DNA from: Gammaproteobacteria bacterium
GTDB taxonomy: Bacteria > Pseudomonadota > Gammaproteobacteria > Steroidobacterales > Woeseiaceae
DNA length: 64,000 bases
NCBI GenBank assembly: GCA_024639825.1
Contig: JAHEGH010000163.1
Location: forward strand, 24,719 to 88,718
Direction of reading: 5' to 3'
Both the position numbers and the translations under genes were made by a program. Shown in pieces: positions 1 through 64,000 of this stretch; position 1 is the first letter of the stretch, and each line of letters opens with the position of its first letter. Under the pieces are notes generated by a model. It made no database searches. It had not been told where the DNA came from and saw nothing but the letters and a program-made list of their open reading frames with translations.

Positions 1-90
1 GAGACTGCGGAAGGGGCCGAGGCTGAGGTTGTTGCGGCAGCTGAATCCGATGCAGCTCCGGACGGTGGCGAAGAAACGACGACCGCTTAG
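1..90 (+). CDS. rpoC: C-terminal fragment of an upstream CDS, probably RNA polymerase beta' subunit
   Basis: Frame 1 reads ETAEGAEAEVVAAAESDAAPDGGEETTTA* ending at TAG 88-90; acidic low-complexity tail immediately upstream of rpsL, the usual rpoC position. Identity inferred from synteny. Confidence 0.6.
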   Translation, partial: ETAEGAEAEVVAAAESDAAPDGGEETTTA

Positions 91-183
91 AAAAATCAAG
101 GACTTAGCGGTTCTGGCGGGCGCCAGGCGATGGCAGCTTGACACTGCGACTCGCGCATCACTAAAATGCCCGCCCTTGACACC

Positions 184-217
184 CGGGGCTCGTCTTGGAC
201 GAGCCCCGAGTTTATTT
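184..217 (+). terminator. Rho-independent terminator-like hairpin downstream of the first CDS
   Basis: Perfect stem GGGGCTCGTC-TTG-GACGAGCCCC followed by GAGTTTATTT. Confidence 0.75.
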
Positions 218-361
218 GAAATCGGGGAGCCTTTGGGTAAGCCGATTATTACCCGATCACTGGCGTAAAAGACGTCCAGCGGCCGGGTGCGCGCGTTTGA
301 ATGTGCGCTGAAGACATGCTGAAAAAACGTTATTTAACCAGACAAAGAAGAGTGAAGGCCC

Positions 362-736
362 ATGGCCACAGTGAATCAGTTAGTACGTAAGCCTCGCGCG
401 ACCAAGCGTGCAAAAAGTACGGTCCCGGCGCTCGAAGCGAGCCCGCAAAAGCGCGGTGTTTGCACGCGCGTTTACACGACGACGCCCAAAAAGCCGAACT
501 CGGCTATGCGTAAGGTCGCTCGTGTACGCCTGACCAATGGCTTCGAAGTGACAAGCTACATTGGCGGTGAAGGCCACAATCTGCAGGAGCACAGCGTCGT
601 GTTGATTCGCGGCGGTCGTGTAAAGGATCTGCCGGGTGTTCGGTACCACACCGTCCGCGGCACGCTCGACTGCGCCGGCGTTTCGGATCGCAGGCAGGGC
701 CGTTCGAAATACGGCACCAAGCGACCCAAATCCTAA
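362..736 (+). CDS. rpsL: 30S ribosomal protein S12
   Basis: [11 protein letters not shown]...[18 protein letters not shown], diagnostic S12. Confidence 0.98.
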
Positions 737-745
737 TAGATAACA

Positions 746-1270
<525 letters not shown>

Positions 1271-1299
1271 GCGCTAAGCCCCTTGATCAAAACTCTGTC

Positions 1300-3393
1300 G
1301 TGGCCCGCACAACCCCCATCGAGCGTTACCGCAATATCGGCATCATGGCCCATATTGATGCGGGTAAGACAACGACGACAGAACGCGTCCTCTTCTATAC
1401 CGGCGTAAGCCACAAGATGGGCGAAGTTCACGACGGTGCAGCCGTCATGGACTGGATGGAACAGGAACAGGAACGCGGCATAACGATTACATCGGCCGCA
1501 ACGACCTGCTTCTGGAGTGGAATGGATGGGCAGTTCGACCAGCATCGGGTCAACATCATCGATACTCCGGGGCACGTCGACTTCACGATTGAAGTAGAGC
1601 GCAGCTTGCGCGTGCTGGATGGCGCGGTCACCGTGCTTTGTTCGGTGGGCGGCGTCGAGCCACAGACCGAGACGGTCTGGCGGCAGGGCAACAAGTATCA
1701 TGTGCCGCGCATGATCTTCGTGAATAAAATGGATCGTGCGGGTGCTGACTACCTGCGGGTGGTAGCGCAGGTGCGCGACCGCCTGGGCGCTAACCCGGTA
1801 GTGGTTCAGCTGCCAATTGGCGCAGAAGAAAAGTTTGAAGGCGTGATCGACCTCATTCGAATGCGGGCGATCTACTGGGATGAGAGCAACATGGGTACGA
1901 CCTTTGAGGCTCGCGACATTCCTGAGGAGCTGCTCGCGGAAGCCCGCGCATGGCGCGAAAAAATGGTTGAAGCGGCCGCCGAAGGTGACGAGGAACTGCT
2001 GGATAAGTTCCTGGAAGATGGTGAACTGTCGGAAGACCAGATCCGGAAGGGACTGAGGGCTCGTACGCTGTCCGGCGATGTCGTCGTGACGATGTGCGGC
2101 TCGGCGTTTAAGAATAAAGGTGTGCAGGCGATGCTCGACGCAGTCATCGACTTCATGCCGTCGCCCATCGATGTTCCGGCAATAACCGGGCACGTTGATG
2201 AGGACACGGAAGAAGCGCGCCCGGCTGACGACAAAGAGCCGTTCGCGGCGCTGGCGTTCAAGATTGCAACGGACCCGTTCGTTGGCAACCTGACGTTCTT
2301 CCGCGTTTACTCGGGAGTGCTTAACTCGGGTGACACAATTTTCAACCCTGTAAAGGGGAAGAAAGAGCGCATCGGCCGCATACTGCAGATGCACTCGAAT
2401 GATCGCAAAGAGATCAAGGAAGTCTTCGCTGGCGACATCGCTGCCGCGGTCGGCCTTAAGGATGTCACCACGGGTGATACCCTTTGCGATCTGAAGAAAC
2501 AGATTACGCTTGAGCGCATGGAATTTCCGGAGCCGGTTATTTCCGTGGCGGTCGAGCCGAAAACAAAGGCTGATCAGGACAAGATGGGTACGGCGTTGCA
2601 GAAGCTCGCCAAAGAGGATCCGTCATTCCGCGTCCATACGGACGAGGAGTCCAACCAGACGATTATCTCGGGGATGGGCGAGTTGCACCTCGATATCATC
2701 GTCGACCGCATGAAGCGCGAGTTCAGGGTTGACGCCAACGTGGGTAAGCCGCAGGTTGCCTATCGTGAAACGATTCGCAAGTCGGTCGAACAGGAACACA
2801 AGTTCGTACGCCAGACGGGCGGGCGCGGCCAGTACGGCCATGTCTACCTGCGTATTGAACCGATGGAGTCGGGCGCCGGGTATGAGTTCGTCAACGAAAT
2901 CGTTGGCGGATCAGTGCCGAAGGAGTACATTCCGGCCGTTGATCGTGGTGTGCGGGACCAGATGGAAAACGGAGTTGTGGCCGGGTACCCGGTCGTCGAT
3001 TGCAGGGTTACCTTGTACGACGGTTCGTACCACGACGTCGACTCGAGCGAAATGGCGTTCAAGATCGCCGGGAGCATGGGTTTCCGTGAGGGTGCCGCTA
3101 AGGCCCATCCGGTACTGCTCGAGCCGATCATGAAGGTCGAGGTGGTGACGCCTGAGGATTACATGGGAGACGTGATGGGCGACTTGAATCGCCGTCGGGG
3201 TCTGCCACAAGGGATGGATGACACGCCTGCAGGCAAGGTCATTCGTGCCGAAGTGCCGCTGGCCGAGATGTTCGGCTATGCCACGGACCTGCGTTCTATG
3301 AGCCAGGGGCGTGCCGTGTACTCAATGGAGTTTCAGAAGTACTCAGAAGTGCCGCAGAACGTTGCGGATTTGGTCATGAAAAAGGCAAGTTAA
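1300..3393 (+). CDS. fusA: Elongation factor G
   Basis: GTG start; [35 protein letters not shown]1 motif; 697 aa. Confidence 0.98.
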
Positions 3394-3410
3394 AAAACCG
3401 AGATAAGGCT

Positions 3411-4601
3411 ATGTCTAAGGAAAAATTTGAGAGAACAAAACCCCACGTAAACGTTGGCACGATTGGTCACGTAGACCATGGTAAGACGACGCTGACGGCG
3501 GCACTGACAAAAGTGATGGCAGAGAAGCACGGTGGTGAAGTCAAGGGTTACGACCAGATCGACAACGCCCCGGAAGAGCGCGAGCGTGGTATCACGATTG
3601 CGACGGCACACGTTGAGTACGAGAGTGACAACCGTCACTACGCTCACGTTGACTGCCCGGGCCATGCTGACTACGTGAAGAACATGATCACGGGTGCGGC
3701 ACAGATGGATGGTGCGATCCTGGTGGTATCGGCAGCCGATGGTCCGATGCCGCAGACGCGTGAGCACATCCTGCTGGCTCGCCAGGTAGGCGTTCCGTAC
3801 ATCGTGGTGTACATGAACAAGGCCGACCAGGTTGATGACGAAGAGCTGCTGGAGCTGGTGGAGATGGAGATCCGTGATCTGCTGTCGACCTACGAGTTCC
3901 CGGGTGATGACACACCGATCATCACGGGTTCGGCGCTGAAGGCGTTTGAAGGCGATGAGTCGCCGATTGGTATCCCGTCGATTCACAAGCTGATCGAAGA
4001 GATGGACTCTTACATTCCGCAGCCGGAGCGCGCCATGGATGGTGACTTCCTGATGCCGGTCGAGGACGTGTTCTCGATTTCGGGTCGTGGCACGGTGGTA
4101 ACGGGTCGTATCGAGCGCGGCGTTGTAAACGTTGGCGACGAGATCGAGATCGTGGGCATCAAGGACACGATGAAGACGACCTGCACGGGTGTGGAGATGT
4201 TCCGCAAGCTGCTGGATCGTGGTGAGGCTGGCGATAACGTTGGCGTGCTGCTGCGTGGCACCAAGCGTGAAGAGGTTGAGCGTGGTCAGGTACTGGCGAA
4301 GCCGGGCTCGATTACGCCGCACACGAAGTTTGAGGCTGAGGTCTACATTCTGACGAAGGATGAGGGCGGTCGTCATACCCCGTTTTTCAAGGGTTATCGT
4401 CCGCAGTTCTACTTCCGTACGACCGACGTGACGGGCGCTGTTGAGTTGCCGGAAGGCACCGAGATGGTAATGCCGGGCGACAACGTTCAGATGGTTGTTG
4501 ACCTGATTGCCCCGATCGCCATGGAAGACGGCCTGCGTTTCGCTATTCGCGAAGGTGGCCGTACCGTGGGTGCCGGCGTCGTCGCCAAGATCATCGAGTA
4601 A
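3411..4601 (+). CDS. tuf: Elongation factor Tu
   Basis: [33 protein letters not shown]; 396 aa. Confidence 0.99.
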
Positions 4602-4607
4602 TTAATT

Positions 4608-4922
4608 ATGAGTGCTAATCAAAATATACGTATTCGCCTGAAAGCCTTCGATCATCGTCTGATCGATAACTCAGCGCGTGAAATTGTCGACACGGCCAAG
4701 CGCACGGGCGCGACGGTCAAGGGCCCGATTCCCCTTCCCATGAGGAAGGAGCGTTTCACGGTTCTGGTCTCGCCCCATGTGAACAAGGATGCTCGTGACC
4801 AGTACGAAATCCGTACCCACAAGCGCCTCATGGACATTATGGATCCGACCGACAAGACGGTTGACGCCCTGATGAAGCTTGAGCTGCCCGCGGGCGTTGA
4901 CGTGCAAATCAAGCTGAATTGA
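4608..4922 (+). CDS. rpsJ: 30S ribosomal protein S10
   Basis: [32 protein letters not shown]. Confidence 0.98.
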
Positions 4923-4929
4923 TGGCCTG

Positions 4930-4971
4930 GCGGGCCCGTCCTTAAGGCGGGCCCGCTAAGTTATTGATTTT
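4930..4971 (+). terminator. Terminator/attenuator-like hairpin after rpsJ
   Basis: Perfect 9-bp stem GCGGGCCCG/CGGGCCCGC (4930-4938/4948-4956) with a CCTTAAGG-containing loop, then TAAGTTATTGATTTT; weak U-tract. Confidence 0.5.
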
Positions 4972-5021
4972 GCTGGCCTCCACAAGGGGCTAAAAAACCC
5001 GCGAAAATAACTCGAAAGCGC

Positions 5022-5049
5022 TTGTAATGAGGGCTCTGAGTCGTATAAT
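5022..5049 (+). promoter_or_regulatory. Sigma70-type promoter between rpsJ and rplC
   Basis: TTGTAA-N16-TATAAT at 5022-5027/5044-5049, followed by GCGGGC. Confidence 0.6.
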
Positions 5050-5054
5050 TGCGG

Positions 5055-5232
5055 GCTCGCTGGATCAGGCCGGACCGGGAGTCGGCCCGAACCAGAATAG
5101 AAAACCAGTCGTCAGGAAATCGAGGACGACACGGCAAATTCCGGAACCGCCGTACTGGCTGATTGATCGGTACGGAGCTTAGGGTCAGCCCCAGAGCACA
5201 GAGGACACCGTCCTCCGCGATGGCTGGCCCTT
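5055..5232 (+). promoter_or_regulatory. Structured 5' leader upstream of rplC (candidate S10-type r-protein leader)
   Basis: Consecutive stems: GTCGTC/GACGAC (about 5108-5130), CCGTAC/GTACGG (about 5149-5174), AGGGTCAGCC/GGCTGGCCCT (5181-5190/5222-5231) enclosing GAGGAC-ACC-GTCCTC (5201-5215). Confidence 0.45.
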
Positions 5233-5240
5233 TCGTGTGT

Positions 5241-5340
5241 CTGAAGGAAATAGGTACCGGACACCCTATTTCCTGCCACGCGGAGACGGCGAGAAAGAAG
5301 TGAGCGGGAAATAGGGTGTCCGGTACCTAATTTCCTTCAG
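5241..5340. repeat. 100-bp MITE/REP-like inverted repeat
   Basis: Left arm CTGAAGGAAATAGGTACCGGACACCCTATTTCC, right arm GGAAATAGGGTGTCCGGTACCTAATTTCCTTCAG; arms about 33 nt, complementary apart from a 1-nt indel, about 33-nt spacer. Confidence 0.85.
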
Positions 5341-5423
5341 CCAGTGCCAATCGAAGTGCTGGCGGTGACAACTGAATTTAGAGATTTGCGCTGACCAAAA
5401 GAAGTCAGTGAGAGGTTTTAAAC

Positions 5424-6068
5424 ATGACGATGGGTCTTGTTGGCCGCAAGTGCGGCATGACACGTGTCTTCACGGATGACGGAATTTCCATTCCGGTCAC
5501 CGTGATCGAGGCACAACCAAACCGAATCACACAGGTGAAAACCGTGGAGACTGACGGCTATCGTGCGCTGCAAGTTGCAGCGGGTAGCCGCAAAGCGTCC
5601 CGGGTGAGTAAACCTGCAGCCGGCCACTTTGCAGCGGCAAAGGTAGAAGCCGGCGACTTATTCACCGAGTTCCGCCTGGACGACGCCGATGAAGGCGAGT
5701 TCGAGAAGGGCGGTGAGCTCAAGGTTGACCTCTTCGAGGCAGGCCAGAAGGTCGATGTGATTGGCACTTCAATCGGTAAAGGCTTCGCCGGTACCGTCAA
5801 GCGCCATAACTTCAGCATGCAGGACGCCACGCACGGCAACTCGCTGTCGCACCGTGCGCCTGGCTCGATCGGTCAGAACCAGACCCCAGGTCGCGTATTC
5901 AAGGGCAAGAAGATGTCCGGCCACATGGGTAATGTTCGCCGCACTGTCCAGAACCTTGAGGTGGTGCGGGTAGATGCCGAGCGTAATGTAATTTTGATCA
6001 AGGGCGCTGTCCCGGGTCACGCAGGCGGCAAGGTTATTGTTCGTCCTGCTATTAAGGCCAAGAGATAG
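5424..6068 (+). CDS. rplC: 50S ribosomal protein L3
   Basis: [27 protein letters not shown]; start could be ATG 5424 or 5430. Confidence 0.97.
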
Positions 6069-6079
6069 GGGCGCCGACG

Positions 6080-6682
6080 ATGAAACTGAAACTCCAGGAT
6101 AAGGGTTCGGTTGATGTGGCAGAGGCTGCATTCGGCGCGGACTACAACGAAGCACTCGTGCACCAGGTTGTTACGGCATACCTCGCCGGTAGCCGTGCGG
6201 GTACCAAGGCCCAGAAGAATCGCGCAGCGGTTCGTGGTGGCGGTGCCAAGCCGTGGCGTCAGAAAGGTACCGGGCGCGCACGCGCTGGTACGATCCGCAG
6301 CCCGATTTGGGTTGGTGGTGGCCGCGCATTCGCTGCGCAGCCTCGCGATCACGACCAGAAGGTCAACAAGAAAATGTACCGCGCCGCTCTGCGCTCAATG
6401 CTGTCAGAGCTGGTTCGCCAGGATCGCCTGGTCATCGTCAACGAGCTTGTACTCGAGGCGCCCAAGACCAAGCTGCTGGCTACGAAGTTGAAAGAGCTCG
6501 ATCTGGACAGCGTGCTGATCCTGAACGAGGCATTCGACGAGAAGGTGTTCCTGGCCGCTCGCAACCTGCCGAATGTCGGTATTTGTGATGTTGCTTCGAT
6601 GGACCCGGTTGTTTTGATTCGCTTCGAGAAGGTGCTGGTTACGGTGCCGGCGCTGAAGCTGATTGAGGAGCGTCTGTCATGA
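6080..6682 (+). CDS. rplD: 50S ribosomal protein L4
   Basis: [41 protein letters not shown]. Confidence 0.97.
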
Positions 6683-6987
6683 GCCAGGCTGCACACCAGG
6701 AAAGATTGATGACGGTTATCCGCGGCCCGCACCTTTCGGAAAAGGCGCATTTTGCAGCGGAAAAGAATCAGGTCGTTCTGAAGGTTCGTACCGACGCCAC
6801 GAAAAAAGAAATTCAACAGGCTGTTGAGTTGCTCTTCGAGGTCCAGGTCGAGAACGTCCAGGTTGTAAACGTCAAGGGCAAGACCAAACGCTTCCAGCAG
6901 ACGAAAGGTCGTCGCAATAACTGGAAGAAAGCCTACGTGAGACTGGCTGAAGGGAGCTCTCTTGAAGAGTTCTTCGGCGGCGAATAA
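6679..6987 (+). CDS. rplW: 50S ribosomal protein L23
   Basis: [36 protein letters not shown]; overlaps rplD by 4 nt. Confidence 0.96.
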
Positions 6988-7000
6988 GGGTTAGAAGATC

Positions 7001-7831
7001 ATGTCACTGCATAAAGCAAAACCGACATCTGCTGGTCGCCGTTTCGTTGTCGCCGTAAAGACGCCGGAGCTGCACAAGGGTAAGCCGCACGCGCCGCTGC
7101 TCGACCAGAAGTCATCGAAGGGTGGTCGCAATAACAACGGCCGTATTACCGTGCGTCATCAGGGCGGTGGTCACAAGCAGCGCTACCGTATCATTGATTT
7201 CAAACGCGATAAGGACGGTATTTCGGGCGAAGTAGAACGTCTCGAGTACGACCCGAACCGCAGCGCGCACATCGCGCTGATCAAGTATTCCGATGGTGAG
7301 CGCCGGTACATTCTGGCTCCCAAGGGTGTGCGTGCGGGTGTGAAGATCATCAGTGGCGACGATGCGCCGATCAAGCCGGGCAACGCCCTGCCTATTCGCG
7401 CAATCCCTGTTGGTACAACAGTTCATAACGTTGAGATGAAGCCAGGGAAGGGCGGCCAGTTGGCTCGTTCGGCCGGCGCCTCGGCTCAGCTTGCTGCTCG
7501 CGAAGGTGCTTATGCAACGCTGCGTCTGCGCTCTGGCGAAATGCGTAGGATTCACATCGACTGCCGTGCAACGGTAGGCGAAGTTGGTCATGGCGAACAT
7601 AACCTGCGCAAGCTCGGCAAGGCCGGCGCCAAGCGCTGGAGAGGTGTGCGTCCGACGGTTCGTGGTGTTGCAATGAACCCGGTCGATCACCCGCATGGTG
7701 GTGGTGAGGGCCGTACGTCAGGTGGCCGTCATCCGGTCAGCCCGTGGGGCACGCCGACCAAGGGCGCGAAAACGCGCTCCAATAAGCGTACGGACAGCAT
7801 GATTGTTCGCCGTCGCAACAAGAAGCGCTAA
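7001..7831 (+). CDS. rplB: 50S ribosomal protein L2
   Basis: [27 protein letters not shown]...[27 protein letters not shown]. Confidence 0.98.
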
Positions 7832-7846
7832 TTAAGGATTTCGAAG

Positions 7847-8119
7847 ATGCCGCGTAGTGTAAGAAAAGGCCCGTTCGTCGATGATCATCTGGCGAAGAAG
7901 GTAGGCGAAGCAGCAAAGAAGAACGATCGTCGTCCGATCAAGACCTGGTCGCGTCGCTCGATGGTACTGCCGGATATGGTTGGTTTGACCATTGCCGTCC
8001 ACAACGGACGCCAGCACGTGCCGGTTCTGATTTCTGAGAACATGGTCGGTCACAAGCTCGGAGAGTTTGCGATGACCCGTACGTTCCGCGGTCACTCCGG
8101 TGATCGGAAGACGAAATAG
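7847..8119 (+). CDS. rpsS: 30S ribosomal protein S19
   Basis: [19 protein letters not shown]...[23 protein letters not shown]. Confidence 0.98.
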
Positions 8120-8131
8120 GGGAGCTGGTTC

Positions 8132-8464
8132 ATGCAAGTTGCAGCAACACTCAGATACGCACGTATCTCGCCGCAGAAATGCCGCCTGGTGGCTGATGTC
8201 ATCCGTGGTAAGTCTGTCGACGAGGCCCTGCGCGCACTGACTTTTTCGCCTAAGAAGAGCGCTCGCATCGTGAAGAAAGTTCTGGAGTCGGCCGTTGCCA
8301 ACGCAGAGCACAATCTTGGTGCGGATATCGACGCATTGAAAGTCGCGACCATTGAAGTAAACGAAGCGCCGACGTTTCGTCGTTACCGCGCTCGTGCCAA
8401 AGGTCGTGGCGCACGGATTATCAAGCGGAACAGCCACATCACAATCCGCGTTGGAGACGAGTAA
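8132..8464 (+). CDS. rplV: 50S ribosomal protein L22
   Basis: [27 protein letters not shown]. Confidence 0.97.
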
Positions 8465-8469
8465 GTAAT

Positions 8470-9162
8470 ATGGGCCAGAAAGTACATCCAACAGGTATTC
8501 GCCTCGGTATCGTCAAAGATTGGGCTTCCAAATGGTATGCCGATTCGAAGGCGTTCCCGAAGTACATAAGTGCAGACCACCAAATTCGCGTCTACATCAA
8601 AAAGAAACTGAAAGACGCCTCGGTTAGCCGAATTGCCATTGAACGTCCGGCCAATAAGGTCAACATCACGATTCATACGGCACGTCCGGGTATCGTGATC
8701 GGCAAGAAGGGTGAGGACATCGAGAAGCTTCGCATGGAAGTTTCGAAGATGGTCGGTATGGCTATCCAGGATGTCCGTATCAACATCAGCGAAGTTCGTA
8801 AACCTGAGCTCGACGCACAGCTGGTTGCTGAAGGTATTGCACAGCAGCTTGAGCGCCGCGTGATGTTCCGTCGCGCCATGAAGCGCGCAGTGACCAACAC
8901 GATGCGTGTTGGTGCCGAGGGCATCAAGGTGAAAGTAGGCGGTCGCCTGAATGGTGCTGAAATCGCACGTTCGGAGTGGTACCGCGAGGGTCGGGTTCCG
9001 CTGCACACATTGCGTGCGGATATCGACTATGGCACGGCTGAAGCACACACAACTTATGGTGTGATCGGCGTGAAGGTATGGATTTTCAAGGGTGAAGTCT
9101 TTGACAAGCCCGAAACGGTTCCGGCCGAGCCTGCGGAAGCAGCTGCCGGCGCTCGTTCGTAA
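8470..9162 (+). CDS. rpsC: 30S ribosomal protein S3
   Basis: [26 protein letters not shown]-domain GIVIGKKG. Confidence 0.98.
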
Positions 9163-9173
9163 GGAATAGATAG

Positions 9174-9587
9174 ATGTTACAGCCCAAACGAACAAAGTTT
9201 CGTAAGCAGATGAAAGGCCGCAATCGCGGTCTGGCACAGCGCGGAAGCGACGTTTCTTTCGGCGAGTTCGGTCTGAAAGCGACTGATCGCGGACGTCTGA
9301 CCGCACGTCAGATTGAGGCGGCTCGACGCGCCATGACGCGCTACATCAAGCGTGGTGGCAAGATCTGGATTCGGGTTTTTCCCGATAAGCCGATTACGAC
9401 GAAGCCGCTTGAAGTTCGGCAGGGTAAGGGTAAAGGCAACGTTGAGTACTGGGTATGCCAGATTCAACCGGGCCGCGTCCTGTACGAAATGGAAGGTGTA
9501 ACGGAAGAGGTAGCGCGTGAGGCATTTCGCCTGGCAGCTGCGAAATTGCCGTTTGGCACCAAGTTTGTAACACGGCAGGTGATGTGA
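9174..9587 (+). CDS. rplP: 50S ribosomal protein L16
   Basis: [24 protein letters not shown]. Confidence 0.98.
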
Positions 9588-9793
9588 TGAAGGCAGCAGA
9601 TCTTAGATCCAAGTCGGTGGATGAACTCAACGAGGAACTCGTTGCGTTGCGTCGCGAGCAGTTCAACCTGCGCATGCAGCATGCGACAGGCGAACTGACC
9701 AGGAATCACGAGCACGGCCGCGTAAGGAAAGATATCGCGCGCGTTAAGACAGTTCTTGTTGAGCTTTCACGTGCAGCGGGTGAAGACAAATGA
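9587..9793 (+). CDS. rpmC: 50S ribosomal protein L29
   Basis: [31 protein letters not shown]; start set to ATG 9587 rather than the track's 9584. Confidence 0.96.
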
Positions 9794-10056
9794 GTGAAGA
9801 AAACAAAGCACAGCGCACAGTTACCGGTCGCGTCGTAAGCGACAAGATGGACAAGACCGTATCGGTTGCCATCGAGCGCCTGATCAAGCATCCGGTATAC
9901 GGCAAGTACATTCGCCGTACGACCAAAGTGCTCGCGCACGATGCGTCGAACGAGTGCAAAGCCGGTGATCGCGTAGCGATCGCGGAATGCCGTCCGATTT
10001 CGAAGAACAAATTCTGGTCTGTCGTCAACGTTGTTGATCGCGCAGCAGACAAGTAA
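9790..10056 (+). CDS. rpsQ: 30S ribosomal protein S17
   Basis: [36 protein letters not shown]. Confidence 0.97.
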
Positions 10057-10075
10057 CAACTTCTAGGATTCAGTC

Positions 10076-10444
10076 ATGATTCAGATGCAGACAGTTCTGG
10101 ACGCAGCCGACAACTCAGGTGCTCGTCGTGTTCAGTGCATCAAGGTGCTCGGCGGCTCGAAGCGTCGCTACGCCGGTGTGGGCGACATCATCAAGGTGAG
10201 CGTCAAGGACGCCATCCCGCGAGGCAAGGTCAAGAAGGGCGAGGTTTATAACGCCGTTGTTGTCCGTACGCGCAAAGGTGTCCGCCGTAAAGATGGTTCG
10301 CTGATTCGTTTCGACGGCAACGCCGCTGTTTTGCTGAATGCACGTCTTGAGCCGATTGGCACACGTATTTTTGGCCCGGTGACCCGTGAGCTGCGCACAA
10401 ACCAGTTCATGAAGATCATCTCGCTGGCGCCTGAGGTTCTTTGA
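10076..10444 (+). CDS. rplN: 50S ribosomal protein L14
   Basis: [33 protein letters not shown]. Confidence 0.98.
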
Positions 10445-10759
10445 ATGAACAAGATCAGAAAAGGTGACGAGGTAATTGTCACGACCGGTAAGGATAAGGG
10501 GCGTCGTGGCACCGTGCTTGAGGTGTTTGCGGACGATCGTATCCTGGTCGAAGGCGTGAACCTCGCAAAGAAGCACATCAAGCCGAATCCGAATATCGGT
10601 GAGATGGGAGGCATCAAGGATAAAGCGATGCCGCTGGATATTTCAAACGTGCTCGTATTCAACCCGAAGAGCAAAAAGGGTGAGCGAGTGGGTTTCCGCG
10701 TCGAAAAAGATGGCAGCAAAGTGCGCGTCTTCAAGAGCGGCGACGTAGTAGATATTTAA
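10445..10759 (+). CDS. rplX: 50S ribosomal protein L24
   Basis: [25 protein letters not shown] (KOW motif). Confidence 0.97.
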
Positions 10760-10771
10760 GATTCGACAATA

Positions 10772-10816
10772 GTGGGAGCGGCTTTGGCCGCGATTCGGGC
10801 CTGAAGGCCCTCCCAC
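10772..10816. repeat. Composite REP pair between rplX and rplE
   Basis: GTGGGAGCGGCTTTGGCCGCGATTCGGGCCTGAAGGCCCTCCCAC: two hairpin modules enclosed by GTGGGA/TCCCAC. Confidence 0.8.
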
Positions 10817-10843
10817 AGGCGAAGATTTAGAGAGACGAAAGAG

Positions 10844-11383
10844 ATGTCGAGATTACAGGAAAAATATCAGAACGAACTTGCTGGAGAGATCCAGAAGAAG
10901 CTTGGTCTGAAGAATCCGATGGAAGTGCCGAAGATCACCAAGATTACCCTCAACATGGGTGTCGGTGATGCGGTTGCTGACAAGAAGATCATGGAAAAGG
11001 CAATCGGCGATATGCAGAAAATTGCCGGCCAGAAGCCCGTTGCGACGATTGCCCGCAAGTCGGTCGCAGCGTTTAAGATCCGCGACGGCATGCCTATCGG
11101 CTGCAAAGTAACGCTGCGGCGCGAACGTATGTATGAGTTCCTCGATCGCCTCGTCACCATTGCTATCCCGCGTATCCGCGACTTTCGAGGTCTGAACCCG
11201 AAGTCGTTTGACAAGCAGGGTAACTACAGCATGGGCGTCCAGGAGCAGATTATTTTCCCGGAAATCAACTACGACGAAATTGACGCGCTGCGTGGCATGG
11301 ACATTGTGATCACCACGACGGCACGTAATGCAGCGGAAGGACGGACGCTTTTGGAGGCGTTCAACTTCCCCTTCAAGAAATAG
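10844..11383 (+). CDS. rplE: 50S ribosomal protein L5
   Basis: [21 protein letters not shown]...[19 protein letters not shown]. Confidence 0.98.
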
Positions 11384-11393
11384 GAAAAACCGT

Positions 11394-11699
11394 ATGGCTA
11401 AGAAGTCAATGATTGCGCGCGAACTCAAGCGTACCAAGCTGGTAGCGAAGCAAGCCGCAAAGCGCAAAGCGCTGAAGGCGATTGTTCGCAATATCCACAG
11501 CTCGGACGAAGAGCGCGCCGTTGCGCAGGCGAAGCTGAACAAGTTGCCGCGTGACGGCAGCCCGACGCGCCAGCGTAATCGCTGTTCGATTACCGGACGT
11601 CCTCATGGCGTGTACCGCAAGTTCGGCCTCGGCCGCAACAAGCTGCGTGAAGCTGCCATGAGTGGCGAAATTCCCGGCCTGACGAAAGCCAGCTGGTAG
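11394..11699 (+). CDS. rpsN: 30S ribosomal protein S14
   Basis: [19 protein letters not shown]...[24 protein letters not shown]; start set to ATG 11394. Confidence 0.97.
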
Positions 11700-11712
11700 G
11701 CGGAGACAAAAG

Positions 11713-12108
11713 ATGAGTATGACCGATCCGATCGCAGACATGCTGACACGCATTCGTAACGGCCAGAAGGCGCGCAAGGTTGCCGTCTCGATGCCGGCTT
11801 CGACCGCGAAAGAAGCCATCGCGAAAGTATTGCAGGACGAAGGCTATATCACCGGTTTTGCGACCGATGGAGAAGGCGCTTCGAAAGAGCTCACGGTTGA
11901 GCTCAAATATTTCGAGGGCGTGCCCGTCATTGAGCAGATCCAGCGCGCGAGTCGCCCGGGTCTGCGTATATACCGCGGCAAGGAAGACCTGCCGAAGGTA
12001 CTGGGCGGCCTGGGCGTTGCTATCGTTTCTACGTCCGCGGGCGTCATGAGCGATCGCCAGGCACGTGAAAAAGGTATTGGTGGTGAGGTTCTCTGCATCG
12101 TTTCTTAA
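11713..12108 (+). CDS. rpsH: 30S ribosomal protein S8
   Basis: [20 protein letters not shown]...[25 protein letters not shown]. Confidence 0.97.
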
Positions 12109-12140
12109 GGTGCCGAGCTTCATTATAAAGAGACAGAACT

Positions 12141-12674
12141 ATGTCAAGAGTTGCAAAAGAACCGGTTGAGCTGCCTAAGGGCGTTGAGTTCAAGCAAGAC
12201 GGCAACGTCGTCACGCTGAAGGGCGGGAACGGCGAATTGTCGATCGAGCTGAATTCGGAAGTGGAGCTCAAGCAGGAAGACAACGTACTGACGCTGGCCC
12301 CGCGTTCGGGCTCGCGTTTCTCGGCTGCGATCGCAGGCACGATGCGCGCCATTATCGCGAACATGGCGAAGGGCGTGTCGGAAGGCTTCGAGAAAAAGCT
12401 CGAACTAAAGGGCGTTGGTTATCGTGCGCAGGCACAGGGGAAGAACCTGAATCTGTCGCTCGGTTTCTCGCACCCCGTCGTTTACGAGGCGCCAGAGGGT
12501 GTCAGCATCGAAACGCCGAGCCAGACCGAGATCGTCGTCAAAGGCGCTGACAAGCAGAAAGTTGGCCAGGCCGCTGCGGAAATTCGCGGCTTCCGTCCGC
12601 CGGAGCCCTATAAGGGCAAGGGCGTTCGCTATTCCGATGAGCGTGTACAGCTCAAGGAAGCGAAGAAGAAATAA
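12141..12674 (+). CDS. rplF: 50S ribosomal protein L6
   Basis: [17 protein letters not shown]...[17 protein letters not shown]. Confidence 0.97.
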
Positions 12675-12689
12675 TTAGGTAAAGCACCC

Positions 12690-13049
12690 ATGAAACTGGA
12701 TAAGAAACAAAATCGTTTGCGTCGGGCCCGTCGTGGTCGCGCGAAGATTCGTGAGCTCAAGGCAAACCGGCTGAGCATCCACCGCACACCGCAGCATATC
12801 TATGCGCAGGTTATCGGCTCGGATGGCGCCAAGGTACTGGCGTCCGCGTCGACGCTGGAAGCCGAGGTTCGCAAGGGAATCAAGAACGGCGGAAACGTCG
12901 AAGCTGCTGCCATTGTTGGTGCGCGCATTGCTGAGAAGGCAAAAGCTGCAGGCATCGATACGGTCGCATTTGATCGTTCTGGTTTCCGTTATCACGGTCG
13001 TGTTAAGGCACTGGCTGACGCTGCCCGCGAAGCGGGTCTGAAGTTCTAA
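12690..13049 (+). CDS. rplR: 50S ribosomal protein L18
   Basis: [31 protein letters not shown]...[28 protein letters not shown]. Confidence 0.97.
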
Positions 13050-13061
13050 TAGAGACTAACG

Positions 13062-13568
13062 ATGGCAAGAAACGAACAGAATCAAGCTGGCGATGACTTC
13101 ATTGAAAAACTGGTCACGGTTAACCGTGTAGCCAAGGTAGTCAAAGGTGGTCGCCAATTCGGTTTTACCGCGCTGACAGTAGTCGGCGATGGCCAGGGCC
13201 AGGTTGGTTTTGGTTACGGCAAGGCACGTGAAGTACCGATCGCGATTCAGAAGGCGATGCAGGCTGCTCGTCGCAACATGATTAACATAAACCTGAATAA
13301 CGACACTCTGCAGTACGCCAAGAAAGGCCGCCACGGCGCCACATTGGTTTACATGCAGCCTGCGTCTGAAGGTACCGGCGTAATCGCGGGTGGCGCAATG
13401 CGCGCTGTCTTCGAGGCGGCTGGTGTGCGTAACGTTCTCGCCAAGAGTTACGGTTCGCGCAACCCCATCAACGTAGTTCGTGCAACGATCAAGGGTCTGT
13501 CGGAGATTCATTCGCCGCAGGCGATCGCTGCCAAGCGTGGCAAGAAAATCAAGGAGATCCTGGCCTGA
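13062..13568 (+). CDS. rpsE: 30S ribosomal protein S5
   Basis: [40 protein letters not shown]. Confidence 0.98.
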
Positions 13569-13581
13569 GGCGAGGGTTTTT

Positions 13582-13604
13582 GTAGGAGCGGCTTAAGCCG
13601 CGAA
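13582..13604. repeat. REP-like palindrome between rpsE and rpmD
   Basis: GTAGGAGCGGCTTAAGCCGCGAA. Confidence 0.78.
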
Positions 13605-13625
13605 TAGAGAATTAGAGACAAGATC

Positions 13626-13814
13626 ATGGCGAAGCCAAAAGAATTGAAGGTCACTCTGGTCAAGAGCAAACACGGGCGGTTGAAAAGCCACAAAGCCTGT
13701 GTTGCCGGACTGGGTCTCCGCAAAATGCATCAGACGGTTACGGTTATCGATACGCCGGAGAACCGCGGCATGATCAATCGCGTTTCGTACCTGCTATCGG
13801 TAAAGGAAGCCTGA
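13626..13814 (+). CDS. rpmD: 50S ribosomal protein L30
   Basis: [33 protein letters not shown]. Confidence 0.95.
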
Positions 13815-13815
13815 C

Positions 13816-14250
13816 ATGCGTCTTAACGACATTTCACCGGGTAACGGTGCGAAGAAAGAAGGCAAGCGCCTCGGCCGCGGACATTCCGCAGGTCAGGGCA
13901 AGACGAGTGGTCGTGGTCAGAAGGGACAGAAGTCTCGTTCGGGCGGCTTCCACAAGGTCGGCTTTGAGGGTGGCCAGATGCCACTGCAACGTCGCCTGCC
14001 CAAGGTTGGTTTCCGCTCGCGGATGGCCAAGTACTCGGCTGAGCTGCGTTTGCACGAGCTGGAGATACCGACGGAGGACGTCATCGACATGGACGTTCTG
14101 AAGAAAGCTAATCTCGTCCCGGCATTTTCGACCAAGGTTAAGGTCATAAAGTCGGGCGAAATCAAGAAGGCTGTGAAGCTGAAAGGTCTGAAGGTCACCA
14201 AGGGTGCCCGTGAAGAGATCGAGAAAGCTGGCGGCAGCATCGAAGACTAG
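13816..14250 (+). CDS. rplO: 50S ribosomal protein L15
   Basis: [44 protein letters not shown]. Confidence 0.97.
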
Positions 14251-14253
14251 ACA

Positions 14254-15615
14254 ATGGCAAAGAAGCCCCAACAAAATCCGGCAGAACTGGCGAAGCAGGC
14301 GAGTAAACTTGGCGAACTGAAAATTCGTCTATTGTTCCTTGTGGGCGCTCTGATCGTCTATCGCGTTGGTACCTTTATTCCGGTGCCTGGCGTGAACCCG
14401 GCTGCGTTGGCGTTATGGTTCGAACAGCAGTCAGGTGGCATGCTGGGAATGTTCAACATGTTCTCGGGTGGTGCCCTGGCGCGTTTTGGTATTTTCGCTC
14501 TCGGTATCGTGCCGTACATCTCCGCATCGATCATCATGCAGATGGCAAGCCATATCGTTCCGCAGCTTCAGCAGCTGCGTAAGGAAGGCGAGCAGGGCCG
14601 CCGTCAGATCGTTAAGTACACCCGTTATGGCACGGTGGCACTTGCAAGCTTCCAGTCGATCGCAGCTGCGAGCTTCCTGCAAAACCAGGGTACGTTGGTT
14701 AACAACCCCGGCCCGGCATTCCTTCTCACGGCCTGCATAACGCTGGTGACGGGCACGGTTTTCCTGATGTGGCTTGGTGAGCAGATCACTGAGCGGGGTA
14801 TCGGTAACGGTATCTCAATGATCATTCTCGCCGGCATCGTCTCTGGTCTTCCGGCTGCTATAGCCGGTACAGCAGAGCTGGTGCGCAGCGGTGAAATGGC
14901 GGCTATCACGGCGATCCTTATGTTGCTTGGCGGTATCGCGGCAATCATCTTCGTGACCTTCATGGAGCGAGCGCAACGTCGCATTGCGGTCAACTACGCG
15001 CGGCGACAACAGGGCAGGAAGATGTTCCAGGCCCAAAGCACGCACTTGCCATTCAAGATCAATATGTCGGGCGTAATCCCGCCGATTTTTGCCTCGAGCA
15101 TCCTGATGTTTCCGGCGACGATCGCACAGTTCTTTGGCCAGGCGGCCGACCCCAACGCAGCGCAGCGTGCGTTGCAGGTCATTGGTGCCAACCTTGGACC
15201 GGGCCAGCCTGTGTACGTGTTGCTGTACGCAGCAATGATTATTTTCTTCTGCTTCTTCTATACGGCGCTGATGTACAACTCGAAAGACACAGCTGACAAC
15301 CTGAAGAAGGCGGGGGCATTTCTGCCGGGTATTCGGCCGGGCGCCCACACAGCAGAGTACATTGACCGGGTCCTGACCCGACTGACGTTCTGGGGCGCGA
15401 TTTACATCGCCGGCGTATGTTTGCTGCCCGAGTTCGTTCGCATGTTCTACCCGAACATGCCGTTCAGCTTCGGCGGCACCAGCCTGCTGATTTTGGTCGT
15501 TGTCACGATGGACTTTATGTCGCAAATGCAGGCACATGCCATGAGTCATCAATACGAAGGCATGATGCAGAAAGCCAACCTGCGCAACTACGGCAGCGGT
15601 GGACAAACTAGATAG
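14254..15615 (+). CDS. secY: Preprotein translocase subunit SecY
   Basis: [25 protein letters not shown]...; polytopic; [11 protein letters not shown]-terminus. Confidence 0.97.
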
Positions 15616-15658
15616 TGGGAGGGCCTTAGGCCCGAATCGCGGCTAATGCCGCTCCTAC
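15615..15658. repeat. Composite REP pair (modules in opposite order) between secY and rpmJ
   Basis: GTGGGAGGGCCTTAGGCCCGAATCGCGGCTAATGCCGCTCCTAC; same two modules as 10772-10816, inverted. Confidence 0.8.
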
Positions 15659-15677
15659 CAGGTTGAGGAGACAGCTC

Positions 15678-15791
15678 ATGAAAGTAAGAGCATCAGTAAA
15701 AAAGATCTGCAGAAACTGCAAAATTATTCGCCGCAACGGTGTTGTGCGGGTGATCTGCACTGACGCACGGCATAAGCAGCGCCAGGGCTAG
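15678..15791 (+). CDS. rpmJ: 50S ribosomal protein L36
   Basis: ATG 15678 to TAG 15791 reads [37 protein letters not shown] (37 aa); below the ORF-track size cut-off. Confidence 0.97.
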
Positions 15792-15819
15792 ACCCCGCGT
15801 ATTTACGAGGATTTTTTAA

Positions 15820-16176
15820 GTGGCACGTATAGCAGGCATAAATATTCCGTTGACGAAGCACGTCGTGATTGCACTGACGTCTATCTTCGGTATTGGAAAC
15901 ACGCGCGCGCAGCAGATTTGCGAAGCGGCTGGCGTCGCTCCGGACACGAAGGTTAAGGACCTTGCAGAGCCCGAAGTAGCGAAGCTTAGAACCGCAGTTG
16001 CAGCTTTCACCGTCGAAGGCGATCTGCGTCGCGAGACGTCTATGAATATCAAGCGCCTGATGGACCTCGGTTCTTACCGTGGCATCCGTCATCGCCGTGG
16101 TTTGCCGCTGCGCGGCCAGCGCACCCGTACAAACGCCCGGACCCGTAAGGGACCGAAGCGCCCCATTAAGAGGTAA
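15820..16176 (+). CDS. rpsM: 30S ribosomal protein S13
   Basis: GTG start; [25 protein letters not shown]...[19 protein letters not shown]. Confidence 0.97.
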
Positions 16177-16183
16177 GTCTTAA

Positions 16184-16564
16184 ATGGCTGAAGCGAAGAA
16201 AAAGAAGGTTAAAAAGCACGTAGTTGACGCAATTGCTCATATTCATGCTTCCTTCAACAACACGATCATCACGATCACCGACCGCCAGGGTAATGCTCTG
16301 TCATGGGCTACGGCCGGCGGCTGCGGTTTCCGTGGATCACGTAAATCTACCCCGTTCGCAGCACAGGTTGCGTCGGACAAAGCGGGCCGTGCGGCTCTCG
16401 AGTTCGGCGTGAAGAATGTTGATGTGCGTGTACGTGGGCCAGGCCCGGGTCGCGAGTCTGCAGTGCGTGCACTGAACGCCCTGGGATTCCGTATCCAGAA
16501 TATTGAGGATGTGACGCCGATTCCGCATAACGGATGTCGTCCGCCCAAGAAACGCCGCGTGTAG
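16184..16564 (+). CDS. rpsK: 30S ribosomal protein S11
   Basis: [28 protein letters not shown]...[15 protein letters not shown]. Confidence 0.98.
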
Positions 16565-16574
16565 AGGCTGAACA

Positions 16575-17195
16575 ATGGCAAGATATTTAGGACCAAAGTG
16601 TAAACTGTCGCGCCGCGAAGGCACGGATCTGTTTCTTAAGAGCGGCGTACGTCCGCTCGAGTCGAAGTGCAAGCTCGAGGTACCTCCGGGTGGCCCGACG
16701 CAGCGTCGTCCGCGTATGTCGGATTACGGTTTGCAGCTTCGCGAGAAGCAGAAACTGCGTCGCATGTACGGCGTACTCGAGCGTCAGTTCCGCAATTACT
16801 ACAAGCGTGCTGCCCAGCTCAAAGGTTCGACGGGTGAAAACCTGCTGCGCCTGCTGGAGGGTCGTCTCGATAACACGGTCTATCGCATGGGCTTTGCTTC
16901 GACACGTGCCGAAGCGCGCCAGCTTGTGAGCCACAAGAGCATCGAAGTTAACGGCAAAGTCGTTAACATTCCGTCGGCTCAGCTCAAGGCGGGAGACGCG
17001 GTTACTATTCGCGAGAAGGCGAAGAAACAGCTGCGCATCCAGAGTGCGATAGAAATTGCGAGCCAGGTCGGCCTGCCCGAGTGGGTGGATGTCGACGTCA
17101 AAAAAATGGCGGGTGTTTTGAAATCGTTGCCTGATCGCGAAGACGTTCTTCCCGACATCAACGAAAACCTCGTCGTCGAGCTGTACTCGAAGTAA
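16575..17195 (+). CDS. rpsD: 30S ribosomal protein S4
   Basis: [24 protein letters not shown]...; S4 domain. Confidence 0.98.
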
Positions 17196-17212
17196 TCGGA
17201 GGGAGTTTTCCC

Positions 17213-18214
17213 ATGCAGGAATCAGTACACGAATTTTTGAAGCCGCGCGTTGTAAAAGTAACGGCGGTCAACGATCTGCAAGCAAAAGTTGTTATCGAGC
17301 CGTTCGAACGCGGCTTTGGCCATACGCTCGGCAATGCGCTGCGTCGCATTCTGCTGTCGTCCATGCCTGGCGCTGCGATTACGGAGGCCGAAATCGAGGG
17401 TGTACTTCACGAGTACACGAGCATCGAAGGCGTTCAGGAAGATGTTGTCGACATTCTTCTGAACCTCAAGCAGGTTGCTGTCACGATGAATGCTCGTGAC
17501 ACGGCAGAACTGCGTGTTTCGAAGAAAGGCCCGGGCCCGGTTACGGCAGGCGACATCCAGCTCGATCATGACGTTGAGATCATGAACCCCGAGATGGTCA
17601 TCGCTAACCTGACCAAGGCCGGCGAGTTGAACATGATACTGCGCGTCGAGCGTGGCCGCGGCTATCGCCCGGCGACACAGCGGCCGTCGTTCGAAGAGCA
17701 GGCAGGTCCAATCGGCCGGTTGCAGCTCGACGCCTCGTTCAGCCCGGTCGTACGCGTCACGTATAACGTCGAAGCTGCTCGCGTTGAGCAACGCACCGAC
17801 CTCGATAAGCTGCTGATCGATATCGAAACGAACGGCACAATTGATCCGGAAGAGGCGATTCGTCGCGCCGGCAGCATCCTCAAGGATCAGCTGTCAGTCT
17901 TCGTTGACCTGCAGGGTCAGGAAGAAGGTGTTGGCGCACAAGCTGAAAACCAGGTGGATCCGATCCTCCTGCGTCCGGTCGACGAACTCGAGCTGACGGT
18001 ACGTTCCGCGAACTGCCTGAAGGCAGAGAACATCATGTACATCGGTGACCTCGTGCAGCGCACCGAAGTAGAACTTCTGCGTACGCCGAATCTCGGCAAG
18101 AAATCTCTGACGGAGATTAAAGAAGTTCTTGAAGGCCACGGACTGGGGTTGGGAATGCATCTCGATAACTGGCCACCGGCGAGCCTTCGTCCTGAGCACG
18201 AGCTCATGATGTAA
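17213..18214 (+). CDS. rpoA: RNA polymerase alpha subunit
   Basis: [30 protein letters not shown]...; alpha-[17 protein letters not shown]. Confidence 0.98.
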
Positions 18215-18238
18215 GAATCAGATACCAGGAATAAAACA

Positions 18239-18619
18239 ATGCGTCATAGAAAAACCGGTCGTCGACTGGGTCGTAACAGCTCTCACCGTAAGGCTATGTT
18301 CCGTAACATGGCTGCCTCGATGTTGAAGCACGAAACGATTCGTACGACACTGCCAAAAGCCAAAGAACTGCGCCGCGTCGTCGAGCCGCTTATTACGCTC
18401 GCGAAGGAAGACAGCGTTGCGAATCGTCGCCTTGCTTTCAATCGCCTGCGCGACAAGGAAGTTGTTGGCAAGCTCTTTTCGGAAATTGGTCCGCGCTTCA
18501 AAGAGCGTCCAGGTGGTTACCTGCGCATCCTGAAGACGGGTCCACGTCCGGGCGATGCTGCTCCCATGGCAATTGTCATGCTCACGGAGCAGGCTGCCGA
18601 GGTAGTTAGCGAAGAATAG
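18239..18619 (+). CDS. rplQ: 50S ribosomal protein L17
   Basis: [45 protein letters not shown]. Confidence 0.98.
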
Positions 18620-18643
18620 ATTGCTCCTGCGAGCACTATCAGT

Positions 18644-18673
18644 AAAAGCCGGGCTTAGCCCGGCTTTTTTTTG
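18644..18673 (+). terminator. Rho-independent terminator of the r-protein cluster
   Basis: AAAAGCCGGGC-TTA-GCCCGGCTTTTTTTT. Confidence 0.92.
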
Positions 18674-18688
18674 CCGTAGAATCGACGC

Positions 18689-19474
18689 ATGAACAAACAG
18701 ACACGCAAGACAGTTTCCCTTGTTCTCGGTAGCGGCGGCGCTCGTGGGCTGGCGCACATCGGGGTCATCCATGTGCTGGAAGCAAAGGGGTACGAGATCA
18801 GAAACATCGCAGGCTGTTCGATCGGTGCCCTGATTGGTGGGATCTATGCCGCTGGCAAGCTCGCCGATTACGAAGACTGGGTCCGCAATCTTACGAAAAT
18901 GGATATGGTCAACATGATGGACATTTCCTGGGAAGGAGGTGGCCTGGTCAAGGGCGACAAAATTATCGCGAAGATGATCAAGCTCGTTGGTGATTGCCAG
19001 ATCGAGGACCTGCCCATAGGTTTTACCGCGGTTGCAACAGAGCTCGAGAGTGGTCGAGAGGTTTGGCTTAACTCGGGCCCTCTATTCGACGCAATTCGCT
19101 CATCGTGTTCATTGCCTTTGTTCTTCACGCCAGTAAAGTACAAGGAGAAAATGCTGGTCGACGGTGGTGTTGTGAACCCGGTTCCCATTGCACCGGTGTT
19201 CGACGCTCAAACGGACCTGACGCTGGCCGTCAACCTGGGCGGCAAACCGGAGCGTGCTGAGCCGCTCAAACCTCGCAAGGTGATCGGTTCTTATGATGTC
19301 GCGTACATGGTCTTCGATGCGATGCAGAGTACGATCGCCAGACAGAAGCTGGCCGCGTATCCGCCCGATCTTGTCATCGACATCCCGCGCGATGCCGCAC
19401 GGACGTTCGATGTTGACAAGGCCAGTGAAATGATCGAACTCGGCCGACGGATCGCGGAGGCGACACTTCCTTAA
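18689..19474 (+). CDS. Patatin-like phospholipase (RssA-like)
   Basis: LVLGSGGARGLAHIGVIHVLE...GCSIGALIGG (GxSxG), catalytic DGG motif (LVDGGVVNP). Confidence 0.88.
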   Translation: MNKQTRKTVSLVLGSGGARGLAHIGVIHVLEAKGYEIRNIAGCSIGALIGGIYAAGKLADYEDWVRNLTKMDMVNMMDISWEGGGLVKGDKIIAKMIKLVGDCQIEDLPIGFTAVATELESGREVWLNSGPLFDAIRSSCSLPLFFTPVKYKEKMLVDGGVVNPVPIAPVFDAQTDLTLAVNLGGKPERAEPLKPRKVIGSYDVAYMVFDAMQSTIARQKLAAYPPDLVIDIPRDAARTFDVDKASEMIELGRRIAEATLP

Positions 19475-19561
19475 AATCCCGGCAACGAGCATCCATTTCA
19501 CACCAACTCATGGCTTGTAACTTACTGATAAATATAGAGCAAATGGATATATTCTCGCAAT

Positions 19562-19577
19562 TGTGAGTCGGCTCACA
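19562..19577. promoter_or_regulatory. CRP/FNR-family-like palindrome TGTGA-N6-TCACA
   Basis: TGTGAGTCGGCTCACA at 19562-19577 in the gap before the ORF at 19667. Confidence 0.4.
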
Positions 19578-19666
19578 GCGATTTCCTTGTCCCAGGGATA
19601 GAGTGTTTCATAGCGCCCAATGGGAATAGAGCCATCAGCCAAGACAATAAAGCCTTTGATGATTGC

Positions 19667-19948
19667 GTGATCCTGTCGAAAGAAGCTTTCGATCCGGATG
19701 CCGTGTTTCTCGATGACATCGTCGACGAAGATGTATTGCCGTACTTAAGTCTCGCGGTAGATGGCCTGACCACGCCTCGGGAAGGCAAGAAAGGTCACCT
19801 GGAACTGCGGCCGGAAGACGTTGCCGCCAATGATCTGATCCAGCCGGACACGACGATGCCGGTCGCGACACTGAGTCATGACGCACTTGAGGTCTACGGA
19901 TGGGAGTCTTCTCTCTGGAAGAAGATAAAGGGCTACCTCGGCTTCTGA
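19667..19948 (+). CDS. Hypothetical protein, 5' end uncertain
   Basis: GTG-initiated 93-aa ORF; frame stays open upstream to the stop at 19535-19537 without ATG/GTG/TTG. Confidence 0.5.
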   Translation: MILSKEAFDPDAVFLDDIVDEDVLPYLSLAVDGLTTPREGKKGHLELRPEDVAANDLIQPDTTMPVATLSHDALEVYGWESSLWKKIKGYLGF

Positions 19949-19960
19949 TACCATCTCCAA

Positions 19961-20848
19961 ATGATTTTCAAAGACAAGACCGTCATTATCACCGGCGGCT
20001 CCGAAGGCATAGGCGCGGCTACTGCACGTCTGTTCGCTGAAGCTGGCGCCAATCTTTTGCTTGTGGCGCGCAGCAAGAAGAATCTCGAATCGATAGCTGC
20101 GGAGCTGCGTGACAAGACGCGCGTTGAAATTTTCGTGATGGATGTTACAGACGCGGATGCGTGCGTTGATCTCTTCAAAAAAGCCCACTTCGAATTCGGG
20201 CGCGTCGATATCCTCGTCAACAATGCCGGATTTCATGCACGTGGTTCGGTGCGCGAGGTTAGTGCAGGGGACCTTGGCCGAATCATCGACGTAAACCTCA
20301 AAGCGCCGATCATCCTGACGCGACTGGCGTTGCCGTACCTGGAAGAGGCCGGCGGTGGTGTGATCATTAATGTCGCGTCGATACATGGTCGCCTAGCCAG
20401 TCCCGGCGCATCGGTGTATTCGTCGAGCAAGTTTGGACTAAGGATCTTCACGTTTGCCCTGCGCCAGGAGCTGGAAGGGTCGGGCATCAAGGCCGCGGTG
20501 GTCTCTCCGGGTCCCGTGGACACAGGTTTTATCATGGAAAATCTGGATGACGTTGACGACATTTCATTTTCCCAACCGATGAGTACTGCTGAAGATGTCG
20601 GTCAGGCTATTCTGGATCTGTGCGGCAATAACGTTGCGGAGCAGGCGATGCCAAGGTCTACTGGCATCCTGGCTACAGCCGGTTATCTGATGCCCTGGCT
20701 CAGCCGTTTTCTCAGGCCGATGCTTGAGAAAAAGGGTGCGCGCGTGAAAGCACGCTACAAGGCCGAGCGCCGGCAAAAGGAAGCAGAATTAAAAAGCGGT
20801 CCGCCCTTGGGGGAAAGGACGGACCGCCGACAACCACCGACGTCATAG
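19961..20848 (+). CDS. SDR-family oxidoreductase
   Basis: KTVIITGGSEGIGAATARLFAEAGANLLLVAR, NNAG, YSSSKFG catalytic motif. Confidence 0.9.
   Translation: MIFKDKTVIITGGSEGIGAATARLFAEAGANLLLVARSKKNLESIAAELRDKTRVEIFVMDVTDADACVDLFKKAHFEFGRVDILVNNAGFHARGSVREVSAGDLGRIIDVNLKAPIILTRLALPYLEEAGGGVIINVASIHGRLASPGASVYSSSKFGLRIFTFALRQELEGSGIKAAVVSPGPVDTGFIMENLDDVDDISFSQPMSTAEDVGQAILDLCGNNVAEQAMPRSTGILATAGYLMPWLSRFLRPMLEKKGARVKARYKAERRQKEAELKSGPPLGERTDRRQPPTS
20786..20828 (-). terminator. Rho-independent terminator for the reverse-strand LysR gene, inside the SDR 3' end
   Basis: Minus strand: GCGGTCCG...CGGACCGC stem (20827-20820/20803-20796) followed by TTTTTAATT. Confidence 0.65.
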
Positions 20849-21018
20849 GGGGGGTTATATTCGTCGGTGAGAACCCTGTTTGTGTCAGGACCCGTTACTC
20901 CTGGCCAAGCCTCAAGTATCGAGAGGTTCTTGCCTTCGGACTAACCGTCGACAAGAAATGTAGGTCCTGCGAGGGCTCCTGACAAACGACAAAAATCTTT
21001 GAGAGCGGCGAAAAAAAT

Positions 21019-21915
21019 TCATGATTCGAGCGCGAGTGCCTTTAGGAGCCAACGCCGAAACCTGGCAATGTGTGGCCGAGCGGCTGCAGCGTCACTGCAG
21101 GTGAGGTAATACGCTTCGCTGTATTCGAGCTCTTGATCGAAGATGGGTACTAATGACCCCGCGCGAATACGTGCATCGCATAACTGTGCAGGCATGAGAG
21201 CTGCGCCCAGGCCCTGTTCGGCCGCCCTGGCGATGGAAACCATATCGTTCAGGCGAATGATTTTGCTTTGCCTGGGCAAAGCAATCCCGGAGGAGCGTTG
21301 CCATCGCTGCCAGGCTTTCGGCCGCGCGTCGTGAACGATGAGCGGAAACCTGCTCGTGATCCGACCGCCAACGACTTTGACTTCATCGTAGAAACCCGGT
21401 GATCCGACGGGCACGAGTCGCAGCGCGAACAACCGGTCCCAGATGTCGGTGGCGGGCGGCGCGGAAAACAGTCTGATGGATATATCTGCAGAGCGATCGA
21501 TCTTGTCCGCGTCGTCGTCACTGGTATCGACAGTCACAGAGATGTCTGGATTGTCGGCGAAGAATTCTGACAGTTTGGGTACCAGCAATTCGTTCGCCAA
21601 AAAAGGCTGCACGGAGAGCTTCAGGACTTCTTGTCCGACGACACGGCTGTTCCTCTCGATAACCAGGTCAAGTTCTTCGAGTGTCGGACGCAAATCATCG
21701 GCTAAGGCAATGCCCGCATCGGTCAGGCGGAGTGAGCGCGCAGTGCGTTTGAATAGCTCAACACCGAGCGCGCTCTCAAGTTGCCGTATTTGATGGCTGA
21801 CCGCGGATGCAGTCAGGTATAGATCATCAGCGGCGAGACGAAAACTCTCGTTTTCCGCTGCGGCACAAAAGGCGCGCAGCGCGCGCATCGACACGTTTCT
21901 ATTCCACGTAGGCAT
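21019..21915 (-). CDS. LysR-family transcriptional regulator
   Basis: MRALRAFCAAAENESFRLAADDLYLTASAVSHQIRQLESALGVELFKRTARSLRLTDAG HTH; substrate-binding domain. Confidence 0.93.
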   Translation of the reverse strand: MPTWNRNVSMRALRAFCAAAENESFRLAADDLYLTASAVSHQIRQLESALGVELFKRTARSLRLTDAGIALADDLRPTLEELDLVIERNSRVVGQEVLKLSVQPFLANELLVPKLSEFFADNPDISVTVDTSDDDADKIDRSADISIRLFSAPPATDIWDRLFALRLVPVGSPGFYDEVKVVGGRITSRFPLIVHDARPKAWQRWQRSSGIALPRQSKIIRLNDMVSIARAAEQGLGAALMPAQLCDARIRAGSLVPIFDQELEYSEAYYLTCSDAAAARPHIARFRRWLLKALALES

Positions 21916-22030
21916 GCAGACTTACTGCATGAATTATGCCAACGAGAAAGTCACCCAAGTGACTGAATGTTAAGGACGCCCGCTTACAGAGTTGCACCGA
22001 AACCGGGCATCTCAAGCCTCTTGAGCGCCG

Positions 22031-23380
22031 TTATGAAACACGCCGAAAAGCGTCGCGCGTCAGGTTCTCCTGGCCGTTGGCCATGACGCGGATGTCATCC
22101 TCGATACGAATACCGCCAAAGGGGCGCAGCCAGTCAACCGTATCCCAGTTAACGTGGCCTTCGGCCGCTGTGCCGCGCAGGTTCTCCAGCAACATGTCGA
22201 TGACATACATGCCGGGCTCGATGGTCAGGACCATGTCTTCCTTGAGCACCCGCGTAAGGCGCAGGAACGGATGTCCGCTGGGCGGATCGATAATCGTCCC
22301 TGACTCGTTCTCCTGGTGGCCGCCGACGTCGTGAACCTGGATACCCAGAAGATGCCCGAGGCCGTGTGGGAAAAATGCCGTTGTTACGCCCGTCTCCAGT
22401 AGCGTATCCGGGTTACCGCTGGCAAGTTCCGCGTCCACCAGCACCTCTGCAAGCATCTTATGCGTGCCGACATGCAATTCGCGATAGTCAAGGCCAGCCT
22501 GCACCTTGTCTACGATCGCCAGTTCCATCGCATCCATGCGCTCGATGAGTTCCTGAAAGCGTTGGTCACCGTTGGAGTAGGTGCGCGTGATATCCGACGC
22601 GTAGCCATGTACCTGTGCACCGGCATCGATGAGGAATGAGCGGATCGATTCGGGGGCCTTCCGGTCGAGATCGGTGTAGTGCAACACAGCCCCATGGTCG
22701 TTGATTGCGATGATGTTGCCGTAGGGCAGTTCCGGATCGGTGTGGCTGACCGCTTTGCAGTACGCCCGGTGGATGTCGAACTCTGACCGTCCGTCGCGGA
22801 AGGCGGCTTCCGCCGCAATATGCCCCAATGCCCCACGTTCAGCGGCAAGTCGCATGACGGCGAGCTCGTACTCGGTTTTCACGCCACGGCTGAAGTGCAG
22901 AATGTTGATCGCCGTATTCGGGTTGATACGTTCAATACCGAAAGCCAGGGCCTCGTCGTCAAACTCGCCGATCGCGATGCACTTCTCGCGGTTTGCAGGC
23001 AGGTGCGCGGCAATTTCATCGGTCGAATGCACAACCCGAATATCAAAATGGCTGGCCCAGTAGCCGTCCGGTGAACCTGGCACAACGTGCCAGTAGTCAT
23101 GTGGCTGATAGTAGATGAGGACCGGCGTTTCGCCTGGCGTGTAGACGATATAGGAGAAAGGCAGCGTGATCAGCGGCGCCCAGCTGACAAAGTGGGGGTT
23201 CGCCTTGAATGGGTGGTGATAGTCGTCCAGGAATGCCAGCTTCGGGTTGCCGGAATAGATCACAGCGTGGCTTGCGCCTGCCTGCTCGAGGGCGTGATCG
23301 TGACGGGCCGTAACGGTCTCGAGGTGACTGCCGTACAGGGCACCGAGAGCCGGGTTCTTATCGCCATATCGAGTATTCAT
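22031..23380 (-). CDS. pepQ: Xaa-Pro dipeptidase, M24 family (PepQ-like)
   Basis: FLIDAGAQVHGYASDITRTY, FPHGLGHLLGIQVHDVGG, LTIEPGMYVI M24 metal-ligand motifs; start chosen at MNTRYGDK, 23392 also possible. Confidence 0.85.
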   Translation of the reverse strand: MNTRYGDKNPALGALYGSHLETVTARHDHALEQAGASHAVIYSGNPKLAFLDDYHHPFKANPHFVSWAPLITLPFSYIVYTPGETPVLIYYQPHDYWHVVPGSPDGYWASHFDIRVVHSTDEIAAHLPANREKCIAIGEFDDEALAFGIERINPNTAINILHFSRGVKTEYELAVMRLAAERGALGHIAAEAAFRDGRSEFDIHRAYCKAVSHTDPELPYGNIIAINDHGAVLHYTDLDRKAPESIRSFLIDAGAQVHGYASDITRTYSNGDQRFQELIERMDAMELAIVDKVQAGLDYRELHVGTHKMLAEVLVDAELASGNPDTLLETGVTTAFFPHGLGHLLGIQVHDVGGHQENESGTIIDPPSGHPFLRLTRVLKEDMVLTIEPGMYVIDMLLENLRGTAAEGHVNWDTVDWLRPFGGIRIEDDIRVMANGQENLTRDAFRRVS

Positions 23381-23425
23381 GGCTAGGATCATACCCTGTT
23401 GCCGCGCTAGTCGGCGAGTGCCATT

Positions 23426-25171
23426 ATGGGCAGCCCGTTCCGGGGAGTGGAGCAGAGGATGAGACGACTCGCATGCCTGGTATTAACCACGTTTTTGGCC
23501 CTGGGAAGCACTGTGATGGCAGCTGACGCCGGCTATGATCGGGTGGCGGGTCGCGCCCATGCGTCGCGGTCTGAAGTCATTGCGCCGCACGGTATGGCGG
23601 CGACGAGCCAGCCGCTAGCGACGCAGATTGCGATCGATATTCTTAAGGCGGGCGGGAGTGCCGTCGATGCGGCGATTGCCGCTAATGCAGCGCTCGGGCT
23701 GATGGAGCCGACGGGCAGCGGCATCGGCGGCGATCTGTTCGCCATCGTCTGGGACGCCGAGAAGAAGGAGCTGTCAGGTCTGAATGCCTCGGGCCGCGCG
23801 CCGCAGGCGATGACTCTCGAGTATTTCCAGGACCGTGGTATCGAGCAGATTCCGAAATTCGGGCCCTTGCCCGTCAGCGTCCCGGGCGCCGTTGATGGCT
23901 GGTTCGAGCTGCATGGTCGCTATGGACGCCTTTCGATGGAGGAGATTCTCGCACCGGCGATTCGCTATGCGCGCGAGGGCTTTCCCGTATCGGAAGTCAT
24001 CGCTCACTACTTCGTGATCAATCGCAATCGGATCGGTCACTACCCGGGATTTGCCGAGACGTTTATGCCGGGTGGCGATGTTCCAAAGAAAGGTGAGATG
24101 TTCCGTAACCCACGTCTTGCAAATACGTATGAGGCGATTGCAGCCAAGGGGCGCGACGAGTTTTACAAAGGCAGCATCGCAAAAGCGATCGATGCCTACA
24201 TGGCTGAGCAGGGTGGACTGTTGAGCTATGACGACCTGGCTGCTCACACGTCGGAGTGGGTTTCGCCTGTATCGACCAACTATCGTGGCTGGGATGTTTA
24301 TGAACTTCCGCCGAATGGTCAGGGCATTGCCGCACTGCAGATTCTGAACGTACTCGAGAGCTACGATATCGCAAGCATGGGATTCGGCAGCGCTGAGTAT
24401 CTTCATACGTTGGTCGAAGCCAAGAAGCTGGCCTTTGAAGATCGTGCGAAATACTACGTCGATATGGACTTTGCCGACGTGCCTGTCGAGTGGCTGATCT
24501 CGAAAAAGTATGCTGCCGAGCGGCGTAAACTGATCTCTGCAGAGCGCGCGTCGATGTCATTGCCGGCGGGCGATCGCAAGCTCGAAGAAGGCGACACGAT
24601 TTACCTGACGGTGGCCGATGCCGATGGCAACATGGTGTCGCTGATTCAAAGCAATTACCGTGGCATGGGCTCAGGGATGACGCCGGGCGATCTCGGGTTC
24701 GTATTACAGAACCGTGCGGAGCTGTTCGCACTCGATGCAGCTCACGCAAACGTTGTCGAAGGGGGCAAGCGACCATTTCATACGATTATTCCCGCGTTCG
24801 TCATGCAGGACGGCGAACCGCTAATGAGTTTCGGCGTTATGGGCGGCGCAATGCAGCCGCAGGGGCATGCCCAGATCATCGTGAACATGGTCGATTTCGG
24901 TATGAATCTGCAAGAGGCGGGCGATGCCGCACGCATCAATCACACTGGCTCATCAGAACCAACGGGAACGGTCATGACGGATGGCGGTATCGTGCATCTC
25001 GAAGATGGCTTCAGCGCCGCTACTCGTGAGGCTCTTAGGCAGAAAGGCCATACGCTCGGCTCGTCTGACGGCAGTTTCGGCGGGTACCAGGCGATCATGT
25101 TCGACAGGGAGCAGGGCGTGTACTATGGCGCCTCCGAAGTACGCAAAGATGGGCAGGCAGCAGGTTACTAA
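23426..25171 (+). CDS. ggt: Gamma-glutamyltransferase, secreted
   Basis: Signal-peptide-like MRRLACLVLTTFLALGSTVMAADA (internal start 23459); AAIAANAALGLMEPTGSGIGGDLFA; GDTIYLTVADADGNMVSLIQSNY processing region. Confidence 0.9.
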   Translation: MGSPFRGVEQRMRRLACLVLTTFLALGSTVMAADAGYDRVAGRAHASRSEVIAPHGMAATSQPLATQIAIDILKAGGSAVDAAIAANAALGLMEPTGSGIGGDLFAIVWDAEKKELSGLNASGRAPQAMTLEYFQDRGIEQIPKFGPLPVSVPGAVDGWFELHGRYGRLSMEEILAPAIRYAREGFPVSEVIAHYFVINRNRIGHYPGFAETFMPGGDVPKKGEMFRNPRLANTYEAIAAKGRDEFYKGSIAKAIDAYMAEQGGLLSYDDLAAHTSEWVSPVSTNYRGWDVYELPPNGQGIAALQILNVLESYDIASMGFGSAEYLHTLVEAKKLAFEDRAKYYVDMDFADVPVEWLISKKYAAERRKLISAERASMSLPAGDRKLEEGDTIYLTVADADGNMVSLIQSNYRGMGSGMTPGDLGFVLQNRAELFALDAAHANVVEGGKRPFHTIIPAFVMQDGEPLMSFGVMGGAMQPQGHAQIIVNMVDFGMNLQEAGDAARINHTGSSEPTGTVMTDGGIVHLEDGFSAATREALRQKGHTLGSSDGSFGGYQAIMFDREQGVYYGASEVRKDGQAAGY

Positions 25172-26181
25172 TGACGCAGGACACATTTCTTACGGGTATT
25201 ACCACGACCGGAACGCCACACATTGGCAATTACGTGGGTGCGATCCGGCCGGGTATTGAAGCCAGTAAGGACCTCGATACCGGGCATTTCTATTTCCTGG
25301 CCGATTACCATTCGCTCGCCAAGAACGAAGACCCGGACAAAATCGGTCAATCGACGCTGGAGATTGCGGCCGCATGGATGGCGCTGGGTCTCGATACCGA
25401 GCACGCCTATTTTTACCGGCAATCAGATATTCCCGAAATTCTCGAGCTAACGTGGATTTTGCATGGCATGACGGCCAAGGGCCTGATGAATCGTGCGCAC
25501 TCGTACAAGGCATCGGTGCAGGCCAATGTCGAAGGCGGCGACAAGGATCCGGATAAAGGCGTCACGATGGCGCTGTTCAGTTACCCGATCCTGATGGCGG
25601 CCGACATACTGATGTTCAAGTCCACAAAAGTGCCCGTCGGGCAGGACCAGAAACAGCATGTGGAGATGGCACGCGATATTGCACAACGCTTCAACCACAA
25701 TTACGGCGAGACGTTCGTCCTGCCCGAAGCGCTTATCGGTGAAGATACCGCTGTCCTCAAAGGACTCGATGGCCGAAAGATGTCAAAGAGCTACAACAAT
25801 ACGATTCCACTGTTTGCACCGGAGAAGAAACTTCGCAAGCTGATCATGAAGATCAAGACAAACAGTCTGGAGCCGGGTGAGCCCAAGGACACGGCCGACA
25901 GTACGCTGTTCGACATTTACAAGGCGTTCGCAACGCCGGCAGAGGCCGCCGCCGTCGCGCAGGCGTTTGCCGATGGCATTGCCTGGGGACAAATGAAACA
26001 GCAGCTGTTTGAGTACATCAACGATCACATCAAGCCCGCGCGCGAGGAATACGAGCGGCTGGTATCGGATCCGGCTGTGGTTGAAGCGGAGTTGAAGAAA
26101 GGTGCAGAGCGCGCCCGGGAATTATCGGTGCCGTATCTGGCGCAAATCAGGGATGCTATCGGTATCAGGAAGCTGGGTTGA
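25171..26181 (+). CDS. trpS: Tryptophan--tRNA ligase
   Basis: TGITTTGTPHIGNYVGAIRPG, GLDGRKMSKSYNNTI (KMSKS); 1-nt overlap with ggt stop. Confidence 0.96.
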   Translation: MTQDTFLTGITTTGTPHIGNYVGAIRPGIEASKDLDTGHFYFLADYHSLAKNEDPDKIGQSTLEIAAAWMALGLDTEHAYFYRQSDIPEILELTWILHGMTAKGLMNRAHSYKASVQANVEGGDKDPDKGVTMALFSYPILMAADILMFKSTKVPVGQDQKQHVEMARDIAQRFNHNYGETFVLPEALIGEDTAVLKGLDGRKMSKSYNNTIPLFAPEKKLRKLIMKIKTNSLEPGEPKDTADSTLFDIYKAFATPAEAAAVAQAFADGIAWGQMKQQLFEYINDHIKPAREEYERLVSDPAVVEAELKKGAERARELSVPYLAQIRDAIGIRKLG

Positions 26182-26185
26182 GATT

Positions 26186-26440
26186 ATGAACAAAGATCGA
26201 ATCAAGGAGCTGTTGGCACAGCTGCAGGACGAAATCCGCGATACGGATATGGACGATGAGCTGAAGACGCTCGCGAGCGATCTCGACAGCGATATTCATA
26301 CCGTCATGGAGAATGACGACGAAGTCAATGCGCTGATCGATCGGGCCAAGGAAATGGAAGCCGAATTTGCCACCCGCTACCCGGCGGCTGAGCGCTTCAT
26401 GCGTGAAGTGATCGATGCCCTCGTGCGGATGGGAATCTAG
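26186..26440 (+). CDS. DUF4404-like small protein
   Basis: MNKDRIKELLAQLQDEIRDTDMDDELKTLASDLDSDI...FATRYPAAERFMREVIDALVRMGI. Confidence 0.7.
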   Translation: MNKDRIKELLAQLQDEIRDTDMDDELKTLASDLDSDIHTVMENDDEVNALIDRAKEMEAEFATRYPAAERFMREVIDALVRMGI

Positions 26441-26499
26441 GTTTTATGGGCGAGCTTGAAATGCGACTCGCATGCGAGGAGACCTAGGCTCGGGCCGGC

Positions 26500-26919
26500 A
26501 TGGAGACAAGATTTTCATCGAAGATAGACAGCTGGATGATACCGGTGATGATTGTGGCGGTCGGCGGGCTTGTCGTGGCGTTGATCGCTGTCCTGATCGA
26601 GGAAACACCCTGGCCGATCCGTGTGCTCGTTGGCGTCGTAACAATTTTTGTGACCTTACTGCTGTTCGCAGTCTTCAGGAACACCTGCTACGTCATCGCC
26701 GGCGACACTCTGCGCATCAGGTCCGGCCCGTTCAGGTGGACCATACCCTTAGCCGATATTGTGGAAATCACGCCCAGCCGCAATCCGCTGTCGTCGCCGG
26801 CCCTCTCCCTCGATCGTCTGAAAATATCCCTCGGCAAGAGAAAGTTTGTCCTCGTATCGCCGGAGGACAAGGCCGGATTTATCCGCGCAATTGAACGGGC
26901 AAAGCAGGAGGCGATTTGA
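26500..26919 (+). CDS. Bacterial PH-domain-like membrane protein
   Basis: Two N-terminal TM segments then CYVIAGDTLRIRSGPFRWTIPLADIVEITPSRNPLSSPALSLDRLKI. Confidence 0.7.
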   Translation: METRFSSKIDSWMIPVMIVAVGGLVVALIAVLIEETPWPIRVLVGVVTIFVTLLLFAVFRNTCYVIAGDTLRIRSGPFRWTIPLADIVEITPSRNPLSSPALSLDRLKISLGKRKFVLVSPEDKAGFIRAIERAKQEAI

Positions 26920-27536
26920 CAACCGAGCGCAGAAAGCACTGGGACCGTGTCTACAGTAGTAAGGCGTCAACCGACGTGTCCTGGTACCAGGAAGTACCCG
27001 ATAAGTCGCTGGATTTCATTGGTGCTTCAGGGGTTTCATTGAATGATCCTATTATCGATGTTGGCGGCGGTGCATCGACGCTGGTCGATCACCTGCTGGA
27101 CGCCGGATACCTTGATCTGACTGTGTTGGACCTCACCGACACAGCGTTCGATCATTCTCGTCAACGGCTGGGTGAGCGGGCCGACTCCGTAAACTGGATC
27201 GTCTCGGATGTTGTTTATTTTGAACCGCAGCGCTTGTATCGGCTCTGGCACGATCGTGCAGTGCTGCATTTTCTAACGGATGCAACGGATCGCGAGCGCT
27301 ATGTTGAAGTGCTTGGACAGGCGCTCGCCCCCGGTGGTCATGCCGTTATCGCAACATTTGGACCGGGAGGTCCGCTCAAATGCAGCGGTCTCGAGATTCG
27401 TCGCTACACTCTCACAATGATGGAAAAGCTACTGGGCGCAGAATTTGAACTGCATTCTCATGAAATTGAGAATCACCGAACGCCGATGGGCGCGACACAG
27501 CAGTTCCTGTATACCTGCTGGATCAGGAGGGGGTAA
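26916..27536 (+). CDS. Class I SAM-dependent methyltransferase
   Basis: HWDRVYSSKASTDVSWYQ...PIIDVGGGASTLVDHLL...DRAVLHFLTD. Confidence 0.85.
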   Translation: MTTERRKHWDRVYSSKASTDVSWYQEVPDKSLDFIGASGVSLNDPIIDVGGGASTLVDHLLDAGYLDLTVLDLTDTAFDHSRQRLGERADSVNWIVSDVVYFEPQRLYRLWHDRAVLHFLTDATDRERYVEVLGQALAPGGHAVIATFGPGGPLKCSGLEIRRYTLTMMEKLLGAEFELHSHEIENHRTPMGATQQFLYTCWIRRG

Positions 27537-27538
27537 TA

Positions 27539-27928
27539 ATGAGTATTAATTTTCTTGCCGTGCTGGTTGCGGCGTTCTCGAGTTTTGTCCTGGGCGGCCT
27601 GTGGTATTCGCCCGCCTTGTTCCTGAAACCCTGGAACAAAGCCATGGGACGTACGGATAAGGACAACGGACATCCGGCCAAGGTCTTCGGCCTGAGTTTC
27701 ATCTTCGCCCTGGTGGCGGCTATCGTCTTCGCGTTGTTGCTTGGGCCGTCGCCGGCCCTCTCGGAGGCATGGAAAGCCGGGCTCCTGGTTGGCGTGGGCT
27801 TTGTGGCGATGAGTTTTGGTATCAATTACCAGTTTGCAAACCGTCCCATCATCGCGTGGCTGATCGATAGCGGCTATCACACGGCGCAGTTTGTGCTCTA
27901 CGGTTTGATACTCGGTGCCTGGCACTAA
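27539..27928 (+). CDS. DUF1761-like membrane protein
   Basis: INFLAVLVAAFSSFVLGGLWYSPALFLKPWNKAMG typical N-terminus. Confidence 0.75.
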   Translation: MSINFLAVLVAAFSSFVLGGLWYSPALFLKPWNKAMGRTDKDNGHPAKVFGLSFIFALVAAIVFALLLGPSPALSEAWKAGLLVGVGFVAMSFGINYQFANRPIIAWLIDSGYHTAQFVLYGLILGAWH

Positions 27929-28452
27929 TGAAAGAATGGCAGCTTGAGACGAAGCGCCTCTACCTGCGGCGTGTCACGCTCGATGACGCCGACTTGCTAC
28001 TTGCTGTCTGGAATGATCCCTCGTTCATAGAGTACGTCGGGGATCGCGGCGTCCGCACGACGGAACAAGCAGAAGAGGCGATGAAAGCGGGCGCATTGAA
28101 ACTCTACGCAGACTACGGCTATGGGCCCTATGCGATGGTGCGCAGGGATGACGGGGTCAGGATGGGAATCTGCGGCCTGTTCAAGCGCGATAACCTTGAT
28201 TACCCCGATATCGGTTTTGGCGTATTGCCCGAGTTCTGCGGCAAGGGTTATGCCGGTGAAGCGGCATTCGCTGTCCTCGCGCACGCGCGCGACGATTTGC
28301 GAATTGAGGAACTTACAGCGATTGTTTCGCCAGGCAATGCCGCGTCAATCGGCCTCATCGAAAAGCTGGGGCTGGTGTTCGCCGGCATGATTACAATGCC
28401 GGGCGACGATGAGGAAATTTGCCTCTACAGCAGGCGGCTGGGACAGGACTAG
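27928..28452 (+). CDS. GNAT-family N-acetyltransferase
   Basis: ETKRLYLRRVTLDDADLLL...NAASIGLIEKLGLVFAGM (RimJ/RimL-like). Confidence 0.88.
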   Translation: MKEWQLETKRLYLRRVTLDDADLLLAVWNDPSFIEYVGDRGVRTTEQAEEAMKAGALKLYADYGYGPYAMVRRDDGVRMGICGLFKRDNLDYPDIGFGVLPEFCGKGYAGEAAFAVLAHARDDLRIEELTAIVSPGNAASIGLIEKLGLVFAGMITMPGDDEEICLYSRRLGQD

Positions 28453-28453
28453 C

Positions 28454-28942
28454 GTGGAGATCTTCAACAGCGATGGGGCCCGTACCGGATTGTTCTTCGG
28501 CGCCACCTCGGGCGTTATTACAACCATCGGCCTTATTGTTGGCCTGAATTCAGGCACCCAGTCGATCACGGCGGTATTGGGGGGCATTCTGGTTATCGCG
28601 GTCGCGGACGCTATGTCGGACGCACTCGGTATTCACCTGGCCGAGGAGGCGAACCCCGATACCACTCACGCGCACGTGTGGGCTGCGACGATCGTGACAT
28701 TTTTTACGAAGTTCGTATTTTCGATCAGTTTCTCCATCCCTCTGCTACTGCTCCCGCTGGGCACAGCCGTTGTCGCCTCAGTGGTCTGGGGAATGCTGGT
28801 TATCGTGGTTCTTAGCTATTTCCTTGCAAAGTCACAGAATGAATCGCCATTAGCGATCATTGCCGAGCATGTGGGTATTGCGGCCCTCGTGGTCGTCTTT
28901 TCGCATTACATCGGTGTGTGGGTGGCTATTACTTTTGGATAG
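28454..28942 (+). CDS. VIT1/CCC1-like transporter family protein (shortened)
   Basis: GTG 28454: VEIFNSDGARTGLFFGATSGVITTIGLIVGL...VADAMSDALGIHLAEEA. Confidence 0.65.
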   Translation: MEIFNSDGARTGLFFGATSGVITTIGLIVGLNSGTQSITAVLGGILVIAVADAMSDALGIHLAEEANPDTTHAHVWAATIVTFFTKFVFSISFSIPLLLLPLGTAVVASVVWGMLVIVVLSYFLAKSQNESPLAIIAEHVGIAALVVVFSHYIGVWVAITFG

Positions 28943-28950
28943 GAGGCGCA

Positions 28951-29013
28951 ATGGGACAGCAACACAGCTCCGATACGCCGTCACACCGTCATGATGTTCA
29001 TTACGCCGGGTGA
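28951..29013 (+). CDS. Candidate 20-aa small protein with strong Shine-Dalgarno
   Basis: AGGAGG at 28941-28946 precedes ATG 28951; MGQQHSSDTPSHRHDVHYAG*. Confidence 0.25.
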   Translation: MGQQHSSDTPSHRHDVHYAG

Positions 29014-29056
29014 GAGTACGATCAACGCTAAGGAACCGGTCCGGAGAGAATAGTGA

Positions 29057-29452
29057 ATGAATGACGATGCGACATCGGTCAGCTGGCGGCAGTTACGTGA
29101 ATTCGCGGACGTTGACCTGGCTCAGTCTTTTGTCCTGTCCTGGCATGGGGAAGGGGAAATGCTGGTGGTTGATATCGATCTCTTTCTCGAGCCGGAGCAT
29201 CCTTTTTACGAAAGACCCCGGCCCGCTGAGAAGGCGTGTATCCGGCCCGCGGTCATCGAATTTCCGTATTGCGACGAGCTCCGGTGTGCGCAAACCGGTA
29301 GCGGACAAGTTGCTGAAATATCAACAAAATTGGGTCTCGGTGCGATGAGTGATCTGGTGGTGCTGGAGGATGGTCGATACGCAATCAGCGGTGAATTTGG
29401 TACCGTGTACATCGTTGCCGAGCGCCCGATACTGAGACTGAAAGGGCTATAG
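29057..29452 (+). CDS. Hypothetical protein
   Basis: 131-aa ORF in a co-directional run; no family recognised. Confidence 0.6.
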   Translation: MNDDATSVSWRQLREFADVDLAQSFVLSWHGEGEMLVVDIDLFLEPEHPFYERPRPAEKACIRPAVIEFPYCDELRCAQTGSGQVAEISTKLGLGAMSDLVVLEDGRYAISGEFGTVYIVAERPILRLKGL

Positions 29453-29461
29453 ACCCGGGAG

Positions 29462-29821
29462 GTGCCCGTGAGGCCGGAAAACCGTATCGATTACGTCGAA
29501 ATTCCCGTGACGGACCTGCCGAAAACGCGGGCCTTTCTCGAGAGCATGTTTGGTTGGAAATTTCAGGAATGGGGCGACGAGTACTACAGTTTCAATGACG
29601 GCAGCCTCAATGGTGGGTTGCGCAAGGCCCATGAGCCCGCGCCGGCCACGGGTGTCCTGCTGGTTTTCTATAGTGAGGACCTGGAGCGCGACGTGGTGCG
29701 CGTGAAAGACCTTGGCGGCACCGTCAGTCAGGAGATTTTTTCGTTTCCTGGTGGTCGCCGTTTTCATTTTATCGACCCTGTTGGCACGGAGTTCGCCATT
29801 TGGTCGGACAGCACGGAGTAA
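29462..29821 (+). CDS. VOC-family (glyoxalase-like) protein
   Basis: RIDYVEIPVTDLPKTRAFLESMFGWKFQEWGDEYYSF. Confidence 0.85.
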   Translation: MPVRPENRIDYVEIPVTDLPKTRAFLESMFGWKFQEWGDEYYSFNDGSLNGGLRKAHEPAPATGVLLVFYSEDLERDVVRVKDLGGTVSQEIFSFPGGRRFHFIDPVGTEFAIWSDSTE

Positions 29822-29834
29822 CGGAGTCTCGCAC

Positions 29835-30458
29835 ATGGCCATCCTGATTGATCACCCCTGCGTACAGCATAAACTCGGCATCATCCGCGCTACTGATACA
29901 GGGCATAAGCGTTTCCGTGAGCTCGCAACGGAAATCACCAAGTTCGTCTGCTACGAAGCGCTCAAGAACATCAAGACGAAAGAAGTGATAGTTGAGACGC
30001 CCGTGGCGCAAGCGACGTGTCGTAAGATCGATACCGACATTGTGGTGGTACCGATTCTTCGTGCGGGTGTCGGCATGCTGGAAGGTATTCTCGAACTGGT
30101 ACCTACTGCGCGGGTCGGTTTCGTTGGCCTGTACCGTGACGAGGAAACCAAGCAACCCGTAACCTACTACGAGCGCTTTCCGCGGCAGATCAAAGGCGGT
30201 ACCTGTATCGTTATTGATCCCATGCTGGCAACAGGTGGATCGACCGTTGCTGCACTGGACCTGCTGAAAGCCAGTGGTGCCGAACACATCGTCGTTATCT
30301 GTATTGTCACCTGCCCTGAAGGCATTGAACTCGTTGAGAAAGCGCATCCGGATGTAAAAATTTACGCTGCCGCTATCGACGATCATTTGAATGAAAAGAA
30401 GTACATCGTCCCAGGCCTTGGCGACGCCGGGGACCGCTTGTTTGGAACCTCCCACTAG
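29835..30458 (+). CDS. upp: Uracil phosphoribosyltransferase
   Basis: ATG 29835; IDHPCVQHKLGIIRATDTGHKRFRELATEI, DPMLATGGSTVAALDLL PRPP motif. Confidence 0.96.
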   Translation: MAILIDHPCVQHKLGIIRATDTGHKRFRELATEITKFVCYEALKNIKTKEVIVETPVAQATCRKIDTDIVVVPILRAGVGMLEGILELVPTARVGFVGLYRDEETKQPVTYYERFPRQIKGGTCIVIDPMLATGGSTVAALDLLKASGAEHIVVICIVTCPEGIELVEKAHPDVKIYAAAIDDHLNEKKYIVPGLGDAGDRLFGTSH

Positions 30459-30469
30459 GAAGGTGAGCC

Positions 30470-30892
30470 GTGCCCGAAAACAAGACCAAAGCGACCAAAG
30501 CCAGCGTCACCGAGTTCATCAATTCGATTGAGGACAGGCAGAAACGTGCCGATGCCCGAAAGGTCGCGGCGATGATGCGCAAGGCAACAGGCAAACGGGC
30601 GAAGATGTGGGGACCCAGTATCGTCGGCTATGGAACCTACCACTACCAATACGCAAGTGGTCGTGAAGGTGACTTCATGATCGCCGGGTTTTCACCGCGC
30701 CGGCAGGCGCTGACTGTGTATATCCTGGCAGGCTTCGGTCGCTTCGATGCTCTCATGGCCAAGCTCGGAAAATACAAGACGGGCAAGTCGTGTCTGTATA
30801 TCAAGCGTCTTTCCGATGTGGATGAAAAGATTCTTGAAAAACTGATCGACGGTTCCGTCAAATACATGCGCAAAAACTACGAGACCTGGTGA
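30470..30892 (+). CDS. DUF1801-domain protein
   Basis: GKRAKMWGPSIVGYGTYHYQYASGREGDFMIAGFSPRRQALTVYI. Confidence 0.85.
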   Translation: MPENKTKATKASVTEFINSIEDRQKRADARKVAAMMRKATGKRAKMWGPSIVGYGTYHYQYASGREGDFMIAGFSPRRQALTVYILAGFGRFDALMAKLGKYKTGKSCLYIKRLSDVDEKILEKLIDGSVKYMRKNYETW

Positions 30893-30899
30893 ATTCGAA

Positions 30900-31370
30900 A
30901 TGAATACTGAAATCCTAAGTTCACGGCTGGAAGGAACGAAGCTGATCATCGAGACGCCGGAGGGGACGCGGACCTATGATTCGCAGTTTCTCGTCGCCGC
31001 GTTGCTGGTTTTCGTTGCGCGGGGCAGCGGGACGATCGAACCTGAAGAGTCGGCGAAGATGATTGAACTCATCGAAGAACATTTTCATCTGCAGGGAGCG
31101 GAGTCGCTTGAGCTGATCACTACGGCCATGTCGGAATTGACGGACAAACCGACCCTCGGGATGCTGTTGGCTGACCTGGGAAAGACCCTGTCGGATGGTG
31201 ACAAGGAAGATATCGCCCTCATGGGACTCAAGGTTGTCGCTGCCGACGGCCACCGGCATTTTGCGGAGATGGAACAGTTCAACAAGGCCATGACGGCCGC
31301 CGATATCCCACCGGAGGTCGTACATCGGGCATTCGACCGCTATTTCGCTGAAACGATGCCGGGCGACTGA
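30900..31370 (+). CDS. TerB-like domain protein
   Basis: AALLVFVARGSGTIEPEESAKMIELIEEHFHLQ...VVAADGHRHFAEMEQF acidic-helical pattern. Confidence 0.6.
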   Translation: MNTEILSSRLEGTKLIIETPEGTRTYDSQFLVAALLVFVARGSGTIEPEESAKMIELIEEHFHLQGAESLELITTAMSELTDKPTLGMLLADLGKTLSDGDKEDIALMGLKVVAADGHRHFAEMEQFNKAMTAADIPPEVVHRAFDRYFAETMPGD

Positions 31371-31387
31371 CGGACACCGGGAAGACT

Positions 31388-32569
31388 ATGCAAGCGACAA
31401 TCAAGAATTTCGTACGCCTGGAATCGGCCGGTGGCATTGTCCTGATGGCTGCCGCCGCCCTGGCGCTGTTGGCGGCGAACACCGGCGCAGCGGGACTTTA
31501 CGCCCACTTCATCGATACGCCGGTCGAGGTGCGTGTTGGCGCCCTGCAGATCGCGAAGCCACTGTTCCTGTGGGTTAACGACGGTCTCATGGCGATATTC
31601 TTCTTCCTGGTTGGGCTCGAGCTGAAGCGCGAGTTTATGGAAGGTGAATTATCACGGCCTGCAAATGTGCTTCTGCCAGCACTGGGGGCGGTTGGCGGCA
31701 TGGCTGTGCCCGTTGCCTTCTTTGTCTTCATGAACAGGGGTGATGCTGTTGCCATGCAGGGCTGGGCTATTCCGGCCGCAACAGACATCGCCTTTGCACT
31801 GGGGATCCTGACCTTGCTGGGATCGCGCGTCCCGGTGTCGCTCAAGGTGTTCCTCGTCTCGCTGGCCATCTTCGACGACCTTGGCGCAATTGTAATTATC
31901 GCGATCTTCTACTCGGCGAACCTGTCGGCAGGGGCGCTGACGATAGCCTTGGTGTGTCTCACAGCGCTCGCTCTCATGAATCGCCGTGGTGTCATGAGCG
32001 TGTCGTCCTACGTGCTGGTGGGCGTCATCATGTGGATCGCGGTGCTGAAGTCAGGGGTGCATGCGACGCTTGCCGGTGTTGCCCTCGCAGCGTTCATACC
32101 GATGCGCGACCCGGACAATGAAGGGTACTCGCCATTACGTGAGCTCGAACACGACCTGCACCAGGTCGTGGCGTTTGGTGTGCTGCCGCTGTTCGCCTTC
32201 GTTAATGCCGGCATCGATCTCGGCGGTGTCAGTATCGAAAGTCTCATGCACCCTGTGCCGTTAGGCATTGCTGCAGGTCTTTTCGTGGGTAAACAGCTCG
32301 GGATATTCGTGCTGTGCTTTATCGCGATCAAGCTGGGTCTTGCGCGTTTGCCCGATCGCGCCAGTTGGGGTGGTCTGTATGGCGTGTCGATTCTGTGTGG
32401 TGTCGGATTTACAATGAGCCTGTTCGTCGGCTCCCTCGCGTTCGAGAATACCGTCATCAGCCCGGACATGATTTTCGATGAGCGCCTTGGCATCATTCTC
32501 GGCTCGTTGTTATCCGGCATCATGGGATACATCGTGCTGCACCTGACGCTGCCAAAAATCGGGGAATGA
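31388..32569 (+). CDS. nhaA: Na+/H+ antiporter NhaA
   Basis: ESAGGIVLMAAAALALLAANT, LFLWVNDGLMAIFFFLVGLELKREF, AIPAATDIAFALGIL. Confidence 0.96.
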   Translation: MQATIKNFVRLESAGGIVLMAAAALALLAANTGAAGLYAHFIDTPVEVRVGALQIAKPLFLWVNDGLMAIFFFLVGLELKREFMEGELSRPANVLLPALGAVGGMAVPVAFFVFMNRGDAVAMQGWAIPAATDIAFALGILTLLGSRVPVSLKVFLVSLAIFDDLGAIVIIAIFYSANLSAGALTIALVCLTALALMNRRGVMSVSSYVLVGVIMWIAVLKSGVHATLAGVALAAFIPMRDPDNEGYSPLRELEHDLHQVVAFGVLPLFAFVNAGIDLGGVSIESLMHPVPLGIAAGLFVGKQLGIFVLCFIAIKLGLARLPDRASWGGLYGVSILCGVGFTMSLFVGSLAFENTVISPDMIFDERLGIILGSLLSGIMGYIVLHLTLPKIGE

Positions 32570-33072
32570 GTGAGTGGCCGCTACAGGACGATGGTTGGAC
32601 CCTCGCCCCTGCAACAGACTCTGAGTTTGATGACGTAATGCCCTGGTTTCCGGATGCGCACTCGGTGGACATCTGGGGAGGACCGAATTTCCGCTACCCG
32701 TTCACGGGGGAGACGTTTCGCGAGGACTGCCGCGTTGATGTAATGACATCCTATGCGCTGCGCAACAGCGCTGGTGAGCTGGCCGCCTTCGGTCAGACCT
32801 ACGAACGTGAAGGGCGAGGTCACCTGGCTCGCCTCGTGTCCAACCCGGCCCTGCGACGGCAGGGTGCCGGCAGAAAACTGATTCGCATGATTATCGCTGC
32901 GCTTGAAATGACCGGCGACTACGATGAGTACTCGCTGTTCGTCTACCGTGACAATGCACCTGCATATCAGTGTTACCTGTCATTGGGCTTCGTCGTTGCG
33001 CAGTACCCGGACGACGCACTCATGCCAGACAAGTGCTTTTTCCTCACTAAAAGAGCAACAAGGAGAAAATGA
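32566..33072 (+). CDS. GNAT-family N-acetyltransferase
   Basis: LVSNPALRRQGAGRKLIRMII...NAPAYQCYLSLGF. Confidence 0.85.
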   Translation: MSEWPLQDDGWTLAPATDSEFDDVMPWFPDAHSVDIWGGPNFRYPFTGETFREDCRVDVMTSYALRNSAGELAAFGQTYEREGRGHLARLVSNPALRRQGAGRKLIRMIIAALEMTGDYDEYSLFVYRDNAPAYQCYLSLGFVVAQYPDDALMPDKCFFLTKRATRRK

Positions 33073-33458
33073 TGACGCCAGAGTTAACGAGCCTTACCTG
33101 GGTGGCCGCGCTGTCGGCCGTGATGTGGGTGCCGTATATTCTCAACCTGATCATGGTGCGTGGTCTCGTCGATGCGGTCGGTTATCCCGACGATCCAAAA
33201 CCCATGGCCGCCTGGGCCGAACGCATGAAAGCGGCACACTACAACGCCGTTGAGAATATGGTGCTGTTTGCGACCCTGGTCCTGATCGCTCATGCGGCCG
33301 GGATCAGTAACCAGACCACGGTTCTTGTTTGCCAGGTGTACTTCTGGGCGCGCCTCGTGCACCTGGTGGCCTACACGCTGGGTATTCCGTGGGTACGTAC
33401 GCTGTCGTTTGCGGCAGGCTGGATCGCCTGCGTCGCATTGCTGATCGAATTATTTTAG
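33069..33458 (+). CDS. MAPEG-family membrane protein
   Basis: AERMKAAHYNAVENMVLFATLVLIAH...LVCQVYFWARLVHLVAYTLGIPWVRTLSF. Confidence 0.85.
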   Translation: MMTPELTSLTWVAALSAVMWVPYILNLIMVRGLVDAVGYPDDPKPMAAWAERMKAAHYNAVENMVLFATLVLIAHAAGISNQTTVLVCQVYFWARLVHLVAYTLGIPWVRTLSFAAGWIACVALLIELF

Positions 33459-35351
33459 GAACGATTCCTGCAGCGTTTCGAGTTCGCTCCAGCGCTCGAT
33501 TCGCTGTTCCAGCAATTCTTCAGTCTCGCTGAGCTTGTGGAGCTCCTGCTGCACGAGCTCAGCATCCTGGGCGTAGAAGTCGGGGGCCGCGATGGCGGCC
33601 TGCAGGGCTGTGATCGCTGCCTCAATCTGCCCGATTTCTGCCGGCAGGCTGTCAAGCTCGCGTTGGTCTTTGTAGCTGAGCTTCGTCGCTTTCTTATTCT
33701 TGCGGCGCTCGAGTGCTTCGCGTTTCTTGCGCTCCGCTTCGTAGGGGTTGTCAGTTACCGCGAGCTCATGGCCGCGACGTAACCAGTCGGAGTAGCCGCC
33801 CACGTATTCCTGCACCTTGCCATTCTGTTCAAACACGATCGTGCTGGTGACGACGTTATCGAGGAACTCGCGATCGTGGCTGACCACGATTAGCGTACCG
33901 GTAAATTCGCAGAGTTTCTGCTCGAGCACTTCAAGCGTTTCTATATCGAGGTCGTTAGTCGGTTCATCGAGCACGAGCAGATTGGCCGGCCGGGTGAACA
34001 GCTTGGCGAGAATAACGCGATTGCGTTCTCCGCCGGAGAGCGACTTCACCGGCGTCATCGCCCGCTCTGGACTAAACAGGAATCCCTTCAGGTAACCGAC
34101 GACATGGCGGTCCTTGCCGTTCAGCTTAATATACGTCCGGCCTTCGCCGACGTTGTACGCCACGGATTTTTCGAGGTCGAGAGTCTGGCGCAGCTGGTCG
34201 AAGTATCCGACCTCCAGGCCTGTGCCGACTTTCAATGTGCCAGTCTGCGGTTCCAGCTCACCCAGCAGGAGGCGCAGCAGTGTGGTCTTGCCGACGCCGT
34301 TATTGCCGATCAAGCCGATGCGATCGCCGCGCATGATCTTGATGTCGAAGTCACTGATGACTTTTTCGTCGCCATAGCTGTAACTGATGTTACGTGCGCG
34401 TATGACCTTGCGACCAGACTGCTCAGCCTCCTCAATATGAATACGCGCCTTACCTTCTTTGGCAACGCGCTCCTCCCGTTCTTCGCGCATCGCCTGCAAT
34501 GCACGTACCCGGCCTTCATTGCGCGTCCGGCGTGCCTTGATTCCCTGCCGGACCCAGGCTTCCTCTTCGGCGAGCTTCTTGTCGAACTTGTCGTCGGCAA
34601 CAGCCTCATCTTCCAATGATTTTTCTTTTCTTCTCAGGAAGTTATCGTAGTCACCGGGCCAGCTCGTAAGGTGGCCGCGGTCGATCTCGACGATGCGTGT
34701 TGCGAGCCGCTGCAGGAAGGCGCGATCATGCGTAATGAACAGCACCGACCCCGGGTAGTTGTAGACGCGGTCTTCGAGCCACTTGATGGTTGCGATGTCG
34801 AGGTGGTTGGTGGGTTCATCGAGCAACAGCAGGTCCGGCTTTTGCACGAGTGCCTTGGCAAGAGCGACACGCCGCCGCCAGCCGCCCGACAACTCGTTCA
34901 TCTTCTTGTCGAATGGGAGGCTGAGTTCGGTAATGGTTGTTTCGACGCGCTGCTCGAGATGCCAGCCGTCGTGCGCGTCAATCTTCGCGTGCAGGGCTTC
35001 GAGGTCACGCAGACCGTGCTTGTCGAGTTCGAGCTTGGAGCGGCGCTCGTACTCCTTTAACAGGGCTTCGACCTGCGTCAGGCCCGAACGGACAACGTCG
35101 GTGACCGGCATGTCCATTGCCTCAGGCAAGGTTTGTTCCAGTTGACTGACGATGAGATCGTCTTTCGCGACGATTTCGCCACGGTCTGGTTCGAGTGTCC
35201 CCATGATCAGTTTGAGCGTGGTCGACTTGCCCGCGCCGTTCCTGCCAATCAGGCAGATACGCTCGCCGGGCTCGATCGCGAGTTCAGCGTTACGCAAGAT
35301 CAGTTGGTCGCCAAATTCGAGGCCGATGTCTTCGAAGCGAAGCAGAGACAT
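33450..35351 (-). CDS. uup: ABC-F family ATPase Uup
   Basis: Two ABC cassettes (LIGRNGAGKSTTLKL; LIGNNGVGKTTLLRL), LSGG motifs, C-terminal coiled coil. Confidence 0.9.
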   Translation of the reverse strand: MSLLRFEDIGLEFGDQLILRNAELAIEPGERICLIGRNGAGKSTTLKLIMGTLEPDRGEIVAKDDLIVSQLEQTLPEAMDMPVTDVVRSGLTQVEALLKEYERRSKLELDKHGLRDLEALHAKIDAHDGWHLEQRVETTITELSLPFDKKMNELSGGWRRRVALAKALVQKPDLLLLDEPTNHLDIATIKWLEDRVYNYPGSVLFITHDRAFLQRLATRIVEIDRGHLTSWPGDYDNFLRRKEKSLEDEAVADDKFDKKLAEEEAWVRQGIKARRTRNEGRVRALQAMREEREERVAKEGKARIHIEEAEQSGRKVIRARNISYSYGDEKVISDFDIKIMRGDRIGLIGNNGVGKTTLLRLLLGELEPQTGTLKVGTGLEVGYFDQLRQTLDLEKSVAYNVGEGRTYIKLNGKDRHVVGYLKGFLFSPERAMTPVKSLSGGERNRVILAKLFTRPANLLVLDEPTNDLDIETLEVLEQKLCEFTGTLIVVSHDREFLDNVVTSTIVFEQNGKVQEYVGGYSDWLRRGHELAVTDNPYEAERKKREALERRKNKKATKLSYKDQRELDSLPAEIGQIEAAITALQAAIAAPDFYAQDAELVQQELHKLSETEELLEQRIERWSELETLQESFLK

Positions 35352-35416
35352 GTGGGGTTCCGCAGGGATTTGGCGTGTATCCTACCTGAATAAGAAACCG
35401 CGAACAGGGGATACCC

Positions 35417-35623
35417 ATGAGCGAGGAACGCTTTATCGACCTCGAAACACGGCTGGCACACCAGGACCAGTTACTGCACGAACTCAATGATGTCATTACC
35501 GCGCAGCAGGCCAAACTGATGCAGCTGGAAGAGCTATGCCGCGCACTGATTGATCGCGTGAAAGCGGCTGGCGAGGGCGGTCCTGAGGGTGATCCGGCGG
35601 ACGAAATTCCGCCTCACTACTAA
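35417..35623 (+). CDS. slyX: SlyX family protein
   Basis: RFIDLETRLAHQDQLLHELNDVITAQQAKLMQLEE...PPHY C-terminus. Confidence 0.9.
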   Translation: MSEERFIDLETRLAHQDQLLHELNDVITAQQAKLMQLEELCRALIDRVKAAGEGGPEGDPADEIPPHY

Positions 35624-35685
35624 CCCGCAATCAGTCTGTACTGCGTTGACGTATAGTGTCAGGCACGCATTGCCGGAGAGCCATC

Positions 35686-38600
35686 ATGCGTAAGAAATTC
35701 ATGCTATTTATCCTTGGTTTGCTGTTCTCGACGGGTGCTGTACTTGCCCAGGACTATGTCCCTGACGAACTTGAGGGCTGGCAAAAGTGGGTTCTCAAGG
35801 ACAGGGAGTATCTGGATTGCCCCTTCCACTTCGACCGCAGTACTGCTGAACGATCCAACTTCCTGTGTGCCTGGCCCGGGCGCCTGCAACTTGAGGTGAC
35901 GGCCACGGGTGGGCGATTTACTCAGCAATGGACGCTGCATGCGGAGGACCAGTGGATCGCTTTGCCTGGCAGCGCAGAACACTGGCCCGATCGCGTCACG
36001 GTGAACGATCGCGCGGTCGAAGTCATCGCCCGCCAGAATGTGCCCAGTGTCCGCCTTGCACCCGGTACTTACCGCGTTGAAGGCCGTTTCGAGTGGGATG
36101 AGCGTCCCGGCGTGTTGCGGGTGCCGCCAGAAAGCGGGCTGATATCACTGAGCGTTGACGGCCGTCCAGTGGCGCGCCCCGAGCTTAATCGCAACGGCGT
36201 ATTTCTCGGGGAGCGTAAACGCGATACGCGTGCGGTCGATTCGGTGCGGCCTGTGATCTACAGGCTGGTCGTTGACGAGGTTCCAACCCGGCTCGTGACC
36301 ATGTTGAGGATCGATGTTTCAGGCGCTGTCCGTGAAGAACTGTTTGGCCCGATTCTGCCTGAGGGGTTTGTGCCGCTCAGCCTGCAAAGTCAGCTTCCTG
36401 CAAAACTGGAAGCGGATGGCAATCTGCATTTGCAGGTCCGCCCCGGCCGCTGGGTTATTTACCTGACCGCACGCGCGTCTGAGGTGACCAATGCGATCGC
36501 CGGGCCCGTGGAAGGCCCCAACCTCCCCGGGAGCGAAATCTGGAGCTACCAGTCCAACGACAGGCTGCGTGTTACCGCTGCGGAAGGCTTGCCGCCAGTG
36601 GATCCCGCGCAGGTCGAGGTGCCCGGCAACTGGCAGTCGTTCCCGGCGTATCGGGTCGACGCAGGCGCTACGTTCGAGATAACCGAACGCAGCCGCGGCG
36701 TCGTTTCAGCGAGCAACGAACTCCAGCTCAACAGGACGATGTGGCTTGGTTTTGATGGCCGGAGTTTTCTCGTGGAGGACGATGTGTCAGGCGACATGCG
36801 GACAGACTGGCGCCTCGACATGGGCGGTCCCTACACGCTGCTGGCGGCCGAGGAAGACGGCGAGGCCCTGTTGATTACGGATGGCCATGTTGCTGGGCAG
36901 ACCGGCGTTGAGGTTCGCCGAACCAAAGTTGGGCTGAGCGCACTGGGCCGCAGCGATACGCGTGGGGCCATGCCCGTTACGGGCTGGCAGGCGCGGTTCA
37001 CGGATGTCGAAACGACATTGAATTTGCCGCCGGGGCACAAACTGCTGACTGCGCCGGGCGTCGATCGGGCAGCTGGCAGCTGGACGAGTGAGTGGCAGCT
37101 GCTGGATTTCTTCCTCGTACTTATCATTACCATTGCGATGTGGCGCCTGTTCAGTCCAACGGCCGGCGTCGTCGCACTGCTCGCGCTTACGCTGAGTTTC
37201 CACGAGATGTTGGCCCCCAACTGGCTTTGGCTGAACCTGCTGATAGCCGTTGCATTGTTGCGCGTGGCGCCCGAAGGGTGGTTGCGACGCATTGTGCGCG
37301 GTTACCAGCTCATAAGCGTCGCGGCCCTCGTAATCGTGCTGGTGCCGTTCATCGCCGGGCAACTTCGTGTTGCGATCTACCCGCAACTGGAGCCCCAGTA
37401 CGACAGCAGCGTACTCGGTTTCGCTGGCGGAGAGGACGCGTTAATGGAGGTAGGTTTCACGCCGGGCGAAGTCGATCGGGCGCGCAAGAGAGACCCGGGT
37501 GTTCCTGAGTCCATGCCCCTCCGGTCGGAGATGGCCGAAGAAGTCGTCGTGACCGCGGCGAAGGTCGAAAGAGAATCTTTCTCCCGATACGCACCCAACG
37601 CCATCGTACAGGCAGGTCCGGGTATCCCTGCCTGGAACTGGAATAACTACACCTTGTACTGGAGTGGCCCCGTCGATGCCGGGCAGGAGATGCGGCTGAT
37701 CATCCTGCCGAGCTGGTTGGTCAGCCTGCTGCGTTTCGTCGAGGTGGGACTGCTACTGCTGTTCGCAGGCATCATTGCCGCGGAGGTTGCTAATCGCCGC
37801 TGGGTACTGCCGGGTGGATTCGCGTTGGGCCATAACCAGGCGGCCAGTGCACTGGCTGTGCTCGTGTGTGGGTCACTGCTGATGATCAGCCCGCAGGCTG
37901 ACGCACAGCTACCGGATGCGGAATTGCTGCGCCAGCTGGAGCAGCGCCTGCTGGAGCCGCCCGACTGCATGCCGCGCTGCGCAGAGATTGCCGCGGCCGA
38001 CGTCAGTGTCGGCGCCGGTACAATCAGTATGGAACTGGACATACATGCGATGGAAGATGTTGCAATTCCGTTGCCGGGTTCCGCAGAGGGATGGCGGCCG
38101 GATGCCGTTTTGGTCGACGGTGCCGGAAGCGCTCGGGTGCTGCGGATGGCCGATGGCTCGTTCTGGTTATCAATGCGACCCGGGCGGCACCGCGTCAGCT
38201 TGCGTGGCCCGGTCCCCGCCGTCGACAGTCTCGAAGTGCCGTTCCGTGCGCCAGCACGCGTGATCAATGTGGCTAGCGACGGTTGGTTTATTGCCGGAGT
38301 CAAAGACCGCCGTCTGTTGGCAGGGTCCCTGCAACTGACGCGGCTGCAAGCGGACGACAGCGGCGACGCCGTACGTTGGGAAAGCAGTCGGTTCCCGGCC
38401 TTTGCCCGAATCGAACGCACGATCGAATTGGATCTTGACTGGCGTGTACGTACAACCGTAGTTCGCGTCGCACCGGCGCAAGGGGCGCTGACGCTGGATG
38501 TACCGCTTATCGAGGGTGAGACGATAGTGAGCGGCGAATTCAACGTGACGGACGGCCGCGTCCTCGTGTCGATGGATCCGCGACAGCAGTCAATTAGCTG

Positions 38601-39747
38601 GGTCTCGAACCTGCCACGACAATCGCCGTTGACGCTCACTTCAGAGAAAGGTTCGCCATGGAAGGAGACCTGGCGATTTGCGGTGGGCAATATCTGGAAT
38701 GCTGCCTTTTCCGGATTGCCTGAAAGCAACAGTGGCGAGAGCAACAGCGACGTGCGGGTCGCGGTATTCGACCCGCGTGGTGGCGAGCAACTGACGCTTA
38801 CCGCTACCCGTCCGGAAGCCAGTGAGGGTTCTACGCTGGCGTTCGACTCCGTTGCATTGAGAGCGACGCATGGCAATCGATCGAGTGATGTCAGCCTGGC
38901 GTTACAGTATCGAAGCACGCGTGGTGCACAGCATGTTATCCGCCTGCCAGAGGATGCCGAAGTTACCTCAGTCTCGATCGACGGACGTGACCAGACCTTG
39001 CGGGCCGAGGAGGGTGAACTTACGTTGCCGATCCTGCCGGGAGAACACTCTGTTAGAGTTGCCTGGCGCGCAGACGACGAGATGAATTTCCGGACCACCA
39101 CACCGGACGTCGATCTTGGTGCGCCTGCCGGTAATATCGACCTATCGCTCCAGGTACCGTCAGACCGCTGGCTGATCGGGACGCTGGGCCCGCAACTTGG
39201 GCCTGCTGTCCTTTACTGGTCGGAGCTTGCTGTATTAATCGTTTTCGCGCTGATACTCGGGCGTACAGGGCTCGCGCCGCTGAATAGCTGGCAGTGGTTA
39301 CTGCTGGGCCTCGGGTTCAGTACCTTCAACTGGCCGGTTCTTGCCGTGGTTGCCATCTGGCTCCTTGCCTGTGGGGCGAGAGAACGCATTGCCGCCAGTG
39401 AACTGAACTGGTGGCGATTCAATGTTCTGCAGCTGATCATCGGCGGCATAACCGTCATCGCCCTGTTGTCCGTGATTACGGCACTGCCGCAAGGTCTTCT
39501 CGGCACGCCGGATATGCATGTCGCCGGACATCACTCCTATGGATCGACGCTCGGCTGGTTCGCGGATCGCAGTGTATCCATGCTGCCGGTCGCCACAGCC
39601 TTCACGGTCCCGATATGGATCTACAAGGTTCTGATCCTCGCATGGGCTTTGTGGCTGAGTTTTGCGTTACTCCGCTGGCTGCCGTGGGTCTGGCAACGAT
39701 TCAGCAGTGACGGGTTCTGGCGCAGGAGAAAGGATGAAACAGCATGA
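35686..39747 (+). CDS. Very large multi-domain envelope protein of unknown function
   Basis: Long ORF (track start 35656, likely ATG 35686): signal peptide MRKKFMLFILGLLFSTGAVLAQ, several TM clusters, repeated soluble domains. Confidence 0.85.
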   Translation: MRKKFMLFILGLLFSTGAVLAQDYVPDELEGWQKWVLKDREYLDCPFHFDRSTAERSNFLCAWPGRLQLEVTATGGRFTQQWTLHAEDQWIALPGSAEHWPDRVTVNDRAVEVIARQNVPSVRLAPGTYRVEGRFEWDERPGVLRVPPESGLISLSVDGRPVARPELNRNGVFLGERKRDTRAVDSVRPVIYRLVVDEVPTRLVTMLRIDVSGAVREELFGPILPEGFVPLSLQSQLPAKLEADGNLHLQVRPGRWVIYLTARASEVTNAIAGPVEGPNLPGSEIWSYQSNDRLRVTAAEGLPPVDPAQVEVPGNWQSFPAYRVDAGATFEITERSRGVVSASNELQLNRTMWLGFDGRSFLVEDDVSGDMRTDWRLDMGGPYTLLAAEEDGEALLITDGHVAGQTGVEVRRTKVGLSALGRSDTRGAMPVTGWQARFTDVETTLNLPPGHKLLTAPGVDRAAGSWTSEWQLLDFFLVLIITIAMWRLFSPTAGVVALLALTLSFHEMLAPNWLWLNLLIAVALLRVAPEGWLRRIVRGYQLISVAALVIVLVPFIAGQLRVAIYPQLEPQYDSSVLGFAGGEDALMEVGFTPGEVDRARKRDPGVPESMPLRSEMAEEVVVTAAKVERESFSRYAPNAIVQAGPGIPAWNWNNYTLYWSGPVDAGQEMRLIILPSWLVSLLRFVEVGLLLLFAGIIAAEVANRRWVLPGGFALGHNQAASALAVLVCGSLLMISPQADAQLPDAELLRQLEQRLLEPPDCMPRCAEIAAADVSVGAGTISMELDIHAMEDVAIPLPGSAEGWRPDAVLVDGAGSARVLRMADGSFWLSMRPGRHRVSLRGPVPAVDSLEVPFRAPARVINVASDGWFIAGVKDRRLLAGSLQLTRLQADDSGDAVRWESSRFPAFARIERTIELDLDWRVRTTVVRVAPAQGALTLDVPLIEGETIVSGEFNVTDGRVLVSMDPRQQSISWVSNLPRQSPLTLTSEKGSPWKETWRFAVGNIWNAAFSGLPESNSGESNSDVRVAVFDPRGGEQLTLTATRPEASEGSTLAFDSVALRATHGNRSSDVSLALQYRSTRGAQHVIRLPEDAEVTSVSIDGRDQTLRAEEGELTLPILPGEHSVRVAWRADDEMNFRTTTPDVDLGAPAGNIDLSLQVPSDRWLIGTLGPQLGPAVLYWSELAVLIVFALILGRTGLAPLNSWQWLLLGLGFSTFNWPVLAVVAIWLLACGARERIAASELNWWRFNVLQLIIGGITVIALLSVITALPQGLLGTPDMHVAGHHSYGSTLGWFADRSVSMLPVATAFTVPIWIYKVLILAWALWLSFALLRWLPWVWQRFSSDGFWRRRKDETA

Positions 39748-40352
39748 GATGGATCTGGATCGGTACGTTTATGGCAGTGCTCGTATGGTCAGGTATCGGG
39801 CCGAAAGACACGGTGACCTGGTGTCTCGAAGTGGCGCCGGCGGTGATCGGCGGTGTCGTGCTGTGGTTCACGCGCGAGCGGTTTCCTCTGACGACGTTGA
39901 TTTACGTGCTGATCCTCATTCACTGTGTAATTCTCATGATCGGCGGGCACTACACCTATGCGGAAGTGCCGCTTGGCGAATGGGTACGCGAGCTCGTCGA
40001 CGGCACGCGTAACAACTACGACAAACTCGGCCATTTCGTACAGGGCTTCATCCCCGCGATGATTACGCGCGAGCTGATGATCCGCCTGCAGATCTTCAAT
40101 TCTGCACGCTGGCGGGATTTCTTTATTGTCTGTTTCTGCCTTGGATTCAGCGCGTTCTATGAGCTCATAGAATGGTGGGTCGCGCTGCTGTCTGAAGAAG
40201 CCGCGGATGCGTTCCTTGGCACGCAGGGCTATGTTTGGGATACCCAGTCCGACATGGGTTGGGCCCTGTTCGGTGCGCTGGCAGCACTCATCCTGCTGAG
40301 CGGCATGCACGACAGGCAATTGCGTGAACGCGGCTTCGTTTCCACAGTCTGA
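39744..40352 (+). CDS. DUF2238/YjdF-like membrane protein
   Basis: NNYDKLGHFVQGFIPAMITRELMIR...FSAFYELIEWWVALLSEEAADAFLGTQGYVWDTQSDM. Confidence 0.88.
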   Translation: MRWIWIGTFMAVLVWSGIGPKDTVTWCLEVAPAVIGGVVLWFTRERFPLTTLIYVLILIHCVILMIGGHYTYAEVPLGEWVRELVDGTRNNYDKLGHFVQGFIPAMITRELMIRLQIFNSARWRDFFIVCFCLGFSAFYELIEWWVALLSEEAADAFLGTQGYVWDTQSDMGWALFGALAALILLSGMHDRQLRERGFVSTV

Positions 40353-40358
40353 CTCACC

Positions 40359-41075
40359 ATGAAGCGACTATTCCTGACTTGTGTCCTCATGCTGTCTGGC
40401 GGTCTTGCTCAGGCGGACGAGTGCGTCGTGTTGCTGCATGGCCTGATGCGTGGCTCGATGTCAATGAACAAGATGCAGAAAGGACTCGACGAGGCGGGGT
40501 TCATCACGGCGAATATCGATTACCCGTCGCGCGACCACACTATCGAGGAGCTGGCTGACATTGCTGTGCCCGACGGACTTGCCGCCTGCCGCGAGCACGG
40601 CGGGATCGAGCATATTCACTTTGTTACGCACTCGCTGGGCGGCATCCTCGTGCGCCAGTTCCTGAGCACGCACAATGTTCCCGAACTCGGTCGCGTCGTG
40701 ATGTTGGGGCCACCGAATCAGGGGAGCCTCGCTGCCGATGAGATGGTCAATGTGCCAGGCTTCGACTGGATCAATGGTCCTGCGGGCAAACAACTTGGCA
40801 AGGGTGACGAGAGCGTGCCGCTCAAGCTCGGTCCCGCCGACTTCGAGCTCGGCGTCATCGCCGGCAACAGGACCATTGACCCGATTACGTCGGCAGTGCT
40901 GCCCAATCCTGATGATGGCCGCGTATCGGTGGAGGACACCAAGCTCGAAGGCATGACAGATTTCGTGGTGGTTGAGCATTCACATGCGTTCATGATGCGC
41001 ATGCAGAGGTCGATTGACCTGACCATTAAATTTCTTAGAGACGGAACGTTTTCAGGGTCAGAAGTAACGCTCTGA
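40359..41075 (+). CDS. Secreted alpha/beta hydrolase (lipase-like)
   Basis: Signal peptide MKRLFLTCVLMLSGGLAQA; VVLLHGLMRG; VTHSLGG nucleophile elbow. Confidence 0.85.
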   Translation: MKRLFLTCVLMLSGGLAQADECVVLLHGLMRGSMSMNKMQKGLDEAGFITANIDYPSRDHTIEELADIAVPDGLAACREHGGIEHIHFVTHSLGGILVRQFLSTHNVPELGRVVMLGPPNQGSLAADEMVNVPGFDWINGPAGKQLGKGDESVPLKLGPADFELGVIAGNRTIDPITSAVLPNPDDGRVSVEDTKLEGMTDFVVVEHSHAFMMRMQRSIDLTIKFLRDGTFSGSEVTL

Positions 41076-41923
41076 AGCAGAGTGCCTTTAGCTTAGAGGA
41101 CAGCATGAGTACGAAGCGCGTTGCCTATCTGGTTATGGACGACATGGGTGATTTCGTCACGGACTTCCACCTGAGTTTTGGGCCGATGGCTGCGCTTGGG
41201 TGGGCAACGGTCACCGTACCCTGGCGCAGTGAGCCAGACTGGAACGAGTTCGATGCGGTCTACATCTGTGTGCCATGGGACTACCCGCAGTTCGCCGACG
41301 AATTCCTGAGCGTGCTCGAAGAGATCGATAGAAGCAGCGCAGTGCTGCTCAACGACCTGTCCACCGTCCGCTGGAACCTCGACAAGTCGTATATGAGAGA
41401 TGTCGCGGGCCGGGGCGATGCGATCGTGCCGAGCAGTTGGTACGACGGTTTTGCGACTGCCGATGTGGCCGGGTTTTTCACGGCCCACGATGTGGACAAA
41501 GTCGTGATTAAACCAACGGTCGGTGGCAATGCACTGGACACGTTTATCCTGACCAACCCGGTACCCCATGACATGCTTGAGCTGCTGGCGGAGCGATTCA
41601 CCGGCCGCCCGTTCTTCGTGCAGCCTTTTATCGAGAGCATTCGTGACGAAGGTGAGTATTCCCTGTTCTTTTTCAACGGCGAATACAGTCACGCCATCGT
41701 CAAGACGCCCAAAGCAGGTGACTTCCGCGTCCAGGAAGAGCACGGCGCACAGATCACGCCCACCGCACCGCCCGAGGGTTTGCTGGACGTAGCGCAGCGC
41801 GTGTTTTCACACATCGAGCCGCTGCCTGTGTATGGCAGGGGCGACTGGGTGCGCGGTCCCGACGGACGTTTTCTGCTGATGGAACTCGAATTGATAGAGC
41901 CGTCGCTGTACCTGCGCACCGAC

Positions 41924-44794
<2,871 letters not shown>

Positions 44795-44897
44795 GGAGAT
44801 TCAGTGGAGAGCGAACAACCTGTTAATATACGCCGCCGCGCCTCTGTGGCGCAAAGGAAGTGCGACTTTGGACTCAGACAAGCCTGACGGCACAGTC

Positions 44898-46049
44898 ATG
44901 CAAGCGGACGAACGCCGGTCGGTGGGCGTTGTCGCGCTCATCGCAATGATTCGTATGTTCGGCCTGTTCACGCTGCTGCCGGTCCTGTCATTGTTTGCGC
45001 GGGATCTCGAGAATGCGACACCGCTGCTGATCGGCCTCGCCGTGGGTGGTTACGGCCTGACTCAGGCCTGTTTCCAGATTCCGCTCGGAGCCCTGTCCGA
45101 CCGTATCGGTCGTATCCCGGTCATCGTCGGCGGCCTCGCCGTTTTCGCGGCAGGCAGCGTGCTGGCGGGAGTTTCAGAATCTATTTACGGTCTCGTTGCC
45201 GGCCGTCTGTTGCAGGGCGCCGGCGCCATATCGGCCACCCTTACGGCGCTGATAACCGATGCGACGCGCCCGGAAGTGCGCACGAAGTCGATGGCCGTGT
45301 TCGGCGTCGGTATCGGTTCGTCATTCATGGTTGCCATGGTGGCCGGCCCACTTATCGCCGCAAGCTTTGGCGTTACTGCGCTCTTCTGGATCGGTGCGGC
45401 GCTGGCCATTGTTGCCGCAATGATGTTGCGACTGCTGCCCGACATTCCGCGACCGGTGCGCCGCGAGAGCTGGAGTCTGCTGCCGGCGTTTCGCCTGGAC
45501 CTGCTGCGCATCGATTCCTACGTTTTCCTGCTGCATGCGATCATGACGGCGACCTTTGTGGCGCTGCCGTTCCTGCTGCACGATCGCCTGGAAATGCCGC
45601 TGACCGACCAGTGGAAGGTGTATGTCGGGGCACTCGTTGTTTCGCTCGGCATTGCTGTGCCAATGATCATGAAAGATCACCACCAGGGACGCGGCTACCT
45701 GATCGGAATCGCTGTAACGCTGATCGTCATAGCCCAGCTTGCGCTGACTTTCCTCGGATTCTCGGTTTTGCCGGTGTTCCTGGCCCTCGTCGTCTATTTT
45801 GCCGGCTTCAACTTCCTCGAGGCAGGACTGCCGGCACGGCTCTCAGTATTGGCCGACGACGAGGTGCGTGGCGCCTCGCTGGGCGTGTTCTCGAGCGCTC
45901 AATTCCTGGGCGCTTTCGTCGGCGGACTGATCGGCGGCCGCTTCCTGGGGCAGGGTCGTCCGACGGACGTATTCTTTGTCTGCGCCCTGATGGGCGGTAT
46001 CTGGCTGGCCATGCAGGGCTTCGGGAAAATTCCGCGAAAAGACCCATAA
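44898..46049 (+). CDS. MFS transporter
   Basis: ATG 44898; ALSDRIGRIPVIVGG motif, 12-TM pattern; the track's 44649 start overlaps uvrA. Confidence 0.88.
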   Translation: MQADERRSVGVVALIAMIRMFGLFTLLPVLSLFARDLENATPLLIGLAVGGYGLTQACFQIPLGALSDRIGRIPVIVGGLAVFAAGSVLAGVSESIYGLVAGRLLQGAGAISATLTALITDATRPEVRTKSMAVFGVGIGSSFMVAMVAGPLIAASFGVTALFWIGAALAIVAAMMLRLLPDIPRPVRRESWSLLPAFRLDLLRIDSYVFLLHAIMTATFVALPFLLHDRLEMPLTDQWKVYVGALVVSLGIAVPMIMKDHHQGRGYLIGIAVTLIVIAQLALTFLGFSVLPVFLALVVYFAGFNFLEAGLPARLSVLADDEVRGASLGVFSSAQFLGAFVGGLIGGRFLGQGRPTDVFFVCALMGGIWLAMQGFGKIPRKDP

Positions 46050-46146
46050 ATCGGGGTAGCAAAAACCCGGCGCTTCTCTACAATAGGCCCCCCTCGCTGT
46101 ACCGCGGCGAGTATCATAATCACACTACTGGACAGGGGATCCGTAT

Positions 46147-46626
46147 ATGGCCCGCGGAGTAAACAAAGTCATCATCGTTGGTAATCTTGGGGGAGATCCC
46201 GAGACGCGCTACATGCCAAGTGGTTCAGCCGTTACGAATTTCACGGTCGCAACCAACGAGTCGTGGAAAGACAAGCAAACCGGCGAACAGAAAGAGCGCA
46301 CCGAGTGGCACAAGGTAGCGATGTTCAATCGCCTGGCCGAAATTGCAGCCGAGTACCTGCGCAAAGGTTCTCAGGTGTATATCGAAGGCAAGCTGCGGAC
46401 ACGCAAGTGGCAGGGTCAGGACGGTCAGGATCGTTACACAACCGAGATTATTGCAGACGAAATGCAGATGCTCGGTGGACGTGGCGGCGCCGGAGGCGGC
46501 GGTTCGTTCGGTGGTGGCGGTGGCCAGCAGGGCGGTGGCCAGCAGGGTGGCGGCCAGCAGGGCGGTGGTGGCAATGCTCCTCCCCAGCCGGGTCCCGACG
46601 ACTTCGACGATGATATTCCGTTCTAG
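46147..46626 (+). CDS. ssb: Single-stranded DNA-binding protein
   Basis: [47 protein letters not shown]; Gly/Gln linker; C-terminal DFDDDIPF. Confidence 0.97.
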
Positions 46627-46651
46627 GAAGCACTCCACCAACTAGTTTTTC

Positions 46652-46697
46652 AAAGCCGCGTGGGTTTTCGCTAGCCTGCGCGGCTTTCTCAGTTTTC
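46652..46697 (+). terminator. Rho-independent terminator-like hairpin after ssb
   Basis: AAAGCCGCG...CGCGGCTTT stem followed by CTCAGTTTTC. Confidence 0.6.
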
Positions 46698-46715
46698 GTA
46701 GAAAGGATTTAGACA

Positions 46716-48428
46716 ATGGGCGCGTTCAAGGAACCGCACGGCGGCGAGTTAAAGAACCTCTACCTGGATGAGGTGGCGGCCGAGGCCGAGAAGCAGGCGG
46801 CCGGCGGCTATGCGTCGTGGGACCTCACGGAGCGCCAGCTCTGTGACATCGAGCTGATCCTCAACGGCGCGTTCTCGCCGCTCGAGGGATTCCTTAACAA
46901 GGATGACTACGACGCCGTGGTCAGCGGCATGCGCCTCACCAGCGGTGTGCTGTGGCCGATGCCGATCACGCTGGATGTCACTGAAGCGTTTGCCGCCGAC
47001 CTCAAGCCGGGCGACAAGGTCGCGCTGCGCGATCTCGAAGGCGTCATTCTCGCGACCCTCGAGGTGGGCGACATCTGGACGCCGGACAAAGCGGCTGAAG
47101 CCAAAGGCGTGTTCGGCACCACCGACGAGAAGCACCCGGCCGTGCACTTTCTCAACAACATCGCGGGCCCGGTGTACGTTGGCGGCAAGCTGACCGGTAT
47201 CGAGGCGCCGACGCATTACGACTTCAAGCACCTGCGAGAGAGCCCGGCGGAAGTACGTACCCGCTTCAAGAAGCTCGGCTGGCGCAAGGTCGTGGCGTTC
47301 CAGACACGCAACCCGATGCACCGGGCGCACCAGGAGATTTCGCACCTGGCGGCGCGTGATGTCGAAGCCAACCTGCTGATCCACCCGGTGGTCGGCATGA
47401 CCAAGCCCGGTGATGTGGATCACTACACACGGGTGCGATGCTACGAGCACATTCTCAAGCACTACCCCGAGCAGACCACCTCGCTGTCACTGCTGCCGCT
47501 GGCGATGCGCATGGGCGGTCCGCGCGAGGCACTGTGGCACGCGATCATCCGCAAGAACTACGGTTGCACGCACATCATCATCGGCCGCGATCACGCGGGT
47601 CCGGGCAAGGACTCGAACGGCGAGGATTTCTACGGTCCCTACGATGCCCAGGACCTCTTGAAAGAACACGCCGACGAGCTCGATATCTCGATGGTGCCGT
47701 TCCGCATGATGGTCTACGCCGAGAACAAGGCGCAGTACATCCCGATCGATGCGGCCGGTGATGAGGACAAGGTGCTTAATATCTCGGGCACCGAGCTCCG
47801 GCGCCGCCTGCAGGAAGGTCTCGATATCCCGGACTGGTTCTCCTTCGACGATGTGGTCACCGAGCTCCGGCGCACGCATCCGCCGCGCCATAAGCAGGGC
47901 TTCACGGTGTTCTTCACCGGGCTCTCGGGTTCGGGCAAATCGACCATCGCCAACGCCCTGATGACCAAGCTCATGGAGATCGGTGGCCGGCAGATTACGC
48001 TGCTCGATGGCGATATCGTGCGCAAGAACCTCTCCAGTGAGCTCGGCTTCTCGAAGGAACACCGCGACCTCAACATCCAGCGTATTGGTTTTGTTGCCAG
48101 CGAGATCACCAAGAACGGTGGCATCGCCATCTGTGCACCGATCGCGCCGTACACCGCTACACGCCGCTACGTGCGCGACCTGATCGAGCCGGTAGGCGGT
48201 TTTGTCGAGATTCATGTGTCGACGCCGCTGGAGATCTGCGAACAGCGTGATCGCAAGGGTCTCTATGCCCTGGCACGTGCCGGCAAGATCAAGGAGTTCA
48301 CGGGTATCTCGGATCCGTACCAGGCGCCGGAGAACCCGGAGATGGATATCGACACCATCGGTATCTCGCCCGATCTCGCGGCGCATCGTATATTGGTCAA
48401 ACTCGAAGCGATGGGGTTCATTAAGTAA
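46716..48428 (+). CDS. Bifunctional sulfate adenylyltransferase / APS kinase
   Basis: N-terminal Sat (GWRKVVAFQTRNPMHRAHQ; IIGRDHAGPGKDSNGEDFY) fused to CysC-like kinase ([20 protein letters not shown]). Confidence 0.93.
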   Translation: MGAFKEPHGGELKNLYLDEVAAEAEKQAAGGYASWDLTERQLCDIELILNGAFSPLEGFLNKDDYDAVVSGMRLTSGVLWPMPITLDVTEAFAADLKPGDKVALRDLEGVILATLEVGDIWTPDKAAEAKGVFGTTDEKHPAVHFLNNIAGPVYVGGKLTGIEAPTHYDFKHLRESPAEVRTRFKKLGWRKVVAFQTRNPMHRAHQEISHLAARDVEANLLIHPVVGMTKPGDVDHYTRVRCYEHILKHYPEQTTSLSLLPLAMRMGGPREALWHAIIRKNYGCTHIIIGRDHAGPGKDSNGEDFYGPYDAQDLLKEHADELDISMVPFRMMVYAENKAQYIPIDAAGDEDKVLNISGTELRRRLQEGLDIPDWFSFDDVVTELRRTHPPRHKQGFTVFFTGLSGSGKSTIANALMTKLMEIGGRQITLLDGDIVRKNLSSELGFSKEHRDLNIQRIGFVASEITKNGGIAICAPIAPYTATRRYVRDLIEPVGGFVEIHVSTPLEICEQRDRKGLYALARAGKIKEFTGISDPYQAPENPEMDIDTIGISPDLAAHRILVKLEAMGFIK

Positions 48429-48475
48429 TTCGGGCCTGAAGGCCCTCCCACTGCAGGAGCGGTTTTAGCCGCGAA
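48429..48475. repeat. Composite REP element between sat/cysC and miaB
   Basis: TTCGGGCCTGAAGGCCCTCCCACTGCAGGAGCGGTTTTAGCCGCGA: both REP modules. Confidence 0.8.
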
Positions 48476-48492
48476 CAGGCCGGAATCAATCT

Positions 48493-49827
48493 ATGAAACT
48501 GTACATCAAGACAATGGGCTGCCAGATGAACGAGTACGACTCGGACAAGATGGCCGACGTATTGCGGGAGTCGCACGGCTACGAGCTGACGGATTCGCCG
48601 GACGATGCCGACCTGCTGCTGATGAATACCTGTTCGATTCGAGAGAAGGCGCAGGAGAAGGTGTTTTCTGAGCTGGGTCGCTGGCGGCAACTCAAGGCGA
48701 AGAATCCCGACATAAAGATTGGTGTCGGTGGCTGCGTCGCCAGCCAGGAAGGTGCGGGTATTACGGAAAGGGCACCGTTCGTCGACGTCGTGTTTGGTCC
48801 GCAGACCCTGCATCGATTGCCCGAAATGATCACTGACGCGGGCGCGAAGTCCTCGTCAATCATTGATGTGTCGTTTCCCGAAATAGAGAAATTCGATCGC
48901 CTGCCTGAACCGCGTGCGGAGGGTCCGACGGCATTCGTTTCTGTCATGGAAGGCTGCAGCAAGTACTGCAGTTTCTGCGTCGTCCCATACACGCGCGGCG
49001 AAGAAATCAGTCGACCGTTCGATGATGTTATCGCTGAAGTTGCATCGCTCGCCGGGCAGGGCGTTCGTGAAGTGAACCTCCTTGGCCAGAACGTGAATGC
49101 CTATCGTGGTCCGATGCATGACGGTGAGATCGCTGATCTGGCAACACTCATCTATTACGTGGCGGCGATTGACGGTATCGACCGCATTCGCTTTACGACA
49201 TCGCATCCGGTCGAGTTCACCGACAGCCTGATCCAGGCCTACGCCGAGGTGCCAAAACTTGCGAGCTATCTGCATCTGCCGGTGCAGCACGGGTCCGATC
49301 GTGTTCTCGCTGCCATGAAACGCGGACATACGATTCTTGAGTACAAACAGAAGATTCGCAAACTCCGCGCAGCTCGCCCGGACATCAGCCTGAGTTCCGA
49401 TTTTATCATTGGTTTCCCGGGCGAAACGGATAAAGACTTCGAGCAGTTAATGAACCTGATCGCCGAAATGCAGTTCGACCAGTCGTTCAGTTTCGTCTAC
49501 AGCGCACGGCCTGGCACGCCCGCGGCATCGCTGACTGATGACACGCCGATGACGGTCAAGAAAGAGAGGCTCCAGCTGTTGCAGGCACGCATTAACCAGC
49601 AGGCCATGGAGATCAGTCGCGCGATGGTCGGCACGACGCAACGCGTACTCGTTGAGAAACTGTCAAAGAAAAGCGACACGCAGGTATCCGGCCGCACGGA
49701 AAACAACCGATGGGTCAATTTCGACGCAGATCCCGCGGTGATCGGCAATTTTGTTGACGTGGTTATTACCGAGGCGTTACCCAATTCATTACGGGGACGA
49801 CTTGCCAACAAAGAGGCCGCAGCGTAG
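48493..49827 (+). CDS. miaB: tRNA-2-methylthio-N6-dimethylallyladenosine synthase
   Basis: [22 protein letters not shown]; radical-SAM [19 protein letters not shown] domain. Confidence 0.97.
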
Positions 49828-49863
49828 TCTCGATGTTAATGATCTATCGCCTGAATAGATTTC

Positions 49864-49900
49864 TTGCCACAAATGGCAATGCCCCTGTCGTTCTGACAGG
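49864..49900. other. Two tandem perfect hairpins in the miaB-phoH gap
   Basis: TTGCCA-CAAA-TGGCAA (49864-49879) and CCTGTC-GTTCT-GACAGG (49884-49900). Confidence 0.7.
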
Positions 49901-49933
49901 CGGCCTTCTGCACAGAGGTTACAAATACAGATC

Positions 49934-50914
49934 TTGAATGCTGTCCAGATTTCTCGGGACGTAGTCCTCGAGCCAGCCGACAATGGCCGCCTTGCAAATC
50001 TCTGCGGCCAATTTGATGAACACCTGCGGCAGATTGAGCGCCGCCTCAACGTCGAAATCGCCAGTCGCGGTAATCGCTTTCGGATTACGGGACAACCAGG
50101 CGCTGCCGAGGTTGGTGGCGATGTCCTGTCCAGGCTGTTCGAAATGACCGACGAGGAGAGGCTCGATCCGGAACGCGTGCATATGCTGTTGCAGGAGTCC
50201 TTTATGGATGAAGCCAAAAACGATGTTGTCGACTCTGATGAGGCGCAGGAAGAAGTAACGATCCAGACGCGCCGCAAATTGATTCGTGCGCGTGGTGCAA
50301 ACCAGACCGCATATATCCGCAACATTCGCGATCACGATCTCGCGTTTGGCATAGGCCCTGCCGGCACCGGTAAAACCTATCTCGCTGTTGCTGCCGCCGT
50401 CGATGCGCTCGAGTCGGAACAGGTCCGACGCATCGTGCTTGTTCGTCCTGCGGTTGAGGCGGGTGAACGGCTGGGGTTCTTGCCCGGAGATCTTTCCCAG
50501 AAGGTGGACCCCTACCTGCGACCGATGTACGACGCGCTTTACGACATGATCGGTGCAGAACGCGTTACGCGATTGATTGAGCGCAACGTTATTGAGATTG
50601 CACCACTCGCTTTCATGCGTGGTCGTTCTCTCAACGAATCTTTCATCATTCTTGACGAAGCGCAAAACACGAGCGTGGAGCAGATGAAAATGTTCCTGAC
50701 ACGTATCGGTTTCGGTTCGCGCGCGGTCGTCACGGGTGACGTCACGCAGATTGATTTGCCGAACGGGCAAAAGTCGGGGCTGAAGAATGCAACCGAGGTT
50801 CTGCACAATGTAACGGGTGTGTCATTCACTCACTTCACTCCCAAGGACGTCGTACGTCATCAACTTGTGCAACGTATTGTCAGGGCTTACGAAGAACATG
50901 ACCGTTCAGGTTGA
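49934..50914 (+). CDS. ybeZ: PhoH family ATPase (YbeZ)
   Basis: FGIGPAGTGKTYLAVAAAVDAL, FIILDEAQNTSVEQMKMFLTRIGFGSRAVVTGD; TTG start uncertain. Confidence 0.93.
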   Translation: MNAVQISRDVVLEPADNGRLANLCGQFDEHLRQIERRLNVEIASRGNRFRITGQPGAAEVGGDVLSRLFEMTDEERLDPERVHMLLQESFMDEAKNDVVDSDEAQEEVTIQTRRKLIRARGANQTAYIRNIRDHDLAFGIGPAGTGKTYLAVAAAVDALESEQVRRIVLVRPAVEAGERLGFLPGDLSQKVDPYLRPMYDALYDMIGAERVTRLIERNVIEIAPLAFMRGRSLNESFIILDEAQNTSVEQMKMFLTRIGFGSRAVVTGDVTQIDLPNGQKSGLKNATEVLHNVTGVSFTHFTPKDVVRHQLVQRIVRAYEEHDRSG

Positions 50915-51377
50915 CGTTCAAAACGCCTGCGACGACGACACTGCTCCCGAGATACCTGTAGTTGCATCCTGGATCGTGCGTGCGATTGGTGCGTCTGGTC
51001 CGGACGGCGATAGCGAGGTGTCCGTGCGCATCGTCGATGCGGCTGAGATCCATGCGCTGAACAGCGACTATCGTGGCAAGGACAGGCCAACTAATGTTCT
51101 GTCGTTTCCGGCGGGGGATGTCGCCGGACTGCCGGCCGACATGCCGGTGCCATTGGGCGACGTTGTTATCTGTGCAAGTGTTGTCCGCGACGAGGCGGCT
51201 GCGCAGGGCAAGGCGATTACCGATCATTGGGCTCATATGCTGGTGCACGGCACATTGCACCTGCTGGGCTATGACCACGAGACGGAACCCGAGGCCGCTG
51301 AGATGGAGGCGCTGGAGACGCGCATCCTGTCTGAACACGGTGTTGCGGACCCGTATGGAGCCTCAGGCCAGACCTGA
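50898..51377 (+). CDS. ybeY: Endoribonuclease YbeY
   Basis: LNSDYRGKDRPTNVLSFP, HMLVHGTLHLLGYDHETE zinc motif; start set to ATG 50898. Confidence 0.95.
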   Translation: MTVQVDVQNACDDDTAPEIPVVASWIVRAIGASGPDGDSEVSVRIVDAAEIHALNSDYRGKDRPTNVLSFPAGDVAGLPADMPVPLGDVVICASVVRDEAAAQGKAITDHWAHMLVHGTLHLLGYDHETEPEAAEMEALETRILSEHGVADPYGASGQT

Positions 51378-51392
51378 TAGAATTACGAGACT

Positions 51393-52244
51393 ATGAACGA
51401 AAAACCCCCCAGTACCACCGGCCCAGGTACGCCCGGCCTGGTCGCGCGCATTCGGCGTGCGTTCAGTGGCGAGCCCTGGAGCCGAGACGAAATCCAGACA
51501 TTCATTGAATCTGAAGTCGGGCTCGACGCCGAAGAAAAGAGCATGCTCACAGGCGTTCTCGAAGTATCCGAGACCCAGGTGCGTGACGTTATGGTGCCGC
51601 GTTCGCAGATGGTGGTCATCGATATCGAGGATCCCTTCGACGAAACCCTCGCAATGATTGTCGAGTCCGGACATTCGCGTTTCCCTGTAATCGGGGAAGA
51701 TCGTGATGAAGTCCTGGGCATACTGTTGGCCAAGGACCTGCTGCGGCATTTTGGTTCGGACGAGGCGAAGGGCGTGACCATTCGCAAACTGCTGCGTCCG
51801 GCGTCAGTCATACCGGAGTCGAAACGACTCAACGCACTGCTCAAGGAATTTCGGGCGAGCCACAATCACATGGCGATCGTTGTCGACGAATACGGCGGCG
51901 TTGCCGGTCTGCTGACTATCGAGGATGTTCTCGAGGAAATCGTCGGCGAGATTGAAGACGAGCACGATGACGAAGAGGCCGAATTCATTCGTCCGGACGG
52001 AGATCGTAACGGCAAGCCGAGTTTCGCTGTGCGGGCCCTCACGCGCATCGAAGACTTTAACGATTACTTCGAATGCGAGCTGAATGATGAGGAGTACGAC
52101 ACGATCGGCGGATTGGTATTGCATGCGCTTGGACGCCTGCCAAGACGTGGTGAGAAAGTGAATTTTGGCGGCTTCGAGTTTGCCGTTATCAAGGCAGACA
52201 AGCGGCGCATCGATGCGTTGCAGGTTCAACGCGCAAGCGACTAG
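51393..52244 (+). CDS. corC: CorC/YbeX CBS-domain transporter-associated protein
   Basis: VRDVMVPRSQMVVIDIED; CBS pair; HNHMAIVVDEYGGVAGLLTIEDVLEEIVGEIEDE. Confidence 0.93.
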   Translation: MNEKPPSTTGPGTPGLVARIRRAFSGEPWSRDEIQTFIESEVGLDAEEKSMLTGVLEVSETQVRDVMVPRSQMVVIDIEDPFDETLAMIVESGHSRFPVIGEDRDEVLGILLAKDLLRHFGSDEAKGVTIRKLLRPASVIPESKRLNALLKEFRASHNHMAIVVDEYGGVAGLLTIEDVLEEIVGEIEDEHDDEEAEFIRPDGDRNGKPSFAVRALTRIEDFNDYFECELNDEEYDTIGGLVLHALGRLPRRGEKVNFGGFEFAVIKADKRRIDALQVQRASD

Positions 52245-52248
52245 TCCA

Positions 52249-53784
52249 GTGGCGAAAGATGTACATCCCATCCTCCTGTTACCGGCGGACAAGCCGAGGC
52301 TTAGCCGCCTGATCGCTTTTGTTCTGGGTGCTGCGACCACGCTGGCCTTCGCGCCGTTTGGCTGGTCGCTTCTGACGCCTTTGCTAATCGTGCCGCTCCT
52401 CTATATCTGCCTTACGGTCGCGCCTCGTGACGCGGCCGGGCACGCGTTCTGGTACGGCTTCGGGCTGTTCCTTACCGGCACGTACTGGATCTATATATCC
52501 GTCCACGTATACGGTGGCGCGGCCCTCTGGATCGCCGTCCTTTTGATGGTTGGTCTTGCCCTGCTCATGGCGTCGATCCTGTCTATTGGTGGCTGGCTGA
52601 TGAGCCGTCTGTCGCTTGGCGAACCCTGGCTGCTGTTGCTGGTCGGCCCGGCCGCCTGGGTTCTGGTCGAATGGGTGCGTAGCTGGATACTCACCGGCTT
52701 TCCGTGGATGGCACTCGGCTATGCGCAAATCGACTCGCCGCTGTCCGGCTGGGCCCCCGTATTAGGCGTCTATGGTGTGTCCTTCATGCTCCTGGTCAGT
52801 ACCACGGCGATCATTGCGACGGTTAAGGCAGCGACCGCTCGAGGTCGCATCATCGGCCTGTCTGCGATTCTGTTGCCCTGGGTAGTCGGCGGCATCCTGA
52901 CGTTTGTGGACTGGACCAGGCCGGACGGACAGGTGCTCCGTGCAACAATCCTGCAAGCCGGTGTTTCGCAGGACAAGAAATGGGACCGCGATCAGCTCTT
53001 GCCGATCATGGAGTTCTACCACAGCGCGACCCTTAGCGCGGCCGACAGCGACATCGTGCTGTGGCCGGAGGTCGCAATTCCTGCGCTTAATGACCAGGTT
53101 GAAAGTTTTATTGCAAGGGTCGAGTCCGACGCGCGCATGAGCGGGCAAAGCGTCCTGTTTGGGATTCTCGAACGCAGTTATGAGCGCAACCTCGAAGGTC
53201 GCGTCTACAACAGCGTCATGTTGATCGGGGGGGAGGAGCGTCAGAGCTACCGGAAGCGTCACCTGGTTCCTTTTGGCGAATACTTCCCCGTGCCACCCAG
53301 CGTGCGCGAGTGGATGAAAATGCAAAACCTGCCGCACGCGGATCTCGCGAAAGGCGCAGATACTCAACCACTGCTGACTGCGGTGAACGGCACCCGCTTC
53401 GGCGTGGCGATCTGCTATGAGGACGCCTATGGCTCCGAACAGCTGTATGCGTTGCCGGATGCCACAGTCCTCATCAATGTGAGCAATGACGCATGGTTTG
53501 GGGATTCAATCGCCCCGCATCAGCATCTCGAGATCGCGCGCATGCGGTCGCTTGAATTCGGCCGCCCGGCACTGCGGTCGACCAATACCGGTATTAGCGC
53601 TTTCATCGGTGCCGATGGGGACCTGCTGCAGACCGGTAAGCAATTTTTACCTGAACTCATGACGGCCGACATTCAGCCGCGCAGCGGCCTGACGCCGTAC
53701 GCCAGGGGTGGAAACTGGCCAATTATCGGCCTGTGCCTGGCAATTCTCGGCCTGTTCTGGATTCGCAATCGGGCCAGCCTCTGA
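52249..53784 (+). CDS. lnt: Apolipoprotein N-acyltransferase
   Basis: GTG 52249, in frame; VLWPEVAIPAL, GVAICYEDAYGS, NVSNDAWFGDSIAPHQHLEIARMRSLEFGRP. Confidence 0.96.
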   Translation: MAKDVHPILLLPADKPRLSRLIAFVLGAATTLAFAPFGWSLLTPLLIVPLLYICLTVAPRDAAGHAFWYGFGLFLTGTYWIYISVHVYGGAALWIAVLLMVGLALLMASILSIGGWLMSRLSLGEPWLLLLVGPAAWVLVEWVRSWILTGFPWMALGYAQIDSPLSGWAPVLGVYGVSFMLLVSTTAIIATVKAATARGRIIGLSAILLPWVVGGILTFVDWTRPDGQVLRATILQAGVSQDKKWDRDQLLPIMEFYHSATLSAADSDIVLWPEVAIPALNDQVESFIARVESDARMSGQSVLFGILERSYERNLEGRVYNSVMLIGGEERQSYRKRHLVPFGEYFPVPPSVREWMKMQNLPHADLAKGADTQPLLTAVNGTRFGVAICYEDAYGSEQLYALPDATVLINVSNDAWFGDSIAPHQHLEIARMRSLEFGRPALRSTNTGISAFIGADGDLLQTGKQFLPELMTADIQPRSGLTPYARGGNWPIIGLCLAILGLFWIRNRASL

Positions 53785-56742
<2,958 letters not shown>

Positions 56743-56746
<4 letters not shown>

Positions 56747-57234
56747 GCGAGGTTCTTACGGTTGGCGATATCGGTGCCGACAGGCTCGGTGAGCTACTCG
56801 AGCGTTTCGGTCTTGAACTTCTGGTTCAGTCGGAGGACGCCTCCATAACCGGCAGTTTCTGGGGCGATTCCGAAGCCGGTGTAGTAGGGAAGTCAGTCTA
56901 CGTCCGCGCAGATACGCCGGTGCACTCCTTCCTGCACGAGTCCTGTCACGTCATATGCATGGATGGCCAGCGCCGCGATAGCCTCGATCGAGATGCAGGT
57001 GGCGACGACCTGGAAGAATCGGCGGTGTGTTACCTGCAGGTTGTTCTTGCCGACTGCATCGAGAGTGTCGGACGAGATCGCTTGATGGCGGACATGGACG
57101 CATGGGGCTATAGCTTCCGGCTTGGCAATACGCGCGACTGGTTTGAGAACGATGCTGAGGACGCGCGTAAGTTTCTTGTGAATCACGGACTTATTGATTC
57201 GTCGGGTACGCCGACATTCAACCTCAGGCTCTGA
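56743..57234 (+). CDS. Uncharacterised protein with HExxH motif
   Basis: HSFLHESCHVICMDGQRRDSLDRDAGGDDLEESAVCYLQVVL; 4-nt overlap with lptE. Confidence 0.7.
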
Positions 57235-57260
57235 GCCCCGCTGGAGGTGTATAGTCGCGT

Positions 57261-57959
57261 ATGGCCTGGATTCGGTACATCGTGTATTTCGCCAGCATCG
57301 CGTTAGTCACGTGGGGGCTGACGCAAATGGAGCTGGCGTCGCCGGGTAGCCTGAAGCTCCATATCCTGGTCGACGATGCCGACATCCTGGGTACCAGTGA
57401 GTATTCACCGGTCGAGATTATCCAGGCGATCATACTGGGCGCTTGCGGCGTTATCATGGCATGGGTCGCGAAGTACTGTCCGTCGCAGCGACCGATTGCC
57501 TTTCTCTTCGGCGGCATGGCGCTGATGTTCTTCATTCGCGAACTCGACTATTTTTTCGATCGCTTCCTGATCGATAATCTCTGGCAGGTGTTGGTTACGA
57601 TCGCCGGAGCGCTGCTCATGGCCTATATCTATCGACAACGCCTTCGTCTCAGGATTGCACTTGCGCGTATCTGGCCGTCGCCGGGCCTGACATTCCTGTT
57701 CTGCGGTGCCGTGATCCTGTTTGCGTTCGTGCCACTTGTTGGTCACGAGCCCTTGTGGATGTCGATCCTGGGTAATGCCTACCAGCGCATCACCCAGATT
57801 GCTTTCGAGGAGTTTATCGAGTTGATCGGCTACTTCCTGTGGATGGTGGGGACAATCGAGTATGCGTTCCAGGCACGAGCAGTCGCATATCGTGTGCCGC
57901 TGCCGGCCGCACGAAGGCGCCGTGAAAAGCGGCGGCAAGACGCTGAAGGCAGGTTCTAA
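57261..57959 (+). CDS. Multi-pass membrane protein of unknown function
   Basis: Several hydrophobic segments; Arg/Lys-rich C-terminus. Confidence 0.7.
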   Translation: MAWIRYIVYFASIALVTWGLTQMELASPGSLKLHILVDDADILGTSEYSPVEIIQAIILGACGVIMAWVAKYCPSQRPIAFLFGGMALMFFIRELDYFFDRFLIDNLWQVLVTIAGALLMAYIYRQRLRLRIALARIWPSPGLTFLFCGAVILFAFVPLVGHEPLWMSILGNAYQRITQIAFEEFIELIGYFLWMVGTIEYAFQARAVAYRVPLPAARRRREKRRQDAEGRF

Positions 57960-57995
57960 GAGGAGACGGGTTTGGCACAAGCGGTGCGCACCTGG

Positions 57996-58295
57996 TCAGG
58001 ATTGCGTGACCCGGATCCGGCAAGCGGTTGGACTGAGTCCAGCATCCCGGGCGGTTGCGAGCAGGACGTCAGTTTCATAGCGCAGCCGGCTGGCCCAGGC
58101 GGAGGAAGCAGCAATAATGATCAAGTCCCCGTCTTCGCGGAGGTTTGCGGCGACAATGGCACCCGCGTACTCGCCCGGCAGTCCTTTGCTCAGAACGTGC
58201 GTCAGTTCGCCCATCTCCCTGGCGCGGCGAACGATATCAGCTAACTCCCCGCCATTACTGGGATTTAAAAGGTTTTTCAGCTTGTCTGAGGCCAT
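57996..58295 (-). CDS. dciA: DciA/DUF721 family protein
   Basis: LSKGLPGEYAGAIVAANLREDGDLIIIAASSAWASRLRYETDVLLATARDAG; location beside secA fits DciA synteny. Confidence 0.75.
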   Translation of the reverse strand: MASDKLKNLLNPSNGGELADIVRRAREMGELTHVLSKGLPGEYAGAIVAANLREDGDLIIIAASSAWASRLRYETDVLLATARDAGLSPTACRIRVTQS

Positions 58296-58364
58296 AAAAA
58301 CGTGACGTAGTTAGCGCTTTTTTCCTGTGTAGGGTGACGCATGTCGCCCAAGCGGGTCATAACC

Positions 58365-58393
58365 TTGTAATGATTTCCGACATTATGCATATT
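58365..58393 (+). promoter_or_regulatory. Putative sigma70-type promoter for the riboswitch transcript
   Basis: TTGTAA-N17-CATATT (58365-58370/58388-58393) predicts a start near 58400. Confidence 0.45.
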
Positions 58394-58399
58394 GTCGCA

Positions 58400-58486
58400 T
58401 ATGACAAAGGCAAACCCGCTGTGAAGCGGGGACGCAAAACCACCGGCCCTGGGTAAAAAAGCAGGGCAGCGGGGCTACCAAAGTGA
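58400..58486 (+). ncRNA. Cyclic-di-GMP-I (GEMM-I) riboswitch
   Basis: AAAGGCAAACC-CGCT-GUGA-AGCG-GGGACGCAAAACCACCGGCCCUGGG-UAAAAAA-GCAGGGCAGCGGGGCUACC matches the GEMM-I core (GGCAAACC, GGGACGCAAAnCC, CCGGCC, AGCGGGGnUACC). Confidence 0.95.
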
Positions 58487-58601
58487 GCAGGGACTGCAAG
58501 TTTAGAACAACGCGAAGAAGCGGACACGGTGATATTCACGGTGGTCCCGCGGCTTGCATGAATAACCAGGTAACGACACAAACGCACCCGGGGCGTACTC
58601 G

Positions 58602-59534
58602 ATGAATGTTGTAATTTTCGGCAAGGGGTTCGGCAAACCTCGTCAGCTAAGCCTGTCTGGCCCGATTGCCGGGTTCGCTGCAGGGGCTGTTGCACTGGTC
58701 GTTATGGTTGCCGGCTTTGCTGGCGGCTACGCCTATTCCTCGAGCACAGGCTCGGGCGTCAGCACAGCCGAACTCAGCGAGTTGACGGGAGCGCTCGACG
58801 TTCAGCGCGAAAATATCGCTGATATCCGCCAGGGCAATGAAGACACACTTGATGCGCTGGCTATTCGCATCGCCCAGATGAACGCGCGCATGATCCGCCT
58901 CGATGCCGTTGGCCGCCGCCTGACGGAAATGGCCGATATTGATGCAGACGAATTTAATTTCGATTCGGACCCGGCACTGGGTGGTCCTGAAGAGCCGATG
59001 GCCGCGGGCTCAAACGTTGCCGTTCCTGAAGTTCTCGATGCCATGACCACGCTCAATTATCAGTTGGCCAACCGTGAGGCCCAGCTCAACGTGCTCGAAT
59101 CGGTACTGATGAACCAGAATCTGAGTGAACGCGTGTACCCGCAGGGTCGCCCGGTCAAATCCGGCTGGCTGTCATCCTACTTTGGTAAGCGTACGGATCC
59201 GTTCACCGGCAAGCCCGCCAACCATACAGGCATCGACTTTGCCGGCAAGCATGGCGATGAAATCGTCGCGGTTGCCGACGGTGTTGTCACCTGGTCAGGC
59301 GATCGCTACGGTTACGGTGTGATGGTCGAGATCACCCATGGCAACGGCTATGCGACACGCTACGCACATAATTCAGAAAATCTCGTCGTCGTCGGCGACG
59401 AAGTAAAGAAAGGGCAGGTCGTTGCCCTGATGGGCAAGACAGGCCGTGCTACGGGCCCGAACCTGCACTTCGAAGTTCTGCGCAATGGCAGCCGGGTGAA
59501 TCCGGTGAGCTTCATTCGCAATTCGTCGAATTAA
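58602..59534 (+). CDS. M23 family metallopeptidase (LytM/EnvC-type)
   Basis: GWLSSYFGKRTDPFTGKPANHTGIDFAGKHGDEIVAVADGVVTWSG...GPNLHFEVLRNGSRVNPVSFI; N-terminal TM and coiled coil. Confidence 0.94.
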   Translation: MNVVIFGKGFGKPRQLSLSGPIAGFAAGAVALVVMVAGFAGGYAYSSSTGSGVSTAELSELTGALDVQRENIADIRQGNEDTLDALAIRIAQMNARMIRLDAVGRRLTEMADIDADEFNFDSDPALGGPEEPMAAGSNVAVPEVLDAMTTLNYQLANREAQLNVLESVLMNQNLSERVYPQGRPVKSGWLSSYFGKRTDPFTGKPANHTGIDFAGKHGDEIVAVADGVVTWSGDRYGYGVMVEITHGNGYATRYAHNSENLVVVGDEVKKGQVVALMGKTGRATGPNLHFEVLRNGSRVNPVSFIRNSSN

Positions 59535-59635
59535 GCGCCACGAACCCCTGATCCAGAGACTGCCGTCGGCCGTTGCCGAGGGTCCTTGAGTTTCAAAATT
59601 GTGGCCATAAATCACCACATTCGATTCTAAATAGC

Positions 59636-59668
59636 GCCGCTACACCTTAGAATAGCGGCCTTTGTTTG
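59636..59668 (+). terminator. Hairpin with T-rich tail between the M23 gene and secA
   Basis: GCCGCTA...TAGCGGC (59636-59642/59653-59659) then CTTTGTTT. Confidence 0.4.
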
Positions 59669-59682
59669 ACCGGGAGCCCTGT

Positions 59683-62547
59683 GTGGCCAATTTCCTGACT
59701 CGCATTTTCGGCAGCCGCAACCAGCGACTGCTGCGTCAGTACTCAAAAGCCGTTAAGAAGATCAATTCTCTTGAGGAAGCGCTGCAGGCGCTCTCCGACA
59801 GTGATCTTAAGGCCAAGACTGAAGAATTCCGCAAGCGCTATACCGAGGGCGAGACGCTCGAAGAGCTGCTGCCGGAGGCTTTTGCGGTCGCTCGAGAGGC
59901 GGCGGTTCGAACCCTGCATCTGCGCCCATTCGACGTCCAGCTCATCGGTGGCATGGTCCTTCACGAAGGCAACATTGCCGAAATGCGCACGGGTGAAGGC
60001 AAGACGCTGATGTCGACGTTGCCAGCCTACCTTAATGCGCTCAGCTCGGATGGCGTGCACATCGTAACCGTCAACGAATACCTGGCGCAGCGCGACGCTG
60101 ACTGGATGCGCCCGATCTACGAGTTCATGGGCCTGACCGTCGGTGTATCAAAGACCGGCCAGTCGACCGAAGAGAAACGTGCGGCTTACGCGGCGGACAT
60201 TACGTACGCAACCAACAATGAACTGGGTTTCGACTACCTGCGCGACAATCTCGCATTCGCGATCGAAGACAAGACTCAACGGAAGCTGAATTTTGCAATC
60301 GTCGATGAGGTCGACTCGATTCTGATCGACGAGGCGCGGACGCCGCTTATCATCTCCGGCCCGGCCGAATCCAGCACGGATCTGTATGCGCAGATCAACA
60401 AGCTGATTCCGAAGCTCAAGGCGCAGGAAGAGACCGAAGAGCCGACCAACTACGAAATTCCGGGCAATCGCGTGATCCTCATCGACCGCAACGACCAGTT
60501 GTGTTCGCTGGACGAGGCGGTTTCCCTGGCCGAAGAAAACGAGGCCGACCTGGTCCTGGTCGATGGCAGTGAGAAACCTGTGAAATGCAGGCTTCTGCCA
60601 CGCGGCGACTACACGCTGGACCTGAAGGCGAAGCAGGCGCATGTCACAGAGGAAGGCCACCAGAAGGTCGAGGCGCTGATGGCGCAGGCCGGACTCCTGA
60701 AGGAAGGTGAGAGCCTTTACGACGCCGGTAACATCCGCCTGTTGCATCACCTCAACGCTGCTCTGCGTGCACATTCGATTTATCAGCGCGATGTCGAATA
60801 CATAATCAAGGATGGTGAAGTCGTAATTGTTGACGAGTTCACCGGCCGTACTATGCCCGGCCGCCGCTGGGGCGATGGCCTGCACCAGGCAGTGGAGGCA
60901 AAAGAAGGCGTATCGATCCGCCAGGAAAATCAGACCGTCGCGTCGATCACTTTCCAGAACTACTTTCGCCTTTACAACAACCTGTCAGGCATGACGGGTA
61001 CCGCCGATACCGAGGCTTTCGAATTCCAGTCAATTTACGGGCTCGAGGTCGTAGTGATTCCAACGCACAAGCCGATGATTCGCGACGACCAGCCTGATCT
61101 TGTTTATCTCACCGAGAAGGACAAGTACGAGGCGATCGTCGAAGACATCGTCGATTGCAGCGAACGCGGCCAGCCTGTGCTGGTCGGTACTACTTCGATT
61201 GAGGCATCGGAGCTGCTGTCGAAATTCCTTAGCAAGCAGAAGATCAAGCATGAGGTGCTGAACGCCAAGCAGCATGAGCGTGAAGCCCTGATCGTGCAGA
61301 ACGCGGGCCGACCCGGTGCGATCACCATCGCCACCAATATGGCCGGTCGCGGTACCGATATCGTGCTGGGTGGCAGTTTCGAGGCTGACCTGGCCAACGC
61401 CGGCGAAGGGGCTGACGAGGTCGAGGTCAAAGACAAGTGGCAGAAGCGCCATAACCAGGTACTCGAGGCCGGTGGCCTGCACATCGTGGGTACCGAGCGT
61501 CATGAATCGCGGCGTATCGATAACCAGCTCAGGGGTCGTTCGGGCCGCCAGGGGGACCCGGGTTCATCCAGGTTCTACCTGTCCATGGAAGATACGCTTA
61601 TGCGCATCTTCGGCGATCCAGAGCGGACCAAGAGCCTGCTGTCGCGCGCTGGTATGCGTGAAGGTGAGGCGATCGAAAGCAAACTTCTGACGCGCCAGAT
61701 CGAGCGCGCGCAGCGCAAGGTTGAAGCGCACAACTTTGACATTCGTAAGAATCTCCTCGAGTACGATGATGTCGCGAACGACCAACGCAAGGTTGTCTAC
61801 GTCATGCGTAACGACCTCATGGAGGCGGCGGAGATCGAAGACTCGATTAAGGCGATTCGTGACGAAGTCGTTGAGGGCGCAGTGCATCAGCACATCCCGC
61901 CCGGCAGTCTTGAAGAAATGTGGGACGCGGAAGGCCTGAGCAATGCGCTGGAGGCGGAGTTTGGTGTCCGCGCGGATGTGGCACGCTGGATTCGTGAAGA
62001 CAGCACGCTCACGGCTGAGAGCATCAGTGAGCGCTGTATCGGGGAAGTTACCAAGGCCTATGAGAAAAAGGCTGGCGATATTGGCGCTGAGCTGATGCGC
62101 GGTGTCGAGAAGCAGATCATGCTGCGGCAACTCGACTTCCACTGGAAAGAGCACCTGGCTGCGATGGATCATCTGCGCCAGGGTATCGGATTGCGATCCT
62201 ACGCACAGAAGAACCCGAAACAGGAATACAAGCGAGAAGCTTTCGAGATGTTCGGCGAGATGATTGAACAGGTGAAACACGATTCGATCAGCATACTGTC
62301 GCGCATACGTATCCAGGGCGAGGAAGATCTGTCCGAGCTCGAGCAGCGCCGCAAGAAAGAGCAAGCCATGAAATTCCAGCATGCGGAAGCCTCGGCGCTG
62401 GGTGGCGGCCAGTCGGGCGGCGAACAGCCGGCGCCTGCAGAGGCTGCCGCGCCGTTCGTGCGCGATGGTCGTAAGGTTGGTCGCAACGAACCGTGTCCCT
62501 GTGGATCGGGTAAGAAGTTCAAGCAGTGTCATGGCAAGCTGAGCTGA
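59683..62547 (+). CDS. secA: Protein translocase subunit SecA
   Basis: GTG 59683: [40 protein letters not shown]-terminal [18 protein letters not shown] zinc motif. Confidence 0.98.
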
Positions 62548-62560
62548 TTCTCAACTGCAC

Positions 62561-62953
62561 ATGAATCATTTCAATGTGGCCGCGGGAATTCTCTGCGATT
62601 CTGCGGGGCGGGTACTTATTGCTGAGCGTGTCGGTGGTGGCGTCTTCAACGGCATGTGGGAGTTTCCGGGTGGCAAGATCGCATCCGGAGAAACCTCGGC
62701 AGAGGCCCTGTCACGCGAGCTTGCGGAGGAACTGGGCATCGAAGTGACGGCGTGTGCTCCCTTCATGAATTTGCGGCACGAATACGACGATCGCACGGTC
62801 ACGATCGAATTCTTCCTGGTAAGTGACTGGAATAGTGAGCCCGTGGGGCGAGAGGGCCAGGCATTACGCTGGGTGCCGCGTGAAAGCCTGGATGCCAGCG
62901 AACTGCTGCCGGCGGATGTTCCGGTGGTCGAAGCCCTACAGAAGAACCATTAG
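62561..62953 (+). CDS. mutT: 8-oxo-dGTP diphosphatase MutT
   Basis: GGVFNGMWEFPGGKIASGETSAEALSRELAEELGIE Nudix box; follows secA. Confidence 0.95.
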   Translation: MNHFNVAAGILCDSAGRVLIAERVGGGVFNGMWEFPGGKIASGETSAEALSRELAEELGIEVTACAPFMNLRHEYDDRTVTIEFFLVSDWNSEPVGREGQALRWVPRESLDASELLPADVPVVEALQKNH

Positions 62954-63768
62954 CAAATAGACAGCTTGAACGGCACGTCGTGGCCTGTCTGGACAGCTCG
63001 GCTGTCAATTGTCGTCCACTCGAGAAAACGAACCGTAAACCGGTGCTGGCTACCGCTGATCTCAGGGAACAGCGAACTGTTGCCCTGCAGGCTCACTCGC
63101 AACAGCCGGCAATTGCCATCTTTCTGCATGTTGTGCTGGTACATACCGTTGATGGCCATCTTCTCTGTCGGTTGTGCACTTTCCCGCATGAGCCAGAGCA
63201 ACTCGGTCGCGGCATCACATACGGGTCGAATCGCACCCAGCCACTTGTCCATGTCCTGCTGCCTGCGTTCGTAAGGCTGCCGCAGCCAATGACTGTACAC
63301 GGGCAGGTCAAATTCGCAGGTGCCGCCCGGTATCGCACTGCGGTGCTTGATCGCATTGAGAAACTCGCAGTCCTTGAGGGGTTGCAGATAGGCGGTTCCG
63401 ATGCGGCTGAGCTCATCGCGGTTGGTTGCCAGGTTATGAATCAGGCTATCCAGCCGACCATTATCAACCCCCGGTTTGCTCTGGAAACGTTCGAGGACGC
63501 CGAGTTGGTGGTCAAGTTCCTTATGCACGTCGCTGCGGACGTCACCGCGCGAAAGAATGGCCAGAATTTCGAGAAGCGTTGCGATGGTAGCCCGAGTGGC
63601 CCAGTCAGCCTGTCGTTCGCCGTTATAAAGCGTCTGCTGGTAGAGAAATTCGAGGCGCAGGAACGTGCGCATGCGCTCTGACAGCGGCTGCTCGTAGTGC
63701 ATCACGGCGGTAGCCGATTGCGGGGTGATTTTGCTGGCGGGTTTTGCCATTTGGGTATTCTGCGCCAC
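62950..63768 (-). CDS. zapD: Cell division protein ZapD
   Basis: YEQPLSERMRTFLRLEFLYQQ...RGDVRSDVHKELDHQLGVLERF...CEFDLPVYSHWL. Confidence 0.93.
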   Translation of the reverse strand: MAQNTQMAKPASKITPQSATAVMHYEQPLSERMRTFLRLEFLYQQTLYNGERQADWATRATIATLLEILAILSRGDVRSDVHKELDHQLGVLERFQSKPGVDNGRLDSLIHNLATNRDELSRIGTAYLQPLKDCEFLNAIKHRSAIPGGTCEFDLPVYSHWLRQPYERRQQDMDKWLGAIRPVCDAATELLWLMRESAQPTEKMAINGMYQHNMQKDGNCRLLRVSLQGNSSLFPEISGSQHRFTVRFLEWTTIDSRAVQTGHDVPFKLSIC

Positions 63769-63845
63769 GGAGGGGCGGCTGGCAAATGACGAAGCGGCAC
63801 GCCTGTGAACTTGATCGTATCGAAACCGATAGTGGGCGGGCTAGA

Positions 63846-64000
63846 ATGATGGCCAATAATATCAAAGGGATATCGATGGCTACTGACCTTGCGGAACAGA
63901 ATAAGCAAATTGATGCACGATCCAGGTCGACAGCTATTGCGTGGGGTATCGTCATGCTGGCTGCGATCCTGGCGTATTGGCCCGGCCTTCAAGGTCCGTT
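63846..64000 (+). CDS. N-terminal part of a membrane protein, truncated by window end
   Basis: MMANNIKGISMATDLAEQNKQIDARSRSTAIAWGIVMLAAILAYWPGLQGP...; single TM then YWPGLQGP, open to the window end. Confidence 0.55.
   Translation, partial: MMANNIKGISMATDLAEQNKQIDARSRSTAIAWGIVMLAAILAYWPGLQGP

Follow-up and report, generated by a model that had tools for sequence, protein, structure and literature searches.

A c-di-GMP-I riboswitch and a coupled short leader reading frame upstream of an M23 peptidase gene in Woeseiaceae: a putative translational relay

Introduction

In Escherichia coli, a short reading frame, secM, lies close upstream of secA. Short frames that act on the next gene have also been described together with riboswitches. 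In Mycobacterium tuberculosis, the B12 riboswitch of ppe2 acts with the uORF uPPE2, for which termination-reinitiation was shown by reporter mutants (Kipkorir et al. 2024, PMC11260477), and reviews consider that the sole purpose of some short ORFs may be to supply the following gene with a ribosome (PMC12548453). As for riboswitches of the c-di-GMP-I class, the other platforms named in the part of the literature cited here use terminators, e.g. Bc1 (PMC11218506).

The window analysed here is a 64,000-nt stretch of a contig from a gammaproteobacterium of the family Woeseiaceae. An original prediction, made from its letters, had placed in it a c-di-GMP-I (GEMM-I) riboswitch with its own promoter that would directly control an M23 peptidase gene and, by read-through, possibly secA, at the locus where E. 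coli has secM. Of this interpretation, the c-di-GMP-I aptamer, its promoter and their place upstream of M23 were supported; direct control of M23, the expression platform, control of secA and the SecM analogy were not. What is new is a putative relay ORF between the aptamer and M23, which had been overlooked in the earlier reading. The features of the locus are given in Table 1. The genomes compared are mostly metagenome assemblies with predicted start codons, and all the evidence is comparative.

Table 1. Features of the riboswitch-M23-secA locus (window positions)
Feature	Coordinates	Strand	Evidence
dciA, divergent neighbour	57996..58295	-	PF05258, E 3.5e-09
Promoter-like element: -35 TTGTAA (58365-58370), 17-nt spacer, -10 CATATT (58388-58393)	58365..58393	+	congener conservation
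c-di-GMP-I (GEMM-I) riboswitch aptamer	58400..58483	+	cmscan/cmsearch 70.6-70.7 bits, P2/P3 covariation, Vc2 alignment
AGCGGGG, P3 3' strand doubling as putative leader Shine-Dalgarno	58468..58474	+	position/spacing, P3 pairs
Leader (relay) ORF, 40 codons, GTG start, VSRDCKFRTTRRSGHGDIHGGPAACMNNQVTTQTHPGRTR followed by the stop	58483..58605	+	openness and coupling across loci
Hairpin within leader ORF: TGCAAG (58495-58500)/CTTGCA (58553-58558) and inner stem	58495..58558	+	20 congeners
SD-like GGGG of M23, 8 nt 5' of its ATG	58590..58593	+	sequence
M23 peptidase, 310 aa	58602..59534	+	PF01551, E 1.1e-32
Promoter-like block of secA, TTAGAATAGCGGCC, between M23 and secA	59647..59660	+	congener conservation
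secA, likely GTG start at 59683	59683..62547	+	Pfam SecA domains (PF07517 and others), conserved N-terminal start

Aptamer and promoter

The aptamer was found at the predicted place and on the predicted strand. Indeed, the Rfam scan gave a single match in the whole window, with RF03167 at 70.6 bits (gathering threshold 59, E 1e-14; cmscan), and the cmsearch with RF01051 that had been proposed as a check gave a significant match at 58399-58482 (70.7 bits, gathering threshold 35). A second proposed check, covariation among relatives, was positive for the aptamer: in 49 aligned aptamers, two-sided changes occur in 10 of the 20 pairs of P2 and P3, and the covariation score of 0.263, far above shuffled and slid controls, was reached by none of 500 shuffles. 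The P3 pairs are nearly invariant in this alignment.

By E-value, the top Rfam family is RF03167, the c-di-GMP-I-GGC variant. This label was rejected on the grounds that the window reads CGCAAA against a consensus of CGCGAA, i.e. A and not G at the ligand-stacking position, which was taken from the RF03167 model consensus as the base after CGC (position 47). The base at position 20 distinguishes c-di-GMP from cGAMP aptamers, and A20 lets GEMM-I accept cGAMP; the cGAMP type (GEMM-Ib) was rejected for the window aptamer, which has G20 and not A20. Because of its canonical A at the variant position and its canonical G20, the aptamer was filed as an ordinary c-di-GMP-I aptamer. In the alignment with Vc2, the bases corresponding to G20, A47 and C92 (Vc2 numbering), which we take to be the ligand-contact bases of c-di-GMP-I riboswitches, are all of the canonical type. 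On this comparative footing it is a real c-di-GMP-I aptamer, of which c-di-GMP is the presumed ligand. The genome of the window encodes 17 GGDEF domains, so that a c-di-GMP signal should be available to sense, and carries nine aptamers of the c-di-GMP-I type.

The promoter predicted upstream (TTGTAA-N17-CATATT) is likewise present and, in the form TTGTA[AT]-N17-CATA[TG]T, is found without exception in the 37 congeners (the genome of the window included), each time with a spacer of 17 nt; judging from the position of this element, transcription should thus begin at the 5' edge of the aptamer, at about 58400. Within the spacer and -10 region (58381-58393) lies an unusually conserved GACATTATGCATA block, including the palindrome ATGCAT, which goes beyond the needs of a plain promoter.

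A coupled leader reading frame between aptamer and M23

The M23 gene had been described as the first gene downstream of the aptamer. It does follow (58602-59534, PF01551), but the first ORF is a 40-codon leader (58483-58605), and since this coupled frame stands between the two, M23 was no longer considered to be the directly controlled gene. The GTG of the leader lies at the 3' edge of the aptamer, 3 nt beyond its core; its putative Shine-Dalgarno sequence is the GGGG located 8 nt 5' of the GTG (anti-SD duplex of about -5.6 kcal/mol), and its TGA (58603-58605) overlaps the ATG of M23 (ATGA).

A coupled leader ORF of 31 to 41 codons is present in 37/37 congeners, in which the coupled frame contains three stops in total and the two remaining frames contain 63 and 111. 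In neutral simulations run on the M23 gene tree from an open ancestor, none of 1500 kept at least 36 frames open at any of three rates, a reduced rate included. Close pairs give a pS of 0.26 and a pN of 0.22. A frame kept open while its amino acids drift almost neutrally indicates that translation is selected and not its product; on this pattern, selection acts on translation as far as the M23 start codon and not on the leader peptide itself.

It is very unlikely, then, that the product of the ORF is a functional small protein or a SecM-like nascent arrest peptide regulating M23 or secA. The locus does correspond to that of secM, and in part of the genus the C-termini share a short THPGR-like motif, but pS is about equal to pN, no motif is shared across the order, the peptides of different families cannot be aligned, and the leader is in some cases fused to M23. 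The proposed SecM analogy was abandoned, as no conserved arrest-peptide sequence was found.

Beyond the genus, the same leader geometry occurs in other families of the order despite quite different sequences. Across 103 riboswitch-M23 loci of the order (37 congeners, 11 earlier non-genus loci and 55 later ones), a coupled leader ORF, with a stop overlapping or abutting the M23 start, is found at 87, above shuffles, and an edge ORF is absent at seven. In brief, the 11 earlier non-genus loci include nine coupled leaders, one fused and one locus without ORF, and the 55 later ones include (i) 41 coupled leaders, versus 4.2 expected from dinucleotide shuffles, (ii) one leader fused from an edge start, (iii) six frames whose only open stretch begins at a TTG within the aptamer, (iv) one leader stopping 18 nt early and (v) six loci without edge ORF. 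Of these 41 couplings, 26 are 4-nt overlaps, four are 1-nt overlaps and ten are 10-nt overlaps, and one leader ends 6 nt before the M23 start. At L064, L251 and L140, the leader frame is fused straight into M23 from the aptamer edge, as expected if the aptamer-edge start is the true entry point. For M23 loci that lack the riboswitch, the median open stretch in the corresponding frame is 9 codons, versus 47 where the riboswitch is present.

The ATGA overlap was rejected as evidence on its own. Indeed, 35 of 42 riboswitch-less M23 genes have a stop-overlapping start codon, and the motif alone is uninformative because many M23 proteins begin with Met-Asn; the evidence for coupling rests on the openness of the frame and on its start at the aptamer edge.

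Structure of the leader RNA

The TGCAAG/CTTGCA stem that had been proposed as part of the expression platform does have its arms where predicted, but the hairpin that they close sits inside the leader ORF, and its role as platform was not retained. This hairpin has 14 pairs, four of them with two-sided changes in 20 congeners, its outer arms are nearly invariant, and it is retained in about half of the genus. The second proposed element, a GGGAC/GTCCC pairing between aptamer and downstream RNA, has no counterpart at the corresponding position in L018 and L019, the nearest relatives. The conserved hairpin between aptamer and M23, with its two-sided changes, is what would speak for a classical platform, in which M23 is governed directly by changes of pairing between the aptamer and stems further downstream, the presence of the ORF being incidental. 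Such a platform is highly improbable, given the lack of conservation of GGGAC/GTCCC, a mean folding z of only -0.5 and a reading frame that persists where the hairpin sequence has changed.

Two further structures were considered. A stable leader structure acting as platform was rejected, its folding energy being on average not below that of shuffles. An extended P1 that would enclose the leader start codon is not claimed: its inner two pairs are kept in 97% and its outer pairs in 43-84%, without any one register being favoured.

The terminator scan found no plus-strand intrinsic terminator between the aptamer and M23, its matches being on the minus strand only. This is compatible with the main rival explanation, namely that the riboswitch would block translation of the leader and leave naked RNA exposed to Rho, with shortening of the M23 mRNA and no re-initiation; with a reading frame open directly downstream of the aptamer, the RNA would be shielded from Rho. 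Such protection, however, does not require the stop to lie next to the M23 start, as it does, to within a few bases and with three different overlaps, at 87 of the 103 loci, and we hold this explanation to be unlikely.

Proposed relay by re-initiation

The observations from which the proposed mechanism starts are the aptamer, the conservation of its promoter, the conserved reading frame, its start/stop geometry and the near-neutral drift of its peptide. With good, though not full, confidence, we propose that the ribosome-binding site of the leader is occluded by the aptamer under c-di-GMP and that M23 is reached by termination-reinitiation; the ligand, the sign of control and the re-initiation step are what we infer. 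The transcript would begin at the 5' edge of the aptamer, and the 3' strand of P3 (GGGG or GGAG) would serve as Shine-Dalgarno sequence for the leader start (GTG, 58483). Bound c-di-GMP would stabilise the aptamer fold and thereby block this site, making the element an OFF switch. At low c-di-GMP, ribosomes would translate the 40 codons of the leader, stop at the TGA that overlaps the M23 AUG and re-initiate on M23, which amounts to a translational relay. The sign of control is uncertain, because P3, which holds the Shine-Dalgarno sequence, may form without ligand. Independent initiation on M23 is also possible, because a separate SD-like GGGG/GAGG precedes this gene (mean duplex energy of about -5.2 kcal/mol over congeners).

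A wider reading, that the order shares one platform, appears reasonably likely. It would combine a ribosome-binding site embedded in the aptamer with a sequence-free relay ORF; the riboswitch would control ribosome entry only, M23 would be reached by re-initiation, and the arrangement would be kept in reduced genomes as their last c-di-GMP riboswitch.

Distribution of the riboswitch

Judging from named relatives of its M23 gene, the window belongs in Woeseiaceae or beside it, and its own genus is well sampled. The aptamer precedes M23 in 37 of the 37 congeners examined, at 11 of 20 loci in other families and then at 55 of 80 further loci of the order. Across Gammaproteobacteria, it was found at only 8/80 named M23 loci, all of them from Woeseiaceae or unclassified gammaproteobacterial MAGs, one of which is labelled Rhodospirillales; the aptamer model gave no match at the other 72 of these 80, including those of Marinobacter, Cellvibrionaceae, Aeromonas and Xanthomonas. 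Two congeners with reduced Woeseiaceae genomes of 1.5 Mb (G004 with locus L046 and G011 with locus L071) each have one GGDEF protein and one c-di-GMP-I riboswitch, which is the one at M23; the L046 aptamer has changes at normally invariant bases. Of the 60 genomes first searched, the four that lack GGDEF also lack any c-di-GMP-I riboswitch.

At five loci of family f9 (L047, L048, L199, L200 and L202), the aptamer at M23 carries A20 (AGCAAAC), which was seen only in relatives of this family; the other readable aptamers in the same genomes keep G20. A ligand switch at this one locus is possible. No Hypr GGDEF with the GHxxGS signature was found in these genomes among the GGDEFs readable by pattern, which missed several.

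Other aptamers of the genus precede other genes. In the genome of the window and in two congeners (L004:1501-3015, L168 and L176), a compact aptamer is separated by 3 nt from the ATG of a gene for an unrelated protein of 473-478 aa, which is conserved and has no Pfam match. This distance is exactly that between the aptamer and the leader ORF at the M23 locus, and the GGAG of the aptamer is a likely Shine-Dalgarno sequence; the gene would be a second c-di-GMP gene, controlled by direct occlusion. At L015:847-2319 and L164, the genes behind c-di-GMP-I aptamers encode a pullulanase-like protein with X25 domains and an FAD lactone oxidase.

The M23 protein and secA

The M23 protein has one N-terminal membrane-anchor-like stretch, and the proteins of known structure closest to it are ShyA-type M23 DD-endopeptidases. 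In the alignment, the residues HxxxD (H208, D212) and H289 of the zinc-binding motif HxxxD ... HxH are present and the usual HxH reads NLH, with N for its first H; several relatives in the family carry HLH or HVH at this place.

As predicted, secA follows M23, with SecA domains (PF07517 and others) identified downstream. The terminator scan gave no plus-strand terminator after M23, so read-through into secA would be possible. However, a TAGAATA block lies at most 260 nt after M23 and 30-40 nt before the secA start in 29/37 congeners, similar -10-like blocks occur upstream of secA in other families, and the block looks like secA's own promoter. The suggested control of secA by c-di-GMP through read-through is unsupported for this reason. 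Furthermore, the region upstream of secA in the window (59535-59682) contains a strongly conserved block (CTTGTGATCGCC ... TTAGAATAGCGGCCTTTG) common to much of the genus.

Discussion

To our knowledge, evolutionary proof for reading frames that serve only ribosome delivery is scarce. An order-wide conservation of the frame with a drifting peptide, beside a sensor of a class whose ligand is known, makes this idea directly testable. Such platforms are missed by annotation pipelines, which list neither riboswitches nor 40-codon ORFs. c-di-GMP is a second messenger of surface life and Woeseiaceae are abundant marine-sediment bacteria; the locus described here would place this messenger over a cell-wall peptidase in Woeseiaceae.

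Compared with known systems, the window aptamer shares its core, its helices and its ligand-contact bases with the Vibrio Vc2-type riboswitches of RF01051, from which it differs by its putative expression platform, a coupled relay ORF. As in the secM-secA locus of E. coli, a short frame lies near secA, but here the frame precedes M23 and encodes no conserved peptide. The closest precedent is ppe2 of M. tuberculosis, where a short uORF under riboswitch control ends in a stop that overlaps the following start (AUGA), with re-initiation downstream (PMC11260477). The ligand and the aptamer class differ, the ppe2 riboswitch responding to B12. Moreover, the uORF site of ppe2 is masked by a separate stem, whereas the leader site in Woeseiaceae seems to lie within the aptamer itself, and the arrangement of the Woeseiaceae type has been retained in many families of one order.
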